Origin: Cyanobium sp. FGCU52
GTDB taxonomy: Bacteria > Cyanobacteriota > Cyanobacteriia > PCC-6307 > Cyanobiaceae
DNA length: 64,000 bases
Assembly: GCA_024958715.1 (NCBI GenBank)
Contig: JANWUS010000024.1
Location: 62,001 to 126,000, forward strand
Reading direction: 5' to 3'
Under the pieces are notes generated by a model. The model saw only the letters and a program-made list of their open reading frames with translations, was not told where the DNA came from and did no database searches. The first letter of the stretch is position 1. Each line of letters starts with the position of its first letter. Of this stretch, positions 1 through 64,000 are shown in pieces. A program made the position numbers and the translations under genes.

Positions 1-141
1 GCGGCGATCGCAGAGTCGGCGCACGGTGGATCCGTCCAGCCCCAGGGGCGCGGAGCCATCCGCCTCGTCGGCGGCCAGATGCCGGCCATCGATGACGAGG
101 AAGTCATTTCCCAGGCCCTGAATCTTGCTGAATCGGAGCAC
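1..141 (-). CDS. dapF: Diaminopimelate epimerase, N-terminal fragment (cut by window edge)
   Basis: DapF interconverts LL- and meso-diaminopimelate for lysine and peptidoglycan synthesis in the cytoplasm. Only the first 47 codons lie inside the window. Read on the minus strand they give the family's N-terminal signature, FSKIQGLGNDFLVIDGR, near residue 4. I chose the GTG at 141-139 because it puts this signature at the position usual for cyanobacterial DapF (MLxFSK). No ATG occurs in frame upstream. The gene runs off the left edge without a stop. It is divergent from hfq, with only about 30 nt between the two starts. The identification rests on the signature alone. Confidence 0.85.
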   Translation of the reverse strand, partial: MLRFSKIQGLGNDFLVIDGRHLAADEADGSAPLGLDGSTVRRLCDRR

Positions 142-171
142 CGTTCCAAGATGGATGGACGGCCCGATCCT

Positions 172-411
172 ATGCAGAGCTTCTTCGAACGGCGGGGTCC
201 CCGCCTGGACACCAGCCTCCCCAGCGTCCGCCACGTGCAGGAGCTGATCCGCAACCGCACGATGGTGCACGTGGTGCTGATGGGTGGCCAGGAACTGGAG
301 GGAACGCTCCGCTGGCAGGACAACGACTTCCTGGCCCTGCGCCAGGACGCCAGCCTGCCCCTGGTGCTGCTCAACCGCAACGCCATCAGCCTGCTGCGCG
401 CCCTGCCCTGA
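172..411 (+). CDS. hfq: Cyanobacterial-type Hfq (Sm-like) protein
   Basis: Hfq is a small hexameric Sm-fold protein. The cyanobacterial form diverges strongly from the enterobacterial RNA chaperone, and in Synechocystis it is linked to type IV pilus motility. The 79-residue product has the Sm1-like stretch LPSVRHVQELIRNR followed by a G-x-L-RWQDND turn, as in cyanobacterial homologues. The C-terminal Sm2 region reads LLNRNAISLLRAL and lacks the canonical YKHA RNA-binding motif. A longer frame opens at 79, but the antisense strand there encodes the conserved start of dapF, so I chose the ATG at 172; the ATG at 151 is the alternative. No strong ribosome-binding site is visible. leuS follows 56 nt downstream. 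Confidence 0.82.
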   Translation: MQSFFERRGPRLDTSLPSVRHVQELIRNRTMVHVVLMGGQELEGTLRWQDNDFLALRQDASLPLVLLNRNAISLLRALP

Positions 412-467
412 TCCCGTCCGCAGGGGCTGTGGCACAGTCTGGCGGGTGATCCGGTCAGCGACCTCCC

Positions 468-3092
468 GTGAGCGAACCCGCCCGCTACCGCCCCCAGGCG
501 ATCGAGGAGCCCTGGCAGAGGCGTTGGCAGGAGGAAGGACGCGACCACACACCTGAGAGTGGGAGCGGAGAGCCCTATTACGCCCTCTCGATGTTCCCCT
601 ATCCCTCGGGGAACCTGCACATGGGCCATGTGCGCAACTACGTGATCACCGATGTGATCGCGCGGGTGCAGCGCATGCGCGGCCGGCGGGTGCTGCATCC
701 GATGGGCTGGGACGCCTTCGGCCTGCCGGCGGAGAACGCGGCGATCGAGCGGGGCGTCGACCCCGGCGCCTGGACCGATCGCAACATCGCCGCGATGCGC
801 GCCCAGCTGCAGCGGCTGGGCCTGTCGATCGACTGGGAGCGGGAAGTGGCCACCTGCCACGCGGACTACTACCGCTGGACCCAGTGGCTGTTCCTGCAGT
901 TCCTCGAGGCCGGCCTGGCCTACCGGCGCGAGGCCACCGTGAACTGGGACCCGGTGGACCAGACGGTGCTGGCCAACGAGCAGGTGGATGGCGAGGGGCG
1001 CTCCTGGCGCAGCGGCGCCCTGGTGGAGAAACGCCAGCTGCGCCAGTGGTTCCTCAAGATCACCGCCTACGCCGACCAGCTGCTCGACGACCTCGATCAG
1101 CTCCAGGGCTGGCCGGAGCGGGTGCGCACGATGCAGGCCAACTGGATCGGCCGCAGCAGGGGCGCCGAGCTGCGCTTCCCCGTGCTCGATGCCGCCGGCG
1201 AACCCACCGGCGACACGATCCCGGTGTTCACCACCCGCGCCGACACGATCTACGGCGCCAGCTACGTGGTGCTGGCCCCCGAGCATCCGCTTGTGGCCTC
1301 CCTCACCACCCCGGGTCAGCAGGTGGCGGTGGAGGCCTTCTGCGATCTGGTGAGCCGCCAGAGCGAGCAGGAGCGCACCGCCGAGGACCGGCCCAAGCGC
1401 GGCGTGCCGATCGGGGCCTTCGTCCGCAACCCCGCCAGCGGCGAAGTGCTGCCGCTGTGGATCGCCGACTACGTGCTGGCCGAGTACGGCACCGGCGCCG
1501 TGATGGGCGTTCCCGCCCATGACCAGCGCGACTTCGTCTTCGCCCGCCAGTACGAACTGCCGGTGCGGCAGGTGATCATTCCCGAGGGCTCCGACGAGCA
1601 CGCCTTCGAGGGGGGCGCCTGGACAGAGCCGGGGGTGCTGATCCACTCCGGCCCCTTCGACGGCCTCACCAGCGTCGAGGCCCGCAGCGCCATCGCCGCG
1701 CGGGCCGCCGAGGAGGGCTGGGGTGAGGAGCGCATCCAGTACCGCCTGCGCGACTGGCTGATCTCCCGCCAGCGCTACTGGGGCTGCCCGATCCCGGTGA
1801 TCCACTGCGACGACTGCGGCGTGGTGCCGGTTCCCGCCGAGCAGCTGCCGGTGGAGCTCCCCCGCGACGTGGCCTTCAGCGGCAAGGGGGCTTCACCGCT
1901 GGCCCAGCTGGAGAGCTGGGTGAACGTGGCCTGCCCGTGCTGCGGCAAGCCGGCCCGGCGGGAGACCGACACGATGGACACCTTCATGTGCTCCAGCTGG
2001 TACTTCCTGCGTTACAGCGATCCGGCCAACACCGCCCTGCCGTTCGGCCGCGCGGCGGTGGATTCCTGGCTGCCGGTGAACCAGTACGTGGGCGGCATCG
2101 AGCACGCGATCCTGCACCTGCTCTATGCGCGCTTCTTCACCAAGGTGCTGCGCGACCGCAACCTGCTCGGTTTCGATGAACCGTTCCAGCGCCTTCTCAC
2201 CCAGGGGATGGTGCAGGGCATCACCTACAAGAACCCCCACAGCGGCCGCTACATCGCCCCCGGCGATGTGAGCGATGCCAGCGACCCCCGCGATCCGGTC
2301 ACCGGCGAGGCGCTGGAGGTGTTCTACGAGAAGATGTCGAAGTCGAAGCACAATGGCGTCGATCCGGCCGTGGTGATCGACCGCTACGGCGCCGACACGG
2401 CCCGGATGTTCATCCTGTTCAAGGCCCCGCCCGAGAAGGATCTGGAGTGGGACGATGCCGACGTGGAGGGGCAGTTCCGCTTCCTCCAGCGCCTCTGGCG
2501 CCTGGTGGAGGGGGCCACCAGCCGGGGCCTCTCCCTGGCGACGGCCCCGACGGGTGGGCTGGCGGAGGCAGTGTCGGCGATCGACCCGGCGGCCCTCAGT
2601 GAGGGGGAACGGGAGCTGCGGCGGGCCGTGCACGGCGCGATCAGCGCGATCGACGACGACCTCAGCGACGGCCACTACCAGTTCAACACCGCCGTGTCGG
2701 AGCTGATGAAGCTCAGCAACGCCATGGCCGCCCACCTGGAGGCCGCTTCACCCGCGGTGGCCCTGGAGGCCCTGAGCACCCTGCTGCTGCTGCTGGCCCC
2801 CTTCGCCCCCCATCTGGCCGAGGAGCTGTGGCACCGGCTCGGGGGCCCGGGCAGCGTGCACGGCCAGCGCTGGCCGGTGGCCGACGCCGCGGCGCTGGTG
2901 CAGGACACCGTGCCCCTGGTGATCCAGGTGAAGGGCAAGGTGCGCGGCCAGCTCGACGTGCCCGCCGATGCCGATCGTGCCACGCTGGAGAAGCTGGCGC
3001 TCGAGAGCGAGGTGGCCGCCCGCTGGCTCGAGGGCCGCGCCCCCAGCCGGGTGATCGTGGTGCCGGGCAAACTCGTGAACCTGGTGCCCTAG
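468..3092 (+). CDS. leuS: Leucyl-tRNA synthetase
   Basis: LeuRS is a class I aminoacyl-tRNA synthetase that charges tRNA-Leu in the cytoplasm. The 874-residue protein is of normal bacterial length. The HIGH motif appears as HMGH at residues 51-54, inside the typical [11 protein letters not shown] context, and KMSKS is at 622-626. The CP1 editing insertion lies roughly at residues 220-420 and includes the TTRADTIYG motif. The C-terminal third carries the anticodon-binding helices and a leucyl-specific tail. The start is GTG; the next in-frame Met lies inside the Rossmann strand before HMGH and would truncate the protein. Its TAG stop overlaps the convergent fghA stop in a shared CTAG. Confidence 0.97.
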
Positions 3093-3931
3093 GCCAGCAG
3101 GGCGGCCGCGTGGTGGTCCAGGTGGTCGTCGATGAAGCTGGCGATGAAGAAGTAGCTGTGGTCGTAGCCGTCCAGCAGACGCAGGGTGAGCGGATGGCCC
3201 GCGGCCTCGGCCGCCGCCGCCAGGGCCTGGGGCTGGAGCTGGCTCTCCAGGAAGGGATCGGCGCTGCCCTGGTCCACCAGCAGGGGCAGCCGCTCGGAGG
3301 CCTGGGCGATCAGCCCGCAGGCGTCCCACTCCTGCCAGCGGGCGCGGTCGGGGCCGAGGTAGCGGGCGAAGGCCTTCTCGCCCCACGGGCAGGCGCTCGG
3401 CCGGCAGATCGGCGCGAAGGCCGACACCGAGCGGTAGCGGCCGGGATGGCGCAGGGCAGTGACCAGGGCCCCATGGCCGCCCATCGAATGGCCGCTGATG
3501 CCGCGCCGGTCGGTAAGGGGCAGTTCGGCCTCCACCAGCGCAGGCAGCTCCTCGCTCACGTAGGTGCCCATGCGGTAGTGGCGCGACCAGGGGGCCTCGG
3601 TGGCATTCACGTAGAAGCCGGCGCCGTGGCCGAAGTCCCAGGCGCCGTCGGGGTCGGTGGGCACCTCCGGGCCGCGGGGGCTGGTGTCGGGGGCCACCAC
3701 CGCCAGCCCCAGGGCCGCCGCCCGCCGCTGCATGCCCGACTTCTGCATCACGTTCTCGTCGGTGCAGGTGAGCCCGGAGAGCCACCACAGCGCCGGCACC
3801 GCCTCGCCGGCGAGGGCCCGGGGGGGCAGGAACACGGCGAACACCATCGGACAGCCGAGGGCCGTGGAGCTGTGGCGGTAGCGGCGATGGACGCCGCCGA
3901 AGCAGCGGTTCTCGGCCAGAAGTTCGAGCAT
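3089..3931 (-). CDS. fghA: S-formylglutathione hydrolase (esterase D family)
   Basis: This enzyme hydrolyses S-formylglutathione to formate and glutathione, the second step of glutathione-dependent formaldehyde detoxification. The 280-residue protein is of family length and has an alpha/beta-hydrolase fold. The nucleophile elbow GHSMGG gives catalytic Ser149, and Asp225 (QGSADPFL) and His258 (GYDHSYFF) complete the triad. The N-terminal strand pattern and the [12 protein letters not shown] segment are typical of esterase D. It lies 22 nt downstream of adhC on the same strand, and the two almost certainly share a transcript. This pairing supports formaldehyde detoxification rather than general esterase activity. 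Confidence 0.95.
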
Positions 3932-3953
3932 CGAGGGCTGAGGGGCGGCGGGG

Positions 3954-5111
<1,158 letters not shown>

Positions 5112-6713
5112 TCAGGAACGGCGAAAGCGCAGGGTTGCGGGCTGGCCCCAGTCGCCGTCGGCGCTGTAGCCGCGGGCGTTGGCGCACAGGTAGCGCAGGT
5201 TCCAGAACACCGGCTCCGGGCTCGGCAGCTCGAGGGCGGCGGTGATCGCCTCGAGATCCCGGGGGGTGCCATCCGCCAGCAGGTCGCCGATGCGGCTCTG
5301 CAGCTCCAGGATGCCGGCGGCTGCCTTCTTGCCGGCCTCCACCCCGGGCTGGTCGTAGGCGTTGATGTTCACCAGCTCGGCATACAGACCCACCGCCCGC
5401 TCGAACAGGGCGATCAGCACGCCCAGGGCCGCCGCATCGAAGCGGCGCAGGCAGATCGAGAGGCTCTGGCGGCCCCCCTCGCTGAGGGCGGCGCGGGTGC
5501 CCTGCAGGAAACCCTCGAGGAAATCCCCCGGGTGCTCACCATCGATCGCCTGCACTTCGGCGGGATCGTCGAGGGCTTCGATGAAGACCACGAAGAAGTT
5601 GTCGATGCCGTCGCGCAGCTGCTGCACGTAGGCGTGCTGATCGGTGGAGCCCTTGTTGCCGTACACCGCCAGGCCCTGGTGCACCACGCCGCCGGCGCGG
5701 TCGAGGCGCTTGCCCAGCGACTCCATGACCAGCTGCTGCAGGTAGCGGCTGAACACCTCCAGCCGGTCGCGGTAGGGCAGAACCACCATGTCGCGGCGCC
5801 CGCGGCCGTCTCCGGCCGCATGCCAGGCGGCCGCCAGCAGGGCGGCGGGGTTGCGGCGCAGGTCTGGTACCCGGGTGAGGGCATCCATACGGGCGGCGCC
5901 GGCGAGGAAGGCGCGCAGATCCACACCGGAAAGAGCAGCGGGCAGCAGGCCCACGGCGCTGGTGATGCTGGTGCGGCCGCCCACCCAGTCGAACATGTCG
6001 AAGCGGGCCAGCCAGCCCTGGCCCTCCGCCAGCCGGTCGAGCTGGCTGCCGCCCATCGTGATCGCCACGGCCTGGGCGGCCCAGGTGCCGCCGGCGGCCT
6101 CGAGGCGGGCCCGCGCCTGCTCCATCCCCAGGCGAGGCTCGGGCGTCCCCCCCGACTTGCTCACCACCACCACCAGGGTGGTGCGCAGCCGCTCGCCCAG
6201 AAGCGTGAGGGTGCGGTGGATCCCCTGGGGATCGACGTTGTCGAGGAAGTGGAACGGCAGCCCAACCTCCTCCCGTCCGAGGGCCCGCAGGATCAGCAGC
6301 GGGCCGAGGCCCGAACCGCCGATGCCGATCCAGAGCACGTCGGTGAAGGGTGCACCGCCCGGGGCTGTGATTCCGCCCTCCCGCACGGCGTTGCCGAAGG
6401 CCTCCAGCCGATCCACCTCCGCGGCGATGTGCTCGCCGGCGGCGGGATCCGGGGCCAGCTCAGGAGCCCGCAGCCAGTAATGGCCCACCTGACGCTGCTC
6501 GTCGGGATTGGCGATCGCTCCGGCCTCCAGGGCCTCCATCGCGGCGAAGGCCTGCGCGAACGAGGGAGTGAGCGCTGCCAGGTGCCGCTCCTCCAGACCC
6601 ATCCGGCTGACGTCGAGCCAGACCCCCAGGGGTTCGTCGTACCAGAGAAGGTCGCGGAAGCGCTGCCAGAGGCTGGCGGGATCGTGGCCGTTCAGGGGGG
6701 GAAGCGTGGACAT
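5112..6713 (-). CDS. pgi: Glucose-6-phosphate isomerase
   Basis: Pgi interconverts glucose-6-phosphate and fructose-6-phosphate, linking glycogen, the oxidative pentose phosphate route and the Calvin cycle. The 533-residue length matches cyanobacterial Pgi, which is shorter than the enterobacterial enzyme. Visible motifs are the SIS-type phosphosugar-binding segments GIGGSGLGP and VSKSGGTPEP, and the family signature DWVGGRTSITSAVG. The gene stands alone, with adhC about 40 nt downstream on the same strand. A TANNNT-like hexamer lies 33 nt upstream of its ATG. Confidence 0.96.
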   Translation of the reverse strand: MSTLPPLNGHDPASLWQRFRDLLWYDEPLGVWLDVSRMGLEERHLAALTPSFAQAFAAMEALEAGAIANPDEQRQVGHYWLRAPELAPDPAAGEHIAAEVDRLEAFGNAVREGGITAPGGAPFTDVLWIGIGGSGLGPLLILRALGREEVGLPFHFLDNVDPQGIHRTLTLLGERLRTTLVVVVSKSGGTPEPRLGMEQARARLEAAGGTWAAQAVAITMGGSQLDRLAEGQGWLARFDMFDWVGGRTSITSAVGLLPAALSGVDLRAFLAGAARMDALTRVPDLRRNPAALLAAAWHAAGDGRGRRDMVVLPYRDRLEVFSRYLQQLVMESLGKRLDRAGGVVHQGLAVYGNKGSTDQHAYVQQLRDGIDNFFVVFIEALDDPAEVQAIDGEHPGDFLEGFLQGTRAALSEGGRQSLSICLRRFDAAALGVLIALFERAVGLYAELVNINAYDQPGVEAGKKAAAGILELQSRIGDLLADGTPRDLEAITAALELPSPEPVFWNLRYLCANARGYSADGDWGQPATLRFRRS

Positions 6714-6746
6714 GCGTGCGGAGGACGGCCGCCGGGAGGCGAGCCA

Positions 6747-6752
6747 ACCGTA
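6747..6752 (-). promoter_or_regulatory. Candidate -10 element for pgi
   Basis: TACGGT on the minus strand, 33 nt upstream of the pgi start. It fits the TANNNT pattern repeated across the window. Confidence 0.35.
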
Positions 6753-6890
6753 TCGACCTCAGGCAGGCCGATCGTCCGGAGGCGGCCGGACCGGCGGCCG
6801 GCAGTGTGGACCAGCCGACAGACCGAACGATGCCGACGCTGGACGAACGGGATTCATGCGAGAGAATGATCCAAAGATTCCTTTCGGTTG

Positions 6891-7760
6891 GTGAACGACC
6901 CGGTGATCCATCCCTTCTGGACCACCCTCCGGAATCCCCTCCAGGAGCGCCCTCGGCACCGGGGTCTTTCTCTGCGTCCCCTGATCGCCTCCGGCCTGTT
7001 GCTTGCCGGAGCGCTGGCGACCGTACGCCTGACGCAGCCCCAGCCGCTGCTGGTCACGGACCCCGGCCTGATCGACGCCACCAGCCGCCACGGCACTCCC
7101 AGCGAGGGAGCCAGGCCCGATCCGATCGACTTCACCGCCGCTGAGCTGCAGGAGCTCAACCGCCGCTTCGGTGTCCATGGCCCCCAGTCGCCCCTGGCCC
7201 AGCTGTTCACCGAGGGCCTCGATCAGCTGCAGGCCCTTCGCAATCACACCCTGGCACGCCTGGAAGAACTGCGCCCGGTGATCCTCAGTGAATCGGCCCG
7301 CCACGGGATCAATCCGATGCTGGTCACGGCGGTGCTGTTCGATGAACTGCACCACGTCAAGCCCGGCGAGAACGTGCCGCTCGTGGCCCGCTCCGGCCTG
7401 TTGCACACCCATGGTCCGGCCCAGCTCAGCGTCGGCGAGATGGTCAAGCAGGGCCTCCTCTCTCCCGATGCCACCCCGGAGGAGGTGGAACAGGCCCGGC
7501 TCCAGCTCCTCGACCCCGACCACAACGTGCAGCTGCTGGTGGGCAAGTTCGCCCGCCTGAAGAAGGCCCTCGACCTTCCCCAGGAGAGCACCCTGATGGC
7601 CAGCCGCTCGCCGCGGGATGCCAAGGCGATCGCCACCCTGGCCTACCTGCACAACGGCAAGCTCGATTACCCCGGACGCATCCTGCGCTACATGCAGGAT
7701 CCTGAACTGCACGCCCTCCTCTACGGCGAGCGCCGCCCCGTCACCAGCCCGCTGATCTGA
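6891..7760 (+). CDS. Exported or membrane-anchored protein, possibly lysozyme-like fold
   Basis: The 289-residue protein has an N-terminal hydrophobic segment at about residues 30-45, after a basic stretch, which suggests a signal anchor. The central part, ILSESARHGINPMLVTAVLF followed by DELHH, resembles the helix-Glu-helix core of lysozyme/transglycosylase-like families, where a buried Glu follows a (I/V)xPxLhxAhh motif. On that basis I suggest a periplasmic peptidoglycan-active enzyme, but no complete catalytic signature is visible. The start is GTG at 6891, with a TTG directly before it as an alternative. It converges on an amidase gene, so two cell-wall genes may face each other here. 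The function is an inference. Confidence 0.6.
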   Translation: MNDPVIHPFWTTLRNPLQERPRHRGLSLRPLIASGLLLAGALATVRLTQPQPLLVTDPGLIDATSRHGTPSEGARPDPIDFTAAELQELNRRFGVHGPQSPLAQLFTEGLDQLQALRNHTLARLEELRPVILSESARHGINPMLVTAVLFDELHHVKPGENVPLVARSGLLHTHGPAQLSVGEMVKQGLLSPDATPEEVEQARLQLLDPDHNVQLLVGKFARLKKALDLPQESTLMASRSPRDAKAIATLAYLHNGKLDYPGRILRYMQDPELHALLYGERRPVTSPLI

Positions 7761-7764
7761 AAAC

Positions 7765-7793
7765 CCCGCCCCGCCCCCTCAAGGGTCGGCGGG
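7765..7793 (-). terminator. Candidate terminator hairpin between convergent genes
   Basis: A CCCGCC/GGCGGG outer stem encloses a CCC-TCAA-GGG inner stem. Read on the minus strand the structure is followed by TTTT, so it would serve the amidase operon. It could also act for the plus-strand gene, though without a T-tract. Confidence 0.45.
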
Positions 7794-7800
7794 CAGGGAC

Positions 7801-8673
7801 TCAGCAGCGGATCCCCAGGGCCTGCAGGCGGGTCCCGAGCTTGCCCCAGTCGAAGCTGCGGGGATCGGCCCGCTCGCCATTGAGATCCACGTGGCGATGG
7901 GTGGTGATCTGCTGCGGTTCGATCGGGAACCGCCGCATCCAGTCGGCCAGCACCACCGCCATCGCGTCGTACTGGGCCTCGCTGTAGCCGCTGTGGGCGG
8001 GTTCCTCGTCCTCCCCGTCGACGGGGGTCTCGAGGCTGAGGTGGAGGGCGAAGTTGTTGATCGAACCGCTCACCCGAGGGTTCGTGACCACCCAGCGGCC
8101 GTCGAAGGCGGAATTGCCGGCGCCGAAGGCCCGGTCCTCGGGCGCCACGGTCTCCACGATCTCGCCCCGTTCCCCGATCAGGGTGTGGTAGCTCACCTGG
8201 TCCTCGTCGCGTGGATGGGGGGTGAGGAAGGTGTTGAGGGCCGAGCGCAGCCCGAAGACGGTTTCGTGGAGCACCACCACCCGGGGGGTGGGGTCGACGG
8301 GATTGCCGAAGGTGTCCGCCTGGAAGCGCTGGCCGTAGTTGCTGGGGTCGATCCTCACCCGCATGCGCCGCTGCTCGAGGGTGGCGGCCAGGGCCTGCAT
8401 CCGCTGGACGAGTGCCGGGTCGGGGGCTGCGCAGCGCCCGGCCAGGGGCGTGAGCCAGCGGCGCTCATCCGGAGGTGGTGGGGCCGGCCGGCGCGGCCGT
8501 TCCTGCTGGGGGCGGCCCTGGCGCACCTCTTCGAGGATGTCGAGCAGGGACGGGCGCCCCTCGGCGTTGCCCGGGCTGGCCACCAGATCCCGCGCCAGCC
8601 AGACGAGCCCCCCGAGGCTGAGCACCCCGGCACCGGCGCAGGCGAGCAGCAGGGGGCGAAGCCGCTCGTTCAC
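7801..8673 (-). CDS. N-acetylmuramoyl-L-alanine amidase (Amidase_2/PGRP-type), membrane-anchored
   Basis: This enzyme class cleaves the bond between muramic acid and the stem peptide of peptidoglycan. Residues 7-28 form a hydrophobic signal anchor, followed by a Pro/Arg-rich linker to about residue 70. The amidase domain spans about 130-275. Likely zinc and catalytic residues are His136 (VVLHET), His163 (SYHT), His259 (THRHVD) and Asp270 (DPRSFDW), as in T7-lysozyme-like amidases. The start overlaps the stop of the upstream M61 peptidase gene by 4 nt (ATGA), so they are translationally coupled. A role in septum splitting or wall turnover is inferred from the family. Confidence 0.88.
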   Translation of the reverse strand: MNERLRPLLLACAGAGVLSLGGLVWLARDLVASPGNAEGRPSLLDILEEVRQGRPQQERPRRPAPPPPDERRWLTPLAGRCAAPDPALVQRMQALAATLEQRRMRVRIDPSNYGQRFQADTFGNPVDPTPRVVVLHETVFGLRSALNTFLTPHPRDEDQVSYHTLIGERGEIVETVAPEDRAFGAGNSAFDGRWVVTNPRVSGSINNFALHLSLETPVDGEDEEPAHSGYSEAQYDAMAVVLADWMRRFPIEPQQITTHRHVDLNGERADPRSFDWGKLGTRLQALGIRC

Positions 8674-10409
8674 GGCTCCAGGCTCTCCCAGCGCCGGCGG
8701 CGCTCCAGGGCGGCCGCCGGCGCCTCTGGATCCGCCACCAGGCGCCAGCGCTCCACCTGCGGGGGGGCGGGCTGCAGCCTGCAGTGGCGCACCCTGCCAT
8801 CGCGGCAGAAGAGCACCTCCAGCGGCTCAGGCGGGGCTCCACCGAGGCCCGGCGGGAGCTGGAGGTCGTCCTCGCGGCGCAGGCGCCGCCCATCGAGGGC
8901 CAGCAGTTCATCGCCCACCTGCAGCCCCGCCCGCTGGGCGGGGCCGTCGCGCCGCACCCGCCGCAGCTGAAGCCCCGCCGCTGTGGCCTCCACCTGCCAG
9001 CCCGCATCGGCATGGCGGCAGACATCCGCCTCCATCCGCAGGCCCACATCCGCCAGGTAGCCCTCCAGGTCAGGGTCGTCGGTGCCGGTGAGCCACGCGT
9101 CGAGAAGCCCGTCGAGATCGGGAGCCTGCGCGGTGAACGCCCGGCGCAGATCGTCCTCCCCATAGCCCCGCCGCCAGCGGCCATGGCTGTGCCAGAGGCG
9201 CTGCAGCACCGCCCCGAGCCAGGAGCCGTGGCGGCGCAGGTGCAGATCCAGCACCAGGGCCACCACGGCCCCTTTGAGGTAGTAGCTCACCTGGTTGTCG
9301 GCCGCGTGGGAATCGGCGCGGTAGAGCTTCACCCAGGCCTCCTGGCTGCTCTCGCGCAGGCTCTGAACCCGGCGGCCGGGGGTGAGCCGGTAGCGGCTGA
9401 GGTCGGCGCCCAGGTCGTCGAGCAGCTCGGCCTCCGTGCCCAGCCCGGCGGCGAAGGGCAGCAGGGTGTCGAGGTAGCTCGTGACCCCCTCGGCGAACCA
9501 GAGGGTGGGAACGATCGTGGGCCGGTCGTAGTCGATCGGGCTGAGGGGAGCCGGCCGCAGCCGGCGCACGTTCCACTGGTGCAGGTATTCATGGGCCACC
9601 AGCTGCAGCAGCTTGCGGCGCCCCTCGGGCCTGGCGAGAGCCGTGCGCCCGTACACCAGCACGCTTGCGTGGTCGTGCTCCAGGCCGCCGTAGCCCTGCT
9701 CCGGCAGCTGCTGGATGAACAGGTAGGAGGGGGAAGCCGGGGCCTCCACGCCCATCAGCCGGCAGCAGGCCAGGCACACCCGTTCCACCTCCGCCAGCCA
9801 GGCGGGATCGCTGGCGGGGAGGTCACCGCCGCGGGTGACCCAGCGGTGGGGCACCCCCGCCACCGAGAAGCTGTGGCAGGGATGGGGCCCCGCCTCCACC
9901 GGCGTGTCGATCAGGGCGTCGTAGTCGGCGGCACGCCAGCCGCCCTCCTCGTCCGGGGGAAGGGGCAGGAAAGGATGCCAGCCGGGCGGCAGCCGCAGCT
10001 CGAGGCGGTGGGGCTGCCAGCGCAGGCCCTCCACCAGCAGCGCCACACCAGCCAGGGCCAGGAAGCCATGGTCGCCCCCCAGCTCGCAGGTGCGCACGCT
10101 GGGTTCGGTGGCCAGGATCCGCCAGCGGGCCTCCACCGGCGAACGATCGGGCAGCTCCGCCACCCAGGCGGCCACCTCCAGCCGCTCCAGGGCCACCCGG
10201 CGCCCTCCCTGGACGACCTCCAGGCCCTCCAGGCGGCTCACGTAGTCGCGGATCAGGTACGAGCCGGGAGTCCAGGCCGGCAGCCTCAGCACCAGCCGCT
10301 GCTGCGGCGGCGTGAACTGCAGGCGGGCCTGAACGAGGTGGCTGGTGGGGGCGGTGAGATCGAGAAGCAGGGAAGGCTCGGCAGCCCCGGCGGCATCGCG
10401 TTCAGGCAC
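8670..10409 (-). CDS. M61-family metallopeptidase with C-terminal PDZ domain
   Basis: M61 (glycyl aminopeptidase family) enzymes are zinc metallopeptidases. The 579-residue protein has the N-terminal beta domain with LPAWTPGSYLIRDY, the substrate-binding GGLEH at 241-245, the zinc motif HEYLH at 273-277, and the downstream glutamate ligand Glu307 in WFAEGVTSYLD. A PDZ-like domain follows at about 450-540 (GPAQRAGLQVGDELLALDG). There is no N-terminal signal, so a cytoplasmic location is likely. The start is GTG. It sits 11 nt downstream of a DUF1257 gene and overlaps the amidase by 4 nt, forming a three-gene operon. Its natural substrate cannot be read from the sequence. Confidence 0.92.
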   Translation of the reverse strand: MPERDAAGAAEPSLLLDLTAPTSHLVQARLQFTPPQQRLVLRLPAWTPGSYLIRDYVSRLEGLEVVQGGRRVALERLEVAAWVAELPDRSPVEARWRILATEPSVRTCELGGDHGFLALAGVALLVEGLRWQPHRLELRLPPGWHPFLPLPPDEEGGWRAADYDALIDTPVEAGPHPCHSFSVAGVPHRWVTRGGDLPASDPAWLAEVERVCLACCRLMGVEAPASPSYLFIQQLPEQGYGGLEHDHASVLVYGRTALARPEGRRKLLQLVAHEYLHQWNVRRLRPAPLSPIDYDRPTIVPTLWFAEGVTSYLDTLLPFAAGLGTEAELLDDLGADLSRYRLTPGRRVQSLRESSQEAWVKLYRADSHAADNQVSYYLKGAVVALVLDLHLRRHGSWLGAVLQRLWHSHGRWRRGYGEDDLRRAFTAQAPDLDGLLDAWLTGTDDPDLEGYLADVGLRMEADVCRHADAGWQVEATAAGLQLRRVRRDGPAQRAGLQVGDELLALDGRRLRREDDLQLPPGLGGAPPEPLEVLFCRDGRVRHCRLQPAPPQVERWRLVADPEAPAAALERRRRWESLEP

Positions 10410-10420
10410 GGAGCAGGCAC

Positions 10421-10774
10421 TCAGGCATGAACGTCGATCACGGCCTGAGGAAGCTGCTCGGCCGCCTCCGCGAGCGCCCGTCGGGCGGCGTAGGCACGGG
10501 TGATCCTGCCCAGCAGGGTCTGGAGGGAGCTGGAGGCGGCGATGCGCTGCAGATCCCCCACCAACGCCAGGCTGCCGTCGGCCTGACGGCCCCAGCCGAG
10601 GCTGCGGCCCCGTCCCACGGCCACCTGCAGCTCCACGCTCACGGCCTCACCGGCGAACCCCTCCAGGACGCCACCGCGCCTGGGATGGAGTCCGAGGGCG
10701 CGGAGGCTGGCCTCCAGGCAGTCGGCGTCCTGGAGGACGGTTGGCAGGATGGAGAGGTGGGACACCGGTGCCAT
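10421..10774 (-). CDS. DUF1257 family protein (Ycf35-like)
   Basis: The product is about 117 residues and begins MAPVSHLSILPTVLQDADCL, matching the start pattern of the cyanobacterial/plastid Ycf35 family (MSHFSxI-x-L-x-D). The later segments LGWGRQADGSLALVGDL and LLGRITRAYA also fit. The function of this family is unknown to me. The frame extends upstream, but that part lies antisense to purN and is arginine/proline-rich, so I start at the second of two nearby ATGs (10774; the other is 10780). It is the first gene of the operon with the M61 peptidase and amidase. Compared with typical Ycf35 it looks diverged. Confidence 0.75.
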   Translation of the reverse strand: MAPVSHLSILPTVLQDADCLEASLRALGLHPRRGGVLEGFAGEAVSVELQVAVGRGRSLGWGRQADGSLALVGDLQRIAASSSLQTLLGRITRAYAARRALAEAAEQLPQAVIDVHA

Positions 10775-11438
10775 GGCCATTGGGGCAGACCCTAGCGATC
10801 CCGGAGCCGGCGTCCAGTGGCCATTGCCACCACCCGGCGGCGATCCGGGACCGGGGCTGCGGCTGGGGGTGATGGCCTCCGGCCACGGCAGCAACTTCGA
10901 GGCGCTGGTGGCCGCCTGTCGCGACGGCCGGCTGGCGGGGCAGGTGGAGCTGCTGGTGGTGAACAACCAGGGTTGCGGCGCCGAGGAACGGGCCCGGCGG
11001 CTGGGGGTGCCCTGCCGCCTGCTCGATCACCGCCGCTTCGAGGGCCGCGAAGCCCTCGACCGGGCCCTGATCGCAGCGTTCCGCGAGGCGGCGGTGGATC
11101 TGGTGGTGATGGCGGGCTGGATGAGGATTGTGACGCCGCTGCTGATCGAGGCGTTCCCCGATCGCCTGCTCAACATCCACCCCTCGCTGCTGCCGAGCTT
11201 CCGCGGCGTGGATGCCATCGGCCAGGCGCTGGCGGCGGGCGTCACCCTGGCGGGCTGCACCGCCCACCTGGTGGCCCCGGAGGTGGACGCCGGGCCGATC
11301 CTGGTGCAGGCGGCGGTGCCGGTGCTCGCCGGCGATGACGCCGACAGCCTGGCGGAGCGGATCCACCGGCAGGAGCACCGCATCCTGCCCCTGGCGGTGC
11401 GGCTGGCGGCGGACCGCCTCAGGGCGCCTCAGGGGTAG
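10773..11438 (+). CDS. purN: Phosphoribosylglycinamide formyltransferase
   Basis: PurN transfers a formyl group from 10-formyl-THF to glycinamide ribonucleotide in de novo purine synthesis. The fold starts with LRLGVMASGHGSNFEALV, and the active-site signature NIHPSLLPSFRG, followed by DAIGQAL, is intact. The GCTAHLVAPEVDAGPILVQ stretch carries the catalytic Asp region. The N-terminal extension before the first strand is about 33 residues and its start is uncertain: ATG 10749, ATG 10773 and TTG 10824 are all possible, the last lying 31 nt after a TAGCGA hexamer. The 5' end abuts the divergent DUF1257 gene. The 3' end overlaps convergent argC by 10 nt. Confidence 0.93.
   Translation: MAIGADPSDPGAGVQWPLPPPGGDPGPGLRLGVMASGHGSNFEALVAACRDGRLAGQVELLVVNNQGCGAEERARRLGVPCRLLDHRRFEGREALDRALIAAFREAAVDLVVMAGWMRIVTPLLIEAFPDRLLNIHPSLLPSFRGVDAIGQALAAGVTLAGCTAHLVAPEVDAGPILVQAAVPVLAGDDADSLAERIHRQEHRILPLAVRLAADRLRAPQG
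10789..10794 (-). promoter_or_regulatory. Candidate -10 element for the DUF1257-M61-amidase operon
   Basis: TAGGGT on the minus strand, 9-15 nt before the two candidate starts of the DUF1257 gene. The opposite strand carries TAGCGA from 10793, which could serve purN. Confidence 0.3.
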
Positions 11439-12493
11439 AAGGGCAGCAGCGGCAGGCCGGTGCCGGCCTCCAGGCCCGCCAGCAGGTTGAGGCACTGCAC
11501 GCCCTGCCCCGCCTGACCCTTCACCAGGTTGTCGATCGCGCTCATCACGATCAGCTGGCCGGTGCGCTGGTCCACCTGCACCGACAGCAGGCAGCGGTTG
11601 GTCTGCCGCACCCACTTGGTGGAGGGGTAGGTGCCCACCGGCAGCACCTCGACGCTGGGGCGATCGCGGTAGGCGGCGCGCAGCAGGGTGGTGCAGTCGT
11701 CGGCGGTGAGGCCCGGATCCCGCAGGCGGGCATAGACGGTGGCCAGCAGGCCGCGCACCATCGGCATCAGGTGGGGTGTGAACTGCAGCTGGATCGGCTG
11801 GCCCGCCACCCGGCCGGCCAGCTGCTCGATTTCGCTGGTGTGGCGGTGACCCACCACGCCGTAGGGGGCGACCGCCTCGGCGGCCTCCGCCAGCAGCAGG
11901 TGCTCCTTGGCCGCCCGGCCGCCGCCGCTGGTGCCGGTCTTGGCATCGATGACGATGCCGCGCGTCTCGATCAGGCCCTGCTTGAGGAAGGGCACAAGGG
12001 CCAGCAGGCTGGCGGTGGGGAAGCAGCCCGGGGCCGCCACCAGCCGCGCGGCACGGATCGCCTCCTCCTCCCACTCGACCAGGCCGTAGACGGCTTCTGA
12101 GCAGAGGTCGCCGTCGCTGCGGGGCACCTGTCGGGCCTCGCTGGCGTACACCTCCTGCCACTGAGCCAGGGAGCGGTAGCGATAGTCGGCGGAAAGATCC
12201 ACCACCTTCATGCCCCGCTCCAGCAGCGGCGGCACCAGGGTGGCGGCGAGGCCGTTGGGCAGGCTCAGCACCGCCAGGTCGGCGGCGGCGGCGATCGCCT
12301 CGGGATCGGGCTTGCGCACCACCGGATCCCCCTCCAGCGGCAGGAAGGGCACCAGCTCGCTCCAGCGCTTGCCACTGCTGCGCTCGCCCCCCAGGAACGT
12401 CACCGAGAATGCAGGGTGGCCGTGGAGCAGGCGCAGCGTCTGCAGCCCTCCGTAGCCACTGGCACCGATCACCGCGACGCGCTTGCCTGCCAT
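11429..12493 (-). CDS. argC: N-acetyl-gamma-glutamyl-phosphate reductase
   Basis: ArgC reduces N-acetylglutamyl-5-phosphate to the semialdehyde with NADPH, the third step of arginine synthesis. The 354-residue length matches the long ArgC type. The N-terminal nucleotide-binding motif VAVIGASGYGG is intact, the catalytic cysteine is in APGCFPTA, and conserved C-terminal segments HRHTSEIEQ and FTPHLMPMVRG are present. It is a single gene, convergent with purN and divergent from ribBA with about 44 nt between starts, a stretch that holds candidate -10 hexamers on both strands. Confidence 0.97.
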   Translation of the reverse strand: MAGKRVAVIGASGYGGLQTLRLLHGHPAFSVTFLGGERSSGKRWSELVPFLPLEGDPVVRKPDPEAIAAAADLAVLSLPNGLAATLVPPLLERGMKVVDLSADYRYRSLAQWQEVYASEARQVPRSDGDLCSEAVYGLVEWEEEAIRAARLVAAPGCFPTASLLALVPFLKQGLIETRGIVIDAKTGTSGGGRAAKEHLLLAEAAEAVAPYGVVGHRHTSEIEQLAGRVAGQPIQLQFTPHLMPMVRGLLATVYARLRDPGLTADDCTTLLRAAYRDRPSVEVLPVGTYPSTKWVRQTNRCLLSVQVDQRTGQLIVMSAIDNLVKGQAGQGVQCLNLLAGLEAGTGLPLLPFYP

Positions 12494-12515
12494 GCCGAAG
12501 CAACGGGAACGGCCG

Positions 12516-12521
12516 ATCGTA
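12516..12521 (-). promoter_or_regulatory. Candidate -10 element for argC
   Basis: TACGAT on the minus strand, 22 nt upstream of the argC ATG, matching the TANNNT pattern. Confidence 0.4.
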
Positions 12522-12529
12522 CCGGGCTC

Positions 12530-12535
12530 TATAAA
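12530..12535 (+). promoter_or_regulatory. Candidate -10 element (TATAAA) for ribBA
   Basis: TATAAA lies immediately before the most upstream GTG of ribBA. If it is the -10 box, transcription would begin at or after that GTG, and the real start would be an internal TTG (12592) or GTG (12634). Confidence 0.4.
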
Positions 12536-12537
12536 GA

Positions 12538-14307
12538 GTGATTGCGGGGCCCACGCCGGACGGCCGTTCCCGCCCCCTGCCGTCGCTCCCCTTGACCCTC
12601 CTTTCCTCCTCCCCCCGCGATGGCACCGGTGCGGTGCCCCAGGATCCGGCGCCGATCCGGTTCGACGCGGTTGCTGATGCCCTCGCCGCGATCCGCAACG
12701 GTGAATCGATCGTTGTGGTCGATGACGAGAACCGCGAGAACGAAGGCGATCTGATCTGCGCTGCCCAGTTCGCCACCCCCCAGCAGATCAACTTCATGGC
12801 CACCGAGGCCCGGGGGCTGATCTGCCTGGCGATGGAGGGGCAGCGCCTGGATGCCCTCGATCTGCCGCTGATGGTGGATCGCAACACCGACAGCAACCAG
12901 ACCGCCTTCACCGTGAGCGTGGATGCCGGTCCGGAGAACGGCGTCAGCACGGGAATCTCCGCCGAGGACCGGGCCCGCACGATCCAGGTGGCGATCCATC
13001 CGGAGACCCGGCCGGCGGACCTGCGCCGCCCCGGCCACATCTTTCCCCTGCGGGCCCGCGAGGGCGGGGTGCTCAAGCGGGCCGGCCACACCGAAGCCGC
13101 CGTGGATCTGGCCCGCCTCGCCGGGCTCTATCCCGCCGGTGTGATCTGTGAGATCCAGAACGCCGACGGTTCGATGGCCCGTCTGCCCCAGCTGGTGGAC
13201 TACGCCCGTCGCCACGGGCTGAGGCTGATCTCGATCGCCGATCTGATCCGCTACCGCCTCGACACCGAGCGCTTCGTGCGCCGCCAGGCGGAGGCCAGCC
13301 TGCCGAGCAGCTTCGGGCAGTTCCGGGCGATCGGCTACCGCAACGAACTCGACGGCAGCGAGCACGTGGCGATCGTGAAGGGCTACCCGGAGCGGGCTGA
13401 AGGGCCGGTGCTGGTGCGGGTGCACTCCGAATGCCTCACGGGCGATGCCTTCGGCTCCCTGCGCTGCGACTGCCGCCCCCAGCTGGAGGCGGCGCTGCGG
13501 ATGATCGAGGCGGCCGGCGAGGGGGTGGTGGTGTACCTGCGCCAGGAAGGGCGGGGCATCGGCCTGATCAACAAGCTCAAGGCCTACGGCCTCCAGGACG
13601 GGGGCCTGGACACGGTGGAGGCCAACGAACGGCTGGGCTTCCCCGCCGACCTGCGCAACTACGGCGTGGGCGCCCAGATCCTCAGCGATCTGGGCGTGCA
13701 CCGGCTGCGGTTGATCACCAACAACCCGCGCAAGATCGCTGGCCTCGGCGGGTATGGCCTGCAGGTGGAAGATCGCATCCCCCTGGTGATGGATGCCGGC
13801 ACCCACAATGCCGAGTACCTGCGGGTGAAGCGCACCAAGCTGGGCCACCTGATGGAGGAGGCGGCCCACGGCGTGACCGCGGTGCTGGGCTGGCATGGCC
13901 CCCACGACCCCCTGCTGGGGGCGAGCCGGCTTGAGAGCCTGCGGGACTGGGCCCAGCGGAAGGGGCTTCTGCTGGAGCGCGAGGAGGATCCAAGGCTGCT
14001 CGCTCTCCTCGACCGTCCGGGGCTGGCTCTGCTGCTGGCCGCCCACCAGAACCGCCAGCTCACTGCCGCCGACCTGGCCGGTGCGCTGATGGAGATGGCA
14101 CGCTGGCATGGCACGACCGGGGTGCAGCTGCTGCTGGCGCCCGATGCCCGGCGCAAGGGCCACCCCAGCGTCAACCTGGAAGCGGAGCGGAGGCCCCTGG
14201 CGGATCTCGCCCCCACCGCCCCGGAAACGGCGGATGGAGCAGGCGGGGAGAACCTCGCCTGTCCCCTCCTCAACCTGACCCCCGGCGCCTTCATCGTCTG
14301 GTCCTGA
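12538..14307 (+). CDS. ribBA: Bifunctional 3,4-dihydroxy-2-butanone-4-phosphate synthase / GTP cyclohydrolase II
   Basis: The protein makes both precursors of riboflavin. The N-terminal RibB domain (about residues 40-240) has the signature [11 protein letters not shown]. The RibA domain (about 245-445) has the zinc-site motif HSECLTGD followed by RCDCRPQL, and the [10 protein letters not shown] loop. A further C-terminal extension of about 140 residues is common in cyanobacterial RibBA; its role is unknown to me. The first 38 residues precede the conserved domain and may not be translated: a TATAAA hexamer abuts the GTG used here, and in-frame TTG 12592 and GTG 12634 are plausible starts. No FMN riboswitch is recognisable in the short leader. 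Confidence 0.95.
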
Positions 14308-14420
14308 AGGACGTTCCGCCCTGCTGCCGCGGAGCATCCTCACCGCGTGATTGCACCACAGGGCCCTCGCCGTCGCAAAGCTGGGCAGGGTGAAGGATCG
14401 CGCGGCGAGTCGGCGAGGGA

Positions 14421-16982
14421 ATGGGTCAGGCCAGCCACCATGTCCGCAGAGTGATGAGCTTCCGGAACGATCCGGGCCGGCTCTCGCTGGAGACGCTGCT
14501 CACGGGAACAGCCCTGTGGCTGACCTTCCTCTACCTGATGCAGGAAGGGGCGGCTGCAGCCGGCTCGATCAACGCACAGCTGGGCAGCGGACAGCCCCCC
14601 GACGGTGACACGGGGGCAACCGCCATGGACCGGACGCCCATCCGCACAGGCAGCGAGGGTGAGAGGCGTTCCCTTGTTGCACCGGAGGCACGGTTCGCCG
14701 AGGGCCAAACTCCAGCCGCCGGCTCGGCCGTCGGCGACAGCCCGGACTCCGCAGCCGGCGGCGGGGGCTGGTCGCAGGCGCCGGTGGGCCACAGGGTTGT
14801 CCCCTCCCCGGGCCTCCAGGACCAGGGGGGAGCGGTGCCGGGCACCGGCTCGCTGGCGGCCGGCACCCTTCCTCTCCCCTGGGACGCCTCCTCAGGCAAT
14901 TCCTCGGAGCGGAGATCCACCGGGCAGGGCCAGGGATCCGATCGCCCAGGGGTGAAGGAGGGGACACCGGTGGATGTTGCGGCCCCGCCGCTGGCCGCAG
15001 ATCCCCCTGTCGTGGTGCCGGCGGTCGAATCCGCCCCCGCGGTGGTGCCGGAGGTGCCGGGGTTCAGGGTGCTCGTCAGGAGTTCCGACAGCCTCGTCAG
15101 CCGCTCGGTGGAGGGGCAGGCCCAGGCCAGCTACCACCAGTCCCTCGGCGCCATCACCGATGCCGTGATCGACCTGCGCGACACCCCCGCACCGGAGGTG
15201 AGGGTGGGCTCCGAGCGCGATCTGCAGCTGCTGGCCCTCTCGGTGCTCGAGGATGCCGAGCTGGTTGTGGAGATCAGCAATACCGGTCTGCAGCGCACCA
15301 GCCTGCTGCTGGGTCCGGAGTTCAACGACATCCGGGTCCTGGTCTCCGATGTCATCGACCTGGCGCTGATGGCCGGCGACCTGGCCAGGGGGCAGATCCA
15401 GCAGAGCCTGGTGGGGATGCAGGACAGTCGGCTCGAGGATGCCGGCGGCGGCGGCGCGCTGGAACTCAGCGCCCTGGCCGAGGTGCAGCTGACGGCATCC
15501 GAAGCGGGATCGCAGCTGCTGCTGGACGTCGATCTGCTCGCGCAGGCCATGCAGGACAGCGTCGTTCTGCTGGGGAACGGAGACGACCGGGTGACGATCG
15601 ACAGTGGCTTCCGCCGCGGCGAGGGAGGGAACACCCTCGAGCTGCGGGGCCGGGCACTCGGACTGGTGCACAGCCTGCTCGACGCCGGTGGCGGAGATGA
15701 CCAGGTGAGCATCGCGACCTGGCTGGAGCAAGCCTCGCCTGCCGCGCTGGAGCGGATCGCCATGCTGGAGTCCACCATCCAGCTGGGGGAAGGAGACGAC
15801 CTGCTGAGCCTGCAGGGCGCCGTGATCGGATCCAGCATCGATCCCGGCGGCGGTACCAATGCCGTGCGGATCGTCGGAGCGGTGCGGGACTCGGTGCTGA
15901 ACCTGAGTGCGGACTCCAACACGTCCGTCGGGCTGGTCGAACACGACGATTCGCTCGCGGTCGCCTTGCCGGAAGACGCCCGGGCAACCGTGGACCTTCA
16001 GCTGGGGAGCGGCGACGATCTGATCCTGCTGCCCGGAGCCGGCCTGGAGGGCTCGGTGGACGGGGGGGCGGGGCTCGACACACTGAGGGTGCCCTCCGTG
16101 GCCACGCCGGCACCGATGTCCATCAGCCTGGATGGTCCAGGGGCCGGCCTGATCGGCAGGCTGGGGTTTGAGGGAATCGAGAACCTGTCCCTCGCCGACG
16201 GCGACGACCGTGTCTCCATCGGGGTCAAGGGGATCCTCTTCGGGGTGCTGGAAGCGGGGGGTGGCTTGGACAGGCTCGACTACGCAGCCTGGCAGGAGCC
16301 GGTGCATGTCGATCTGGTCAAGGGCCTGGCGAGCGGCATCCTGGGGGGCATCGGCGGCTTCGAGGCGGTGGCGGGCGGCAGCGGCAACGACTGGCTGATC
16401 GCTGCCGGCGAAACCGTGGAACTGGTCGGGGGCGATGGGGACGACCAGATCGACCTCGATCTCTCGGCGTCCGTGTCGGCCGGGACGTCGGACACAGCCG
16501 CCTGGGTCATCCACGGCGGTGGGGGACGCGACCGCTTCGTCCTGTCCGGCATGGAGGTCATCCGCCGGATGGCTTACGCCGGCGAGCGTGCCCTGCCCGT
16601 CCTGGCCGATCTGGACAGGAGTGGCCCCGCGGACGGTGGCATCGGACTCACCGACCGCCTGGCGTGGCGAAGGGACGGAATCCTGGTGGACAAGGGGGGA
16701 GAGGAGGTGCTCGACGAGCTGACGCCCGCGGGACTCGAGGGCATCGGCCAGCCCAGCTTGCTGCCGATCGCTCCTCTCGATCAGCTGATCAGCGGCATGG
16801 CCACCCAGACCGGCGGCACGGATCAGTTGGCGATCGCCACCGGGGATCTCAGCAGCCGGCTGGTGCTGCTGGGGTCCGACCGGAGCATCACCGCCATCGC
16901 CGATCTTCCCGGCTTCCGCACACCGCCCATCGGCCCCGACACCGTCCCTGTCTCCGGTGCCACCCCCGGCGCCATGGCCTGA
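14421..16982 (+). CDS. Large RTX-like repeat protein with N-terminal membrane segment
   Basis: I do not recognise a named family. The 853-residue protein has one hydrophobic segment at about residues 27-41, then a Pro/Gly/Ser-rich low-complexity stretch to about 215, then a repeat region. There, acidic GxGDD-type turns occur at about residues 385, 423, 456, 529, 549, 592, 613, 653 and 671, usually in the frame S-x-h-x-x-G-x-G-D-D-x-h-x-h. These resemble RTX calcium-binding turns but recur every 20-70 residues instead of every nine. ATG 14421 follows a GAGG-like site; ATG 14454 is an alternative. It converges on the hlyD-like gene with 9 nt between stops, so it may be a third surface protein linked to the secretion locus. 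Confidence 0.7.
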   Translation: MGQASHHVRRVMSFRNDPGRLSLETLLTGTALWLTFLYLMQEGAAAAGSINAQLGSGQPPDGDTGATAMDRTPIRTGSEGERRSLVAPEARFAEGQTPAAGSAVGDSPDSAAGGGGWSQAPVGHRVVPSPGLQDQGGAVPGTGSLAAGTLPLPWDASSGNSSERRSTGQGQGSDRPGVKEGTPVDVAAPPLAADPPVVVPAVESAPAVVPEVPGFRVLVRSSDSLVSRSVEGQAQASYHQSLGAITDAVIDLRDTPAPEVRVGSERDLQLLALSVLEDAELVVEISNTGLQRTSLLLGPEFNDIRVLVSDVIDLALMAGDLARGQIQQSLVGMQDSRLEDAGGGGALELSALAEVQLTASEAGSQLLLDVDLLAQAMQDSVVLLGNGDDRVTIDSGFRRGEGGNTLELRGRALGLVHSLLDAGGGDDQVSIATWLEQASPAALERIAMLESTIQLGEGDDLLSLQGAVIGSSIDPGGGTNAVRIVGAVRDSVLNLSADSNTSVGLVEHDDSLAVALPEDARATVDLQLGSGDDLILLPGAGLEGSVDGGAGLDTLRVPSVATPAPMSISLDGPGAGLIGRLGFEGIENLSLADGDDRVSIGVKGILFGVLEAGGGLDRLDYAAWQEPVHVDLVKGLASGILGGIGGFEAVAGGSGNDWLIAAGETVELVGGDGDDQIDLDLSASVSAGTSDTAAWVIHGGGGRDRFVLSGMEVIRRMAYAGERALPVLADLDRSGPADGGIGLTDRLAWRRDGILVDKGGEEVLDELTPAGLEGIGQPSLLPIAPLDQLISGMATQTGGTDQLAIATGDLSSRLVLLGSDRSITAIADLPGFRTPPIGPDTVPVSGATPGAMA
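15573..16445 (+). repeat. RTX-like acidic turns, widely spaced
   Basis: Nine GxGDD or GxGLD-type turns encoded inside the 853-residue protein. Examples are GNGDD, GGGDD, GEGDD, GSGDD and GDGDD. The clearest three are 33-38 residues apart, unlike tandem nonapeptides. Confidence 0.6.
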
Positions 16983-16991
16983 TCCGGGGCC

Positions 16992-18383
16992 TCAGCGCAT
17001 GGTGCGGGTGGCGTCGATGAAGCCGCCGAAGCGGTCGTTGAGCAGGGCCAGCAGCGGTCTGGACCCCAGCTGAACCAGCCCCGTGACGGCCATGCCGGCC
17101 TGGAGGGAGTAGCCACGGCCGTGGCGCTCGAGCGTCAGGCGGTGCAGTCGCACCAGAACAGGGAAGGATTCCTGGCCGGTGCGCGGATCGGGGGGCAGGG
17201 CATCCGCCCCCACCCGGACCACGGTGCCCTTGAGGGAGCCGTAATCCGTGAACGGCAGCGAATCCACACGGACTTCGACCGGCAGCCCAGGCCGAAGAAA
17301 GGCGATGTCGTGGTTGGAGATCGCCAGTTCCGCCTCCAGCCCCTCCTGGCCCACCAGGCGCAGCAGGGGCTGCCCCGGGGTGGAGAGCTCCCCGGCCCGT
17401 GCCTGGAGGTCGAAGATCCGACCCGGGCGAGGGGCCACAACCCGCCCCAGACGAAGCCGCTCCTCCACCTGGGAGAGGCGTGTCGAGATCTCCAGCAGCC
17501 GGGAGCGGGCCTCGTCATGGCGTTCCCACAGCCGACGGCTGTTGTCGGTGTCCACCTGGTCCCGGACGAGCAGGCTCTCGCTCACCCCGCTGCCGGCCGC
17601 GGCGAGTTGCTGCTCGGTGCGGCGGATGGTGCTGAGCAGGTCCAGCTGACGTTCGTCCTGCCGTTCCAGTTCGAGATGGGAGATCGCCCCCTCCCGGGCC
17701 AGCTGCTCCATCCGCTTGCGGATGTTGGCATTGAGGGCATAACGGGCCCGCAGAGCTACGAGCACGTCCGCCTGCTCCTGCTGCCCCGCCACGCTGCGAT
17801 GCAGCCGCTCCAGCGCCACGCGCTGGCGGAGCTCAAGGTCCCTGCGCTCGAGAGCCAGCAGCTGCCGCTCCTCACGACTGGCGCTCGGCAGGGGAGGCAG
17901 TCCCAGCTGCAGCGCCGTCTGGTTCACCTGCCGGCGCTGGAGGTCCGCCTGCAGGAGCAGGTCGTGCCATTCGCGCCGCGACTGCCGGTCGTCGAAGTCC
18001 ACCAGCACCTGACCGGCCTTCACGGTCTGGCCGTCCCGGACGTGCACCTTTCGGATCGGTGCGGTGAACGGGGGCAGGACGGCGAGGCTGCCGCCGATGG
18101 GCCGCAGCTTGCCGTTGGCGCTGAGCGAGGAGTCGACCCGGGCCACGGCCCCGTAGATCACGCCGAAGCCCGTCAGTCCGATCAGGCTCCAGACGATGGC
18201 GCGGCTCCAGCCGCGGGTGGAGCGGGGCAGATGGGTACGGCGGCGCTGGTGGGAGAGGCGCATCCCCTGCAGCGGAGTCGACCCGGGGGTTGCCTCCCCA
18301 GGGGGCGCTGCGACGGACCGGGCCCCTACGTTCGCCGGCACCGCGCCGTTCCCCTGGCCGTGGCCGTTGCTGGAGGGGCTCAT
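16992..18383 (-). CDS. HlyD-family periplasmic adaptor of a type I secretion system
   Basis: HlyD-type proteins bridge an inner-membrane ABC exporter and a TolC-like outer-membrane channel. The 463-residue protein has a cytoplasmic N-terminus of about 60 residues, one transmembrane helix at about 62-80, a first lipoyl half (FTAPIRKVHVRDGQTVKAGQVLVDFD), a long helical hairpin rich in Arg/Glu/Leu at about 130-310, the second lipoyl half (VVAPRPGRIFDLQARAGELS), and a beta-barrel C-terminus ending near LGSRPLLALLNDRFGGF. Its start overlaps the stop of the exporter gene by 4 nt. No TolC gene lies in the window, so the channel must be encoded elsewhere. Confidence 0.93.
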   Translation of the reverse strand: MSPSSNGHGQGNGAVPANVGARSVAAPPGEATPGSTPLQGMRLSHQRRRTHLPRSTRGWSRAIVWSLIGLTGFGVIYGAVARVDSSLSANGKLRPIGGSLAVLPPFTAPIRKVHVRDGQTVKAGQVLVDFDDRQSRREWHDLLLQADLQRRQVNQTALQLGLPPLPSASREERQLLALERRDLELRQRVALERLHRSVAGQQEQADVLVALRARYALNANIRKRMEQLAREGAISHLELERQDERQLDLLSTIRRTEQQLAAAGSGVSESLLVRDQVDTDNSRRLWERHDEARSRLLEISTRLSQVEERLRLGRVVAPRPGRIFDLQARAGELSTPGQPLLRLVGQEGLEAELAISNHDIAFLRPGLPVEVRVDSLPFTDYGSLKGTVVRVGADALPPDPRTGQESFPVLVRLHRLTLERHGRGYSLQAGMAVTGLVQLGSRPLLALLNDRFGGFIDATRTMR

Positions 18384-21300
18384 GCCTCGAACGCTCCTGC
18401 CGTGATCCCGGCATCGGCCCCCGGGGGCGGTGGGGCCACCAGCGGCGGGGACGCGGGCGCCAGCGAGGACGGCGGCGACGAGCGGCCCTGCTGCCGGAAC
18501 AGGGCGAAATAGGGTCCGCGGGCCCGCATGAGCTCCTCGTGGGTGCCCACCTCGAGCACGGCCCCCTGCCCCATGCAGACGATCGTGTCGGCCTTGACGA
18601 TCGAGGAGAGGCGATGGGTGATGAACAGAACGGTGCAGCCCCGCAGCGCCTGCATCAGGTTTTCGCTCACCACCCGCTCGGTCTGGTAATCGAGGGCGGA
18701 GGTGGCCTCGTCCATGATCAGAAGCCGTGGCTTCTGCAGGATCGTGCGGGCGATGGCGATCCGCTGCCGCTGACCGCCGGACAGGCTGCTGCCCCGCTCC
18801 CCCACCTCGGTGGAGTACCCGGCCGGCAGCTCCATGATGAAGTCGTGGGCGGCGGCGATGCGGGCGGCCTCGATCACCTCCTCGGTGCTGGCGTCGGGGT
18901 TGGTGAGGGTGATGTTCTCCTCCACCGAGCCATCGAAGAGCACGGTGTCCTGGGGAACGATTCCCAGCTGACGGCGCAGGGAATGGAGTTCCACCTTGGC
19001 CACGTCGATGCCGTCGACCAGCACCACACCCTCCTCCGGGCTGTAGAGCCGGGCCAGCAGCTTGGTGAGGGTGCTCTTGCCCGAACCGCTCGTTCCCACG
19101 ATCGCCACGAAACTGCCACGGGAAATCTTCAGATTGAGGCCTTTCAGCAGCAGGGGAGACGAGGGCTTGTAGCGGAAGGAGATGTTGCGGAAGCAGATTT
19201 CTCCCTGGATCGGCGGCATGATCAGCCGGCTGGCATTGTCCGCGGGAGCTTCCTGCGGATGGTCGATCACATCGCTCAGGCGCTCGAGAGACAGGGCCGT
19301 TTCCTGCACGGACTGCCAGATGGAGGTCATGCGCAGCAAGGGGCCTGTGACGTAGCCGGCGATGATGCGGAACGCGATCAGTTCTCCCAGGCTCAGGGAG
19401 CCTGAGAGCACCATGCCGGCCCCGGCCCAGATCACGATCAGCCCGGAAAGCTTGTTGAGGAAGCCACTGATCGAGCTGGCTGTCGTCCCCACCAGGGTGT
19501 TGTCGAAGCCATCAGCCACATAGTCGGTGTAGAGGTCCTGCCACTTCCAGCGACTGCGCAGCTCGATGTTCTGGGCTTTCACTGTCATCATGCTGCCGAG
19601 CACCTCCACCAGGTGACTCTGCGTGCGGGCATTGGCCACGGCGCGGCTCTGGAGCTGGAGCTGCACGATCGGTGACACCACCAGCACAAGCACCACCAGG
19701 AACGGCACCAAGGCGAGGGTCAGCAGGGTGAGCTGCCAGCTGTAAATCAGCATCACCCCGATGTAGAGCACTGAGAAGATGGCATCAAGGATGGTGGTCA
19801 GGGCGGTACCGGTGAGGAAACCGCGCACCTTTTCCAGTTCGGCGATCCGGCTGCTCACCTCCCCCACCGGTCGCCGGTCGAAATAGCTCAGGGGCAGCCG
19901 CAGCAGGTGATCGATGATCTGGGTGCCCAGGCTCAGATCGATCCGGTTGGTGGTGTCCACGAACAGGAAGGTGCGCAGGCACAGCAGCAGACCCTCGAAC
20001 AGGGCGAAGACCACCAGCAGCACGCCCAGCACACCGAGGGCGCCGGGACTGTTGTTGATGATCACCTTGTCGATCACCTGCTGGATCAGCAGCGGATTGA
20101 CGAGACCGAACAGCTGCACGAAGAAGCTGGCCAGAAGCACTTCCATCAGCACGGTGCGGTGCTGCTGAAGGGCCGGCAGGAACCAGCGGAAGCCGAAGCG
20201 CCGTTGGGGGGTGAGGTCGTTCACCCGCAGCGTCAGCACATCCCCCGCCTCCCCCCATTGCTCGCGGAAGTCGCTGAGGGAGAGGTCCTGGTTGCCGACG
20301 GACGGGATGCCGATCACCAGCGATCGACCGGTGCAGCGATAGATCACCGCCAGCCCGTTGCCCCAGCGAATCATCAGGGGCGGGGTCAGACGGGGCAGGG
20401 CTCCGACCTGGAGGTTCAGCAGCTGGGTCTGCAGCCCCATCGATTCGGCCACGGCACCGGCCAGCGGCAGGGAGGCCTCACCGTGCCGCTGCACCTGATC
20501 GCCGAAGACGCGGCGCAGCATGTCGCGCCGGAAGGGGAGGTTGAGGTGCTGGCTGAGCATCTGGAAGGCCGCGATCGGGGACTCCAGCGGCCCGACGCCC
20601 CGCACCCAGGGGAAGGCCGCAGGTCCCTTCAGGTCCGTCTCGGCCGCCGTCGCCGGTGCCGTCAGGTCGATGGGCTCGGCGGCCGCGAACGCGGTGGGCT
20701 CCAGCGCGAGGCGCTGCTGCTCCCAGCGGGCCAGAAGCCTGGCGTGCCAGCCGTTGCCGGCCGCCTCGGAGGCGTCTGCCTCCGGCGGTTCGAGGATCGC
20801 TGTCAGCCGCTGGCGGTCGACCCCCAGCAGCCGTATGGCCTCCTGGGACGCGATCGGCTCCGTTGGGTCGAGGGCCCTGCCCAGGGGCAACGGTCCTGCC
20901 GCCACCAGCCAGAGGCGATCCTCACGCGGCTCAACGAGGGGCGGATCGGCTGGCGTCCAGAGCAGCGCCACCGTGTCATCGGCCAACCGGGTGGCCGCCT
21001 CCAGCACCTCCTGGGAGAGGGGGCGCGGATAGTCCTGGAGGTTGGCATTCAGAACGGCGAAGAGTTCGGCCGCGCTGACACTGCGCCGCACCCGCTCACC
21101 CAGAGCAGGATGCCGTTCCATCTCCTGCTCCAGGGCCCCCTGGGGCAGCGCCACCACCACCAGATCGCTGGAGGCGATCAGCGTCTCCCAGCAGCGGCCG
21201 CTGCTGAGCAGGGTCCAGCCGATCACGGTGCCGGGCCCCAGCCGCTGCAGCGTGGCCACCCCCCGGGGGAGGCGGGATGCGAACACCACCGCGCGGGCCG

Positions 21301-21478
21301 TGCCCTCCAGCACGAAGTAGACCCGCGCCGGCGGCAGGTCGACGCGACAGATGGGCTGGCCCTGCTGGAACCGCTGCAGTTCGGCCTGGTCGGCGAGTCG
21401 CTGCAGCACATCCTCCGGCTGATCGGCCAGGAAGGCAAAACAGCGGAGCAGATCGTCGATCCGGGTGGTGGTCGTCAT
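18380..21478 (-). CDS. Type I secretion ABC exporter with N-terminal cNMP-binding-like domain and degenerate C39 domain
   Basis: This HlyB-like exporter is unusually long (1032 residues). Residues about 5-130 look like a cyclic-nucleotide-binding fold (FQQGQPICRVDLPPARVYFVLEG, then a GPGTVIGW turn). After a linker, a C39-peptidase-like domain (about 295-425) lacks the catalytic cysteine motif, as in RTX exporters. That suggests it binds cargo without cleaving a leader. A six-helix transmembrane domain (about 440-740) is followed by the ATPase, with Walker A GTSGSGKST, signature [13 protein letters not shown] and Walker B LLIMDEATSALD. The tail is Pro/Ala-rich. It is 3 nt from the parvulin gene and overlaps hlyD, so all are one operon. 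Confidence 0.93.
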   Translation of the reverse strand: MTTTTRIDDLLRCFAFLADQPEDVLQRLADQAELQRFQQGQPICRVDLPPARVYFVLEGTARAVVFASRLPRGVATLQRLGPGTVIGWTLLSSGRCWETLIASSDLVVVALPQGALEQEMERHPALGERVRRSVSAAELFAVLNANLQDYPRPLSQEVLEAATRLADDTVALLWTPADPPLVEPREDRLWLVAAGPLPLGRALDPTEPIASQEAIRLLGVDRQRLTAILEPPEADASEAAGNGWHARLLARWEQQRLALEPTAFAAAEPIDLTAPATAAETDLKGPAAFPWVRGVGPLESPIAAFQMLSQHLNLPFRRDMLRRVFGDQVQRHGEASLPLAGAVAESMGLQTQLLNLQVGALPRLTPPLMIRWGNGLAVIYRCTGRSLVIGIPSVGNQDLSLSDFREQWGEAGDVLTLRVNDLTPQRRFGFRWFLPALQQHRTVLMEVLLASFFVQLFGLVNPLLIQQVIDKVIINNSPGALGVLGVLLVVFALFEGLLLCLRTFLFVDTTNRIDLSLGTQIIDHLLRLPLSYFDRRPVGEVSSRIAELEKVRGFLTGTALTTILDAIFSVLYIGVMLIYSWQLTLLTLALVPFLVVLVLVVSPIVQLQLQSRAVANARTQSHLVEVLGSMMTVKAQNIELRSRWKWQDLYTDYVADGFDNTLVGTTASSISGFLNKLSGLIVIWAGAGMVLSGSLSLGELIAFRIIAGYVTGPLLRMTSIWQSVQETALSLERLSDVIDHPQEAPADNASRLIMPPIQGEICFRNISFRYKPSSPLLLKGLNLKISRGSFVAIVGTSGSGKSTLTKLLARLYSPEEGVVLVDGIDVAKVELHSLRRQLGIVPQDTVLFDGSVEENITLTNPDASTEEVIEAARIAAAHDFIMELPAGYSTEVGERGSSLSGGQRQRIAIARTILQKPRLLIMDEATSALDYQTERVVSENLMQALRGCTVLFITHRLSSIVKADTIVCMGQGAVLEVGTHEELMRARGPYFALFRQQGRSSPPSSLAPASPPLVAPPPPGADAGITAGAFEA

Positions 21479-21481
21479 GGA

Positions 21482-22285
21482 TCAGCCTCGTGCCAGGGCC
21501 AGGGCGGCGGTGGCCGGAGGGACCGCCGGATCAAGGGAGCGGCGCAGTTCCTTAAGGGCGCCGTCGATGGCGACCTGCAGATCCGGCTGCAACAACTCCT
21601 GGAGCAGCCGATGCCGCAAGGACTCGTTCAGGGAGGTTGGCCGCCGGTGCTCGAGCCGCACCAGCAGGATCGACTGGTCCAGCAGAACGGGGGGATGGAT
21701 CTCCCCGACGGTGAGTGACCGCAGCACGGCCCGGAGGCTGGGCTGGAGCTGGGCGACCTCGATCGGGCCCACGATCCCCCGGGTGAGGCTCTCCTCCCCG
21801 AGCGAATGGCGGGCAGCGAGATCCCCGAAGCTGGCGTCATCGTCGACCAGGCGCAGATAGAGCTCCTCGGCGAGCCCCTGGTGGGGCAACCGCATGAGCC
21901 GGAACACCACATGCTCAAGATCCTCCCGACGCTCGAGGAAATGGGCCTCCACACGTTCCCCATACCGATCCTCCAGCGCCTTCTGGAGCCGCAGGTGGTC
22001 CCACCGCTGTCTCACCGTGTCCTGCAGGTTCACTGGCAGGCTGGCGATCCAGTCGCCGTCGGCGCTCTGGGGTGGAGCACAGGGCAGGCCCGCGCAGACC
22101 TGGGCCAGCAGCTGCCCGCTGTCCTCGGGGCAGAAGCGGGCCTCTCGCCGGATGGCCTCAAGCGCGAGATCGCGGGCCACGGTCTGGAGGATTCCCTGCT
22201 GGTCGAGCAGCTCGTGCAGGGGCCGGCGGGCCATGGCGTGCACGGCGGCGAGGAGTTCGCTGTGAAGCTGGGGAACCGGAAGCAT
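21482..22285 (-). CDS. Parvulin-type (PpiC-like) peptidyl-prolyl isomerase of the secretion operon
   Basis: The 267-residue protein has an N-terminal helical part and a C-terminal rotamase-like domain. The segment ASFGDLAARHSLGEES, followed by GIVGPIEVAQLQPSLRAVL, is the usual parvulin pattern of strand, helix and G-x-h-G-x-h. There is no signal peptide, so it probably acts in the cytoplasm, perhaps on the secreted repeat proteins. The reading frame extends upstream over the RTX-like gene, but that part is arginine/glycine-rich shadow, so I start at ATG 22285, 14 nt after the preceding stop. A cargo-specific chaperone role is inferred from its position between cargo and exporter genes. Confidence 0.85.
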   Translation of the reverse strand: MLPVPQLHSELLAAVHAMARRPLHELLDQQGILQTVARDLALEAIRREARFCPEDSGQLLAQVCAGLPCAPPQSADGDWIASLPVNLQDTVRQRWDHLRLQKALEDRYGERVEAHFLERREDLEHVVFRLMRLPHQGLAEELYLRLVDDDASFGDLAARHSLGEESLTRGIVGPIEVAQLQPSLRAVLRSLTVGEIHPPVLLDQSILLVRLEHRRPTSLNESLRHRLLQELLQPDLQVAIDGALKELRRSLDPAVPPATAALALARG

Positions 22286-22299
22286 GGGTGTCTCGCGGC

Positions 22300-24408
22300 T
22301 CAGGCGCCGGTGCCGAACTGGATGTTGGCCTTGGTCAGGGCGGCGGGATCGGCCATGTTCACCGTGCCGAGGCTGCGGCTGCCGCCGTCCTTCCAGTCGC
22401 CGTCGGCGTCGAACATCAGCTGGCGGGTGTCGGTGGCATAGGCCAGCGAAGGCGAGCCGATCCCCAGCGAATGGATGTCCGCCAGGGTTCCCACCACGAC
22501 GCCCAGCTGGCTGTTCACCGGGCCCTCGCGCACCACCAGCTGGCCGCCCTGCACGCCGAACAGGGCCCCCTGGCCCTCCCAGAGGCCCTGGGTGAGGGAG
22601 CCCAGCGAACTGCTCAGCTCGAGGATGTCGCCCCGGGCGGCGCTGAAATCGCTCATGGTGTCCACGCCGAACGCCTGCGCGCCCTGCTGCAGGGTGCCCT
22701 CTGTCCACAGGGTTTGCATTTCCTCGGCGCTGAGTCCTCCCTTCTCGGAATTCCAGAAGTCGGGATCGGTGAGCCGTTCGGCGAAGGAGGCGCCCGGCAG
22801 CACCGTCGTCGCCGGGGTCGTGGATATCAGCGCCGCGGCATCCAGCGCCGCGCCGGCATTGGACTGCTGAAAGATGGTCTTGGTGGCGGCACCACCGTTC
22901 AGCAGGTCCTGCCCGAAGCCACCATCCAGGCGGTTGCCGGACCCGGCGGCCACCTCCACGGTGTCGTTGCCGAAGCCGCCCCTGAATCCGTTGTCCAGGG
23001 CCAGGTCCGTGACCCGAACCGTGTCGTTACCGAAACCGCCATCCATGCTGGAGTCGCGTGCCCGATCCAGCTGGATCAGGTCGTTGCCGCTGCCGGTGTC
23101 GATCACGCTGGCGCTGGCCGAACCGCGGACGCTGTCATCGCCCGCGCCGGTGTGGATGAGGCTGTTGCGGATCCCGTCGAAGCCTCCCTGCCCCCCCTGC
23201 AGGGCAGAGGCGTCGAGGAAGGTGGTCGGGGAGCGACGGCCATCACCGTTGGCATCCACGCCGGTTTCCTGCTCGGTGAGGATCCGGCCTTCCACCGTGT
23301 CGTTCCCTGAGCCGGTGAGCACGGTGGAGCGATCGATGCCGGCGGCATCCATGGAACCCAGCAGGCCCACGGCAGGGGGCGCGGCGAAGCCGCCCCACCC
23401 CCTCACGGTGGCGCCCTCGTTGGTGAGGGGAGCGCCGCCGTTGCTCTGGATGTCGCCGGCGAGGATGCCGATCCCCTGCAGGCTGTTCAGCTTCAGGGAG
23501 TCCGAAGGCGGAGCGTTGCTGGCCTCGAGCAGGGCCAGGCCCGATCCCTGGACCACCACAGCCCCGCTGCCCGGCCCGCGCAGGGTCACGTGGTCGATGC
23601 CGATGGCCGTCGCCGTCAGGTCGGCCGGCAGGCTGCTGGTGGGTGGGGCGCCGATGAGGGAGAGGATGGCGGTGGCCAGTCCGCTCACCTGGGCTGCAGC
23701 TCCGCCGCCGGGAGCCAGGGCCATCACCCGGTAGCCCTCGATACCCCTGGCATCGGCGCCGGCGCGGGCGCTGGTGGCGGCGGGCCCCGGATCCGCATCG
23801 AGAACGGCGCGCGCCAGCACCGCCGCCTTGGGCTGGCCGTAGAAGCTTGGCAGATCGGTGGTGGCCGGATCGGCGGTCCTGACGCCCTCCAGTCCCCGCA
23901 CGGTGGCCAGGGCGGTGAGCTGCGCGGTCAGCAGCGGCGAGCTCCGGGGCGCCAGCAGCGAACGGGTCGCGGCCGAGGCCGAGGCCGTCAGCGGACTGGA
24001 CGAGGTGCCGATCTGCAGGACCCCGCCGCCACGGGTGAGCACATCGAGATTCGCCAGGCCGATGTTGACCGCCGTGGCCTCGGCGCTGTTGTCGTTGCGG
24101 CCGATGGTAGTGGCGGTGGCGTCGGCCGCACCGGCGATCGAACCTCCGCCGGTGAGAACCGAGAGGGCGGGACTGTTGAAGAATTCGGCGTGGCCCGCAT
24201 CCGCCAGAAACCGGCTGGAGCCGAGCCCCAGGCCCAGGGCCGTGGCCTGCGAGCCCATCGGCTGGCTGGCCGGCTGGACCACCCTGTTGCTGGCCTGGGC
24301 ACGGGGGGAGATCGTGAGCTGGAGACCACCGCCGAGAAAGGTGCTGCTCGGCTCGAGGCGCAGGGCCAGCGCGCGCGACAGAGCGGTGGTGATGGGTTGG
24401 AGCGGCAT
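22300..24408 (-). CDS. RTX-like putative type I secretion substrate
   Basis: The 702-residue protein has no N-terminal signal, as expected for a type I substrate. Residues 1-350 are Ala/Gly/Ser/Thr-rich with loose repeats of the type (R/V)GIxxxxV-x-x-x-G-x-G, similar to the protein encoded upstream. Residues 365-503 carry six acidic turns (GSGND, GAGDD, GSGND, and three GFGND/GFGQD), the last four 19-20 residues apart. A short DANGDGRRSP loop at 385-394 resembles an EF-hand-like calcium site. The C-terminal part (DFSAARGDILEL, then YATDTRQLMFDADGDW) resembles the end domain of RTX proteins that carries the export signal. Its location directly before the parvulin and exporter supports this reading. 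Confidence 0.85.
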   Translation of the reverse strand: MPLQPITTALSRALALRLEPSSTFLGGGLQLTISPRAQASNRVVQPASQPMGSQATALGLGLGSSRFLADAGHAEFFNSPALSVLTGGGSIAGAADATATTIGRNDNSAEATAVNIGLANLDVLTRGGGVLQIGTSSSPLTASASAATRSLLAPRSSPLLTAQLTALATVRGLEGVRTADPATTDLPSFYGQPKAAVLARAVLDADPGPAATSARAGADARGIEGYRVMALAPGGGAAAQVSGLATAILSLIGAPPTSSLPADLTATAIGIDHVTLRGPGSGAVVVQGSGLALLEASNAPPSDSLKLNSLQGIGILAGDIQSNGGAPLTNEGATVRGWGGFAAPPAVGLLGSMDAAGIDRSTVLTGSGNDTVEGRILTEQETGVDANGDGRRSPTTFLDASALQGGQGGFDGIRNSLIHTGAGDDSVRGSASASVIDTGSGNDLIQLDRARDSSMDGGFGNDTVRVTDLALDNGFRGGFGNDTVEVAAGSGNRLDGGFGQDLLNGGAATKTIFQQSNAGAALDAAALISTTPATTVLPGASFAERLTDPDFWNSEKGGLSAEEMQTLWTEGTLQQGAQAFGVDTMSDFSAARGDILELSSSLGSLTQGLWEGQGALFGVQGGQLVVREGPVNSQLGVVVGTLADIHSLGIGSPSLAYATDTRQLMFDADGDWKDGGSRSLGTVNMADPAALTKANIQFGTGA
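22900..23316 (-). repeat. RTX-like repeats, period about 18-20 residues
   Basis: Six acidic turns within the 702-residue protein, with the pattern S-x-h-D-x-G-x-G-N-D-x-h-x-h. The period is about two classical nonapeptides, with only every second turn acidic. Confidence 0.7.
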
Positions 24409-24448
24409 GGTGGCCTACGGGCGCAGGAACCGAACGGTGAAAGGAAGG

Positions 24449-24472
24449 GGGCCGGCCCCGAAGAGCCGGCCC
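24449..24472 (-). terminator. Intercistronic hairpin, possible attenuator
   Basis: A perfect 8-bp inverted repeat, GGGCCGGC/GCCGGCCC with an 8-nt loop, lies between the 912- and 702-residue protein genes. Read on the minus strand it is followed by CCTTCCTTTC, a weak pyrimidine tract. It could partly stop transcription or protect the 3' end of the first message. Confidence 0.45.
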
Positions 24473-24496
24473 TGCTGATGGGACCGCGTCGGGGTC

Positions 24497-27235
24497 TCAG
24501 ACCGTCACGGTGGAGGCGATGACGCTGGTGTTGTTCACCGCCGAGGCCGTGATGGTGCCGCTTTCGAGGATGTTGAGCTGGTACCCGGAGATCCCCACGA
24601 CGTCACTGCTCGCGTTGGCGGTGGCCGCACCGGTGACCGTGGAGGCCAGAACGGTGTTGCTCAGGATCGCCGAAGCGGTGAGATTCCCGCCGAGGCTGGC
24701 CGTGTTCCAGTGCCCCAGCAGACCCGCCACCTTCACGTTGGAGTCGGCGCTGGCATCACCGGTGACCGCGGTCGCGGTGGTGCTGTAGGTGCCGCTCCCG
24801 TTCGCCGTGACGTTGTCGGCCGAGAGATTGACCTTCTTGATGCCGGCGATGAAGGCATCGGTGTCGGTGGTTGCGTCGCCGGCGACCGTGTTGGCGGTGC
24901 CGGTGGCGCTGCCGCTGCCGGTGCCGGTGATGTTGCCCGACAGGCCTGCGCTGATGAAGGGGCCCCCATCCTTGGTGAGCGAGCTCATGCCGCGCTCATC
25001 ACCGCTGCCCATGATCCCCACCACCTTCTGCTCCACCCACAGGTTGGCGTCGCCCGTGGTGGTGGTCGCCAGCACGCTGGGGGCCGAGGCCGTGGCGGTG
25101 CCGGTGGTGTTGCCGATGGTGCCGATCGAGAACGGGTCGGCACCCAGATGGATCCCGATCGCCTTGAGCCCGGAGGTGGCGGAGGCATCGCCCGACACCG
25201 CGGAGGCCAGGGTGCCGAGGTCCCTGGCGGAGGCCGTGCCGCTCACGTTGCCGGTCTTGCCGATGGCGATGCTCACGTCGTTGTCGATCCCCTTGCTCGC
25301 CAGCTCGGTGTTGGCCGAGGCGTTGCCGGTGGTGGTGGTGGCCGAGGACTGACCGGTGAGGGCGGCGCTGCCGCTCGCGTTGCCGTCCGTGCCGATCGTG
25401 ATCTTGCTGTCCTTGATGCCCAGGGCCTTCTGCTGGGCATCGGCCTCGACATCGCCCGTCACCGAGGCGGCCACCGCCTTGACGCTGCCGCTGCCGCTGG
25501 CCGCCACGCTGCCGGCCTGGCCGACCGCCACCGGAGCTTCATTCAGGCCGATCACGCGGGAGCCGCTGCCGCCGGCCTGGGCTGTGGAAATCCCGGTCGT
25601 GGCCGAGGCGTCAGCCGAGAGAGCGGCTTCGCCGCTGGTCTCGAACACACCGCCGCCGGTGATGTTCTGACCGATGGAGAGACTGCCTTTGTTGAAGCCC
25701 ACCACCGTGGAGCCGACCCCGGCAGTCGCGGTGCTGCCCACCGTGGTGGTCACGCCCGTGGCCTTGGCGGTGGCATTGAGAACGGCCTCGGTGGTGGGAT
25801 CGGTGGCGTTCCTGCCCACCGTCACCGTGGTGTCGTGGATGCCGGCCACAAAATCGCCTTCGGCAGTCTCGGCCAACGGATCGCCCCCGGACGTGGTGCT
25901 CTGGGCTGTGGCCGATTGGCTGCTGCCGGCACCGCCATAGAGCCGGGTGGCGTTCTCGCCGATGGCGAGTTTGTCGATGGCGATGCCAACCACGTTGTGG
26001 TGGTTGGTGGTGGCGCTCACGTCCTCTCCAGAAGGAGCGGTCACCGAGGTGGCCGCGGCGGTGCCGGTGGCCACCGCGACCCCCTGAACATCACCGTTCT
26101 TGCCGATGGTGAGGGTGCTGCCCCCCAGTGGCTCCGAAAGGTCGGTGGCGGCTGGGTTCCCGCCGGGGAGTTTGTTCACGTCGACGATGCCGCCGATCGT
26201 TCCGATGTCCACCGTGGCCGCCGCCGGACCCGTCACCGTCTGGGCGTTGGCGCTGGCGGTGGTATCACCCTGGGCGGCAACGGTGCCGTTCTCGCCAAAG
26301 CTGATGGCCAGGCCGCCCGCCGACAGCGTCGATGAATTGGGCTGGGCGGTGTCTCCGCCGCTGCTTTGGTTGTAGCCCTTGTTCCGGCCGACGGCGATGC
26401 CCGCCACCAGCTTGGCCAGGCTGGCCGCGTCCGCCGCTCCGGTGACGCTGGTGGCGGTGGAGCCGAAACCACCGGTGCCAAAGGCGTTCAGGGTGCCGCT
26501 GTTGCCGAAGGAGATCTTCAGGGGACCGGCATGGGCATCGCCATTGCTTTGCATCGAGGCATCAGCCGCGTCCATGCTTTCCGCCGGCTCCGCATCGTTC
26601 GGCGGAGGCATGGCTCCGGCGCCGCTGGCATAGATGCCCACCACCCTGGCGCTGGAGTCACCCGCGGTAGCCGAGGCATTCCCGGTTCCGGGCGGCAGCC
26701 CCACCGAACTGGCGGTTGCGGTGTTGATGCCGGTGGCATCGGCATCAAGGCTCGTGCCGTTGCCGGCGCTGAGCCCCACATTCCTGAGGCCGAAGACCTT
26801 GCCGGTGTTCGCCGTCGCCGTGGTGGCACCATCCACCGCGGTGGCCTGAGCCGTGGCGGTGTTGGTGGCGAGCGCGTTCACCACCGCATCGGTGCCGATC
26901 TTGATCTGATTGGGATGCGGATGGGTGTTGATGATGCCGCCGGTGGGTCCGTCGTTGCTGGCGCTGGCCGCTGCATCGCCGGTGGTGGTGGTGGCAGAGG
27001 CCGACACCGTCCCGTTCTCGGTGGCATTGAGGGTGCCGGCGGTGCCGATTCTGATCTTGGTATTGAGAATGGCGGCCTGTGCCGTGGTGTTCGCCGAGGC
27101 ACTGGCGTCACCGGAAACCACGGTGTCGCTGGCCGGCGTGGTTGAGGCTGCCGAGGCTGTCAGCGTCGTACTGGTGCCCACCTCGATCTTCGTCTTCTCG
27201 ATCCCGACGGTGCGGGTGGTGTTTGTGGCGGTCAT
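24497..27235 (-). CDS. 912-residue protein of about 18 degenerate tandem repeats, putative secreted structural protein
   Basis: I do not recognise a named family. Almost the whole protein is built of degenerate repeats of about 40-75 residues. The rough pattern is (V/A)-G-I-x(4-8)-h-x-I-G-x-x-G-x-h-x-A/G-x-A/G-x(5)-A-x-A-x-x-x-T-G-D-A-x-A. About 18 units can be counted from the N-terminus to the last residue. It is dominated by Ala, Thr, Ser, Gly and Val and has no cysteine or signal peptide. It is the first gene of the secretion operon and the most likely main cargo. A beta-solenoid fold and a surface or extracellular role are inferences. No classical RTX C-terminal signal is visible; the last repeat ends the protein. 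Confidence 0.8.
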   Translation of the reverse strand: MTATNTTRTVGIEKTKIEVGTSTTLTASAASTTPASDTVVSGDASASANTTAQAAILNTKIRIGTAGTLNATENGTVSASATTTTGDAAASASNDGPTGGIINTHPHPNQIKIGTDAVVNALATNTATAQATAVDGATTATANTGKVFGLRNVGLSAGNGTSLDADATGINTATASSVGLPPGTGNASATAGDSSARVVGIYASGAGAMPPPNDAEPAESMDAADASMQSNGDAHAGPLKISFGNSGTLNAFGTGGFGSTATSVTGAADAASLAKLVAGIAVGRNKGYNQSSGGDTAQPNSSTLSAGGLAISFGENGTVAAQGDTTASANAQTVTGPAAATVDIGTIGGIVDVNKLPGGNPAATDLSEPLGGSTLTIGKNGDVQGVAVATGTAAATSVTAPSGEDVSATTNHHNVVGIAIDKLAIGENATRLYGGAGSSQSATAQSTTSGGDPLAETAEGDFVAGIHDTTVTVGRNATDPTTEAVLNATAKATGVTTTVGSTATAGVGSTVVGFNKGSLSIGQNITGGGVFETSGEAALSADASATTGISTAQAGGSGSRVIGLNEAPVAVGQAGSVAASGSGSVKAVAASVTGDVEADAQQKALGIKDSKITIGTDGNASGSAALTGQSSATTTTGNASANTELASKGIDNDVSIAIGKTGNVSGTASARDLGTLASAVSGDASATSGLKAIGIHLGADPFSIGTIGNTTGTATASAPSVLATTTTGDANLWVEQKVVGIMGSGDERGMSSLTKDGGPFISAGLSGNITGTGSGSATGTANTVAGDATTDTDAFIAGIKKVNLSADNVTANGSGTYSTTATAVTGDASADSNVKVAGLLGHWNTASLGGNLTASAILSNTVLASTVTGAATANASSDVVGISGYQLNILESGTITASAVNNTSVIASTVTV
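24497..27235 (-). repeat. About 18 tandem protein-level repeats (GIxxxxIxIGxxG ... TGDAxA)
   Basis: Each unit opens with a G-I/L dipeptide such as LGIKDSKITIGTDG and closes with a V/T-TGDA-A motif such as SVTGDVEADA. Units near the middle are longer through loop insertions. The DNA copies are too diverged to be recent duplications. Confidence 0.75.
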
Positions 27236-27249
27236 GGTTGGTGAGGATG

Positions 27250-27255
27250 AAGGTA
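27250..27255 (-). promoter_or_regulatory. Candidate -10 element for the secretion operon
   Basis: TACCTT on the minus strand, 14 nt before the start of the 912-residue protein gene. It fits the local TANNNT pattern, but other AT-rich hexamers exist further upstream. Confidence 0.25.
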
Positions 27256-27719
27256 CTGGAAGTCCTGTGATCCCAGGCGGGCAAGGCAGAAGTTCTCAGC
27301 CGGGCCGCTCTTCACTCTGATCACCTTCTCGACAGGTGGACGCCATGGATTTCTGTGCAGCTCCATGAAGCTTCTGCGCATCTGCAGCGGAATTGCGTTG
27401 TGTCGAAGCAAGGCGACTCACCACAATTACGCATCAACTCTCCGAAAGATTCCATATAGGAAGAATGGTTTTCACCGCCGAAATCTCATGCCCTCGCGAG
27501 ATTCGCACTTCTGCAAGACTCTTCTTTCGCCATCAAAGCCACCCCGTCGAGGCTGCGGCTGGGGTGGTGCCGCTCGCTCGTGAACGCCTGAGATCGCCTG
27601 TGCTGTCTCAAGGGCTATCGATCGGTGCTCTCCTCGACCCCTGCCATCCGCACAGCCAACTCCCACAACACCACCCCCTCAGCCTCCTGTGCGGAGGTGC
27701 TGCTCAAAGGCACACGCGC

Positions 27720-27758
27720 AAACAAACGCCCCTCCGGCCGCGGGCGGCCAGAGGGGCA
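27720..27758 (-). terminator. Rho-independent terminator of the cyclophilin gene
   Basis: A 12-bp stem with one mismatch, GCCCCTCCGGCC/GGCCAGAGGGGC with a GCGGGC loop. On the minus strand it is followed by GTTTGTTTG. It lies about 95 nt after the cyclophilin stop. Confidence 0.7.
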
Positions 27759-27850
27759 AAGGATCGGCCGGGATCAGAGCAAAGGAGTTTCTGCGACACC
27801 GCTGCGTGAACGCTTCGATCAGCAGACCTGATCAGGCCGCCCGTGGGAGC

Positions 27851-28291
27851 TCAGTCCTGGATCGTCACCTTGTTGATGCGGCTGCCGTTGCGCAGGGCCA
27901 GCACCACGTCGGTGTTGCCGGTCTGGCCGAACACGGTGTGAACGCCGTCGAGGTGGGGCTGGGGCCCGTGGCACAGGAAGAACTGGCTGCCGCCGGTGTC
28001 GCGGCCGGCATGGGCCATCGACAGCGAGCCGGCCACGTGCTTGCGGGCGTTGATCTCACAGGGGATCGTGTAGCCGGGGCCACCGGTGCCGGCGATGCCG
28101 CGGGCACCCTCGCGGCTGTTGGGGCAGCCGCCCTGGGCCATGAAGCCATCGATCACCCGGTGAAAGGCCAGGCCGTCGTAGAAGCCATCCTTCGCCAGCT
28201 TGACGAAGTTGGCCACCGTGCCCGGCGCATCGGCATCGAACAGCTCCAGTTCGATGGTGCCGGCATCGGTGTCCATCACGGCTTTGGTCAC
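27851..28291 (-). CDS. Cyclophilin-type peptidyl-prolyl cis-trans isomerase
   Basis: Cyclophilins catalyse prolyl isomerisation during protein folding. The 146-residue protein lacks a signal peptide and is therefore probably cytoplasmic. It shows the core [13 protein letters not shown] with the catalytic Arg, then [22 protein letters not shown], the usual active-site block (here Cys replaces the more common Thr after FFL). It is a single gene, divergent from mtnP, with a strong terminator downstream and a TAGATT hexamer 24 nt upstream. Confidence 0.95.
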
Positions 28292-28315
28292 GGCGGGGGA
28301 GAAGAACGAAACCGC

Positions 28316-28321
28316 AATCTA
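28316..28321 (-). promoter_or_regulatory. Candidate -10 element for the cyclophilin gene
   Basis: TAGATT on the minus strand, 24 nt upstream of the start codon. Confidence 0.4.
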
Positions 28322-28351
28322 GGCAGCGTCCTTCCGCCCGGTCGGATGCGG

Positions 28352-28357
28352 TAGGAA
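28352..28357 (+). promoter_or_regulatory. Candidate -10 element for mtnP
   Basis: TAGGAA, 22 nt upstream of the mtnP ATG. It deviates from TANNNT at the last base. Confidence 0.3.
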
Positions 28358-28379
28358 GGGAGCCCCACCCTGCTCCGCC

Positions 28380-29300
28380 ATGGCCGCCAGCCCCAGCCTC
28401 GACCTCTCCGATGCCCGCCTCGGGGTTCTGGGCGGCAGCGGGCTTTACGCCATGCAGGGTCTGCAGGAGGTGAGGGAACTGGAGATCGACACCCCCTTCG
28501 GCACCCCTTCCGACACCCTGCGGGTGGGGCGGATCGGTGATCTGGAGGTGGTGTTCCTGGCGCGCCACGGCCGCCACCACACCCTCACCCCCACCGAGGT
28601 GCCCTACCGGGCCAACCTCTGGGCCATGCGCTCCCTCGGCGTGCGCTGGATCCTCTCCGCCTCCGCCGTGGGCTCCCTGCAGGAGGGGGTGCGTCCCTTG
28701 GACATGCTGATCCCGGATCAGTTCATCGACCGCACCCACCAGCGGCCGCTCACCTTCTTCGGCGAGGGTGCCGTGGCCCACGTGGGGGTGGCGGATCCGT
28801 TCTGCCCGGTGCTCTCCGGGCTTCTTGCCGATGCCACCCGCCCCCTGATGCCCGGCGGTCGCCAGCTGCACCAGGGCGGCACCTATCTGTGCATGGAGGG
28901 GCCGGCCTTCTCCACCCGCGCCGAATCCGAGCTCTACCGCAGCTGGGGCTGCGACGTGATCGGCATGACCAACCACAGCGAGGCACGGCTGGCGCGGGAG
29001 GCGGAGATCGCTTACGCGACGCTGGCCATGGTCACCGACTACGACTGCTGGCACAGCGACCACGACGCCGTGACGGTGGAGATGGTGATCCAGAACCTGC
29101 AGGCCAATGCCGCGCTCGCCCAGGAGGTGATCCACGCCGCAGCGCTGGCGGTGGCGGAGCGGCGCCCTGCCAGCGCCTCCCACCACGCCCTGCGCCACGC
29201 CCTGATGACGCCGCCCGAGAAGGTGCCCCACCTGACCCGCCGGCGCATCGATCTGTTCACCGCCACCTACTGGGGTGCCTACGAAACCGCCGAGTCCTGA
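28380..29300 (+). CDS. mtnP: S-methyl-5'-thioadenosine phosphorylase
   Basis: MtnP splits methylthioadenosine, a by-product of polyamine and related synthesis, into adenine and methylthioribose-1-phosphate. The 306-residue protein has the phosphate-binding start LGVLGGSGLYAM, then FLARHGRHHTLTPTEVPYRAN, and the base-site segment CMEGPAFSTRAESELYR with GMTNHSEARLAREAE. The last motif is typical of the MTAP branch rather than purine nucleoside phosphorylases. Its 3' end overlaps the convergent murQ by 22 nt. Confidence 0.94.
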   Translation: MAASPSLDLSDARLGVLGGSGLYAMQGLQEVRELEIDTPFGTPSDTLRVGRIGDLEVVFLARHGRHHTLTPTEVPYRANLWAMRSLGVRWILSASAVGSLQEGVRPLDMLIPDQFIDRTHQRPLTFFGEGAVAHVGVADPFCPVLSGLLADATRPLMPGGRQLHQGGTYLCMEGPAFSTRAESELYRSWGCDVIGMTNHSEARLAREAEIAYATLAMVTDYDCWHSDHDAVTVEMVIQNLQANAALAQEVIHAAALAVAERRPASASHHALRHALMTPPEKVPHLTRRRIDLFTATYWGAYETAES

Positions 29301-30265
29301 GCCACGGATTCCTGAGCCTCAGGCTCCTGAGCCTGGGGCCTGAGCTCGGCGCCGAGCGCCTCCAGGGTGGGCCGCAGGGCGGGCCCGTGGAGGGCGAGGG
29401 CGGCGGCCGCCGCCTCGGCATCGAGACCGGTGGCGGCCAGCAGCAGGGCCAGCTTCACCGAGCCGCCGGCCTGGCGCAGCAGTTCGGCCCCCCGCTCCCG
29501 GGGCACACCGGCCAGATCCCGCAGGATCCGCAGGGCCCGGTCCTCGAGCTTGCTGTTGGTCACCGCCACATCCACCATGCGGTTGCCGTGCACCTTGCCC
29601 AGCCGCACCATCACTCCCGTGGAGAGGATGTTGAGGGCCATCTTGGTGGCGGTTCCGGCCTTCAGCCGGGTGGAGCCGGTGAGCAGTTCCGGGCCGGTGA
29701 GCAGGCGGATGTCGATGGTGCAGGGCATCGGCGCCTGCGCGGCCGGCACGCAGGCCATGGCGATCGCCAGGGCGCCGATGGCGCGGGCATGGCTCAGGCC
29801 GCCGAGCACGTAGGGGGTGGTGCCGCCGGCGGCGATCCCCACCAGGGCATCGGCCGGACCGAAGCCGCGCTGCTCCAGGTCGGTGCGGCCGGCGTCGAAC
29901 AGATCCTCCAGCCCCTCCGAGCTGCGCAGCAGGGCGGGGGCCCCTCCCGCCAGCACCCCCTGCACCAGCTCCGGCGGTGAGCAGAAGGTGGGCGGGCACT
30001 CCGCCGCATCGAGCACCCCGAGGCGGCCGGAGGTGCCGGCCCCCAGGTAGAAGAGCCGGCCGCCGGAGCGGAGCCGCTCGCTGATGGCCTCCACCGCCTC
30101 CGCCAGGGCGGGGGCGGCGGCGGTCACCGCCCGCTGGGGCTCGAGATCGTTCTCGCAGAACAGGGCCACCAGGGCGGGGGTGTCGAGGCAGTCGAGGGCC
30201 TCGCTGACGGGATTGGGCTGCTCGGTGAGCAGGTGGCCGCGGTCGACGCTGGCGGCGGTGCTCAC
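29279..30265 (-). CDS. murQ: N-acetylmuramic acid-6-phosphate etherase
   Basis: MurQ removes lactate from MurNAc-6-phosphate to give GlcNAc-6-phosphate in cell-wall recycling. The 328-residue protein carries the SIS domain with YLGAGTSGRLGVLDAAECPP and the conserved GGTTPYVLGGL and AGTATKMALNILSTG segments. The start is GTG and overlaps the stop of the DUF3110 gene by 4 nt. The last 18 or so residues (AQEPEAQESVAQDS) are a low-complexity tail encoded by repeats of CCTGAG and overlap the end of mtnP. No MurNAc kinase or transporter is nearby; the gene travels with dnaK3-dnaJ3. Confidence 0.94.
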   Translation of the reverse strand: MSTAASVDRGHLLTEQPNPVSEALDCLDTPALVALFCENDLEPQRAVTAAAPALAEAVEAISERLRSGGRLFYLGAGTSGRLGVLDAAECPPTFCSPPELVQGVLAGGAPALLRSSEGLEDLFDAGRTDLEQRGFGPADALVGIAAGGTTPYVLGGLSHARAIGALAIAMACVPAAQAPMPCTIDIRLLTGPELLTGSTRLKAGTATKMALNILSTGVMVRLGKVHGNRMVDVAVTNSKLEDRALRILRDLAGVPRERGAELLRQAGGSVKLALLLAATGLDAEAAAAALALHGPALRPTLEALGAELRPQAQEPEAQESVAQDSAVS

Positions 30266-30726
30266 AGCAGTCCCTCCAGGCGGCGGCGAAAGGCTTCCAG
30301 TTCCGGATCAAGCTCCTGGGCGGGTGCCGCTTCCGCCTCGAGCCGATGGCCGTCAGCCTCGGCGGCGGCCTCCTGCTCGCGCCAGTGGGTCACGTCCATG
30401 TTCCGCTCGGGCGGCGCGATCAGCAGCCGGTCCTCGTCGCTGCGGGGAAGGAAACCGGCCGGCACGAAGCGGGCCTCATAGCCGGCCTGGGCGCAGAACC
30501 CTTCGAGCTCCTCACGATCCAGGGCTTCAACGGTGGGGACGGGGAAGTCCTGGGCCTCGAGCAGGCCGGCGTAGCGCTCGGCATCATCGGGATCCTCGAA
30601 CAGCAGCACCACCGTCTGGCCGTTGATCTCCAGCGAGTGGATGCCCTCCTGGTCACTGCCGGTATCGAAGAGAAGAACGTGCACCGTTCGGGAAGGGGGC
30701 TCGCTGGCGGGCACCGTGGCAATCAA
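30262..30726 (-). CDS. DUF3110 family cyanobacterial protein
   Basis: The 154-residue protein has the pattern of DUF3110: VHVLLFDTGSDQEGIHSLEI, then VVLLFEDPDDAERYAGLLEAQDFPVPTVE, and a C-terminal GFCAQAGYEARFVP segment. The family's function is unknown to me; it is widespread in cyanobacteria. The most upstream start is TTG; in-frame GTG codons at residues 5 and 15 are alternatives. It lies 20 nt after dnaJ3 and overlaps murQ, so it is part of the dnaK3 operon. The C-terminal 40 residues are acidic and rich in Glu and Ala. Confidence 0.85.
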   Translation of the reverse strand: MIATVPASEPPSRTVHVLLFDTGSDQEGIHSLEINGQTVVLLFEDPDDAERYAGLLEAQDFPVPTVEALDREELEGFCAQAGYEARFVPAGFLPRSDEDRLLIAPPERNMDVTHWREQEAAAEADGHRLEAEAAPAQELDPELEAFRRRLEGLL

Positions 30727-30746
30727 TCGGGCTGGGCCTCAGTGTG

Positions 30747-31703
30747 TCACCCGTCGTCCGCCCTGTCCTCCTGCTGTTCGTTGTCGAGTTCCCGCAGGCG
30801 GCGATAAAGGGCCTCGCGGGCGCCATCGAGCTCATCGGGCACCACGATCCGCACCTCCACCAGCTGGTCGCCGCGCCGGTCCCCTGCCGTCATGCCGCGC
30901 TCGCGCAGGCGGAGCAGGCGACCGCTTGAGGAGCCCGCCGGCACCCGCAGCCGCACCGGGCCCTCCAGGGTGGGCACCACCCGCTGGCAGCCGAGGGCCG
31001 CCTCGGCGGGAGCGATCTCCAGCAGGTAGTGGACCCGCAGGCCATCCACCCGCAGGCCCTCGGGCGTGCGCACGCGCAGCTGGAGAAAGTGATCGCCCCC
31101 GCCCGGAGCAACGCCGGCCAGCCGGAGACGCCAGCCGTCGCCGGCCAGCGGCGGGGTCCACACCTCCACCACGGTGCCGTCCCGCAGGGTCAGCTCCACC
31201 CGGGTGCCGGCCACCGCCTGCTCGGGGGTGAGCAGCACGGTGGTTTCCTCGTCGCTGGCTGCGGGCACTGGCGGCGGCGGTGGTGGGGAGGCCGTCACGT
31301 CGCCGGCGCGTTCGCGCACCGGTTCACGCTCCAGGGGTTCCTCGTCGCGGGCGGGCGCCTCCCGCTCCGGGGCTGGGCGCTGCGCCCGGGGCACCTCCCC
31401 GAACAGGCGTTCGAGATAGTCCTCGAACGGAGGGAAGCCGCTGGCGAAGGGATCGGCATCGACCGCCGCCTGGTCCGCCGGGTCCTCCCCCGCCTCCCAG
31501 GCCCGCCGGCGGCGCGGATCGGAGAGCACCGCATAGGCCTCGTTGACCTGCTTGAAGCGCTCCTCGGCCACGGGATCGTTGCCGTTGAGATCCGGATGCC
31601 AGCGGCGAGCCTGCTGCCGGAACGCCCGCTTCAGGCTGGCGGGATCGGCACCGGGCTCCAGGCCGAGGACCTGCCAGTAATCGACCGTGGCGAAGGGAGA
31701 CAA
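30747..31703 (-). CDS. dnaJ3: DnaJ-type co-chaperone (DnaJ3-like)
   Basis: This J-domain protein would stimulate the ATPase of the neighbouring DnaK. Residues 6-75 form the J domain with the HPD motif in RRWHPDLNGND. A Pro/Glu/Arg-rich linker (about 80-145) replaces the Gly/Phe region, and no Cys-rich zinc domain exists, so it is a type II protein. The C-terminal substrate-binding part (about 155-310) includes LTPEQAVAGTRVELTLRDG. The only start available is TTG, which is unusual in this window. It follows dnaK3 by 44 nt, an arrangement known for cyanobacterial dnaK3-dnaJ3. Confidence 0.88.
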   Translation of the reverse strand: MSPFATVDYWQVLGLEPGADPASLKRAFRQQARRWHPDLNGNDPVAEERFKQVNEAYAVLSDPRRRRAWEAGEDPADQAAVDADPFASGFPPFEDYLERLFGEVPRAQRPAPEREAPARDEEPLEREPVRERAGDVTASPPPPPPVPAASDEETTVLLTPEQAVAGTRVELTLRDGTVVEVWTPPLAGDGWRLRLAGVAPGGGDHFLQLRVRTPEGLRVDGLRVHYLLEIAPAEAALGCQRVVPTLEGPVRLRVPAGSSSGRLLRLRERGMTAGDRRGDQLVEVRIVVPDELDGAREALYRRLRELDNEQQEDRADDG

Positions 31704-31747
31704 GGGACGCGGGCGGGGCGGTTGGTTCGCAGGGGGGGCAGGGGCGA

Positions 31748-33937
31748 TCAGGAGGCCCAGGGATCGTCGTCCGGCAGGGAGGGCCGGGACGCCCGGCTGC
31801 GGGACGGCTCCAGATCGCTGCCCCGGCGGGAGCTGTAGCGGGGTTCGTCGTCGAAGTCCGGCTCATCACCTCGGCCTCCGTTGCCTCTGCGGGCCACGCT
31901 GTCCTGCGGGGACCAGCTGTCGGCCTGGTCGCTGCGGCGGCTGTCCCAGCGCTCCGGCTCCCAGCGGTCGCCGCCTGTGCCGTAGCGGGAGGGGGTGGCC
32001 CACGGGTCGCTGGAGCGGGCCCGGTCGCGCTCCCATTCGTCCCAGTCGTCCTCGGCGAACAGCTCGTCCTTGAGCGAGCCGAGGGTGTTCTTCAACCCCT
32101 GCAGGGGGCCGGCCTCCGCGCGCCGCTCGCTCAGCAGCCGGCGGTTGAGGCCGAAGAGGGCCTCCTGCAGCTGGCTCACCGACAGTTCCAGACCGACAAC
32201 GTCATCGCCGGCCAGCAGGTCCTGCACGTCGCGCAGGGCCATCTCCACCGAGCGCTGCTGGCGCTCGGCTCCGTAGGGGCCAAGTTCGAGGGCCGCATCC
32301 CGCAGGCGCCGCTCCGCCTGGGCCACCAGGGTCTGGGCCTTGTTGCGGCGATCCACATCGGCACGCTTGCGGCGATCCTCGGCCGCCTTGCGCTCGGCCT
32401 CCTCCAGCAGCGCCTGGATCTCCTCCTCGCTGAGGTTCGAGCCGCCCTGGATCGTCACGCTCTGCTGGCGGCCGGTGGTGCGGTCGGTGGCGGACACCTG
32501 CAGCAGACCATTGGCGTCGATATCGAACGACACCTGCACCTGGGGCACGCCCCGGGGGGCGGGGGGGATGCCGGAGAGGCGGAAGCGTCCGAGCGACTTG
32601 TTGCCCTCGGCCATCTGCCGCTCGCCCTGCAGCACATGGATCTCCACCGAGTTCTGGTTGGCCTCGGAGGTGCTGAACACATCGCTGCGGCGCACGGGGA
32701 TGGGCGTGTTGCGCGGGATCAGCACCTTCATCACCCCGCCGATCGTCTCCAGCCCCAGGGAGAGGGGGGTGACGTCGTTGAGCATCAGGTCGCGCAGCTC
32801 GCCAGTGAGGATGCCTGCCTGCACCGCCGCGCCGATCGCCACCACCTCATCGGGGTTGACCGACTGGCAGGGCTCCCGGGGGATGAGGGTGCGCACCATC
32901 TCCTGCACCATCGGCATGCGGGTGGATCCCCCCACCAGCACCACGTCATCGATGTCGTCGGCGGTGAAGCCCGAATCCCGCAGCGCCCGCTGCACCGGGC
33001 GGAGCAGGCGATCGAGCAGATCGGGGCAGAGCCCCTCGAAGATGCGCCGCTCGAGGGTGGTCTCGATGTGGAGCGGGCCGGCCTCGGCGGTGGCGATGAA
33101 CGGCAGCGAGATCGGCGTGCTGGTGACGCCGCTGAGCTCGATCTTGGCCTTCTCGGCCGCCTCGGTGAGCCGCTGCAGCGCCTGGCGGTCGCGGCGCAGG
33201 TCGATGCCGTGCTCCGTGGCGAAGGCATCCGCCACCCAGTCCACGATCCGGCGGTCCCAGTCGTTGCCGCCCAGCTGGGTGTCGCCGCTGGTGGCCTTCA
33301 CATCGAAGACACCGTTGGCGATCCGCAGCACCGACACGTCGAAGGTGCCGCCCCCAAGGTCGAACACCAGCACCCGCTTCACGGCGCTGCGATCGAAGCC
33401 GTAGGCCAGGGCGGCGGCGGTGGGCTCGTTGAGGATCCGCTCCACGGTGATGCCCGCCAGCCGGCCGGCGTCGCGGGTGGCCTGGCGCTGGGCGTCATCG
33501 AAGTAGGCCGGCACCGTGATCACGGCCGCCTCCACCGGCTCGCCCAGGTAGGTGGCGGCATCGTCCACCAGCTTGCGCAGGATGCTGGCCACCAGTTCCT
33601 CCGGGGCGTATTCCCGTTCGGTGGCCGGACAGACCACCCGCACGTTGCCCTGGTCGTTGGCCCGCACCGTGTAGGGAACCCCGAGGCTCACCTCGTCGAG
33701 TTCGTCCCAGCTGCGGCCCACGAACCGCTTGAGATTGGCGAAGGTGTTGCGGGGATTGAGCACCAGCTGGCGCCGCGCCAGCTGCCCCACCAGCAGTTCC
33801 TTTTCGCGGCTGAAGCCCACCACCGAGGGCGTGGTGCGGCCCCCTTCGGCACTGGCGATCACCTGGGGCCGGCCGCCCTCGAGCACGGCCACCACCGAGT
33901 TGGTGGTACCGAGGTCGATTCCGACGATCCGCCCCAT
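31748..33937 (-). CDS. dnaK3: Hsp70 chaperone DnaK, DnaK3-type
   Basis: The ATPase domain (about 1-385) begins MGRIVGIDLGTTNSVVAVLE and includes VLVFDLGGGTFDVSVL and VVLVGGSTRMPMV. The substrate-binding domain ends near residue 610. The last 110 or so residues are a charged Arg/Asp/Ser-rich tail (DRWEPERWDSRR and similar) and do not end in the EEVD-like motif of general DnaK. Sequence details in the N-terminal domain and pairing with dnaJ3 match cyanobacterial DnaK3, reported to be essential and thylakoid-associated in model strains. I use ATG 33937; a GTG lies two codons upstream. Confidence 0.93.
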   Translation of the reverse strand: MGRIVGIDLGTTNSVVAVLEGGRPQVIASAEGGRTTPSVVGFSREKELLVGQLARRQLVLNPRNTFANLKRFVGRSWDELDEVSLGVPYTVRANDQGNVRVVCPATEREYAPEELVASILRKLVDDAATYLGEPVEAAVITVPAYFDDAQRQATRDAGRLAGITVERILNEPTAAALAYGFDRSAVKRVLVFDLGGGTFDVSVLRIANGVFDVKATSGDTQLGGNDWDRRIVDWVADAFATEHGIDLRRDRQALQRLTEAAEKAKIELSGVTSTPISLPFIATAEAGPLHIETTLERRIFEGLCPDLLDRLLRPVQRALRDSGFTADDIDDVVLVGGSTRMPMVQEMVRTLIPREPCQSVNPDEVVAIGAAVQAGILTGELRDLMLNDVTPLSLGLETIGGVMKVLIPRNTPIPVRRSDVFSTSEANQNSVEIHVLQGERQMAEGNKSLGRFRLSGIPPAPRGVPQVQVSFDIDANGLLQVSATDRTTGRQQSVTIQGGSNLSEEEIQALLEEAERKAAEDRRKRADVDRRNKAQTLVAQAERRLRDAALELGPYGAERQQRSVEMALRDVQDLLAGDDVVGLELSVSQLQEALFGLNRRLLSERRAEAGPLQGLKNTLGSLKDELFAEDDWDEWERDRARSSDPWATPSRYGTGGDRWEPERWDSRRSDQADSWSPQDSVARRGNGGRGDEPDFDDEPRYSSRRGSDLEPSRSRASRPSLPDDDPWAS

Positions 33938-33958
33938 GAACACGCGTTCGATCGCCCC

Positions 33959-33964
33959 AAGCTA
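33959..33964 (-). promoter_or_regulatory. Candidate -10 element for the dnaK3 operon
   Basis: TAGCTT on the minus strand, 21 nt upstream of the ATG used here. Confidence 0.35.
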
Positions 33965-33980
33965 CCGGGCGCGATCGTTC

Positions 33981-34025
33981 CTTAAACAGCGCTTCACCGT
34001 CAGGGGCCGGCCGGCTCCTTAAATT
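33981..34025 (+). promoter_or_regulatory. Candidate Pho box upstream of pstC
   Basis: CTTAAACA and CTTCACCG are separated by 3 nt, and CTTAAATT follows 18 nt later. Cyanobacterial PhoB sites are tandem PyTTAAPyPy(A/T)-like octamers with 3-nt spacing. The match is partial, but the position, 66-111 nt before pstC, is suitable. Confidence 0.4.
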
Positions 34026-34091
34026 CCCACACGAGGGCCTCCGTTTCGACGCCCCGCCGTTCGCGCGTCTCCGAGTCCTTCCACCACCCCC

Positions 34092-35054
34092 ATGACAAGC
34101 GACGTCGCGATCCCCAGGGCCGATGCCTTCACGTTGCGTCGCCGGCCGGCGTCGGAACGTCTGCTCGACATCGGCTTCCGCCAGCTCTCCCTCTCGCTGG
34201 CCGCCCTGGTGGGGGTGGTGCTGCTGGCGATCGTGCTCACCGTGTTCCACGGCGCCCGGGAGGCCATGGCCACCTTTGGCCTGAACTTCCTCACCACCTC
34301 CTCCTGGGATCCGGTGAACGGCACCTACGGAGCCTTCACCGCCATCTACGGCACGCTGGTTTCCTCTCTTCTGTCGTTGCTGATCGCCGTGCCGCTCGGA
34401 GTGGGCACCGCGATCTTCATCACGGAAAACCTGATCCCCAAGGTTCTCCGCGACGCCATCGGCCTGATGGTGGAACTGCTGGCCGCCATCCCCTCGGTGG
34501 TGCTGGGGCTTTGGGCCATCTTCGTGATGGAACCCTTCCTCCGCCCCTTCCTCAACTTCCTGCATCAGGTGCTGGGCTGGTTTCCGCTGTTCTCCACTCC
34601 TGCACAGGGGCCAGGGATGGCTCCGGCCGTTCTGATCCTGGTGGTGATGGTGCTGCCGATCATCACAGCCATCTCCCGCGACGCCCTCAACCAGGTTCCC
34701 GATGAGCTTCGTCAGGGCGCTTATGGGGTGGGCACCACCCGCTGGGGGGCTTTGTACAGCATCATCCTGCCGGCGGCCGTCTCCTCGATCACCGGCGGGA
34801 TCATGCTTGCCCTTGGACGGGCGATGGGCGAAACCATGGCGGTCACGATGATCATCGGCAACGCCCTTAACTTCAGTTTCTCCCTGCTCGCCCCGGCCAA
34901 CACGATCGCCTCGATGCTGGCCAACCAGTTCGGCGAAGCGGATGGCATCCAGGTATCGGCCCTCATGTATGCCGCCCTGATCCTGATGCTGCTCACCTTC
35001 ACCGTGAACGTGCTTGCCCAGTGGGTGGTGCGTCGCCTGAGCCTGCGCTATTGA
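34092..35054 (+). CDS. pstC: Phosphate ABC transporter permease PstC
   Basis: PstC is one of two membrane subunits of the high-affinity phosphate importer. The 320-residue protein has six predicted hydrophobic segments, beginning at about residue 32 after a cytoplasmic N-terminus. The permease EAA-like loop is visible in VPDELRQGAYGVGTTRWGAL. It is followed after one nucleotide by pstA, then pstB, on the same strand. The phosphate-binding protein PstS and PhoU are not in the window. A candidate Pho box lies upstream, consistent with induction by phosphate starvation. Confidence 0.96.
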   Translation: MTSDVAIPRADAFTLRRRPASERLLDIGFRQLSLSLAALVGVVLLAIVLTVFHGAREAMATFGLNFLTTSSWDPVNGTYGAFTAIYGTLVSSLLSLLIAVPLGVGTAIFITENLIPKVLRDAIGLMVELLAAIPSVVLGLWAIFVMEPFLRPFLNFLHQVLGWFPLFSTPAQGPGMAPAVLILVVMVLPIITAISRDALNQVPDELRQGAYGVGTTRWGALYSIILPAAVSSITGGIMLALGRAMGETMAVTMIIGNALNFSFSLLAPANTIASMLANQFGEADGIQVSALMYAALILMLLTFTVNVLAQWVVRRLSLRY

Positions 35055-35055
35055 C

Positions 35056-35979
35056 ATGACCAGCACCCAACCCCTGGCCTCCAGATCCGCTCAGGGCTTC
35101 CCCACCAGAGAAGGCCGGTCGATGTTCTTCGACCCCAGCCTCTCCCGCAACCGCATCAACAAGCTGTGCACCACCGTGGCCGGCGTCTTCGCCACCATCG
35201 CCGTGCTGCCGCTTCTGCTGGTCCTGCTCTACGTGTTGTGGAATGGCGGCCGTCTGATCAGCTTCCAGCTCTTCACCCAGCTGCCGCCCGCTCCGGGGAT
35301 GGAGGGAGGTGGCATCGGCAACGCCATCCTCGGCACGCTGATCGTGACCGCCATCGCCACCCTGATCGCCCTGCCGGTGGGTGTCGGGGGCGGCATCTAT
35401 CTCTCCGAGTACTCGCGATCAGGCTGGTTCGCCCAGGCGGTGCGCTTCTCCAACGACGTGCTGGCGGGCGTGCCTTCGATCATCAGCGGCGTGTTCGTGT
35501 ACGGCCTGATCGTGGCCACGCGGGTGTTCTTCAATCAGAGCTACAGCGCCATGGCGGGCGGCATCGCCTTGGCGGTGCTGATGCTGCCCACCGTGATCAA
35601 AACCACCGATGAGGGCCTGAAGCTGGTGCCTCAGGAGCTGCGCTGGGGCGCCTACGGAGTCGGCGCCTCCCGTTTCGTCACGATCACACGGGTGATCCTC
35701 CCCGCGGCCTTCACGCCCATCGCCACCGGCGCGGTTCTGGCCATCGCCCGGGCGGCGGGTGAAACAGCGCCGCTGATCTTCACCGCACTGTTCTCCCCCT
35801 TCTGGCCGGAGGGCATCTTCAACCCGATCGCCACCATGTCGGTGCTGATCTTCAACTTCGCGATCATGCCCTACGAGGCCCAGAACGCCCTGGCCTGGAC
35901 CGCCTCCTTCGTGCTGGTGGTGATGATCCTGGCGGCCAACCTGCTGGCCCGCTGGATCGCCCGGGCGGCACGTCCCTGA
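35056..35979 (+). CDS. pstA: Phosphate ABC transporter permease PstA
   Basis: PstA is the second membrane subunit of the phosphate importer. The 307-residue protein has an N-terminal cytoplasmic part of about 38 residues, then six hydrophobic segments. The EAA-like loop is [17 protein letters not shown], and the PxPxGG region near SEYSRSG fits PstA. It starts with ATG one nucleotide after the pstC stop, which suggests coupled translation, and pstB begins 11 nt later. Confidence 0.96.
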
Positions 35980-35990
35980 GCCGCCTCCCC

Positions 35991-36860
35991 ATGGCCACCG
36001 ATCCCAAGACTTCCCTCTCCGCCGCCTCTCTCCAGAGTCCGATGCCTTCCCCCGTTTCCGCCTCTGCCCCCACGGTCACAGACTCGGTCTGCATGTCGCT
36101 GGAGAACGTCACCATCTCCTACGGCAGCTTCGAGGCCGTGCGCAACGTGCATCTCGAGCTGCCCAGGAGTCGGGTCACGGCCTTCATCGGCCCCTCGGGC
36201 TGCGGCAAGTCCACCGTGCTGCGGGCCCTGAACCGCATGAACGACCTGATCCCGGGCTGCAGCCTCAAGGGCCGGGTGGTGTTCGACGGCCACGACATCT
36301 ACAACCCGAAGGTGGATCCGGTGGAGGTGCGCCGGCGCATCGGCATGGTGTTCCAGAAGCCCAATCCCTTCCCCAAGACGATCTACGAGAACATCGCTTT
36401 TGGCGCCCGCATCAACGGCTACAAGGGCGACATGGACGAACTGGTGGAGCGCTCCCTGCGCAAGGCGGCCGTGTGGGATGAGTGCAAGGACAAGCTGCAG
36501 CAGAGCGGCTTCTCCCTCTCCGGCGGCCAGCAGCAGCGCCTCTGCATCGCCCGCGCCATCGCCACCGAGCCGGAAGTGATCCTGATGGATGAACCCTGCT
36601 CGGCCCTCGATCCGATCTCCACGCTGAAGATCGAGGAAACGATGCACGAGCTCAAGCGCAACTACACGATCATCATCGTGACCCACAACATGCAGCAGGC
36701 GGTGCGCGTGGCTGACATGACCGCCTTCTACAACGCCGAAGCCGTGGAGGGCGGCAGCGGCAAGGTGGGCTATCTGGTGGAGTTCGCCGAAACCGAGGTG
36801 ATCTTCAACTCACCTGGCCAGCAGGCCACCCTGGATTACGTGAGCGGCCGGTTCGGCTGA
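35991..36860 (+). CDS. pstB: Phosphate ABC transporter ATP-binding protein PstB
   Basis: PstB is the ATPase of the Pst importer. The ABC domain starts near residue 36 ([16 protein letters not shown]), with Walker [10 protein letters not shown], signature [14 protein letters not shown] and Walker [14 protein letters not shown]. The distinctive Pst segment [15 protein letters not shown] after Walker A confirms the subfamily. The first 35 residues are Ser/Ala/Pro-rich and lie outside the conserved domain; an internal ATG before the domain (MSLENVT) could be the true start. Confidence 0.96.
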
Positions 36861-36925
36861 GTTGCTCGCGCCGCACCCATCCCGTCCACCTCCACACCTC
36901 GCCTGCAGCCACCCGCGGCACACCT

Positions 36926-37303
36926 TCACTTGTAGGGCGTGGTGTCCCAGTAGACGAAGATCGACTGCTTGGCCAACCGGTAGATCTGGAGATTTCCCTG
37001 ATCGGCAAGCTCGCGAGTCGCCGGCATGCCGCTGGCATCGCGATAGGCATTGGGCTTGTCGCCGTGGGGCGAGAGTTCAATGCGCTGGCCGTTCATGAGC
37101 TGGATGCTCACGAAGCCCTGTCGTTGGGAAAAGGTGCACAATCCCGACGACGTGGCCCGATCCTCACCCTTCGGAAACGCATCGCAGCGTGCTTTCACGG
37201 TATCCGCCTGTGCCGGAAGCCCGGCCAGCAGACCAGCGAAGGAGAGCACGGCGGCACTCACCAGCGGCACCAGAGGCTGCGTGGAAACCTGCATCAGGTT
37301 CAT
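36926..37303 (-). CDS. Small exported protein of unknown function
   Basis: The 125-residue product begins with a hydrophobic segment ending in LPAQA-DT, a likely Sec signal peptide cleaved after about residue 33. The mature part of about 90 residues has two cysteines (RCDAFPKG and GLCTFSQRQ) that may form a disulfide, and ends LAKQSIFVYWDTTPYK. I know no function; similar small periplasmic proteins are common in cyanobacteria. A start five codons upstream (37318) is possible, but ATG 37303 gives a more usual distance to the TAGGGT hexamer. It stands alone between pstB and a tRNA gene. Confidence 0.7.
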   Translation of the reverse strand: MNLMQVSTQPLVPLVSAAVLSFAGLLAGLPAQADTVKARCDAFPKGEDRATSSGLCTFSQRQGFVSIQLMNGQRIELSPHGDKPNAYRDASGMPATRELADQGNLQIYRLAKQSIFVYWDTTPYK

Positions 37304-37333
37304 GCTCAAGATCCACATGTGTTGATCAAGGCC

Positions 37334-37339
37334 ACCCTA
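37334..37339 (-). promoter_or_regulatory. Candidate -10 element for the small exported protein
   Basis: TAGGGT on the minus strand, 30 nt before ATG 37303. Confidence 0.35.
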
Positions 37340-37452
37340 CGGCTGCTGAGGGTTGTTCACCGCCATCCGCTGCTGAGGATCGCAACCCGCCGATCTCATC
37401 GCCGCTCCATCGGGACGAGAATGAACCAGAGGAGGCATTGCCAGGTTCACAC

Positions 37453-37477
37453 AAAAAAACCGGCCCTTCGGACCGGC
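37453..37477 (-). terminator. Rho-independent terminator of tRNA-Ser
   Basis: On the minus strand GCCGGTCC-GAA-GGGCCGG forms a 7-bp stem followed by seven T residues. It lies 8 nt after the tRNA 3' end. Confidence 0.9.
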
Positions 37478-37485
37478 TTCTTCAA

Positions 37486-37572
37486 CGGAGAGGGAGGGAT
37501 TCGAACCCTCGATAGAGTTGCCCCTATACAGCATTTCCAGTGCTGCGCCTTCGACCACTCGGCCACCTCTCC
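37486..37572 (-). tRNA. tRNA-Ser (anticodon GGA)
   Basis: The 87-nt gene folds into a full cloverleaf: acceptor GGAGAGG/CCTCTCC, D-arm GCC...GGC, anticodon stem CAGCA/TGCTG with loop CTGGAAA, a long class II variable arm (TATAG/CTATC region), and the T-arm GAGGG-TTCGAAT-CCCTC. The anticodon GGA at 37536-37538 reads UCC and UCU codons. The discriminator is G, as needed for serine. The CCA end is not encoded. Confidence 0.97.
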
Positions 37573-37632
37573 AGCGGCAAAATGGGGCAAGTGCGAATGT
37601 AGCAGGGGACCAGCCCCCACCACCTCGGCCCG

Positions 37633-38001
37633 ATGACCCGCACCTTTCCGATCACCGTTCACTGGCGCCAGGCCGGCCGGGTGATCCAGCACGACGTCCC
37701 GGAAGGGGAGTACATCCTGCGCAGCTTCGAGCAGCAGGGGGATCCCCTGCCCTTCAGCTGCCGCAACGGCTGCTGCACCGCCTGTGCGGTGCGGGTGCTG
37801 GAGGGAGCGATCGATCAGAGCGAGGCTCTGGGCCTGTCGCGCGAGCTGCGGGCCAAGGGATACGGCCTGCTGTGCGTGGCGCGGGCCGACGGTCCGCTGG
37901 TGGTGGAGACCCAGGACGAGGACGAGGTCTACGACCTCCAGTTCGGTCGCTTCTTCGGCCGTGGCAGGGTGCGTGCCGGTCTGCCCCTCGACGACGAATG
38001 A
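37633..38001 (+). CDS. Plant-type 2Fe-2S ferredoxin
   Basis: The 122-residue protein is a soluble one-electron carrier. The cluster motif SCRNGCCTAC supplies three ligands in the C-x4-C-x2-C pattern (the first, third and fourth of its cysteines); the fourth ligand is in GLLCVA, about 30 residues on. It is longer than the main photosynthetic ferredoxin by about 25 C-terminal residues (DLQFGRFFGRGRVRAG), so it is probably an accessory ferredoxin rather than PetF. The stop overlaps the start of the next gene by 4 nt (ATGA). Confidence 0.92.
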   Translation: MTRTFPITVHWRQAGRVIQHDVPEGEYILRSFEQQGDPLPFSCRNGCCTACAVRVLEGAIDQSEALGLSRELRAKGYGLLCVARADGPLVVETQDEDEVYDLQFGRFFGRGRVRAGLPLDDE

Positions 38002-38900
38002 GCACCCTGCCCACCGCCTCCGAATCCCTCGCCGCGTCCGAGGCCGCCCGGGCGGGCTGCGGTCTGCCGCAGGCTGAGATCGAGCGCCTGGCCACCGTGG
38101 CCCGCCGGGCCGCCGAGGCCGGCGCCGGCCCGCTCCGGCGGCTGTTCGGCCAGCTGGAGCGGGTCCGGTCCAAGGGGGTGGCCGGCAACCTGGTCACCGA
38201 GGCCGACGAGGCGGCCGAGGCGGCGGTGCTGGCGGTGCTGGAGCAGGAGACCCCGGGCTGGGGCGTGCTGGCCGAGGAGAGCGGCCGGCGGGCCGGCAGC
38301 GGTGATCTGGAGTGGTGCGTCGATCCGCTCGACGGCACCACCAATTACGCCCACGGCTACCCCTTCTTCGCCACCTCCGTGGGCCTCACCTGGCGCGGCA
38401 TCCCGCTGCTGGGGGCGCTGGCGCTGCCGGTGATGGAGGAGCTCTACTGGGCGGCCCCCGGCATGGGCAGCTGGTGCAACGACGCCCGCCTCCAGGTGAG
38501 CGCCTGCGAACGGCTCGACGATGCCCTTCTGGCCACAGGCTTCTCCTACGACCGCACCGAACGGCTCGACAACAACTACGCCGAATTCGCCTGGTTCACC
38601 CACCGCACCCATGGCGTGCGCCGGGCCGGGGCTGCGGCGGTGGATCTGGCCCATGTGGCCGCCGGCCGCCTCGATGGCTACTGGGAGCGTGGCCTCTCCC
38701 CCTGGGATCTGGCCTGCGGTGTGGTGCTGGTGGAGCAGGCCGGTGGGGTGGTCTGCGCCTACGACGGCGGTCCGCTCAGCCTCGGCGAGGGCCGGGTGAT
38801 CGCCGCCGGCCCCGGGCTGCGCCAGGCCCTGATCGACGGCCTGGCCGCCTGCCGTCCCCTGCCCGGTGCCGCCTACGGAGCACCGGAGCTCGACGTCTGA
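37998..38900 (+). CDS. suhB: Inositol monophosphatase family phosphatase
   Basis: The family hydrolyses inositol phosphates and related sugar or nucleotide phosphates with Mg2+. The 300-residue protein shows the metal-site motifs VLAEESG, WCVDPLDGTTNYAHG and WDLACGVVLVEQAGG, and the N-terminal NLVTEADEAAE. The start is the ATG that overlaps the ferredoxin stop; the longer frame reaching further upstream is antisense to the tRNA and out of frame with the ferredoxin. Its actual substrate is not evident; suhB is the usual name for the closest bacterial family. Confidence 0.9.
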   Translation: MSTLPTASESLAASEAARAGCGLPQAEIERLATVARRAAEAGAGPLRRLFGQLERVRSKGVAGNLVTEADEAAEAAVLAVLEQETPGWGVLAEESGRRAGSGDLEWCVDPLDGTTNYAHGYPFFATSVGLTWRGIPLLGALALPVMEELYWAAPGMGSWCNDARLQVSACERLDDALLATGFSYDRTERLDNNYAEFAWFTHRTHGVRRAGAAAVDLAHVAAGRLDGYWERGLSPWDLACGVVLVEQAGGVVCAYDGGPLSLGEGRVIAAGPGLRQALIDGLAACRPLPGAAYGAPELDV

Positions 38901-38937
38901 ACGATCCAGAGGGTCGGGATCCGGGGGATGTGATCCA

Positions 38938-38943
38938 TAGGAT
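38938..38943 (+). promoter_or_regulatory. Candidate -10 element for hisZ
   Basis: TAGGAT, 33 nt upstream of the hisZ ATG. Confidence 0.4.
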
Positions 38944-38976
38944 CGGCCCGCGCTCACCGCCCACTCCCCCTCCCGC

Positions 38977-40155
38977 ATGGCCCTGCAACCCGCCGCCGGC
39001 GCCCGAGATCTCCATCCCCGCGAGGTGGACCGCAACCGGCGTCTGTGCGAGCAGCTCGCGGAGGTGTACCGGCTCTGGGGCTACCAGGAGGTGGCGCCGC
39101 CCACGATCGAGCGGCTCGACACCCTCGAGGCCGGTGGAGCGATCGACGCCAACGCCCTGATCCGCCTGGCGGCGGGCGAACCGCTGGGCCTGCGGCCCGA
39201 GCTCACCGCCTCGATCGCCCGGGCCGCCGGCACCCGCCTGGCGGCCCGGCCCCGGCCGCTGCGGCTGTGGGCCTGCGGTTCGATCTATCGCTCGGTGGCG
39301 GGGGAAGGGGGCGGCCGGCGCATCAGCGAGGAGCTGCAGAGCGGCGTGGAGCTGCTGGGGGTGCCGTCGGCGGCCGCCGATGGCGAACTGATGCACCTGT
39401 TGCTGGCGGCGGCCGCCACCCTGGGCCTGCGCCGCGAGCATGCGCCCATCCTGCTGGTGGGGCACCACGGCCTGCTGGATCGGCTGCTGGAGGAGGTGCC
39501 CGAGCCCCAGCGGCCTGCGGTGCGCCGGGCGCTCACCGATCTCGACGCCCTGGCCCTGGCGGCCCTGCCCCTGCCGGAGGCCCTGCGCCGGCGCCTCGCC
39601 GCCCTGCTGGCCCTGCGGGGGGAGCCTGCGGAGGTGCTCTACCAGCTGGAGCAGTGGCTCGGGCCGGTGGAGCTGCTCGACAGCCTGGCGGCCACCCTGG
39701 AGGGGGTGGCGGATGCCTGCCGGGCCCAGGGGGTGCGGCTGCAGCTCGATCCCACCTTCCAGCCCCACTTCGACCTCTACGACGGTCTGGTGCTGAAGCT
39801 GGTGTGCCAGGGCGCCGAGGCGCCGGTGGCGATCGCCAGCGGCGGCCGCTACGACGCGCTGGTGGGACGGTTCAGCAGCGATCCGGAACGGGCGGCGGGA
39901 ACGGGCTTCGCCTTTGCCGTCGAAGCGATCCGCGAGCTGCTGGATGCCGAGGCCGCTCAGGAGAGCGCCCCGGGTCCCTGGCTGGTGGCCGCCACCGCCG
40001 AGGCGGGCCTGCGGGCGGCCCTGGGGCGCATGGCCGACCTGCACGCCGCCGGGGAAGCCGCGGAGCTCTGCGGGGAGCCCTGCCCGGACAGGGCCACTGC
40101 CGAGGAGCGGGCCCGGGAGCGGGGCTGCCGCGGTGCCCAGTGGATCGCTGCCTAG
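38977..40155 (+). CDS. hisZ: ATP phosphoribosyltransferase regulatory subunit
   Basis: HisZ is a paralogue of histidyl-tRNA synthetase that pairs with the short form of HisG to make the first enzyme of histidine synthesis. The 392-residue protein has the class II core with LGLRPELTASIARAAG and the ASGGRYDALVG segment. It lacks the C-terminal anticodon-binding domain and does not retain the full set of HisRS histidine-binding motifs. A true HisS is longer by roughly 30-40 residues. Its stop TAG forms part of the TAGGAT hexamer before the next gene. Confidence 0.9.
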   Translation: MALQPAAGARDLHPREVDRNRRLCEQLAEVYRLWGYQEVAPPTIERLDTLEAGGAIDANALIRLAAGEPLGLRPELTASIARAAGTRLAARPRPLRLWACGSIYRSVAGEGGGRRISEELQSGVELLGVPSAAADGELMHLLLAAAATLGLRREHAPILLVGHHGLLDRLLEEVPEPQRPAVRRALTDLDALALAALPLPEALRRRLAALLALRGEPAEVLYQLEQWLGPVELLDSLAATLEGVADACRAQGVRLQLDPTFQPHFDLYDGLVLKLVCQGAEAPVAIASGGRYDALVGRFSSDPERAAGTGFAFAVEAIRELLDAEAAQESAPGPWLVAATAEAGLRAALGRMADLHAAGEAAELCGEPCPDRATAEERARERGCRGAQWIAA

Positions 40156-40158
40156 GAT
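40153..40158 (+). promoter_or_regulatory. Candidate -10 element for the FdI-like ferredoxin gene
   Basis: TAGGAT, 23 nt upstream of the ATG, overlapping the hisZ stop codon. Confidence 0.4.
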
Positions 40159-40181
40159 CCGCCGACTCCACTTCTGAAGCG

Positions 40182-40406
40182 ATGGCCCACACGATCGTCA
40201 CCGATGTCTGCGAAGGGGTGGCCGATTGCGTGGATGCCTGCCCGGTGGCCTGCATCCATCCCGGCGCGGGCGCCAACCGCAAGGGCACGGGGTATTACTG
40301 GATCGATTTCGACACCTGCATCGACTGCGGCATCTGCCTGCAGGTGTGTCCGGTGGCGGGGGCGATCCTGCCGGAGGAGCGGGCCGACCTCCAGCGCAAC
40401 GGCTGA
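40182..40406 (+). CDS. Two-cluster bacterial ferredoxin, FdI-like
   Basis: The 74-residue protein is a small soluble electron carrier with eight cysteines at 10, 16, 20, 24, 46, 49, 52 and 56. The second motif is the normal C-x2-C-x2-C-x3-C-P. The first reads VTDVCEGVADCVDACPVAC, which aligns with the VTDNCIxCxxTDCVxVCP start of Azotobacter-type FdI but is two residues shorter and lacks the second cysteine. A 7Fe (3Fe-4S plus 4Fe-4S) arrangement is therefore plausible. The gene is short and sits inside a longer frame whose upstream part is a shadow of hisZ. Confidence 0.9.
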   Translation: MAHTIVTDVCEGVADCVDACPVACIHPGAGANRKGTGYYWIDFDTCIDCGICLQVCPVAGAILPEERADLQRNG

Positions 40407-40481
40407 GTTCGGGGCAAGCGTTTCCCCGCGGGTTCGGAGACCCCACCACGGCCGCCGTTGAAGCGCCGGCGAACGCACCCC

Positions 40482-40487
40482 TAGGGT
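40482..40487 (+). promoter_or_regulatory. Candidate -10 element for htpG
   Basis: TAGGGT, 24 nt upstream of the htpG ATG. No CIRCE operator is visible in this leader. Confidence 0.35.
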
Positions 40488-40511
40488 TCGAAGGCCATCA
40501 AGCGCGATGCC

Positions 40512-42431
40512 ATGCCGGTGCTGGAAGAGCAGGGTCAGATCCAGATCCACACCGAGAACATCTTTCCGATCATCAAGAAGGCCGTCTACAGCGGCCATGA
40601 AGTGTTCCTGCGGGAACTGGTGAGCAATGGCGTCGATGCGATCGCCAAGCGGCGCATGGCCGCCATGGGCGGCGACTGCAGCGAAGGCCCGGAGGGTGCG
40701 ATCCAGATCCGCATCGACCGCGAGGCCAGGACCCTCACCATCTCCGACAACGGCATCGGCATGAACGCCGATGAGGTGAAGCGCTACATCAACCAGGTGG
40801 CCTTCTCCAGCGCCGAGGAGTTCCTCGAGAAGTACAAGAGCGAGAGCGACGCGATCATCGGCCACTTCGGACTGGGCTTCTACTCCAGTTTCATGGTCGC
40901 CCGCGAGGTGGAACTGGTGACCCTCAGCGCCCGCGAGGGCAGCGAGGCGGTCCGCTGGACCTGCGACGGCTCGCCCAGCTTCAAGCTCGAGGCGACCGAG
41001 CGCAGCGAACCCGGCACCGACGTGATCCTGCACCTGATGGAGGAGGAGCTGGAGTATCTCGAGCCCTCCCGCATCCGCACCCTCATCACCACCTACTGCG
41101 ATTTCCTGCCGGTGGCGGTGCAGCTCGACGGTGAAACCGTGAACAAGCGCCAGGCTCCCTGGCGTCAGTCGCCGCGGGACCTGAGCGACAACGATTACAT
41201 CGAGCTCTATCGCTATCTCTACCCCTTCCAGGGCGATCCCCTGCTGTGGGTCCATCTGAACACCGACTATCCCTACACCCTCCAGGGCATCCTCTACTTC
41301 CCCAGGATCACCGGCCGCGCCGACTGGGAGAAGGGGGAGATCCGCCTGTACTGCAACCAGGTGTTCGTGAGCGACTCGATCAAGGAGGTGGTGCCCCGCT
41401 ACCTGCTGCCCCTGCGGGGCGTGATCGACTCGCCCGACATCCCCCTGAACGTGAGCCGCTCGGCCCTGCAGACCGACCGCCGCGTGCGCTCGATCGGCGG
41501 CTTCGTGGCCAAGAAGGTGGGCGATCGTCTCAAGGAGCTCCACCGCGACGATCCCCGCCGCTACGCCGAGATCTGGGACTCGCTGGCGCCCTTCATCAAG
41601 ATCGGAGCCATGGAGGACGACAAGTTCGCCGACCAGGTGGCCGAGCTGATCCTGTTCGGCACCACGGCGCCGGCCCAGGAGGGGGGCGAGGCGGAACTGG
41701 CCAGCCCCGATCCGGTGGCCTGCGGTGATCGGGCCTACACCACCCTCGCCGGTTACCGCAGCCGGCTCGAGGCGGGCAAGGACACCCGCATCCTCTACTG
41801 CACCGATGAGGCGGCCCAGGCAGGGGCGCTCGCCCTGTGGAAATCGCAGGGCGCCGAGGTGCTGCTGGCCGACACCCTGATCGATTCCCAGTTCATTCCC
41901 TGGCTCGAGCACCGCCACGGCGAACTCAAGTTCCAGCGGGTGGACGCCGAACTCGACGACAGCCTGCAGGAGAAGGAGAGCGAGCTCACCGACGCCGAGG
42001 GCAAGGACGCGGGCGAGAAGCTGCGCGAGCTGTTCCGCAGCGCCCTGGCCAACGACAGGATCACCGTTCAAGTGCAGTCGCTCAAGGGGGAGAACGCCCC
42101 TGCAGCCCTGATCCTGCTGCCGGAGCAGATGCGCCGCCTCAACGACATGGGGGCCCTGATGGAGCAGCGGCTGCCGGGGTTGCCGGAGCACCACGTGCTG
42201 CTGGTGAACCGCCGCCATCCGCTCGTGGAGGGTCTGCGGCGGCTCTCGGAAGGCTCGGTGCTGACCGCCGGCGGCGCTGTCTCGCCCAGCCAGCAGCTCG
42301 CCACGGAGCTGGGCCGCCACCTCTATGAGATGGCCCGCCTGGCGGTGGGAGGGCTGGAGCCCAATGAACTGGCCGGCTTCCAGCAGCGCAGCTGCGATCT
42401 GATGGGCCGGCTGATGGAGCGGGGCCTCTGA
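40512..42431 (+). CDS. htpG: Hsp90 family chaperone HtpG
   Basis: HtpG is a dimeric ATP-dependent cytosolic chaperone. In cyanobacteria it is needed under heat and light stress. The 639-residue protein contains the GHKL ATPase motifs: ELVSNGVDAI (with Gly where many Hsp90s have Ser-Asn-Ala), DNGIGMN and GHFGLGFYSSFMVA. The middle domain includes YLLPLRGVIDSPDIPLNVSRS, a strong Hsp90 signature. The C-terminal dimer domain lacks a eukaryotic MEEVD. It is transcribed alone. Confidence 0.97.
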   Translation: MPVLEEQGQIQIHTENIFPIIKKAVYSGHEVFLRELVSNGVDAIAKRRMAAMGGDCSEGPEGAIQIRIDREARTLTISDNGIGMNADEVKRYINQVAFSSAEEFLEKYKSESDAIIGHFGLGFYSSFMVAREVELVTLSAREGSEAVRWTCDGSPSFKLEATERSEPGTDVILHLMEEELEYLEPSRIRTLITTYCDFLPVAVQLDGETVNKRQAPWRQSPRDLSDNDYIELYRYLYPFQGDPLLWVHLNTDYPYTLQGILYFPRITGRADWEKGEIRLYCNQVFVSDSIKEVVPRYLLPLRGVIDSPDIPLNVSRSALQTDRRVRSIGGFVAKKVGDRLKELHRDDPRRYAEIWDSLAPFIKIGAMEDDKFADQVAELILFGTTAPAQEGGEAELASPDPVACGDRAYTTLAGYRSRLEAGKDTRILYCTDEAAQAGALALWKSQGAEVLLADTLIDSQFIPWLEHRHGELKFQRVDAELDDSLQEKESELTDAEGKDAGEKLRELFRSALANDRITVQVQSLKGENAPAALILLPEQMRRLNDMGALMEQRLPGLPEHHVLLVNRRHPLVEGLRRLSEGSVLTAGGAVSPSQQLATELGRHLYEMARLAVGGLEPNELAGFQQRSCDLMGRLMERGL

Positions 42432-42486
42432 AGGCCCCCGGGGCCCCGGGTCACGGCCGGTTGTTGACGGCCTGAAGGGGCGGTCC

Positions 42487-42492
42487 TAGGCA
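42487..42492 (+). promoter_or_regulatory. Candidate -10 element for the sugar/solute importer operon
   Basis: TAGGCA, 20 nt before the first gene of the operon; a weak match. Confidence 0.25.
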
Positions 42493-42512
42493 GGGACGAG
42501 CACGTCGTCTCC

Positions 42513-43802
42513 ATGGCGCCCCGACTGTCTCGGCTCCTGCGGCGACTGTTCACCCTGCTGGCGGCCGGGTTGCTGCTGCTGCTGCCCGCCGCCCGCGGGG
42601 CCCCCACCGCCGCACCCGTGATCCCGGTGCGGGTGCTGCTGCCGGCGCCCTTCTACGACGCCACCGTGGGGGCGCTGTCCGACTTCCGACGCAGCCATCC
42701 CGGACTGGACATCGAGCTGGTGCGGGGCCCGCTCGACACCGACACCATCGCCGACCTGGCGGTCGGGAGCCTGCTGCTGGGGGAAGCCCCCTACGACGTG
42801 CTGATGGTGGACATCACCTGGACGCCGCTGTTCGCGGCGGCAGGCTGGCTCGAACCGCTGGAACCCCTGGTGGGGGAGGGGGTGCTGGAAGCGATGGAAC
42901 CGGGGGCCCGGGCAGGCAATGCCTTCGACGGTCACCTCTGGCGCCTGCCCTTCAGCGGCGATACAGGTCTGCTCTACTGGCGCACCGATCTGATGGCGCG
43001 CCCGCCCCGCACCACCGAGGAGCTGGTGAGCATCTCCCGTGACCTGCAGCGGCAGGGGAAGGTGCGCTGGGGCTACCTCTGGCAGGGCCGCCAGTACGAG
43101 GGCCTCAGCTGCGTGATGCTCGAGGCGATCCACGCCTTCGGCGGCCGCTGGTGGAATCCGGCCTTGGGCCGCACCGAACTCGAGCGGCCGGCGGCGATCA
43201 AGGCGGCGGCCTTGCTCGACGGCCTGGTGCGCGATGGCATCAGCCCCGCCGCCGTGGCTGGGTTCGCGGAGAACGAGGCCCTGCAGGTGTTTGCCGCCGG
43301 CGAGGCCGCCTTCCTGCGCAACTGGCCCTATGCCTGGAAGGTGATCGAGCAGGGGGGCGGGCCGGTGGTGGGCCACGTGGGAGTGGCGCCGGTGGTGGTG
43401 GCCCCGGGCCAGGAGGCCGGCGGCACCCTCGGCACCTGGGGGTTCGCCCTGCTCCGGGGCAGCCCCCATCCCCGGGAGGCGGCGGCGGCGATCCGCTGGC
43501 TCACCGGGCCGGAGATGCAGCGCCGGCTGGCCGTGGAGCAGGGCTACGCGCCCACCTGGACGGCGCTCTACGAGGATCCCCAGCTGCAGAAGGCGGCCCC
43601 GCTGCTGAAGGCCCAGCGCGCCGCCCTGGCTGCCGGCCCGCTGCTGCGCCCCCTCACGCCCCTCTACGCCCAGCTCAGCGACGTGCTGCAGCGCCAGATC
43701 AACGGCATGATCACCGGCCAGACCGCGCCGGCGGCGGCGATGGCCGGCGCCCAGCAGCGCAGCGAGGCGGTGGTCCGGGCGATGACGGGGGCCGGCGGAT
43801 GA
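42513..43802 (+). CDS. Extracellular sugar/compatible-solute-binding protein of an ABC importer
   Basis: The 429-residue protein has a signal peptide (RLLRRLFTLLAAGLLLLLP, cleaved near ARG-AP, residue 29) and no lipobox cysteine. It is a cluster 1 (MalE-type) solute-binding protein: EAPYDVLMVDITWTPLF, LPFSGDTGLLYWRTDLM and AAFLRNWPYAW are characteristic. Three genes encoding two permeases and an ATPase follow with 4-nt overlaps. In cyanobacteria this gene set resembles the Ggt importer for glucosylglycerol, sucrose and trehalose. That substrate is an inference from family and layout. Confidence 0.92.
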   Translation: MAPRLSRLLRRLFTLLAAGLLLLLPAARGAPTAAPVIPVRVLLPAPFYDATVGALSDFRRSHPGLDIELVRGPLDTDTIADLAVGSLLLGEAPYDVLMVDITWTPLFAAAGWLEPLEPLVGEGVLEAMEPGARAGNAFDGHLWRLPFSGDTGLLYWRTDLMARPPRTTEELVSISRDLQRQGKVRWGYLWQGRQYEGLSCVMLEAIHAFGGRWWNPALGRTELERPAAIKAAALLDGLVRDGISPAAVAGFAENEALQVFAAGEAAFLRNWPYAWKVIEQGGGPVVGHVGVAPVVVAPGQEAGGTLGTWGFALLRGSPHPREAAAAIRWLTGPEMQRRLAVEQGYAPTWTALYEDPQLQKAAPLLKAQRAALAAGPLLRPLTPLYAQLSDVLQRQINGMITGQTAPAAAMAGAQQRSEAVVRAMTGAGG

Positions 43803-44671
43803 GCGAACTCGCGCTCGACCTGCTGCTGATGCTGCCGGCGCTTCTGCTGCTGGCGGCGGTGTTCCTGCTGCCGCTGCTGCGGGCCGCCTGGCTGAGCCTC
43901 CATGCCAGTTCGGTGGTCACCGGCCTGGTGGCGGTGCCCAACGGGGGTGCCAACTGGCGAAGGCTGCTGGGCGACGAGCGCTTCCTGCAGGACGCCTGGC
44001 AGACCCTGCGCTTCGCCGGGGTGTCGGTGGCTCTGGAGCTGCTGCTCGGGCTGGCCCTGGCCCTGCTGCTCCACCGGCCCTCCCGCGGCCGTGGGGCGCT
44101 GCGGGCCCTGGTGCTGCTGCCCTGGGCCCTGCCCACCACCGTGATGGCCCTCGGCTGGCGCTGGATCCTCAACGACCCCCACGGGCCGTTCAACGCCCTG
44201 CTGAGCCGGCTGGGACTCCCCACCTACGGCTTCCTCACCACCCCCGCCACCACCTGGCTGGCCACCGTGATGGCCGACGTCTGGAAGACCACCCCGTTCG
44301 TGGCGCTGCTGCTGCTGGCCGGTCTCCAGTCGATCCCCGCCGACCTGGTGGAGGCTCTTAAGCTGGAGGGGGCCGGCCGGCTGACGATCCTGCGACGGCT
44401 CACCCTGCCCCTGCTGGCCCCCTGGATCGGCCTGGCCCTGCTGTTCCGCCTCGCCCAGGCCCTGGGGGTGTTCGACCTGATCCAGGTGCTCACCGGCGGC
44501 GGGCCGGCCGGCAGCACCGAGAGCCTGGCGGTCTACGCCTATCGCCAGGCGCTGCGCTTCCTTGATTTCGGCTACGGGTCCACCGTGCTGATGGCCACCT
44601 TCGCCCTGCTGCTGCTGCCGGGCCTCGCCTGGCTGCTGCTGCAGAACCGGCTGCCGCGGAGGAACGCATGA
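43799..44671 (+). CDS. ABC importer permease, MalF/UgpA type
   Basis: The 290-residue membrane protein has six hydrophobic segments and the EAA loop EALKLEGAGRLTILRRLTLP, typical of binding-protein-dependent permeases. The start ATG overlaps the stop of the binding-protein gene by 4 nt. The frame extends far upstream of this ATG, but that portion is a shadow of the binding protein. It forms the membrane channel with the next gene product. By analogy it is GgtC-like. Confidence 0.93.
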   Translation: MSELALDLLLMLPALLLLAAVFLLPLLRAAWLSLHASSVVTGLVAVPNGGANWRRLLGDERFLQDAWQTLRFAGVSVALELLLGLALALLLHRPSRGRGALRALVLLPWALPTTVMALGWRWILNDPHGPFNALLSRLGLPTYGFLTTPATTWLATVMADVWKTTPFVALLLLAGLQSIPADLVEALKLEGAGRLTILRRLTLPLLAPWIGLALLFRLAQALGVFDLIQVLTGGGPAGSTESLAVYAYRQALRFLDFGYGSTVLMATFALLLLPGLAWLLLQNRLPRRNA

Positions 44672-45465
44672 GGCTGCTGGCCCTGCTCTGGAGCCTGGGG
44701 CCGCTGCTCTGGCAGCTGCACACCTCGCTGCTGCCCCCCGAGGCGCTGGTGGGGCAGGGGCCCGCCGGCGCGGCGGCCTGGACCCTGGCCAACTACCGGC
44801 TGGTGCTGGCGGGTGATCCGCCGCTGTGGCGCTCGCTGCTGAACAGCGCCCTGGTGGGCGGCGGCACCACCGCGCTCACCCTGCTGCTGGCCCTGCCCTG
44901 CGCCTACGCCCTGCAGCGGCGCCGGGGCCCGCTCGCCTGGGGGGTGGGGGCGGCCCTGCTGGCCGCCGCCCTGTTCCCCACGGTGCTGCTGTTCCTCGGG
45001 CTGCTGGAGCTGGCACGCACCTTCCACCTGGGCAACAACCTGGCGGCGCTCTGCCTGCCCTACACAGCCCTGGCCCTGCCGCTGGCGATCCTGCTGCTGC
45101 GGGCGGCGATCGCCGATCTGCCGCCGGAGCTGGAGGACGCCGCCCGGCTGGAGGGGATGGGGCTGGGGATGCGGGTGCGCGCGGTGCTGCTGCCGCTGCT
45201 CGCTCCGGCCCTGGCCTCCACCGCGATCCTCACCTTCCTGTTCAGCTGGAACGAATACCCGATCGCCCTCACCTGGATCAGCCGGGTCGACCGACTCACC
45301 CTGCCCACCGCCATGGCCCGCCTCGCCGGATCCTCGGTGTTCACCGTCCCCTACGGCGCCTTCGCCGCCGCCACCGTGCTCGGCAGCCTGCCGCTGCTGC
45401 TTCTGGTGCTGGTGGCCCAGCGCTGGATCGTGCGGGGCCTCACCCAGGGGGCCGTGAAGGGATGA
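44668..45465 (+). CDS. ABC importer permease, MalG/UgpE type
   Basis: The 265-residue membrane protein begins directly with a hydrophobic segment (MRLLALLWSLGPLLWQL). It has six transmembrane segments with the EAA loop ELEDAARLEGMGLGMRVRAV. The segment FLFSWNEYPIALTWI is typical of MalG-type partners. It overlaps both neighbours by 4 nt. By analogy it is GgtD-like. Confidence 0.93.
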   Translation: MRLLALLWSLGPLLWQLHTSLLPPEALVGQGPAGAAAWTLANYRLVLAGDPPLWRSLLNSALVGGGTTALTLLLALPCAYALQRRRGPLAWGVGAALLAAALFPTVLLFLGLLELARTFHLGNNLAALCLPYTALALPLAILLLRAAIADLPPELEDAARLEGMGLGMRVRAVLLPLLAPALASTAILTFLFSWNEYPIALTWISRVDRLTLPTAMARLAGSSVFTVPYGAFAAATVLGSLPLLLLVLVAQRWIVRGLTQGAVKG

Positions 45466-46478
45466 GCGGACTGAGCCTGGAACAGGTGAGCCGCCGCAGC
45501 GGTGATCGCGTGCTGCTCGAGGGGCTCGACCTGGCGGTGGCGCCGGGCGAATGCCTGGCCCTGCTGGGGCCGAGCGGCTGCGGCAAGACCACCACCCTGC
45601 GTCTGGTGGCGGGTCTCGATCCCTGCTCCTCCGGCCGGATTCTGCTGAACGGCGAGGACATCACCCATCGCCCGGCGGGCGAGCGGCAGGTGGCGATGGT
45701 GTTCCAGAGCTATGCCCTCTTCCCCCACCTCGACGTGGGCGAGAACCTGGCGCTGGGGCTGCGCAGCCGCGGCGTGCCAAGGCCGGAGCGCGACCGGCGG
45801 ATCGCGGCGGTGCTGGAGCTGCTCGAGCTCACCCCGCTTGTGCGACGCCGCCCGGCCCAGCTCTCCGGCGGGCAGCGCCAGCGGGTGGCCCTGGCCCGGG
45901 CCCTGCTGCGCCAGCCGCGGATCGTGCTGCTCGACGAGCCGATGAGCAACCTCGATGCCCGCCTGCGGGAGGACCTGCGGCCCGAGCTGCGGCGGCTGCT
46001 CTGCGGCGGCGAACCGCCGGTGCTCTACGTGACCCACGACCAGCAGGAGGCGATGGGCATGGCCGACCGGATCGCCGTGCTGCAGGCGGGCCGGCTGGAG
46101 CAGGTGGGGGGCGTGCGCGAGCTCTACACCGATCCCCGCACCCGCTTCGTGGCTGATTTCCTCGGCCGGCCGGCGATCAACTGGCTGCCCGCAGAGGGGG
46201 GCAGGGTGCTGGGGGTGAGGCCGGAGCATCTGCGGCCCCAGGCGGAGGGCGGCATCGCGGCCCGGCCGCTGCGGCGGGAGTGGTGGGGGCACCAGCCGCT
46301 GGTCTGGCTCGAGACCCCCCACGGCACCCTGCGGATGCTGCTGCCGGCGGGGGGTGAACTCCTGGACTATCTGATGGTGGGCTGGCGGGCCGAAAACGAA
46401 CTCTGGTTCGATGCCGACGGCCGGCGGATCGACGGCGCCGGTCCCTGGCGCCAGCAGGGGAGGGCGCGAGCCGTTTGA
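45462..46478 (+). CDS. ABC importer ATP-binding protein, MalK/UgpC type
   Basis: The 338-residue ATPase has Walker [11 protein letters not shown], the Q-loop [14 protein letters not shown], signature [14 protein letters not shown], Walker [14 protein letters not shown] and the switch His in [12 protein letters not shown]-terminal TOBE-like domain ([12 protein letters not shown]) marks the sugar-importer subfamily. The start ATG overlaps the second permease stop. By analogy it is GgtA-like. It completes an importer whose four genes are translationally coupled, which favours equal supply of subunits. Confidence 0.94.
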
Positions 46479-46484
46479 TACGAT
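46479..46484 (+). promoter_or_regulatory. Candidate -10 element for rpmB
   Basis: TACGAT directly after the stop of the ATPase gene, 50 nt before rpmB. It overlaps CGATCGCC. Confidence 0.35.
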
Positions 46485-46534
46485 CGCCGCTTGGGCAGTG
46501 GGCCCAAGTTGTTCCCAACATCTGGTTGATCGTC

Positions 46535-46771
46535 ATGTCCCGGGTTTGTCAGCTCACCGGCAAGCGCGCCAACAACGGGATGGCCGTCAGCCACTCCCAC
46601 GTGCGTACCAAGAAGCTGCAGCAGGTGAACCTGCAGGAACGCCGCCTGTGGTGGGCCGAGGGCAACCGCTTCATCAAGCTGCGCGTCTCCACCCGCGCCC
46701 TCAAGACCATTCAGAAGAAGGGTCTCGGCGCCTACGCCAAGCAGCTCGGCATCGATCTGGCGCGGATCTGA
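46535..46771 (+). CDS. rpmB: 50S ribosomal protein L28
   Basis: The 78-residue protein matches L28: [27 protein letters not shown], then [24 protein letters not shown], which are near-invariant in bacteria. The frame reaches 20 codons further upstream, but those residues are not part of L28. The 50-nt leader contains GTTG-TTCC-CAAC, a small hairpin of unknown meaning. The next gene starts 44 nt downstream on the same strand. Confidence 0.97.
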
Positions 46772-46783
46772 TCCGGTCGGCGT

Positions 46784-46789
46784 TACCGT
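46784..46789 (+). promoter_or_regulatory. Candidate -10 element for the peroxiredoxin gene
   Basis: TACCGT, 26 nt upstream of the ATG. Confidence 0.35.
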
Positions 46790-46815
46790 CGGGCCCGTCC
46801 GCCCGACTCGGCGTC

Positions 46816-47385
46816 ATGCCGGCAGCCCCGATAAGCCGTCGTTCCCTGCTGAAGGGTCTGCTCCTGGCCTCCTGCTCCTTGCTGGTCCGCCCAGCGGGAG
46901 CTTTTGCTCTGGGCGGCATTCTCCCTGATCTGGATCAGCCGGCCCCCAACTTCCGCCTCCCTGGGGTGGCCCCAGGCTCCGCCGGCATCGATGAGGTGCA
47001 GCTGGGCCTCGACGACTTCAGCGGCCGCTGGCTGGTGCTCTATTTCTATCCCCGCGATTTCACCAGCGGCTGCACCCTCGAGGCCCGCGGCTTCCAGAAG
47101 GATCTTCCCGGCTTCAGCGCCCGCAACGCCGCCGTGGTGGGGGTCAGTGCCGATGACGGCGACTCCCACGCCTCCTTCTGCACCAGCGAGGGCCTGGCCT
47201 TTCCCCTGCTCTCCGATGCCGGTGGCAGCGTCAGCAAGGCCTACGGCTCCTGGATTCCTCCCTTCTCCCAGCGCCACACCTTCCTGATCGATCCCCAGGG
47301 CACACTCCGGGCCGTCTGGACGGCGGTGCGGCCCTCGGGCCACAGCCAGGAGGTGCTGGCGGAACTCGAGCGTCTGCAGGGCTGA
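46816..47385 (+). CDS. PrxQ/BCP-type peroxiredoxin with Tat-like signal
   Basis: Peroxiredoxins reduce peroxides through a reactive cysteine. The 189-residue protein starts with ISRRSLLKGLLLA, a good twin-arginine signal ending near AFA (residue 31), which suggests export to the thylakoid lumen or periplasm. The catalytic motif YPRDFTSGCTLEA gives Cys86. The usual PrxQ resolving cysteine five residues later is Arg91 here. Cys122 (HASFCTSEG) is the only other mature-domain cysteine and might replace it, or the enzyme works as a 1-Cys type. ATG 46816 is the first start after rpmB that gives a proper signal sequence. Confidence 0.92.
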   Translation: MPAAPISRRSLLKGLLLASCSLLVRPAGAFALGGILPDLDQPAPNFRLPGVAPGSAGIDEVQLGLDDFSGRWLVLYFYPRDFTSGCTLEARGFQKDLPGFSARNAAVVGVSADDGDSHASFCTSEGLAFPLLSDAGGSVSKAYGSWIPPFSQRHTFLIDPQGTLRAVWTAVRPSGHSQEVLAELERLQG

Positions 47386-47388
47386 ACC

Positions 47389-48300
47389 ATGAGCGGTCGG
47401 CACCTGACGGAGCCGCGGATCCCCCGCCGCCGGATTCTCGCCCTGGTGCCCGCCACCGCCGGCAGCCTGGCCCTCTGGTCCTTGGGCCGGGGCCGCGCCG
47501 CAGTGCGATCGGGCGGCGCGCAGGAGCTCCACTTCCTCGCCACCGCCGACAGCGGCAGCGGCGACAGCAACCAGCGGGCCGTGGGGCGGCAGATGGGGGC
47601 GGTGCACCGCCGCGATCCGGTGGACCTGGTGCTGATGGCCGGCGACAACATCTATCCCAGCGGCGATCTCGCGCTGGTGAAGGCCACCTTTGATCGGCCG
47701 TACCGCGAGCTGCTGGCGGCCGGGGTGCCCTTCCATGCGGTGCTGGGCAACCACGACATCCGCACCGGCAACGGCAAGCCCCAGGTGGCCTATCCCCCCT
47801 TCGGCATGAAGGGCCGCTGGTACAGCCTGCGCCGCGGACCGGTGGCCTTCTTCATGCTCGACACCAACGTCAACGCCCCCTGGCAGCACCAGCTGCCCTG
47901 GCTGAAGCGGGAACTGGCCGCCAGCGACGCCCCCTGGAAGGTGGTGGTGGGCCATCACCCGATCTATTCCTCCGGCTACTACGGCAACGACCCGGCCGCC
48001 ATCGCCCGCCTGACCCCCCTGTTCCGCCGCCACGGCGTCCAGCTGTACATCAACGGCCACGACCACAACTACGAGCGCTCGAACCCCCTCCAGGGCACCA
48101 CCTACCTCACCGTCGGCGGCGGCGGTGCCAGCCTGCGGCCTGTGAAGGCCGAGGCCCACGCGGCCCGCGCAGTGAGCGTGCACAGCTTCGCTGAGCTGCA
48201 GGTGCGGGGCGAGCGGCTCACCATCGACGCCTGGGACCTGAACGGCAACCGCATCGACCGGGCGGTGCTCAACCCGGCAGGCGCAGCCGTTCCAGGGTGA
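47389..48300 (+). CDS. Exported metallophosphatase (purple-acid-phosphatase-like)
   Basis: The 303-residue protein carries all metal-site motifs of calcineurin-like phosphoesterases: Asp54 (ATADSGSGD), GDN at 85-87, GNHD at 120-123, GHH at 188-190 and GHDHNYE at 223-229. The N-terminus has PRRRILALVPATAGSLALW, a signal with paired arginines that could be Tat- or Sec-dependent. It follows the peroxiredoxin by 3 nt, so they are probably cotranscribed and both exported. A role in phosphate scavenging is possible but not shown. Its end overlaps convergent csaB by 32 nt. Confidence 0.9.
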   Translation: MSGRHLTEPRIPRRRILALVPATAGSLALWSLGRGRAAVRSGGAQELHFLATADSGSGDSNQRAVGRQMGAVHRRDPVDLVLMAGDNIYPSGDLALVKATFDRPYRELLAAGVPFHAVLGNHDIRTGNGKPQVAYPPFGMKGRWYSLRRGPVAFFMLDTNVNAPWQHQLPWLKRELAASDAPWKVVVGHHPIYSSGYYGNDPAAIARLTPLFRRHGVQLYINGHDHNYERSNPLQGTTYLTVGGGGASLRPVKAEAHAARAVSVHSFAELQVRGERLTIDAWDLNGNRIDRAVLNPAGAAVPG

Positions 48301-49342
48301 GCCGGTGCGCGGCGGCCCCCTCCCGCAGGGCCACCAGGCGCTGCTGCGGCGGGGGCTGATCGAGAACGGCCCGCCACTCCTCGGCCAGCGACGGGGGCGG
48401 CGGCAGGGCCAGGTCGTGGCAGGGGCAGCCGATTCCCTCGGCGGCGGCGGCCACCTTGGGGTCGTAGCTGAGAGCAGCGCAGGGGCTGCCGCTCTGGGCC
48501 GCCAGGATCAGCCCATGCAGGCGCATCGCCAGCACCAGCCCGGCGCCGGCGAAGGTGGCCATCGCCCCCTCCAGATCGGCGGCGGGCAGGGCGCGACTGC
48601 GGTTCCGCAGATCGGGCGGCAGCAGCCCCGCCGCATCAAGCCGCTCCAGCAGCCCGCGGTCCTGCTCGCCATGAAAGGGCAGCCAGAGCACCGGACGGTC
48701 GGCCTGGCGGGCCAGGGCCGCCACCGCCGTCAGCCAGGGCCGCCAGCGATCGGGTTCGAGGGCCGCCACCGGCCGCCAGCAGAGCACGATCGGCCCACCG
48801 GCGCCCACCCAGGGCCGGGGCGGCAGGGCCCACACTGGATCGGTGCCCAGCCGTCCGTCGATGCCCCAGCTTCGGGCCAGGGCGGCGGAGGCCGCATCCC
48901 GCCAGCTGATGGCGGTGGCCATCGCCAGCAGACCCCTGGCCAGCAGGCGGCTGCGGCGCCGCCGCAGCGGACCGAGCCCCTGGCCCCAGAGCAGCACCGG
49001 CAGGCCCCGCAGCCGGGCCGCCGTGATCAGGGCGCCGTAGTACACCAGGCTGCGGAAGCTGGTGCTGTCCTGCAGCAGGCTGCCGCCGCCCAGCACCAGG
49101 GCCTGGCAGCCCCCTAGGGCCCGGAGCACCTCCGCCAGCCGGCGCCGATCCACGGTGGCCACCTGAAAGGCCGCTTGCACGGCCGCCTGATCGGCGGCAG
49201 TCACCAGGGGATCCACCCCCGCCGGCAGCTGGCTCAGCAGCACCTGCAGCAGGGCGTCGTCGCCGAGATTGTGCTCGCCGTAGTACCCGCACAGCAGCAC
49301 CCGCGGCCGAGGCGCCTGCGGCGGAACGGAGCGGGCGGTCAC
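48269..49342 (-). CDS. csaB: Polysaccharide pyruvyl transferase family protein, CsaB-like
   Basis: CsaB-type enzymes add pyruvyl groups to cell-wall polysaccharides, in some bacteria to anchor S-layer proteins. The 357-residue protein has VLLCGYYGEHNLGDDALLQVL at its start, then LVLGGGSLLQDSTSFRSLVYY and AMRLHGLILAAQSGSPCAALSYDPKV, matching the CsaB branch of the family. A surface-polysaccharide role would fit the presence of large surface-type proteins elsewhere in the window, though the genes are not adjacent. It is divergent from DUF2499 with about 80 nt between starts. Confidence 0.9.
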   Translation of the reverse strand: MTARSVPPQAPRPRVLLCGYYGEHNLGDDALLQVLLSQLPAGVDPLVTAADQAAVQAAFQVATVDRRRLAEVLRALGGCQALVLGGGSLLQDSTSFRSLVYYGALITAARLRGLPVLLWGQGLGPLRRRRSRLLARGLLAMATAISWRDAASAALARSWGIDGRLGTDPVWALPPRPWVGAGGPIVLCWRPVAALEPDRWRPWLTAVAALARQADRPVLWLPFHGEQDRGLLERLDAAGLLPPDLRNRSRALPAADLEGAMATFAGAGLVLAMRLHGLILAAQSGSPCAALSYDPKVAAAAEGIGCPCHDLALPPPPSLAEEWRAVLDQPPPQQRLVALREGAAAHRLTLERLRLPG

Positions 49343-49364
49343 GGAGGCGGAACGGATGCTGCGG

Positions 49365-49370
49365 AGCCTA
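49365..49370 (-). promoter_or_regulatory. Candidate -10 element for csaB
   Basis: TAGGCT on the minus strand, 22 nt before the csaB ATG. Confidence 0.35.
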
Positions 49371-49394
49371 CGGCCCCGAACCGGCCCCCCTGCC

Positions 49395-49400
49395 TAGATT
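49395..49400 (+). promoter_or_regulatory. Candidate -10 element for the DUF2499-psaK gene cluster
   Basis: TAGATT, 21 nt upstream of the DUF2499 ATG. Confidence 0.4.
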
Positions 49401-49421
49401 CGGCCGGCCTGACCCCGGCCC

Positions 49422-49739
49422 ATGCACGCCCTCTCCCTGGCCACCTGGTGGATCCACATCACCTCGGTGCTGGAGTGGGTGCTGGCCATCGTGGCGGTGG
49501 AGGCCTTCGGGCGACGGCGCGGGGAGCCGGCCTGGCGCTGGCTGGCCCTGGCGATGCTGCCGGCCCTGGTCAGTGCGATGGCGGCCTGCACCTGGCACCT
49601 GTTCGACAACAGCGAGGCCCTGCGGGGGCTGGTGGTGCTGCAGGCCGGCTGCACCGTGGCCGGCAACCTGGCCCTGGCGGCCGCCACCTTCCACCTGCTG
49701 CGCCTGCAGCGCCGCAGCGCCGTGGAGCCCCGGGCATGA
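49422..49739 (+). CDS. DUF2499 (Ycf49-like) membrane protein
   Basis: The 105-residue protein has three hydrophobic segments and the signature start HALSLATWWIHITSVLEW followed by AACTWHLFDNSEAL, typical of the Ycf49-like family shared by cyanobacteria and plastids. Its function is unknown to me. It overlaps the next gene by 4 nt (ATGA) and heads a cluster that ends with psaK. Confidence 0.9.
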   Translation: MHALSLATWWIHITSVLEWVLAIVAVEAFGRRRGEPAWRWLALAMLPALVSAMAACTWHLFDNSEALRGLVVLQAGCTVAGNLALAAATFHLLRLQRRSAVEPRA

Positions 49740-50062
49740 ACGAGGCCCTGCTGAACCTGCTGCAACGGCTGGCAGCCTTTGATCCGGCCCCCCTGTTCGT
49801 GCTCTCGCTGATCCCCTATCTGGCCTTCCTGTGGTGGGCCCGGCAGGTGCGGGCGTTCCCACGGCTGGCCCTGCGGGGCTTTGAACTCACCCTGGTGTTC
49901 GTCGGGGCCACGATCGTGGCGGCGGTGATCGCCCAGACCCGCTACGGCCGCCAGCTGGCCGACGTGGACCCCCTCCACGGTGGCGCCGAGGCCCTGCTCA
50001 CCCTCAGCAACGTGCTGGTGATGGTGGGGTTCCTCAACCGTGAGCGCGAACCCCGTCCGTGA
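49736..50062 (+). CDS. DUF3593 membrane protein
   Basis: The 108-residue protein has three hydrophobic segments, with FDPAPLFVLSLIPYLAFLWWA and the late segment DPLHGGAEALLTLSNVLVMVGF, matching DUF3593. This family is usually next to DUF2499 in cyanobacteria, and the two may form one membrane complex; the role is unknown to me. The start ATG overlaps the DUF2499 stop, and the stop overlaps the GTG of the channel gene by 4 nt. Confidence 0.87.
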   Translation: MNEALLNLLQRLAAFDPAPLFVLSLIPYLAFLWWARQVRAFPRLALRGFELTLVFVGATIVAAVIAQTRYGRQLADVDPLHGGAEALLTLSNVLVMVGFLNREREPRP

Positions 50063-51231
50063 GCCGCCCCTGGGCGCTGATGGTGCTGATCGCCGCCGGG
50101 CTCGGTCCGGGTCTCGTTCCGCCCGGGACTGCCGCCACCGCTTCGGCGACAGGGGTGACAGCGAGCGTGCTGCGCGTGGGCGTGGTGGAGGGTTCGCCGC
50201 CCTGCAGCGTGCGCCGCGACGGCGTCTGGCAGGGGCTGGCCCCGGAGCTGTGGAACCGGGTGGCCAGTCGCGAGAACCTCGCCTTCCGCCTCAGCGGCTG
50301 GCCCTCCACCGGCGAGCTGCTGGAAGCCACCCGCACCGGCCGGATCGACGTGGCGGTGGGCTGCATCAACGTCTCGCCCGAGCGGCTGCTGCGCTACCGC
50401 TTCTCGCTGCCGTTCCAGGAGGACGGGCTGGCGGTGCTGGTGATGCGCACCCCCCTCGATCTGGGCCGCGCCTTCCTCGGCGCCCTGATCGGCCCGGGCC
50501 TGCTGCAGCTGCTGGGGGGCTTCCTGCTGGCGATCGCCCTGCTCACCGCCCTCACCTGGCGGGTCGAGCACTACGGGGAGCGTGCCGAAACCCGGCGTCT
50601 GGGACGCCTGCGCTCCTGCGGCAAGCTGTTCCAGGTGCTGGCGACCGGCCCGGGCGGCAACACGATCGTGGAGACGAACCGGGGCAACGCGATCGTGATC
50701 GCCGCCTACCTGGTGCGGATCGTGGCCGCGTCGCTGCTGGTGGGCTTCCTCACCGTGCGGGTGGTGGACGAGACCCAGGGACGGGCCCGGGGTCGGATCA
50801 GCGACCTCACCGATCTGGAGGGTCTGCGCGTGGCGGTACGGCGGGGCAGCATCAGCGAGACCCTGATCCGCGAGCTCAACCGCGAGTCCCAGCCCGACCG
50901 TGCGATCCGACCGGTGCCGATCGGGGCCATCGATGAGGCCCTGCCCCTGCTGGATCAGGACCGGGCCGATGCGGTGCTCGGCGATGAGTTGCAGCTCTCC
51001 TGGCTGGTGCGCACCGGCCGCTCCGGTGGCCGGCTGCCGCTGCTGTCGCTGCGGGGCATCCGGCCGGAATCCCAGGCCTTCGCCTTCGCCCCCACCCTGC
51101 CCGAGGACACGGCCGAGCGGATCGACCAGGCGATCAGCTCCCTGAAACGCAGCGGGGTTGTGGGGGACCTGCGGGCGGCGACGGTTCAGCCGCCGGGAAC
51201 CGGCACGACCGATGAAGGTGAACAACGGTGA
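50059..51231 (+). CDS. Ionotropic glutamate-receptor-like channel protein with atypical pore motif
   Basis: The 390-residue protein has the layout of bacterial GluR0-type receptors: signal peptide (1-26), first lobe of a periplasmic amino-acid-binding domain (about 36-130), transmembrane helix (about 141-166), pore region (about 185-205), second helix (about 210-236) and second binding lobe (about 245-370). The lobes show LRVGVVEGSPPC, GRIDVAVGCINVSPERL and LEGLRVAVRRGS. The pore segment reads VLATGPGGNT instead of the potassium-type TVGYGD, so ion selectivity is not predictable, and a non-conducting receptor is possible. The start is GTG, overlapping the preceding stop. Only 3-4 residues of linker separate it from neighbours, so it is part of the DUF2499-DUF3593-psaK cluster. 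Confidence 0.82.
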   Translation: MSRPWALMVLIAAGLGPGLVPPGTAATASATGVTASVLRVGVVEGSPPCSVRRDGVWQGLAPELWNRVASRENLAFRLSGWPSTGELLEATRTGRIDVAVGCINVSPERLLRYRFSLPFQEDGLAVLVMRTPLDLGRAFLGALIGPGLLQLLGGFLLAIALLTALTWRVEHYGERAETRRLGRLRSCGKLFQVLATGPGGNTIVETNRGNAIVIAAYLVRIVAASLLVGFLTVRVVDETQGRARGRISDLTDLEGLRVAVRRGSISETLIRELNRESQPDRAIRPVPIGAIDEALPLLDQDRADAVLGDELQLSWLVRTGRSGGRLPLLSLRGIRPESQAFAFAPTLPEDTAERIDQAISSLKRSGVVGDLRAATVQPPGTGTTDEGEQR

Positions 51232-51287
51232 AGGACCCGCCTGGCCCATCGCCGCTCCCCGGAAGATGGGGCGTCGGCACCCGATTC

Positions 51288-51545
51288 ATGATCGCTCCCC
51301 TCCTGGCCCTGGCTCCCGCCACCGTCACCTGGTCGCCGAAGGTGGGCCTGGTGATGATCGTCTGCAACGTCATCGCCATCGCCATCGGCAAGGCCACCAT
51401 CCAGAAGCCCAACGAAGGGCTGAAGCTTCCCAGCGCCAACCTCTTCGGCGGCCTCAGCCACGGCGCCATGCTCGGCACCACCGCCCTCGGTCACATCCTC
51501 GGCATGGGCGCGATCCAGGGCCTGGCCTCCCGCGGCGTTCTCTGA
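51288..51545 (+). CDS. psaK: Photosystem I subunit PsaK
   Basis: PsaK is a small two-helix subunit at the periphery of photosystem I. The 85-residue protein reads ALAPATVTWSPKVGLVMIV in its first helix and NLFGGLSHGAMLGTTALGH near the second, matching cyanobacterial PsaK. I start at ATG 51288, which gives the family's usual length; the frame extends upstream to a GTG overlapping the channel gene, adding 20 atypical residues. It marks the organism as an oxygenic phototroph. A strong inverted repeat follows the stop. Confidence 0.96.
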   Translation: MIAPLLALAPATVTWSPKVGLVMIVCNVIAIAIGKATIQKPNEGLKLPSANLFGGLSHGAMLGTTALGHILGMGAIQGLASRGVL

Positions 51546-51566
51546 CCGCGGTTCCCTCAATCCCAC

Positions 51567-51600
51567 GGCGCACCCTGACCCCGGTGGGACAGGGTGCGCC
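51567..51600. terminator. Perfect 11-bp inverted repeat between convergent psaK and FAD oxidoreductase
   Basis: GGCGCACCCTG/CAGGGTGCGCC with a 12-nt loop, followed on the plus strand by TTCCTGTGTT. It probably terminates psaK and may also act on the opposite strand. Confidence 0.75.
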
Positions 51601-51609
51601 TTCCTGTGT

Positions 51610-52863
51610 TCACCGCCAGCCCAGCAGGTAGGGAACGGCCCGCAGGCCGTAGCGCTCGAAGCGATAGTCGAACAGCAGCGCCGAGAGGTCCTCGGCCGTG
51701 CAGCCCTCCAGACCCTGCAGCAGGGCCTCGAGGCGTCGATCGGCCGCGGGGCTGCGCAACCCCAGCCAGGTTCTCCGGGCCAGACGGCCACTCAGGCTCC
51801 ACCGCCAGCCCAGGGCCCGGCGCAGATCGGCAGGGTACGCGCGCAGCGGATCGGAAGCTCCGGCTCCATCGAGGGCCCGCAGCAACAGCGGGGCCAGCAC
51901 CCGGCTGCTGGCGAGGGCATGGCGGATGCCCTCGCCCCCCAGCAGGTTCGCCGTGCTCACCGCATCACCCAGGGCCAGCAGGCGGCCGCGGCGGTGGGGT
52001 TCGCGCCGGTGGATGCGGCTGCGGATCAGTCCCCCATGGCGATCCAGCACCCGCAACGCCGCCCGCTCCTGCGGACTGAACAGCCGATCCAGCAGGGCGC
52101 ACAGCTCCGCCGCCAGCGGCCGCTGGGGCCGCCCTTCATCCGCCAGACGGCAGACGCCGATCTTGAGCCGGCCCGGCTGCATCGGGAACACCCAGCCATA
52201 GCCCTGTCCCACCCAGTCGCTGCCGAGGCAGAAGGCGAGCCGATCGGCCCACTGCTCCCAGAGACTTTGGGGCGCCTCCACCAGCCACTCGCAGCCCAGC
52301 CCGCTCACCAGGGGATCCCGGGCGGCCGGCACCTCACCGATCAGGGCCCGCTGCTGGCCGGTGGCATCCACCACCCACGCGCTCTCCACCTCGAGAAGCG
52401 CGCCTCTGCGGTCGCGCAGGCGGGTGCGCAGACCCTTCCCCTCCGGCCGGCACGCCACCGCCCGCAGCCCCAGGGTCACCTGTCCTCCCCAGGCCTGGCA
52501 CTCGTCCGCGAGCCAGCGCCGCAGGGCCGCGAAGTCGAGCACCACCCCGAGAGGGGCGCTGCCGCTCCACTCCCGCCGGCGTTCCCCTGGCCCGATCAGC
52601 TGCCACCGGCTCCAGCGGGCCGCCGCCACCCGTGCAGGCAGACCGAAGCGATCCATCGTGGCCAGAGGCAGGGCCGCGCTGCTGAAGGCGGCATGGGAGA
52701 GATCGGCCAGCTGATCCACCAGCAGCACCTCCACCCCGGCCATGGCCAGCTGGCGGGCCAGGTCCGCCCCCGCCGGCCCGGCACCCACCACCAGCACCTG
52801 GCAGTGCAGGCGGGAGGGGAGGGCGCAGCGCGGTGAGGGAGAGGGGGTGAGGGCCGCCGGCAA
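51610..52863 (-). CDS. FAD-dependent oxidoreductase, geranylgeranyl-reductase-like
   Basis: The 417-residue protein has an N-terminal Rossmann motif VLVVGAGPAGADLARQLA, the middle segment GYGWVFPMQPGRLKIGVCR, and the FAD-binding motif LLALGDAVSTANLLGGEGIRHAL. These place it in the family of geranylgeranyl reductases and related lycopene-cyclase-like flavoproteins. The motif set does not match classical ChlP or CrtL closely enough to choose. It starts 6 nt after the dxs stop on the same strand, which suggests a role in isoprenoid, quinone or carotenoid metabolism. The first 20 residues (PSPSPRCALPSRLHC) precede the fold and may not be translated. Confidence 0.8.
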   Translation of the reverse strand: MPAALTPSPSPRCALPSRLHCQVLVVGAGPAGADLARQLAMAGVEVLLVDQLADLSHAAFSSAALPLATMDRFGLPARVAAARWSRWQLIGPGERRREWSGSAPLGVVLDFAALRRWLADECQAWGGQVTLGLRAVACRPEGKGLRTRLRDRRGALLEVESAWVVDATGQQRALIGEVPAARDPLVSGLGCEWLVEAPQSLWEQWADRLAFCLGSDWVGQGYGWVFPMQPGRLKIGVCRLADEGRPQRPLAAELCALLDRLFSPQERAALRVLDRHGGLIRSRIHRREPHRRGRLLALGDAVSTANLLGGEGIRHALASSRVLAPLLLRALDGAGASDPLRAYPADLRRALGWRWSLSGRLARRTWLGLRSPAADRRLEALLQGLEGCTAEDLSALLFDYRFERYGLRAVPYLLGWR

Positions 52864-52869
52864 GGGGCC

Positions 52870-54789
52870 TCAGACGGCCAGGGCCCGGGGCGCCTGGAGC
52901 TCGGCGCTGCGGCCGAAGCGCTCGAGGATGCGGTCCGCCATCTGGGGCGGGGTGAGGCCCAGGGTCTGCTTGCTCTGCTCGGGGCTGGCGTGATCGACCA
53001 GCACGTCGGGGATGCCCAGGCGCAGCACCGGCACCAGCACCTCGTGATCCACCAGAGTTTCCACCACGGCGGCACCGAAGCCCCCGGCCAGGGCGCCCTC
53101 CTCCATCGTCACCACCCGGCCGATGCGACGGGCGAGGGGCAGGATCAGCGCCTCATCCAGGGGCCGCAGGAAGCGGGCGTTGACCACGGCGGCCCGCAGA
53201 CCCTTCTCCTGCAGCAGGCCGGCGGTGGCCAGGGCCGGGGCCACCATCGAGCCGTAGGCCACGATCAGCAGGTCGTCGCCGTCGGTGAGCTGCTCGCCCC
53301 GGCCGATCTCCAGGGGCTGCCAGCCCTCCTCCATCAGCGGCACGCCCTCGCCTTCGCCGCGGGGGAAGCGGATGGCGCAGGGGCCGTCGTGGGCGATGGC
53401 GGTGACCAGCATCCGCTGCAGTTCCGCCTCATCCTTCGGCGCCATCACGGTGAAGTTCGGCACGGCGCGCAGGTAGCTGATGTCGTACTGGCCCTGGTGG
53501 GTGGGGCCGTCGGCGCCGACGATCCCGGCACGGTCGAGCACGAAGGTGACCGGCAGGTTCTGGATGCCCACATCGTGGATCAGCTGGTCGTAGGCCCGCT
53601 GCAGGAAGGTGCTGTAGATCGCCACCACCGGCCGCAGACCCTCGCAGGCCATGCCGGCCGCCATGGTGACGGCGTGCTGCTCGGCGATGCCCACGTCGAA
53701 GTACTGCTTGGGCAGGGCCTTCTCCAGCAGATCGAGGCCGGTGCCGGTGGCCATGGCGGCGGTGATGCCCACCACCCGCGCATCCTGTTCGCAGATCTTC
53801 ACCAGGGTCTGGCCGAAGACCTTGCTCCAGCTGGGGGGCTTGGGCTTGCTGGAGGGGTAGGCCTTGCCGGTGGCCAGATCGAAGGCCGACTGGGCGTGGT
53901 AGCCCACCTGATCGGCCTCGGCATAGGGATAGCCCTTGCCCTTGGTGGTGGCCACGTGAACCAGCACCGGTCCCTCCTCGCGGTGGGCCGCCTGGAAGGT
54001 GCGCACCATCGCCGGGATGTCGTGGCCGTCGATCGGGCCCATGTAGGTGAAGCCCAGCTCCTCGAACACGGCCCCCACCTTGGGCACCGCCAGGCGCTTC
54101 ATGCTCTCCTTGAGGGTCTTGAGCTCGGGGGGCAGCTCGCCGTGCAGGAACGGCAGGTGCTTCACCGCCTCCTCGGCGCTGCCGGAGAGGAACTGCACGG
54201 GCTTGCTCAGCCGCATGCGGTTGAGGTGGGTGGAGAGGGCCCCCACCGGCGGGCTGATCGACATGTCGTTGTCGTTCAGCACCACGAGCAGCTTGGTCCG
54301 CGGCAGGTGACCCGCATGGTTGATGGCCTCCAGGGCCATGCCGCCGGTGAGGGCGCCGTCGCCGATCACGGCCACGCAGTGGAAGTCCTCGCCGCGGGCG
54401 TCGCGGGCCAGGGCCATGCCCAGGGCCGCCGAGATGCTGGTGGAGGCGTGGCCGGCGCCGAAGTGGTCGAAGCGGCTCTCACAGCGCTTCAGGTACCCCG
54501 CCACACCGCCCTTCTGGCGCAGGGTGTCGAACTCCTTCCAGCGGCCGGTGACAAGCTTGTGGGGATAGGCCTGGTGGCCCACGTCCCACACCACCCGGTC
54601 GCGATCGAGATCGAGGGTTTGATAAAGGGCGAGGGTGAGTTCCACCACCCCCAGGCCAGGGCCGAGGTGACCGCCGCTGGTGGACACCACCTCAAGGTGG
54701 CGTTCCCGGATCTGGCGGGCGATCGCCTCGAGCTCGGCGGTGCTCAGGCCATGCAGCTGGTTCGGGTGGGTCAGCTCGCTCAGATGCAT
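52870..54789 (-). CDS. dxs: 1-deoxy-D-xylulose-5-phosphate synthase
   Basis: DXS condenses pyruvate and glyceraldehyde-3-phosphate, the first step of the plastid-type (MEP) isoprenoid pathway that feeds chlorophyll side chains, carotenoids and quinones. The 639-residue protein has the N-terminal histidine region [16 protein letters not shown], the TPP motif [20 protein letters not shown] with LNDNDMSIS, and the transketolase C-terminal part with [10 protein letters not shown]. It is the first of two genes with the FAD oxidoreductase. A TAGATT hexamer lies 24 nt upstream. Confidence 0.97.
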
Positions 54790-54813
54790 GCCCGTTTCGG
54801 CTCTGAAGGGGTC

Positions 54814-54819
54814 AATCTA
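54814..54819 (-). promoter_or_regulatory. Candidate -10 element for dxs
   Basis: TAGATT on the minus strand, 24 nt before the dxs ATG. Confidence 0.4.
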
Positions 54820-54904
54820 CGGGGTGTGTCAGGGCGAACGGCGGCAACGGCGACCATTCCACCCAAGCGGCCGGGTTGCGAGAGTGGACCGACGACATGT
54901 GGCC

Positions 54905-56515
54905 ATGAGTCAGGACGACCGCGCCCATCCCTGCCCCGTGGCCAGCCCCTACCTGCAGCGGATCCTGCGGGCGCGGGTGTACGACGTGGCGATCGAGTCG
55001 CCCCTCGATCCCGCCCCCAACCTCTCCCGCCGCCTCGGCAACCGGGTGCTGCTCAAGCGCGAGGACCTGCAGCCGGTGTTCAGCTTCAAGCTGCGCGGCG
55101 CCTACAACCGCATGGCCGGCCTGGCGCCGGAGGAGCTGCAGCGGGGCGTGATCGCCGCCAGCGCCGGCAACCACGCCCAGGGGGTGGCCCTGGCGGCCCA
55201 GCGCCTGGGCTGCACGGCGGTGATCGTGATGCCCGTCACCACGCCGGCTATGAAGGTGCGGGCAGTGGCCGCCCGCGGCGCCGAGGTGGTGCTCCACGGC
55301 GACACCTACGACGAGGCCCAGGCCGAGGCCCGGCGGCTGGAGCAGGCCCGCGGTCTCACCTTCATCCACCCCTTCGATGATCCCGATGTGATCGCCGGCC
55401 AGGGCACGATCGCCCTGGAGATCCTGCGCCAGTGCTCGGAGCCGCCCCATGCCATCTACGTGGCGGTGGGCGGCGGCGGGCTGATCGCCGGCATCGCCGC
55501 CTACGTGAAGAGCCTCTGGCCCGAGGTGGAGGTGGTGGGGGTGGAGCCGGTGGATGCCGACGCCATGACCCGCTCGCTGGCGGCCGGCGAGCGGGTGCGG
55601 CTCGAGCAGGTGGGCCTGTTCGCCGATGGCGTCGCCGTGCGCCAGGTGGGCGAGCACACCTTCGAACTGGCGCGGCGGCATGTGGATCGCATGGTGACCG
55701 TGGACACCGACGCCATCTGCGCGGCGATCAAGGACGTGTTCGAGGACACCCGCTCGATCCTGGAACCGGCCGGTGCCCTTGCGGTGGCCGGCATGAAGCA
55801 GGACGTGCAGGCGCGGGGGCTGCGCGATCGCACCCTGGTGGCGGTGGCCTGCGGGGCCAACATGAACTTCGACCGGCTGCTGTTCGTGGCCGAACGCGCC
55901 GAGCTCGGTGAAGACCGCGAAGCCCTGCTGGCGGTGGAGATCCCGGAGGAACCGGGCAGCCTGCGGCGCTTCTGCGACCTGCTCGGCCAGCGCAGCCTCA
56001 CGGAGTTCAGCTACCGGCTGGCGGATCCCCGGCTGGCCCACATCTTCGTGGGGGTGCAGATCAGCGGCCGCGACGACACCGCCCGCCTGATGGCCGACCT
56101 GCAGGCCGGCGGTTTCCCCTGCCTCGACCTCTCCGATAACGAACTGGCCAAGCTCCACCTCTGCCACATGGTGGGCGGGCGCCTGCCGGCCAGCGCGGGT
56201 GCTGCCCTGGCGCAGGGGGAGGAGCGTCTCTACCGCTTCGAATTCCCGGAGCGCCCCGGGGCCCTGATGGCCTTCGTGAGCGCCCTGCATCCCAACTGGA
56301 ACATCAGCATCTTTCACTACCGCAACCACGGGGCCGACGTGGGGCGGATCGTGGTGGGGGTGCAGGTGCCGCCGGCCGAGATCGACGACTGGCGGGCCTT
56401 CCTGGCGGAACTGCCGTATCAGTGGTGCGAGGAGACCGACAACCACGCCTACCGGCTGTTCCTCGGCCAGATGGCCCCCTCGCTCCCCGCCCTCGACTCG
56501 CTGGTTTCAGCCTGA
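54905..56515 (+). CDS. ilvA: Threonine deaminase (biosynthetic)
   Basis: IlvA converts threonine to 2-oxobutanoate, the first step of isoleucine synthesis. The 536-residue protein has the PLP lysine Lys62 in FSFKLRGAYNRM, the ASAGNHAQGVALAA and VGGGGLIAGIA motifs, and two C-terminal ACT-like regulatory domains (about 340-420 and 435-515), with LLAVEIPEEPGSLRRF and YRFEFPERPGALMAF. The two domains identify the isoleucine-inhibited biosynthetic form rather than a catabolic TdcB. I use the ATG at 54905 because the preceding codons are a shadow of the dxs leader. Confidence 0.96.
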   Translation: MSQDDRAHPCPVASPYLQRILRARVYDVAIESPLDPAPNLSRRLGNRVLLKREDLQPVFSFKLRGAYNRMAGLAPEELQRGVIAASAGNHAQGVALAAQRLGCTAVIVMPVTTPAMKVRAVAARGAEVVLHGDTYDEAQAEARRLEQARGLTFIHPFDDPDVIAGQGTIALEILRQCSEPPHAIYVAVGGGGLIAGIAAYVKSLWPEVEVVGVEPVDADAMTRSLAAGERVRLEQVGLFADGVAVRQVGEHTFELARRHVDRMVTVDTDAICAAIKDVFEDTRSILEPAGALAVAGMKQDVQARGLRDRTLVAVACGANMNFDRLLFVAERAELGEDREALLAVEIPEEPGSLRRFCDLLGQRSLTEFSYRLADPRLAHIFVGVQISGRDDTARLMADLQAGGFPCLDLSDNELAKLHLCHMVGGRLPASAGAALAQGEERLYRFEFPERPGALMAFVSALHPNWNISIFHYRNHGADVGRIVVGVQVPPAEIDDWRAFLAELPYQWCEETDNHAYRLFLGQMAPSLPALDSLVSA

Positions 56516-56524
56516 CGGCTGCGA

Positions 56525-56530
56525 TACCTT
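56525..56530 (+). promoter_or_regulatory. Candidate -10 element for scpB
   Basis: TACCTT, 28 nt upstream of the scpB ATG. Confidence 0.35.
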
Positions 56531-56558
56531 GCGCCTTGCCCCATCGCGGCAGCCGGCC

Positions 56559-57116
56559 ATGTCCAGCCCCGATCCAGCGGAATCCGAACCCGCCGGCGGC
56601 GCGGCGGCCCTGCCGGCGATGGCCGGCCTCTCCCTGCCGGCGCGCATGGAGGCGATCCTCTACCTCAAGGGCCGGCCCCTGGGGCTGGGGGAGCTGGCTG
56701 AGATCGCCGGGATCGACCGCGAACAGGCGGAGGTGGGCCTGATCACGCTGATGGCCGACTACGCCCATCGCGACACGGCCCTGGAGATCCGCCAGGAGGG
56801 CCAGACCTACAGCCTGCAGCTGCGCGAGAGCCTGGGGGATCTGGTGCAGAACCTGCTGCCGGTGGACCTGTCCACCGCCACCCTGCGCACCCTGGCCACC
56901 ATCGCCCTCAAGCGGCGGATCCTGCAGTCGGAGCTGGTGGAACTGCGTGGCTCCGGCGCCTACGACCACATCAAGGAACTGCTGGCCCAGAACTTCATCG
57001 AGCGCAAGCGCCAGAGCGAGGGCCGCTCCTACTGGCTGAGCCTGAGCGAGAAGTTCCACCGCACCTTCGCCGTGCAGGCCGACGACCTGCCCGGCTCCCA
57101 GCGTCAGGCGGCCTGA
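56559..57116 (+). CDS. scpB: Segregation and condensation protein ScpB
   Basis: ScpB is the winged-helix partner of ScpA and SMC in the condensin complex that compacts chromosomes. The 185-residue protein has two winged-helix domains; ARMEAILYLKGRPLGLGELAEIAG opens the first and ALKRRILQSELVELRGSGAYDHIKELL lies in the second. The N-terminal 25 residues are Ala/Pro/Glu-rich. ATG 56559 was chosen over a TTG ten codons upstream. The gene follows ilvA by 43 nt. ScpA is not in the window. Confidence 0.93.
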   Translation: MSSPDPAESEPAGGAAALPAMAGLSLPARMEAILYLKGRPLGLGELAEIAGIDREQAEVGLITLMADYAHRDTALEIRQEGQTYSLQLRESLGDLVQNLLPVDLSTATLRTLATIALKRRILQSELVELRGSGAYDHIKELLAQNFIERKRQSEGRSYWLSLSEKFHRTFAVQADDLPGSQRQAA

Positions 57117-57134
57117 GCCTGGGGCCCTCCTGCA

Positions 57135-57140
57135 TAGAGT
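57135..57140 (+). promoter_or_regulatory. Candidate -10 element for the YggT-family gene
   Basis: TAGAGT, 36 nt upstream of the ATG. Confidence 0.35.
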
Positions 57141-57176
57141 CGGTGGGTCTGTCCCCTGCCGGATCCGGCATCGTCC

Positions 57177-57467
57177 ATGGCCGTCGTCGCCTTCCTGCTC
57201 CAGGTGCTGGCCCAGACCCTGAGCATCTACCTGCTGGTGCTGCTGGTGCGGGTGCTGCTGAGCTGGTTCCCCAACCTCGACTGGAGCAACCCCCTGCTCT
57301 CGGGCGTGAGCGCGATCACCGATCCCTATCTCAACGCCTTCCGCGGCCTGATTCCCCCGGTGGGCGGCCTCGATCTCTCGGCCCTGGTGGCCTTCCTGGC
57401 CCTTCAGCTCACCCAGAGCCTGCTCACCGGCGCCAGCGCCAGCCTGATGGCCGGCGTCGGCTACTGA
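57177..57467 (+). CDS. YggT family membrane protein (Ycf19-like)
   Basis: The 96-residue protein has two hydrophobic segments and the family pattern YLLVLLVRVLLSWFPNLDWS followed by ITDPYLNAFRGLIPPVGG. Homologues in cyanobacteria and chloroplasts have been linked to thylakoid organisation and cytochrome b6f assembly. The exact role of this copy cannot be read. Its end overlaps the convergent hypothetical gene by 7 nt. Confidence 0.92.
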   Translation: MAVVAFLLQVLAQTLSIYLLVLLVRVLLSWFPNLDWSNPLLSGVSAITDPYLNAFRGLIPPVGGLDLSALVAFLALQLTQSLLTGASASLMAGVGY

Positions 57468-58033
57468 AGCGGCTCCAGGGGAGCGGGGGCGAGGGCCTGC
57501 TCGAGCGGCAGCAGCTCCTCGCCCTCGGCGGCGCGGGTGCGCACGGGTGAGGAGAAGCCGCGGGCGCGGGCCTGGCTGATCCGGAACGGTCCGGGGGTGC
57601 CGGCGGGCACCGCCAGCCGCAGGGCGAACTCAGAACGGCCGGGAGGCACATCGCCGATGGTGCCGACACGGCTGCGGTTGGGCAGCACCGGCTCGCCGCT
57701 GGCATCGAGGATCAGGGCGAACACGTCGGTGTCGACCACCGGCCGGCGGCCGGGGTTCTCCACCACGCCGCGCAGGGCGAAGCAGCTGGCGCCCCCGGGG
57801 CCGCGTCGGCCGGCCTGGCTGCCCACATCACTGGCGGGGCAGGGCTCGAGCCGCACCTCGCTCACGGTGAGGGTGGCGGCCCAGGCCTGAGGGGCGGCGC
57901 CAAACAGCAGCAGCAGGGCGCAACAGAGACCCACCAGAGCACGCACCAGGCCCGAGGGCCGGTGCCTGCGTTCACCTTGCCTGTCCAACCGCCTGTCCGA
58001 ACGCCAGTCCGAACGCCAGTCCACTGGGATCAC
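57461..58033 (-). CDS. Exported protein of unknown function
   Basis: The 190-residue product has a hydrophobic segment at about 28-50 (VRALVGLCCALLLLFGAA) ending in QAWA, a likely Sec signal cleaved after Ala52. The mature part has two cysteines (PCPASD and SCFALRG) and a beta-rich pattern with GVVENPGRRPVVDTDVFALILD, reminiscent of secreted immunoglobulin-like domains. The first 25 residues are charged (Asp/Trp/Arg/Ser) and derive from a 12-nt tandem repeat, so the true start may lie further in. The start overlaps the mazG stop by 4 nt. I know no function. Confidence 0.65.
   Translation of the reverse strand: MIPVDWRSDWRSDRRLDRQGERRHRPSGLVRALVGLCCALLLLFGAAPQAWAATLTVSEVRLEPCPASDVGSQAGRRGPGGASCFALRGVVENPGRRPVVDTDVFALILDASGEPVLPNRSRVGTIGDVPPGRSEFALRLAVPAGTPGPFRISQARARGFSSPVRTRAAEGEELLPLEQALAPAPLEPLQ
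57981..58022. repeat. Short tandem repeat, 12-nt unit, about 3.5 copies
   Basis: CTGTCCAACCGC, CTGTCCGAACGC, CAGTCCGAACGC and a partial CAGTCC. It lies at the 5' end of the exported-protein gene on the minus strand and encodes DWRS-like tetrads. Confidence 0.75.
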
Positions 58034-58359
58034 CGCCGGTCGCCGCTGCCTCCGATCACGTTACGGGCGGCGCGGCTGGCGAGCTTCTCCAGGTTGGCGG
58101 CGGCGATGTCCTCGAGCTCGAGATCCAGCTCGGTGGCGAGCTGGGCCACATACCAGAGCACATCCCCCAGCTCCAGTCTCAGGTCGTCGCGCACGGCGTC
58201 ATCGAAGCGGCCGTCGGCATCGCGCAGCACCTTCTTGACCTTGTCGGCGACCTCCCCGGCCTCGCCGCACAATCCCAGGGTCGGATAGATGGGATTGGCG
58301 CCGACCTCCGGGTAGCGGGCCGTCTCACGCGAACGCTGCTGGTAGGCCCGGAAGTCCAT
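58030..58359 (-). CDS. MazG-like nucleotide pyrophosphohydrolase
   Basis: The family hydrolyses (d)NTPs to monophosphates and is thought to clean the nucleotide pool. The 109-residue single-domain protein has the helical metal-site pattern GLCGEAGEVADKVKK followed by LELGDVLWYVAQLATEL, i.e. the EExxE...ExxD arrangement of MazG-like enzymes. The frame extends upstream over pyk, but that region is antisense shadow, so I start at ATG 58359. It is divergent from pyk, with 58 nt between starts. Confidence 0.9.
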   Translation of the reverse strand: MDFRAYQQRSRETARYPEVGANPIYPTLGLCGEAGEVADKVKKVLRDADGRFDDAVRDDLRLELGDVLWYVAQLATELDLELEDIAAANLEKLASRAARNVIGGSGDRR

Positions 58360-58388
58360 GGAGAGCCGGTGGCGATGGCACCGGATGG

Positions 58389-58394
58389 TAGTTT
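58389..58394 (+). promoter_or_regulatory. Candidate -10 element for pyk
   Basis: TAGTTT, 23 nt upstream of the pyk ATG used here. Confidence 0.35.
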
Positions 58395-58417
58395 CCGCCC
58401 CAGTGCGCGACGCTCCG

Positions 58418-60202
58418 ATGGCCGTACCCGATCTCATGCGTCGCACGAAGATCGTCGCCACGATCGGCCCCGCCACCGAGTCGCCCGAGATGCTGCGACG
58501 GCTGATCGAGGCCGGCGCCACGACCTTCCGGCTGAACTTCTCCCACGGCGACCACGCGGACCACGCGGCCCGGATCGCCACGATCCGCCAGGTGGCCCAC
58601 GAGCTTGGCGTTCACATCGGCATCCTCCAGGACCTGCAGGGCCCGAAGATCCGCCTCGGCCGTTTCGAGGGCGGCCCGATCACCCTCGCCTCCGGCGATC
58701 CCTTCACCCTCACCTCGCGCGAGGTGGCCTGCAACCAGAGCATCGCCACCGTCACCTACGGGCGCCTGGCCGAAGAGGTGACCAGCGGCAGCCGCATCCT
58801 GCTCGATGACGGCCGGGTGGAGATGGTGGTGGAGGAGGTGGATCTGCCCAGCCAGACCCTCCACTGCCGCGTCACCGTGGGCGGGGTGCTCTCCAACAAC
58901 AAGGGCGTCAACTTCCCGGACGTGCAGCTCTCGATCCGGGCCCTCACCGACAAGGACCGCAGCGACCTGGCCTTCGGCCTGAAGCAGGGGGTCGACTGGG
59001 TGGCCCTGAGCTTCGTGCGCAACCCCTCCGACATGCAGGAGATCCGCGAGCTGATCCGCAGCCAAGGGTACAGCACACCGGTGGTGGCCAAGATCGAGAA
59101 GTTCGAGGCGATCGACGCCATCGACGCGATCCTGCCCCTCTGCGACGGGGTGATGGTGGCCCGCGGCGACCTGGGGGTGGAGATGCCAGCGGAGGAGGTG
59201 CCGCTGCTCCAGAAGGACCTCATCCGCAAGGCCAACAGCCTCGGCATCCCGGTGATCACCGCCACCCAGATGCTCGATTCGATGGTGTCGTGCCCCCGCC
59301 CCACCCGGGCGGAGGTGAGCGACGTGGCCAACGCGATCCTCGACGGCACCGACGCGGTGATGCTCTCCAACGAGAGTGCCGTGGGCGACTACCCGGTGGA
59401 GGCGGTGGCCACGATGGCCCAGATCGCCCGCCGCATCGAGCGGGATTACCCCCGCCGGGTGCTGGACAGCCACATGGCCACCACCATCCCCAATGCCATC
59501 TGCCAGGCGGTGAGCAGCATCGCCCGCCAGCTGAACGCGGCGGCGATCCTGCCCCTCACCAAAACGGGCTCCACCGCCCGCAGCGTCAGCAAGTTCCGCC
59601 CCAGCACCCCGATCCTGGCGATCACCAGCGACGTCGACGTCGCCCGCCAGCTGCAGCTGGTGTGGGGGGTGAACCCCCTTCTGATCCAGGAGCAGAGCAG
59701 CAGCGGCCGCACCTTCACCGTGGCGATGGCCGAAGCCCAGGCGATGGGCCTGCTGCACGACGGCGACCTGGTGGTGCAGACCGCCGGGACCCTGGAGGGG
59801 GTGAGCGGCTCCACCGACCTGGTGAAGGTGGGCATCGTGTCGGCCGTGCTCGGACGCGGCACCGGCATCGGCGCCGGCACCGTGAGCGGGCGGGTGCGGC
59901 TCGCCAGTTCGCCGGAGGAGGCTTCGCGGCTGCAGAGCGGCGAGATCCTGGTGGTGCGCGAAACCAGCGCCGCCTATCTGGAGGCGATCCGCAAGGCCCG
60001 GGGCGTGATCGCCGAGGAGGAGGGCCGCCAGAGCCACGCCGCGGTGATCGCCGAGCGCCTGGGAGTTCCGGTGATCGTGGGGGTGGCCAATGCCACCGCC
60101 GACCTGCGCCAGGGCGAGATCGTCACCCTGGAGCTGCAGGAAGGTGTGGTGCATCGCGGAGCCCGGGGCGAAGACGCCAGCGCGCGGACGTCGGTCGGCT
60201 GA
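58418..60202 (+). CDS. pyk: Pyruvate kinase with C-terminal PEP-utiliser-type domain
   Basis: Pyruvate kinase transfers phosphate from PEP to ADP at the end of glycolysis. The 594-residue protein begins RRTKIVATIGPATESPEML, has the active-site segment IEKFEAIDAIDAILPLCDGVMVARGDLGVE, and the MLSNESAVGDYP region. After the allosteric C domain (about 355-475), a further domain (about 510-590) contains EEEGRQSHAAVIAERLGVPVIVG, the phosphohistidine-type swivelling domain of PEP-utilising enzymes. This extra domain is typical of longer cyanobacterial and Bacillus-type enzymes. I use ATG 58418; upstream Mets would overlap the divergent mazG leader. Confidence 0.97.
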   Translation: MAVPDLMRRTKIVATIGPATESPEMLRRLIEAGATTFRLNFSHGDHADHAARIATIRQVAHELGVHIGILQDLQGPKIRLGRFEGGPITLASGDPFTLTSREVACNQSIATVTYGRLAEEVTSGSRILLDDGRVEMVVEEVDLPSQTLHCRVTVGGVLSNNKGVNFPDVQLSIRALTDKDRSDLAFGLKQGVDWVALSFVRNPSDMQEIRELIRSQGYSTPVVAKIEKFEAIDAIDAILPLCDGVMVARGDLGVEMPAEEVPLLQKDLIRKANSLGIPVITATQMLDSMVSCPRPTRAEVSDVANAILDGTDAVMLSNESAVGDYPVEAVATMAQIARRIERDYPRRVLDSHMATTIPNAICQAVSSIARQLNAAAILPLTKTGSTARSVSKFRPSTPILAITSDVDVARQLQLVWGVNPLLIQEQSSSGRTFTVAMAEAQAMGLLHDGDLVVQTAGTLEGVSGSTDLVKVGIVSAVLGRGTGIGAGTVSGRVRLASSPEEASRLQSGEILVVRETSAAYLEAIRKARGVIAEEEGRQSHAAVIAERLGVPVIVGVANATADLRQGEIVTLELQEGVVHRGARGEDASARTSVG

Positions 60203-60212
60203 GCCCGCGCCC

Positions 60213-60218
60213 TAGAAC
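60213..60218 (+). promoter_or_regulatory. Candidate -10 element for the MacB-like permease
   Basis: TAGAAC, 24 nt upstream of the ATG; a partial match to TANNNT. Confidence 0.25.
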
Positions 60219-60242
60219 GGAAGCGATCCCGGTCGGCCGTCC

Positions 60243-61472
60243 ATGGCTCCCAAGCTGCCGCTGCGCGACACCGTGGCCATGGCGATCGAGACCCTGCGGG
60301 CCAACCGCATGCGCAGCCTGCTCACGATGCTGGGAATCGTGATCGGCAACGCCTCGGTGATCAGCCTGGTGGGGGTCGGCAACGGAGCCCGCAACCTGGC
60401 GGAGGGGCAGCTGAGCACTCTGGGCGCGAACGTGCTGTTCGTGTTCCCCGGTACCAACGACACCCGGCGCCAGGGCATCGAAGTGCCGAAGACCCTGGTG
60501 CTGGAGGATGCGCGGGCGATCGCCGAACAGGTGCCGTCGGTGCGGCGGGTGGCGCCCCAGATCACCCTCAACGAAGTGGTGCAGGCGGGGGCCAACAGCA
60601 AGTCGGTCACGGTGACCGGCGTGACGCCGGAGTTCCTGGAAGTGCGGCGCTTCGAGCTCGCCCAGGGGCGCTTCTTCAGCGATGCCGAGATCCGCGGCGC
60701 CCGCAATGTGGTGGTGATCGGGCCCGACCTGCGCGACAAGCTGATCCCCTCGGGCGAGGCCGTGGGCCGGAGCCTGCGGATCCGCGACCAGAGCTTCGAG
60801 ATCATCGGTGTGATGGCACCGAAGGGGGCGGTGTTCGGCGCCAACCAGGACGAGATCGCCTACGTGCCCCTGCCCACGATGGTGAGTCGCCTGAGCGGCC
60901 GCGATCCCACCTACGGGGTGAGCCTGAGCCTGATCAGCGTGGAGGCCCGCGACGAGAAGAGCACCGGCGCGGCGGAGTTCCAGATCGGCAACCTGCTGCG
61001 CCGCCGGCACCAGCTGCTCCGGGAGGACGACTTCGTGGTGCGCTCCCAGAAGGATGCGCTCACGATCGTGGGCACGATCACCGGCGGACTGACGCTGATG
61101 CTCGCCGCCATCGGGGCCGTGTCCCTGCTGGTGGGCGGCATCGGCATCATGAACATCATGCTGGTGTCGGTGAGCGAGCGCACCTCGGAGATCGGCCTGC
61201 GCAAGGCCCTCGGCGCGCGCAGCACCGATGTGATGCTGCAGTTCCTGGTGGAGTCGCTGGTGCTCTCGAGCCTGGGGGGGGCGGTGGGCAGCGCCCTCGG
61301 GCTGGGGGCGGTGGCGATCGTGGCGGCGGTGACGCCCCTGCCGGCGGCGGTGGGGACGGGCACCGTGCTGATCACGGTGCTGCTCTCGGGATCGATCGGC
61401 CTGTTCTTCGGGGTGGTGCCGGCGCGCCGGGCTGCACAGCTCGATCCGATCGTGGCGCTGCGCAGCCTCTGA
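60243..61472 (+). CDS. MacB/FtsX-type ABC transporter permease
   Basis: The 409-residue protein has four transmembrane helices in the MacB arrangement: one at about 24-45 (MLGIVIGNASVISLVGVG), a large periplasmic domain (about 60-270), then three helices from about 280 to the end, with GGIGIMNIMLVSVSERTSEIGLRKALGA, the family signature. Such permeases power tripartite efflux or lipoprotein-type transport with a separate ATPase, which is not encoded nearby. The substrate is unknown. Confidence 0.92.
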   Translation: MAPKLPLRDTVAMAIETLRANRMRSLLTMLGIVIGNASVISLVGVGNGARNLAEGQLSTLGANVLFVFPGTNDTRRQGIEVPKTLVLEDARAIAEQVPSVRRVAPQITLNEVVQAGANSKSVTVTGVTPEFLEVRRFELAQGRFFSDAEIRGARNVVVIGPDLRDKLIPSGEAVGRSLRIRDQSFEIIGVMAPKGAVFGANQDEIAYVPLPTMVSRLSGRDPTYGVSLSLISVEARDEKSTGAAEFQIGNLLRRRHQLLREDDFVVRSQKDALTIVGTITGGLTLMLAAIGAVSLLVGGIGIMNIMLVSVSERTSEIGLRKALGARSTDVMLQFLVESLVLSSLGGAVGSALGLGAVAIVAAVTPLPAAVGTGTVLITVLLSGSIGLFFGVVPARRAAQLDPIVALRSL

Positions 61473-61599
61473 GCCCGGCGACAGCCTGTGAGGCCGCCTT
61501 GCCAACCACGCGGAGGGGCGTGGGGGAAGGTCAATAAGCGGAAAAAAAGATTAAGGTCACCAAAGCGTCGCGACGGTCACCGAATGCCCACAGGCCTTG

Positions 61600-61929
61600 A
61601 TGGCTTCATGGGTGTTCCCCGAGATTGGAATGGTTTTGGACCTGCTCGACTGCGGCTACCGCAACTCCTCGGACCGCATGGTGATCATCCGTTGCTGCGG
61701 TCCGAGCGAGTTCTATCTCGAGCGGGTGGTCTTTCCCTTCGAGCTCCTGAGCTTCCAGTGCCCCCCCGGCAGCGAAGTTGAGATCTGGACCCATGGTCTT
61801 GGCGGACCCGAGCTGCTGGAGACGCTACGGGCCCACGAGCTCGCTCTGGAAAGCGCGACTCCCCCGCTGGCGGAGCTGGCGCTCGAAGGGGTGCAGCGGC
61901 AGGAGAATCCCTGGCTGGAAGCCAGCTGA
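61600..61929 (+). CDS. DUF1830 family cyanobacterial protein
   Basis: The 109-residue protein contains LDCGYRNSSDRMVIIRCCGP followed by EFYLERVVFPFELLSFQCPPGSEVEI, the pattern of DUF1830. Its function is unknown to me. The start could be ATG 61600 or ATG 61630; the second follows GAGATTGGA and gives a family-like start MVLDLLDCGYRN. The upstream region is A-rich (GGAAAAAAAGATTAAGG) and may hold its promoter. ftsH follows 69 nt downstream. Confidence 0.82.
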   Translation: MASWVFPEIGMVLDLLDCGYRNSSDRMVIIRCCGPSEFYLERVVFPFELLSFQCPPGSEVEIWTHGLGGPELLETLRAHELALESATPPLAELALEGVQRQENPWLEAS

Positions 61930-61972
61930 ATCCTGAGGGCCGGAGAGGGCGCGACAGCCGGGGCGACGCCTT

Positions 61973-61978
61973 TACACT
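61973..61978 (+). promoter_or_regulatory. Candidate -10 element for ftsH
   Basis: TACACT, 20 nt upstream of the ftsH ATG; a good TANNNT match in a locally AT-rich stretch (TTTACACTTAGTTAAAAA). Confidence 0.5.
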
Positions 61979-61998
61979 TAGTTAAAAACCGGCATCCC

Positions 61999-63924
61999 AT
62001 GAATCAGCGCTGGCGTCTCCTGGCTCTCTGGCTTCTGCCGATCGGCGTGGCCGTGTTCCTCGGCTTTCAGCTGTTGGGTGGCGGCCCTAACCGCCTCAGC
62101 CCCTCCGGCGTCACCACCGCTCCCCGCAACGCGGCAGTGGCCCGCATGAGCTACGGCCGCTTCCTCGACTACGTGGACGCCGGCCGCGTCACCGCGGTGG
62201 ACATCTTCGATGGCGGGCGCACCGCCGTGATCGAGGCGGTGGATCCGGATCTCGACAACCGGGTGCAGCGGCTGCGGGTGGATCTGCCCGGGGTGGCTCC
62301 GGAACTGGTGAACAAGCTCAAGGACCAGGGCATCAGCTTCGACATTCACCCGCCCCGTCAGGCCCCGCCGGCCCTCGGCCTGCTTGGCAACCTGCTGTTC
62401 CCGCTGCTGCTGATCGGCTCGCTGGTGTTCCTGGCCCGCCGTTCCAACGGCATGCCCGGCGGGCCAGGCCAGGCGATGCAGTTCGGCAAGACGAAGGCCC
62501 GCTTCGCGATGGAAGCCGAAACCGGCGTCATGTTCGACGACGTGGCCGGGGTGGAGGAGGCCAAGCAGGACCTCCAGGAGGTCGTGACCTTCCTCAAGAC
62601 CCCGGAGCGCTTCACCTCCGTGGGCGCCAAGATCCCCAAGGGTGTGCTGCTGGTGGGCCCTCCCGGCACCGGCAAAACCTTGCTGGCCAAGGCCATCGCC
62701 GGCGAGGCCGGTGTGCCCTTCTTCTCCCTCTCGGGTTCCGAGTTCGTGGAGATGTTCGTGGGCGTCGGCGCCAGCCGGGTGCGCGATCTGTTCAAACGGG
62801 CCAAGGAGAACAGCCCCTGCCTGATCTTCATCGATGAGATCGATGCCGTCGGCCGCCAGCGCGGCGCCGGCATCGGCGGCGGCAACGACGAGCGGGAGCA
62901 GACCCTCAACCAGCTGCTCACCGAGATGGACGGCTTCGAGGGCAACAGCGGCATCATCATCATCGCGGCCACCAACCGCCCCGACGTGCTGGATTCGGCC
63001 CTGATGCGCCCGGGTCGCTTCGACCGCCAGGTCACGGTGGATGCACCCGACATCAAGGGCCGCCTCTCGATCCTCAAGGTGCATTGCCGCAACAAGAAGC
63101 TGGCTGAGGATGTGTCGCTCGAGGCGATCGCCCGCCGCACCCCCGGCTTCACGGGTGCCGACCTGGCCAACCTGCTGAACGAGGCGGCGATCCTCACCGC
63201 CCGCCGCCGCAAGGAAGCCACCACCCTTGCCGAGATCGACGACGCTGTCGACCGGGTGATCGCCGGCATGGAGGGCAAGCCCCTCACCGATGGCCGCAGC
63301 AAGCGGCTGATCGCTTACCACGAGGTGGGCCATGCCCTGGTGGGCACCCTGGTGAAGGCCCATGATCCGGTGCAGAAGGTCACCCTGATTCCCCGCGGCC
63401 AGGCCCAGGGCCTCACCTGGTTCGCCCCCGACGAGGAGCAGGCGCTGGTGAGCAAGGCCCAGCTGCGGGCCCGGATCATGGGAGCCCTCGGCGGCCGGGC
63501 CGCGGAGGATGTGGTCTTCGGCCACGCTGAGGTGACCACCGGTGCCGGCGGTGACATCCAGCAGGTGGCGTCGATCGCCCGCCAGATGGTCACCCGCTTC
63601 GGCATGAGCGACATCGGCCAGTTCTCGCTCGATTCCGGCAGCCAGGAGGTGTTCCTCGGCCGCGATCTGATGACCCGCAGCGACGGCTCCGACGCCCTCG
63701 CCAGCCGCATCGACGACGCCGTGCGCTCGATCGTGCAGAGCTGCTACGCCGACACCGTGAAGCTGGTGGCGGCTCACCGCGACTGCATGGACCGCGTGGT
63801 GGACCTGCTGATCGAGAAGGAAACCCTCGATGGCGATGAATTCCGGGCGATCGTCTCGGAATTCGCCCCGATCCCCGAGAAGGAGCGCTTCACCCCCTTC
63901 CTCACCGAATCGAAGGCAGGCTGA
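61999..63924 (+). CDS. ftsH: ATP-dependent zinc metalloprotease FtsH
   Basis: FtsH is a membrane-bound AAA+ protease; cyanobacterial forms degrade damaged photosystem II subunits. The 641-residue protein has a first transmembrane segment (about 9-27), a lumenal or periplasmic domain, a second segment (about 128-146), the AAA module with Walker [10 protein letters not shown], Walker [17 protein letters not shown] and SRH region [23 protein letters not shown], and the zinc motif HEVGH at about residue 440. Four FtsH forms are usual in cyanobacteria; I cannot assign this one. A strong terminator follows. Confidence 0.97.
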
Positions 63925-63947
63925 GGAGAGGCCACACACAGGATCCA

Positions 63948-63972
63948 GGGGGCGCAGGCCCCCTTTTCCTTT
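63948..63972 (+). terminator. Rho-independent terminator of ftsH
   Basis: GGGGGC-GCAG-GCCCCC stem-loop followed by TTTTCCTTT, 24 nt after the stop. Confidence 0.9.
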
Positions 63973-64000
63973 GCCTGGAACCGCCGGGTCAGCGCCGGTT

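Follow-up and report, generated by a model that had tools for sequence, protein, structure and literature searches.

The reading frame at positions 50059 to 51231 (+ strand) of the window, by which we mean the whole stretch of 64,000 nucleotides that was analysed, encodes a receptor protein that very probably has the architecture of the cyanobacterial glutamate receptor GluR0. At the position of the potassium filter it carries T-G-P-G, and the inner helix of its predicted pore contains an arginine, R220, that is conserved throughout its clade. In the explanation that we prefer, and that we hold with about even confidence, the protein is an amino-acid-gated channel of the ionotropic glutamate receptor (iGluR) type that is not a classical potassium channel and is weakly selective for cations; the tetramer, the gating, the ion preference and the role of R220 are what we infer in this explanation.

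The reading frame and its protein

The frame lies exactly where the first-pass annotation had placed it, and the following features, all on the + strand, are distinguished within it.

50059..51231, + strand: reading frame of the GluR-like receptor channel (390 aa, GTG start, TGA stop; 52 full-length orthologues; dN/dS 0.27)
50059..50154, + strand: likely signal peptide, residues about 1-32 (assigned by eye from a hydrophobic core followed by A-x-A-like sites)
50155..50451, + strand: predicted first ligand-binding segment S1, residues 33-131 (R109 at 50383-50385; invariant pair C49/C102)
50494..50565, + strand: predicted transmembrane helix M1, residues 146-169 (model and hydrophobicity)
50605..50646, + strand: predicted pore helix, residues 183-196 (full and pore-only models)
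50641..50661, + strand: selectivity-filter position, A195-T-G-P-G-G-N201 in place of T-V-G-Y-G-D (MAFFT, HHalign, orthologue conservation)
50677..50781, + strand: predicted inner helix M2, residues 207-241, equivalent to M3 of iGluRs (models and hydrophobicity)
50716..50718, + strand: R220, arginine conserved in the clade, within the hydrophobic mid-part of M2 (66/67 of the wider clade; 0/44 GYG or xDEM proteins)
50782..51189, + strand: predicted second ligand-binding segment S2, residues 242-377 (D309 at 50983-50985)

A long open frame also exists on the reverse strand, as is abundantly the case in this GC-rich region, but the Pfam domain and the homologues belong to the + frame. The only Pfam match above the cutoff is SBP_bac_3, which is split over residues 38-368 (E 2e-13). 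Comparison with the closest orthologue, L003, which is 86% identical and represents the same locus as L032 from Cyanobium sp. FGCU6, gave a dN/dS of 0.27 for the whole gene, indicating purifying selection. By segment the values were 0.28 for S1, 0.19 for the stretch M1-P-M2 and 0.24 for S2, so that the pore region evolves most slowly; selection therefore maintains the protein and above all its pore. The N-terminal segment, which is weakly conserved and has a low pLDDT, likely represents a signal peptide. Apparently broken copies of the gene were also observed, one with a split frame (L056/L093) and one degraded by stops (L097, G051:C6), which suggests that the gene is occasionally lost.

Predicted architecture and ligand binding

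The full chain was modelled with AlphaFold2 from an alignment of 72 family members (mean pLDDT 88.9, pTM 0.79). The model places the elements in the order lobe 1, M1 (146-169), a short helix, the pore helix (183-196), the filter loop (196-206), M2 (207-241) and lobe 2. Two hydrophobic segments were located at residues 138-170 and 209-239. The domain order of GluR0-type receptors, S1-M1-pore loop-M2-S2, which had been proposed from the sequence before, is thus reproduced, pore loop included, and we have high confidence in this architecture. An M4 helix and an amino-terminal domain, as found in eukaryotic iGluRs and plant GLRs, are absent, since the frame ends after S2 and contains no further membrane helix.

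Structural comparison of the binding domain with VIA-align returned the glutamate-binding core of GluR0 (1ii5) as the top match, tied with glutamine-binding proteins (Z 28.2, rmsd 2.1 A over 219 residues), and the core of Nostoc GluR0 (2pyy) scored similarly (Z 27.4, 1.8 A, 212 residues). With Foldseek the full chain aligned to chains of AMPA and NMDA receptors (e.g. 5vot_B, TMq 0.62). A profile of the clade likewise matched plant GLR3.4 over positions 68-365 and NMDA GluN2C over positions 78-359, each as a single stretch spanning lobe, pore and lobe. The pore was also folded separately (residues 130-248, pLDDT 80.6) from an alignment that excluded the nine GYG paralogues. Nearly all matches of this pore-only model are P-loop channels, among them Kv4.2, MlotiK1, 3beh (a bacterial cyclic-nucleotide channel), TRPV1, KCNQ and Shaker, with Z values of about 10 over about 110 residues, which is moderate for a helical domain, and weak Foldseek E-values (best 0.42). 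The strength of this model-based test thus lies in the near-uniform identity of the matches and not in single scores. Searched against the PDB by sequence, the pore profile alone found no channel, only matches at chance level.

The residues that hold an alpha-amino acid are retained in the binding domain. Alignment to 2pyy pairs R109 and D309 with the residues of binding proteins and glutamate receptors that contact the alpha-carboxyl group (Arg) and the alpha-amino group (Asp), respectively; both have been described for glutamate binding (PMC2950845). R109 is invariant in the 52 orthologues and D309 is present in 50 of them, the other two having Glu. From this conservation the ligand is likely an alpha-amino acid, in line with the earlier suggestion that an amino acid is sensed. 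C49 and C102 are also invariant and may form a disulphide.

The filter and the inner-helix arginine

Glutamate receptors are thought to descend from a binding protein fused to an inverted potassium channel. In the window protein the potassium filter TVGYG is not found; the aligned position reads ATGPGGN, with the individual residues A195-T196-G197-P198-G199-G200-N201-T202. The MAFFT alignment pairs A-T-G-P-G-G with T-V-G-Y-G-D of the GYG paralogues, and HHalign against the GYG pore arrived at the same register, with a weak probability of 7.8%. Among the 52 full-length orthologues, G197 and G199 are present in all, T196 in 51, and P198, N201 and Q192 in 48 each. G-P-G is accordingly read by 48 of them, and the other four (L029, L030, L054, L079), which group together in the tree with support, have TG[ES]G and acidic residues. 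Because both glycines are invariant, the altered filter is neither a product of chance nor a sequencing artefact, and the non-canonical filter that the first-pass annotation had noticed at the TVGYGD position turns out to be a property of the whole clade. The Pfam families Ion_trans_2 and Lig_chan each match nine of the 72 family members, which equals the number of GYG paralogues, and do not match the window protein. In genome G000 the DNA pattern for TVGYGD, a narrow one, was not found; this genome contains four Ion_trans_2 loci, two of them with TIGFGE or TTGFGD filters, and none of the four was recovered by the GluR search.

A second peculiarity of the pore, R220, had been overlooked before, as had the other pore variants that occur in the same bacterial family. 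R220 is invariant in the orthologues. Counted over the wider filter-altered clade, with the MGTG, TIGPSP and filterless paralogues included, 66 of 67 distinct proteins have an arginine at this position; in the lone exception, L068, it is shifted by one column. None of the 44 other cyanobacterial GluR-like proteins (35 GYG, 9 xDEM) has it, S, G, T or A being found instead, and it is also missing from the alphaproteobacterial relatives with TSGR or TNGK filters. By hand alignment the R220 column falls within a residue or so of the glycine-hinge region of potassium channels. The conservation of R220 probably reflects one evolutionary event that is seen many times and not many independent ones.

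Distribution and related proteins

All 52 full-length orthologues that were found are picocyanobacterial. A member of the clade (E below 1e-50) is carried by 50 of 251 genomes drawn from the family of the window, and when 386 genomes of the phylum were sampled, all of the strongest matches (over 400 bits) came from this family; the named carriers include records of Cyanobium, Synechococcus, Vulcanococcus and Aphanothece. In the tree, a branch of moderate support (88/61) separates the 52 orthologues from the other proteins; the MGTG and TIGPSP paralogues adjoin them, and the GYG group stands apart with a support of 100/100. The deeper joins of the tree are uncertain owing to long branches. In some related genomes a GYG paralogue coexists with a member of the filter-altered clade.

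Several further pore variants were observed. Proteins from genomes of the window's family (L061-L068, L070) have an altered filter that in most reads MG[TS]G[IT]YKM, and in L059/L060 the filter is TIGPSPLDKT; all of these proteins have the M2 arginine, which in L068 is displaced by one column. L095, L096, L171 and L172 have no recognisable filter (LQKTLLLSTDHTK) and keep the M2 arginine; as judged from their sequences, they are possible non-conducting receptors. In other cyanobacterial families (L116, L120, L121, L123-L126, L160, L163) the pore reads T-QADEMP or close to it and is two residues shorter than the GYG filters. One 47% identical fragment (L057) lies on a contig labelled as an Acidobacteria MAG, which is probably a misbinned cyanobacterial contig. 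No relative was detected in viral contigs, and the plasmid matches were limited to binding proteins and to distant proteobacterial relatives, whose identity stays below 30% in matches that extend across the channel.

Comparison with known receptors and channels

The best-studied relative is GluR0 (Synechocystis slr1257), for which the topology and potassium transport have been shown by experiment and which has a role in volume regulation (PMC13099474). By analogy, the window protein may share this role. With GluR0 and the GluR0-type 'Group 1' it has in common the order S1-M1-P-M2-S2, the lack of M4, the fold of the binding domain, the ligand Arg and Asp, and the signal peptide. It differs from GluR0 in that its clade has ATGPG[GST]N for TVGYGD and an arginine in the middle of M2; moreover, the stretch from M1 to the pore is about 4-5 residues shorter, and the binding cores are only about 22-27% identical. 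Plant GLRs and the animal AMPA and NMDA receptors share the arrangement of ligand-binding and pore segments, as seen by profile and by Foldseek, whereas the window protein does without their amino-terminal domain and M4 and has a different filter.

A non-potassium filter as such is not new in bacterial glutamate receptors, as Ger et al. 2010 already described receptors with P regions of unrecognised selectivity as 'Group 2' (PMC2950845). The window protein shares with this group the iGluR architecture and a non-potassium filter, which is a weak test as the group is loosely defined. TSGR or TNGK filters are found in relatives from Paracoccus and Agrobacterium, and T-QADEMP in relatives from other families of cyanobacteria; at the M2 position all of them have G, S or A instead of R, and going by organism and pore, and not by accession, we infer that these are the Group 2 of Ger et al. 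The paralogues of the same bacterial family with MG[TS]GxYKM and TIGPSP filters (L059-L068, L070) form the adjoining group in the tree, carry the M2 arginine and mostly have GxG, but differ in the other filter letters and are only about 23-30% identical. A resemblance that amounts to analogy only exists to the potassium uptake channels KtrB and TrkH, which also have a filter reduced from TVGYG and an M2 arginine, the latter being located at the gate and conserved in KtrB (PMC5449183). The domain layout is different, and the arginine of KtrB occurs in one of four repeats, whereas in the window protein it would presumably be present in all four subunits.

In the open-access literature we came across no account of this clade, of the GPG filter, of the M2 arginine or of glutamate receptors of Cyanobium. 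A bolder reading, which we hold to be less likely than not, is that a potassium pore has been rebuilt here with a new type of filter (T-G-P-G, with T-G-E-G offshoots) and a ring of inner-helix arginines into an undescribed principle of selectivity or gating, for instance an arginine-gated non-selective or an anion-permeable one. As GYG, GPG, GEG/GSG, GTG and filterless versions occur within one bacterial family, the route by which glutamate receptors lose the potassium filter could be addressed there, and exchanging filters and arginines among these proteins could reveal to which of the changes the selectivity responds. The clade might further indicate the free amino acid that these abundant picocyanobacteria sense.

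Proposed mode of action and alternatives

After removal of the signal peptide, S1 and S2 would build a clamshell on the periplasmic side of the membrane and close around an alpha-amino acid. This closure would pull on M1 and M2 of a presumed homotetramer and thereby open the pore, the loop of which would enter the membrane from the cytoplasmic side. In the clade, the potassium filter was replaced by A-T-G-P-G-x-N, probably once. As the filter Thr and Tyr of potassium channels are lost and the G-x-G backbone is kept, the passage of cations with weak or no potassium selectivity is most probable. R220 would most likely act at or near the gate or the base of the filter, like its conserved counterpart in M2 of KtrB. 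A ring of four M2 arginines could, on the other hand, oppose the flow of cations, and reviews caution against predicting the selectivity from the sequence of a filter, which they regard as not feasible (PMC3483616, PMC11479355).

Unlikely, and yet the alternative that fares best, is that the protein does not conduct at all and serves as a membrane-anchored amino-acid sensor derived from a channel ancestor, with the pore plugged by the arginine. The conserved M2 arginine together with the lost potassium filter fits such a receptor, as does the existence of distant paralogues without the filter glycines (L095, L096, L171, L172). An unused pore would, however, not be expected to have the lowest dN/dS of the protein and an invariant G-x-G, and the protein has no separate signalling domain. 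As far as substitution rates can tell, the slowly evolving pore argues against simple decay.

Slightly less probable still is a channel that remains potassium-selective, in which the T-G-P-G backbone would work as a potassium filter and do the same job as in GluR0. Both filter glycines are kept in all 52 orthologues and GluR0 itself is a potassium channel (PMC13099474), but Thr, Tyr and Asp of TVGYGD are all replaced. Moreover, some related genomes that carry the clade have kept a GYG paralogue besides, which makes redundancy of the two forms improbable.

We regard an anion channel, in which four cavity-facing arginines would draw anions, as improbable. The conservation of the mid-M2 arginine across the wider clade speaks for it, and for plant GLR3.4 a mechanism of anionic permeation has been put forward as plausible owing to an arginine in its filter (PMC11479355); yet the arginine of the window protein could face the pore or the protein interior, and KtrB conducts potassium despite a comparable arginine (PMC5449183).

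That the protein is not a channel but an ABC-transporter binding protein fused to a permease, as the sole Pfam match to SBP_bac_3 might suggest, is very improbable: no permease domain (BPD_transp_1 type) was found in the window protein with E values of up to 1 or among the 25 families most often matched in the 72 members, and the only two membrane helices and the re-entrant helix lie inside the binding domain, with a pore region that resembles P-loop channels. Neither of the outcomes that the first-pass annotation had named as refuting its channel reading, a topology lacking the pore loop or an ABC-permease character, was thus observed.

Gene neighbourhood

The gene is embedded between the following neighbours, which had been named correctly in the first-pass annotation.

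49422..49739, + strand: DUF2499 gene, a neighbour and not part of the channel (its stop overlaps the start of the DUF3593 gene, ATGA)
49736..50062, + strand: DUF3593 gene, a neighbour (its stop overlaps the start of the GluR-like gene, GTGA)
51288..51545, + strand: psaK, a neighbour (85 aa, ATG start at 51288), found here whether or not the GluR-like gene is there as well

This linkage had been taken as a sign of a conserved role in a phototroph, an interpretation that did not hold, as the trio is intact without the gene in 25/25 genomes and more than half of the orthologues are located elsewhere. Only 21 of the 52 are found at the psaK site; for the remaining 31 this context is not seen, a few of them being on short loci. 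In all 25 genomes without a GluR-like gene at the site, DUF2499, DUF3593 and psaK are contiguous, and the gene is therefore an optional insert in a gene order that has been inherited. Mapped on the tree, location at psaK is scattered over the clade and requires four changes, as if the gene had left its old site several times; the relocated copies have an unchanged pore sequence, and no recurring neighbours were found around them. The position at psaK is thus no evidence of a role in photosynthesis, and we consider it just as improbable as the permease fusion that the protein works with photosystem I, a reading that the operon-like GTGA overlap with DUF3593 and the 21 orthologues before psaK might invite, but that is opposed by the uninterrupted trio and by the scattered placement of copies that keep their pore.

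No function for DUF2499 or DUF3593 was found in the open-access literature. The succession DUF2499-DUF3593-psaK, followed by an FAD-dependent oxidoreductase or dxs, recurs in conserved order throughout the family, also in picocyanobacteria with small genomes. The mechanically called psaK frame starts at a GTG at 51228 and overlaps the stop of the GluR-like gene, while the match to the family sets in close to the ATG at 51288.
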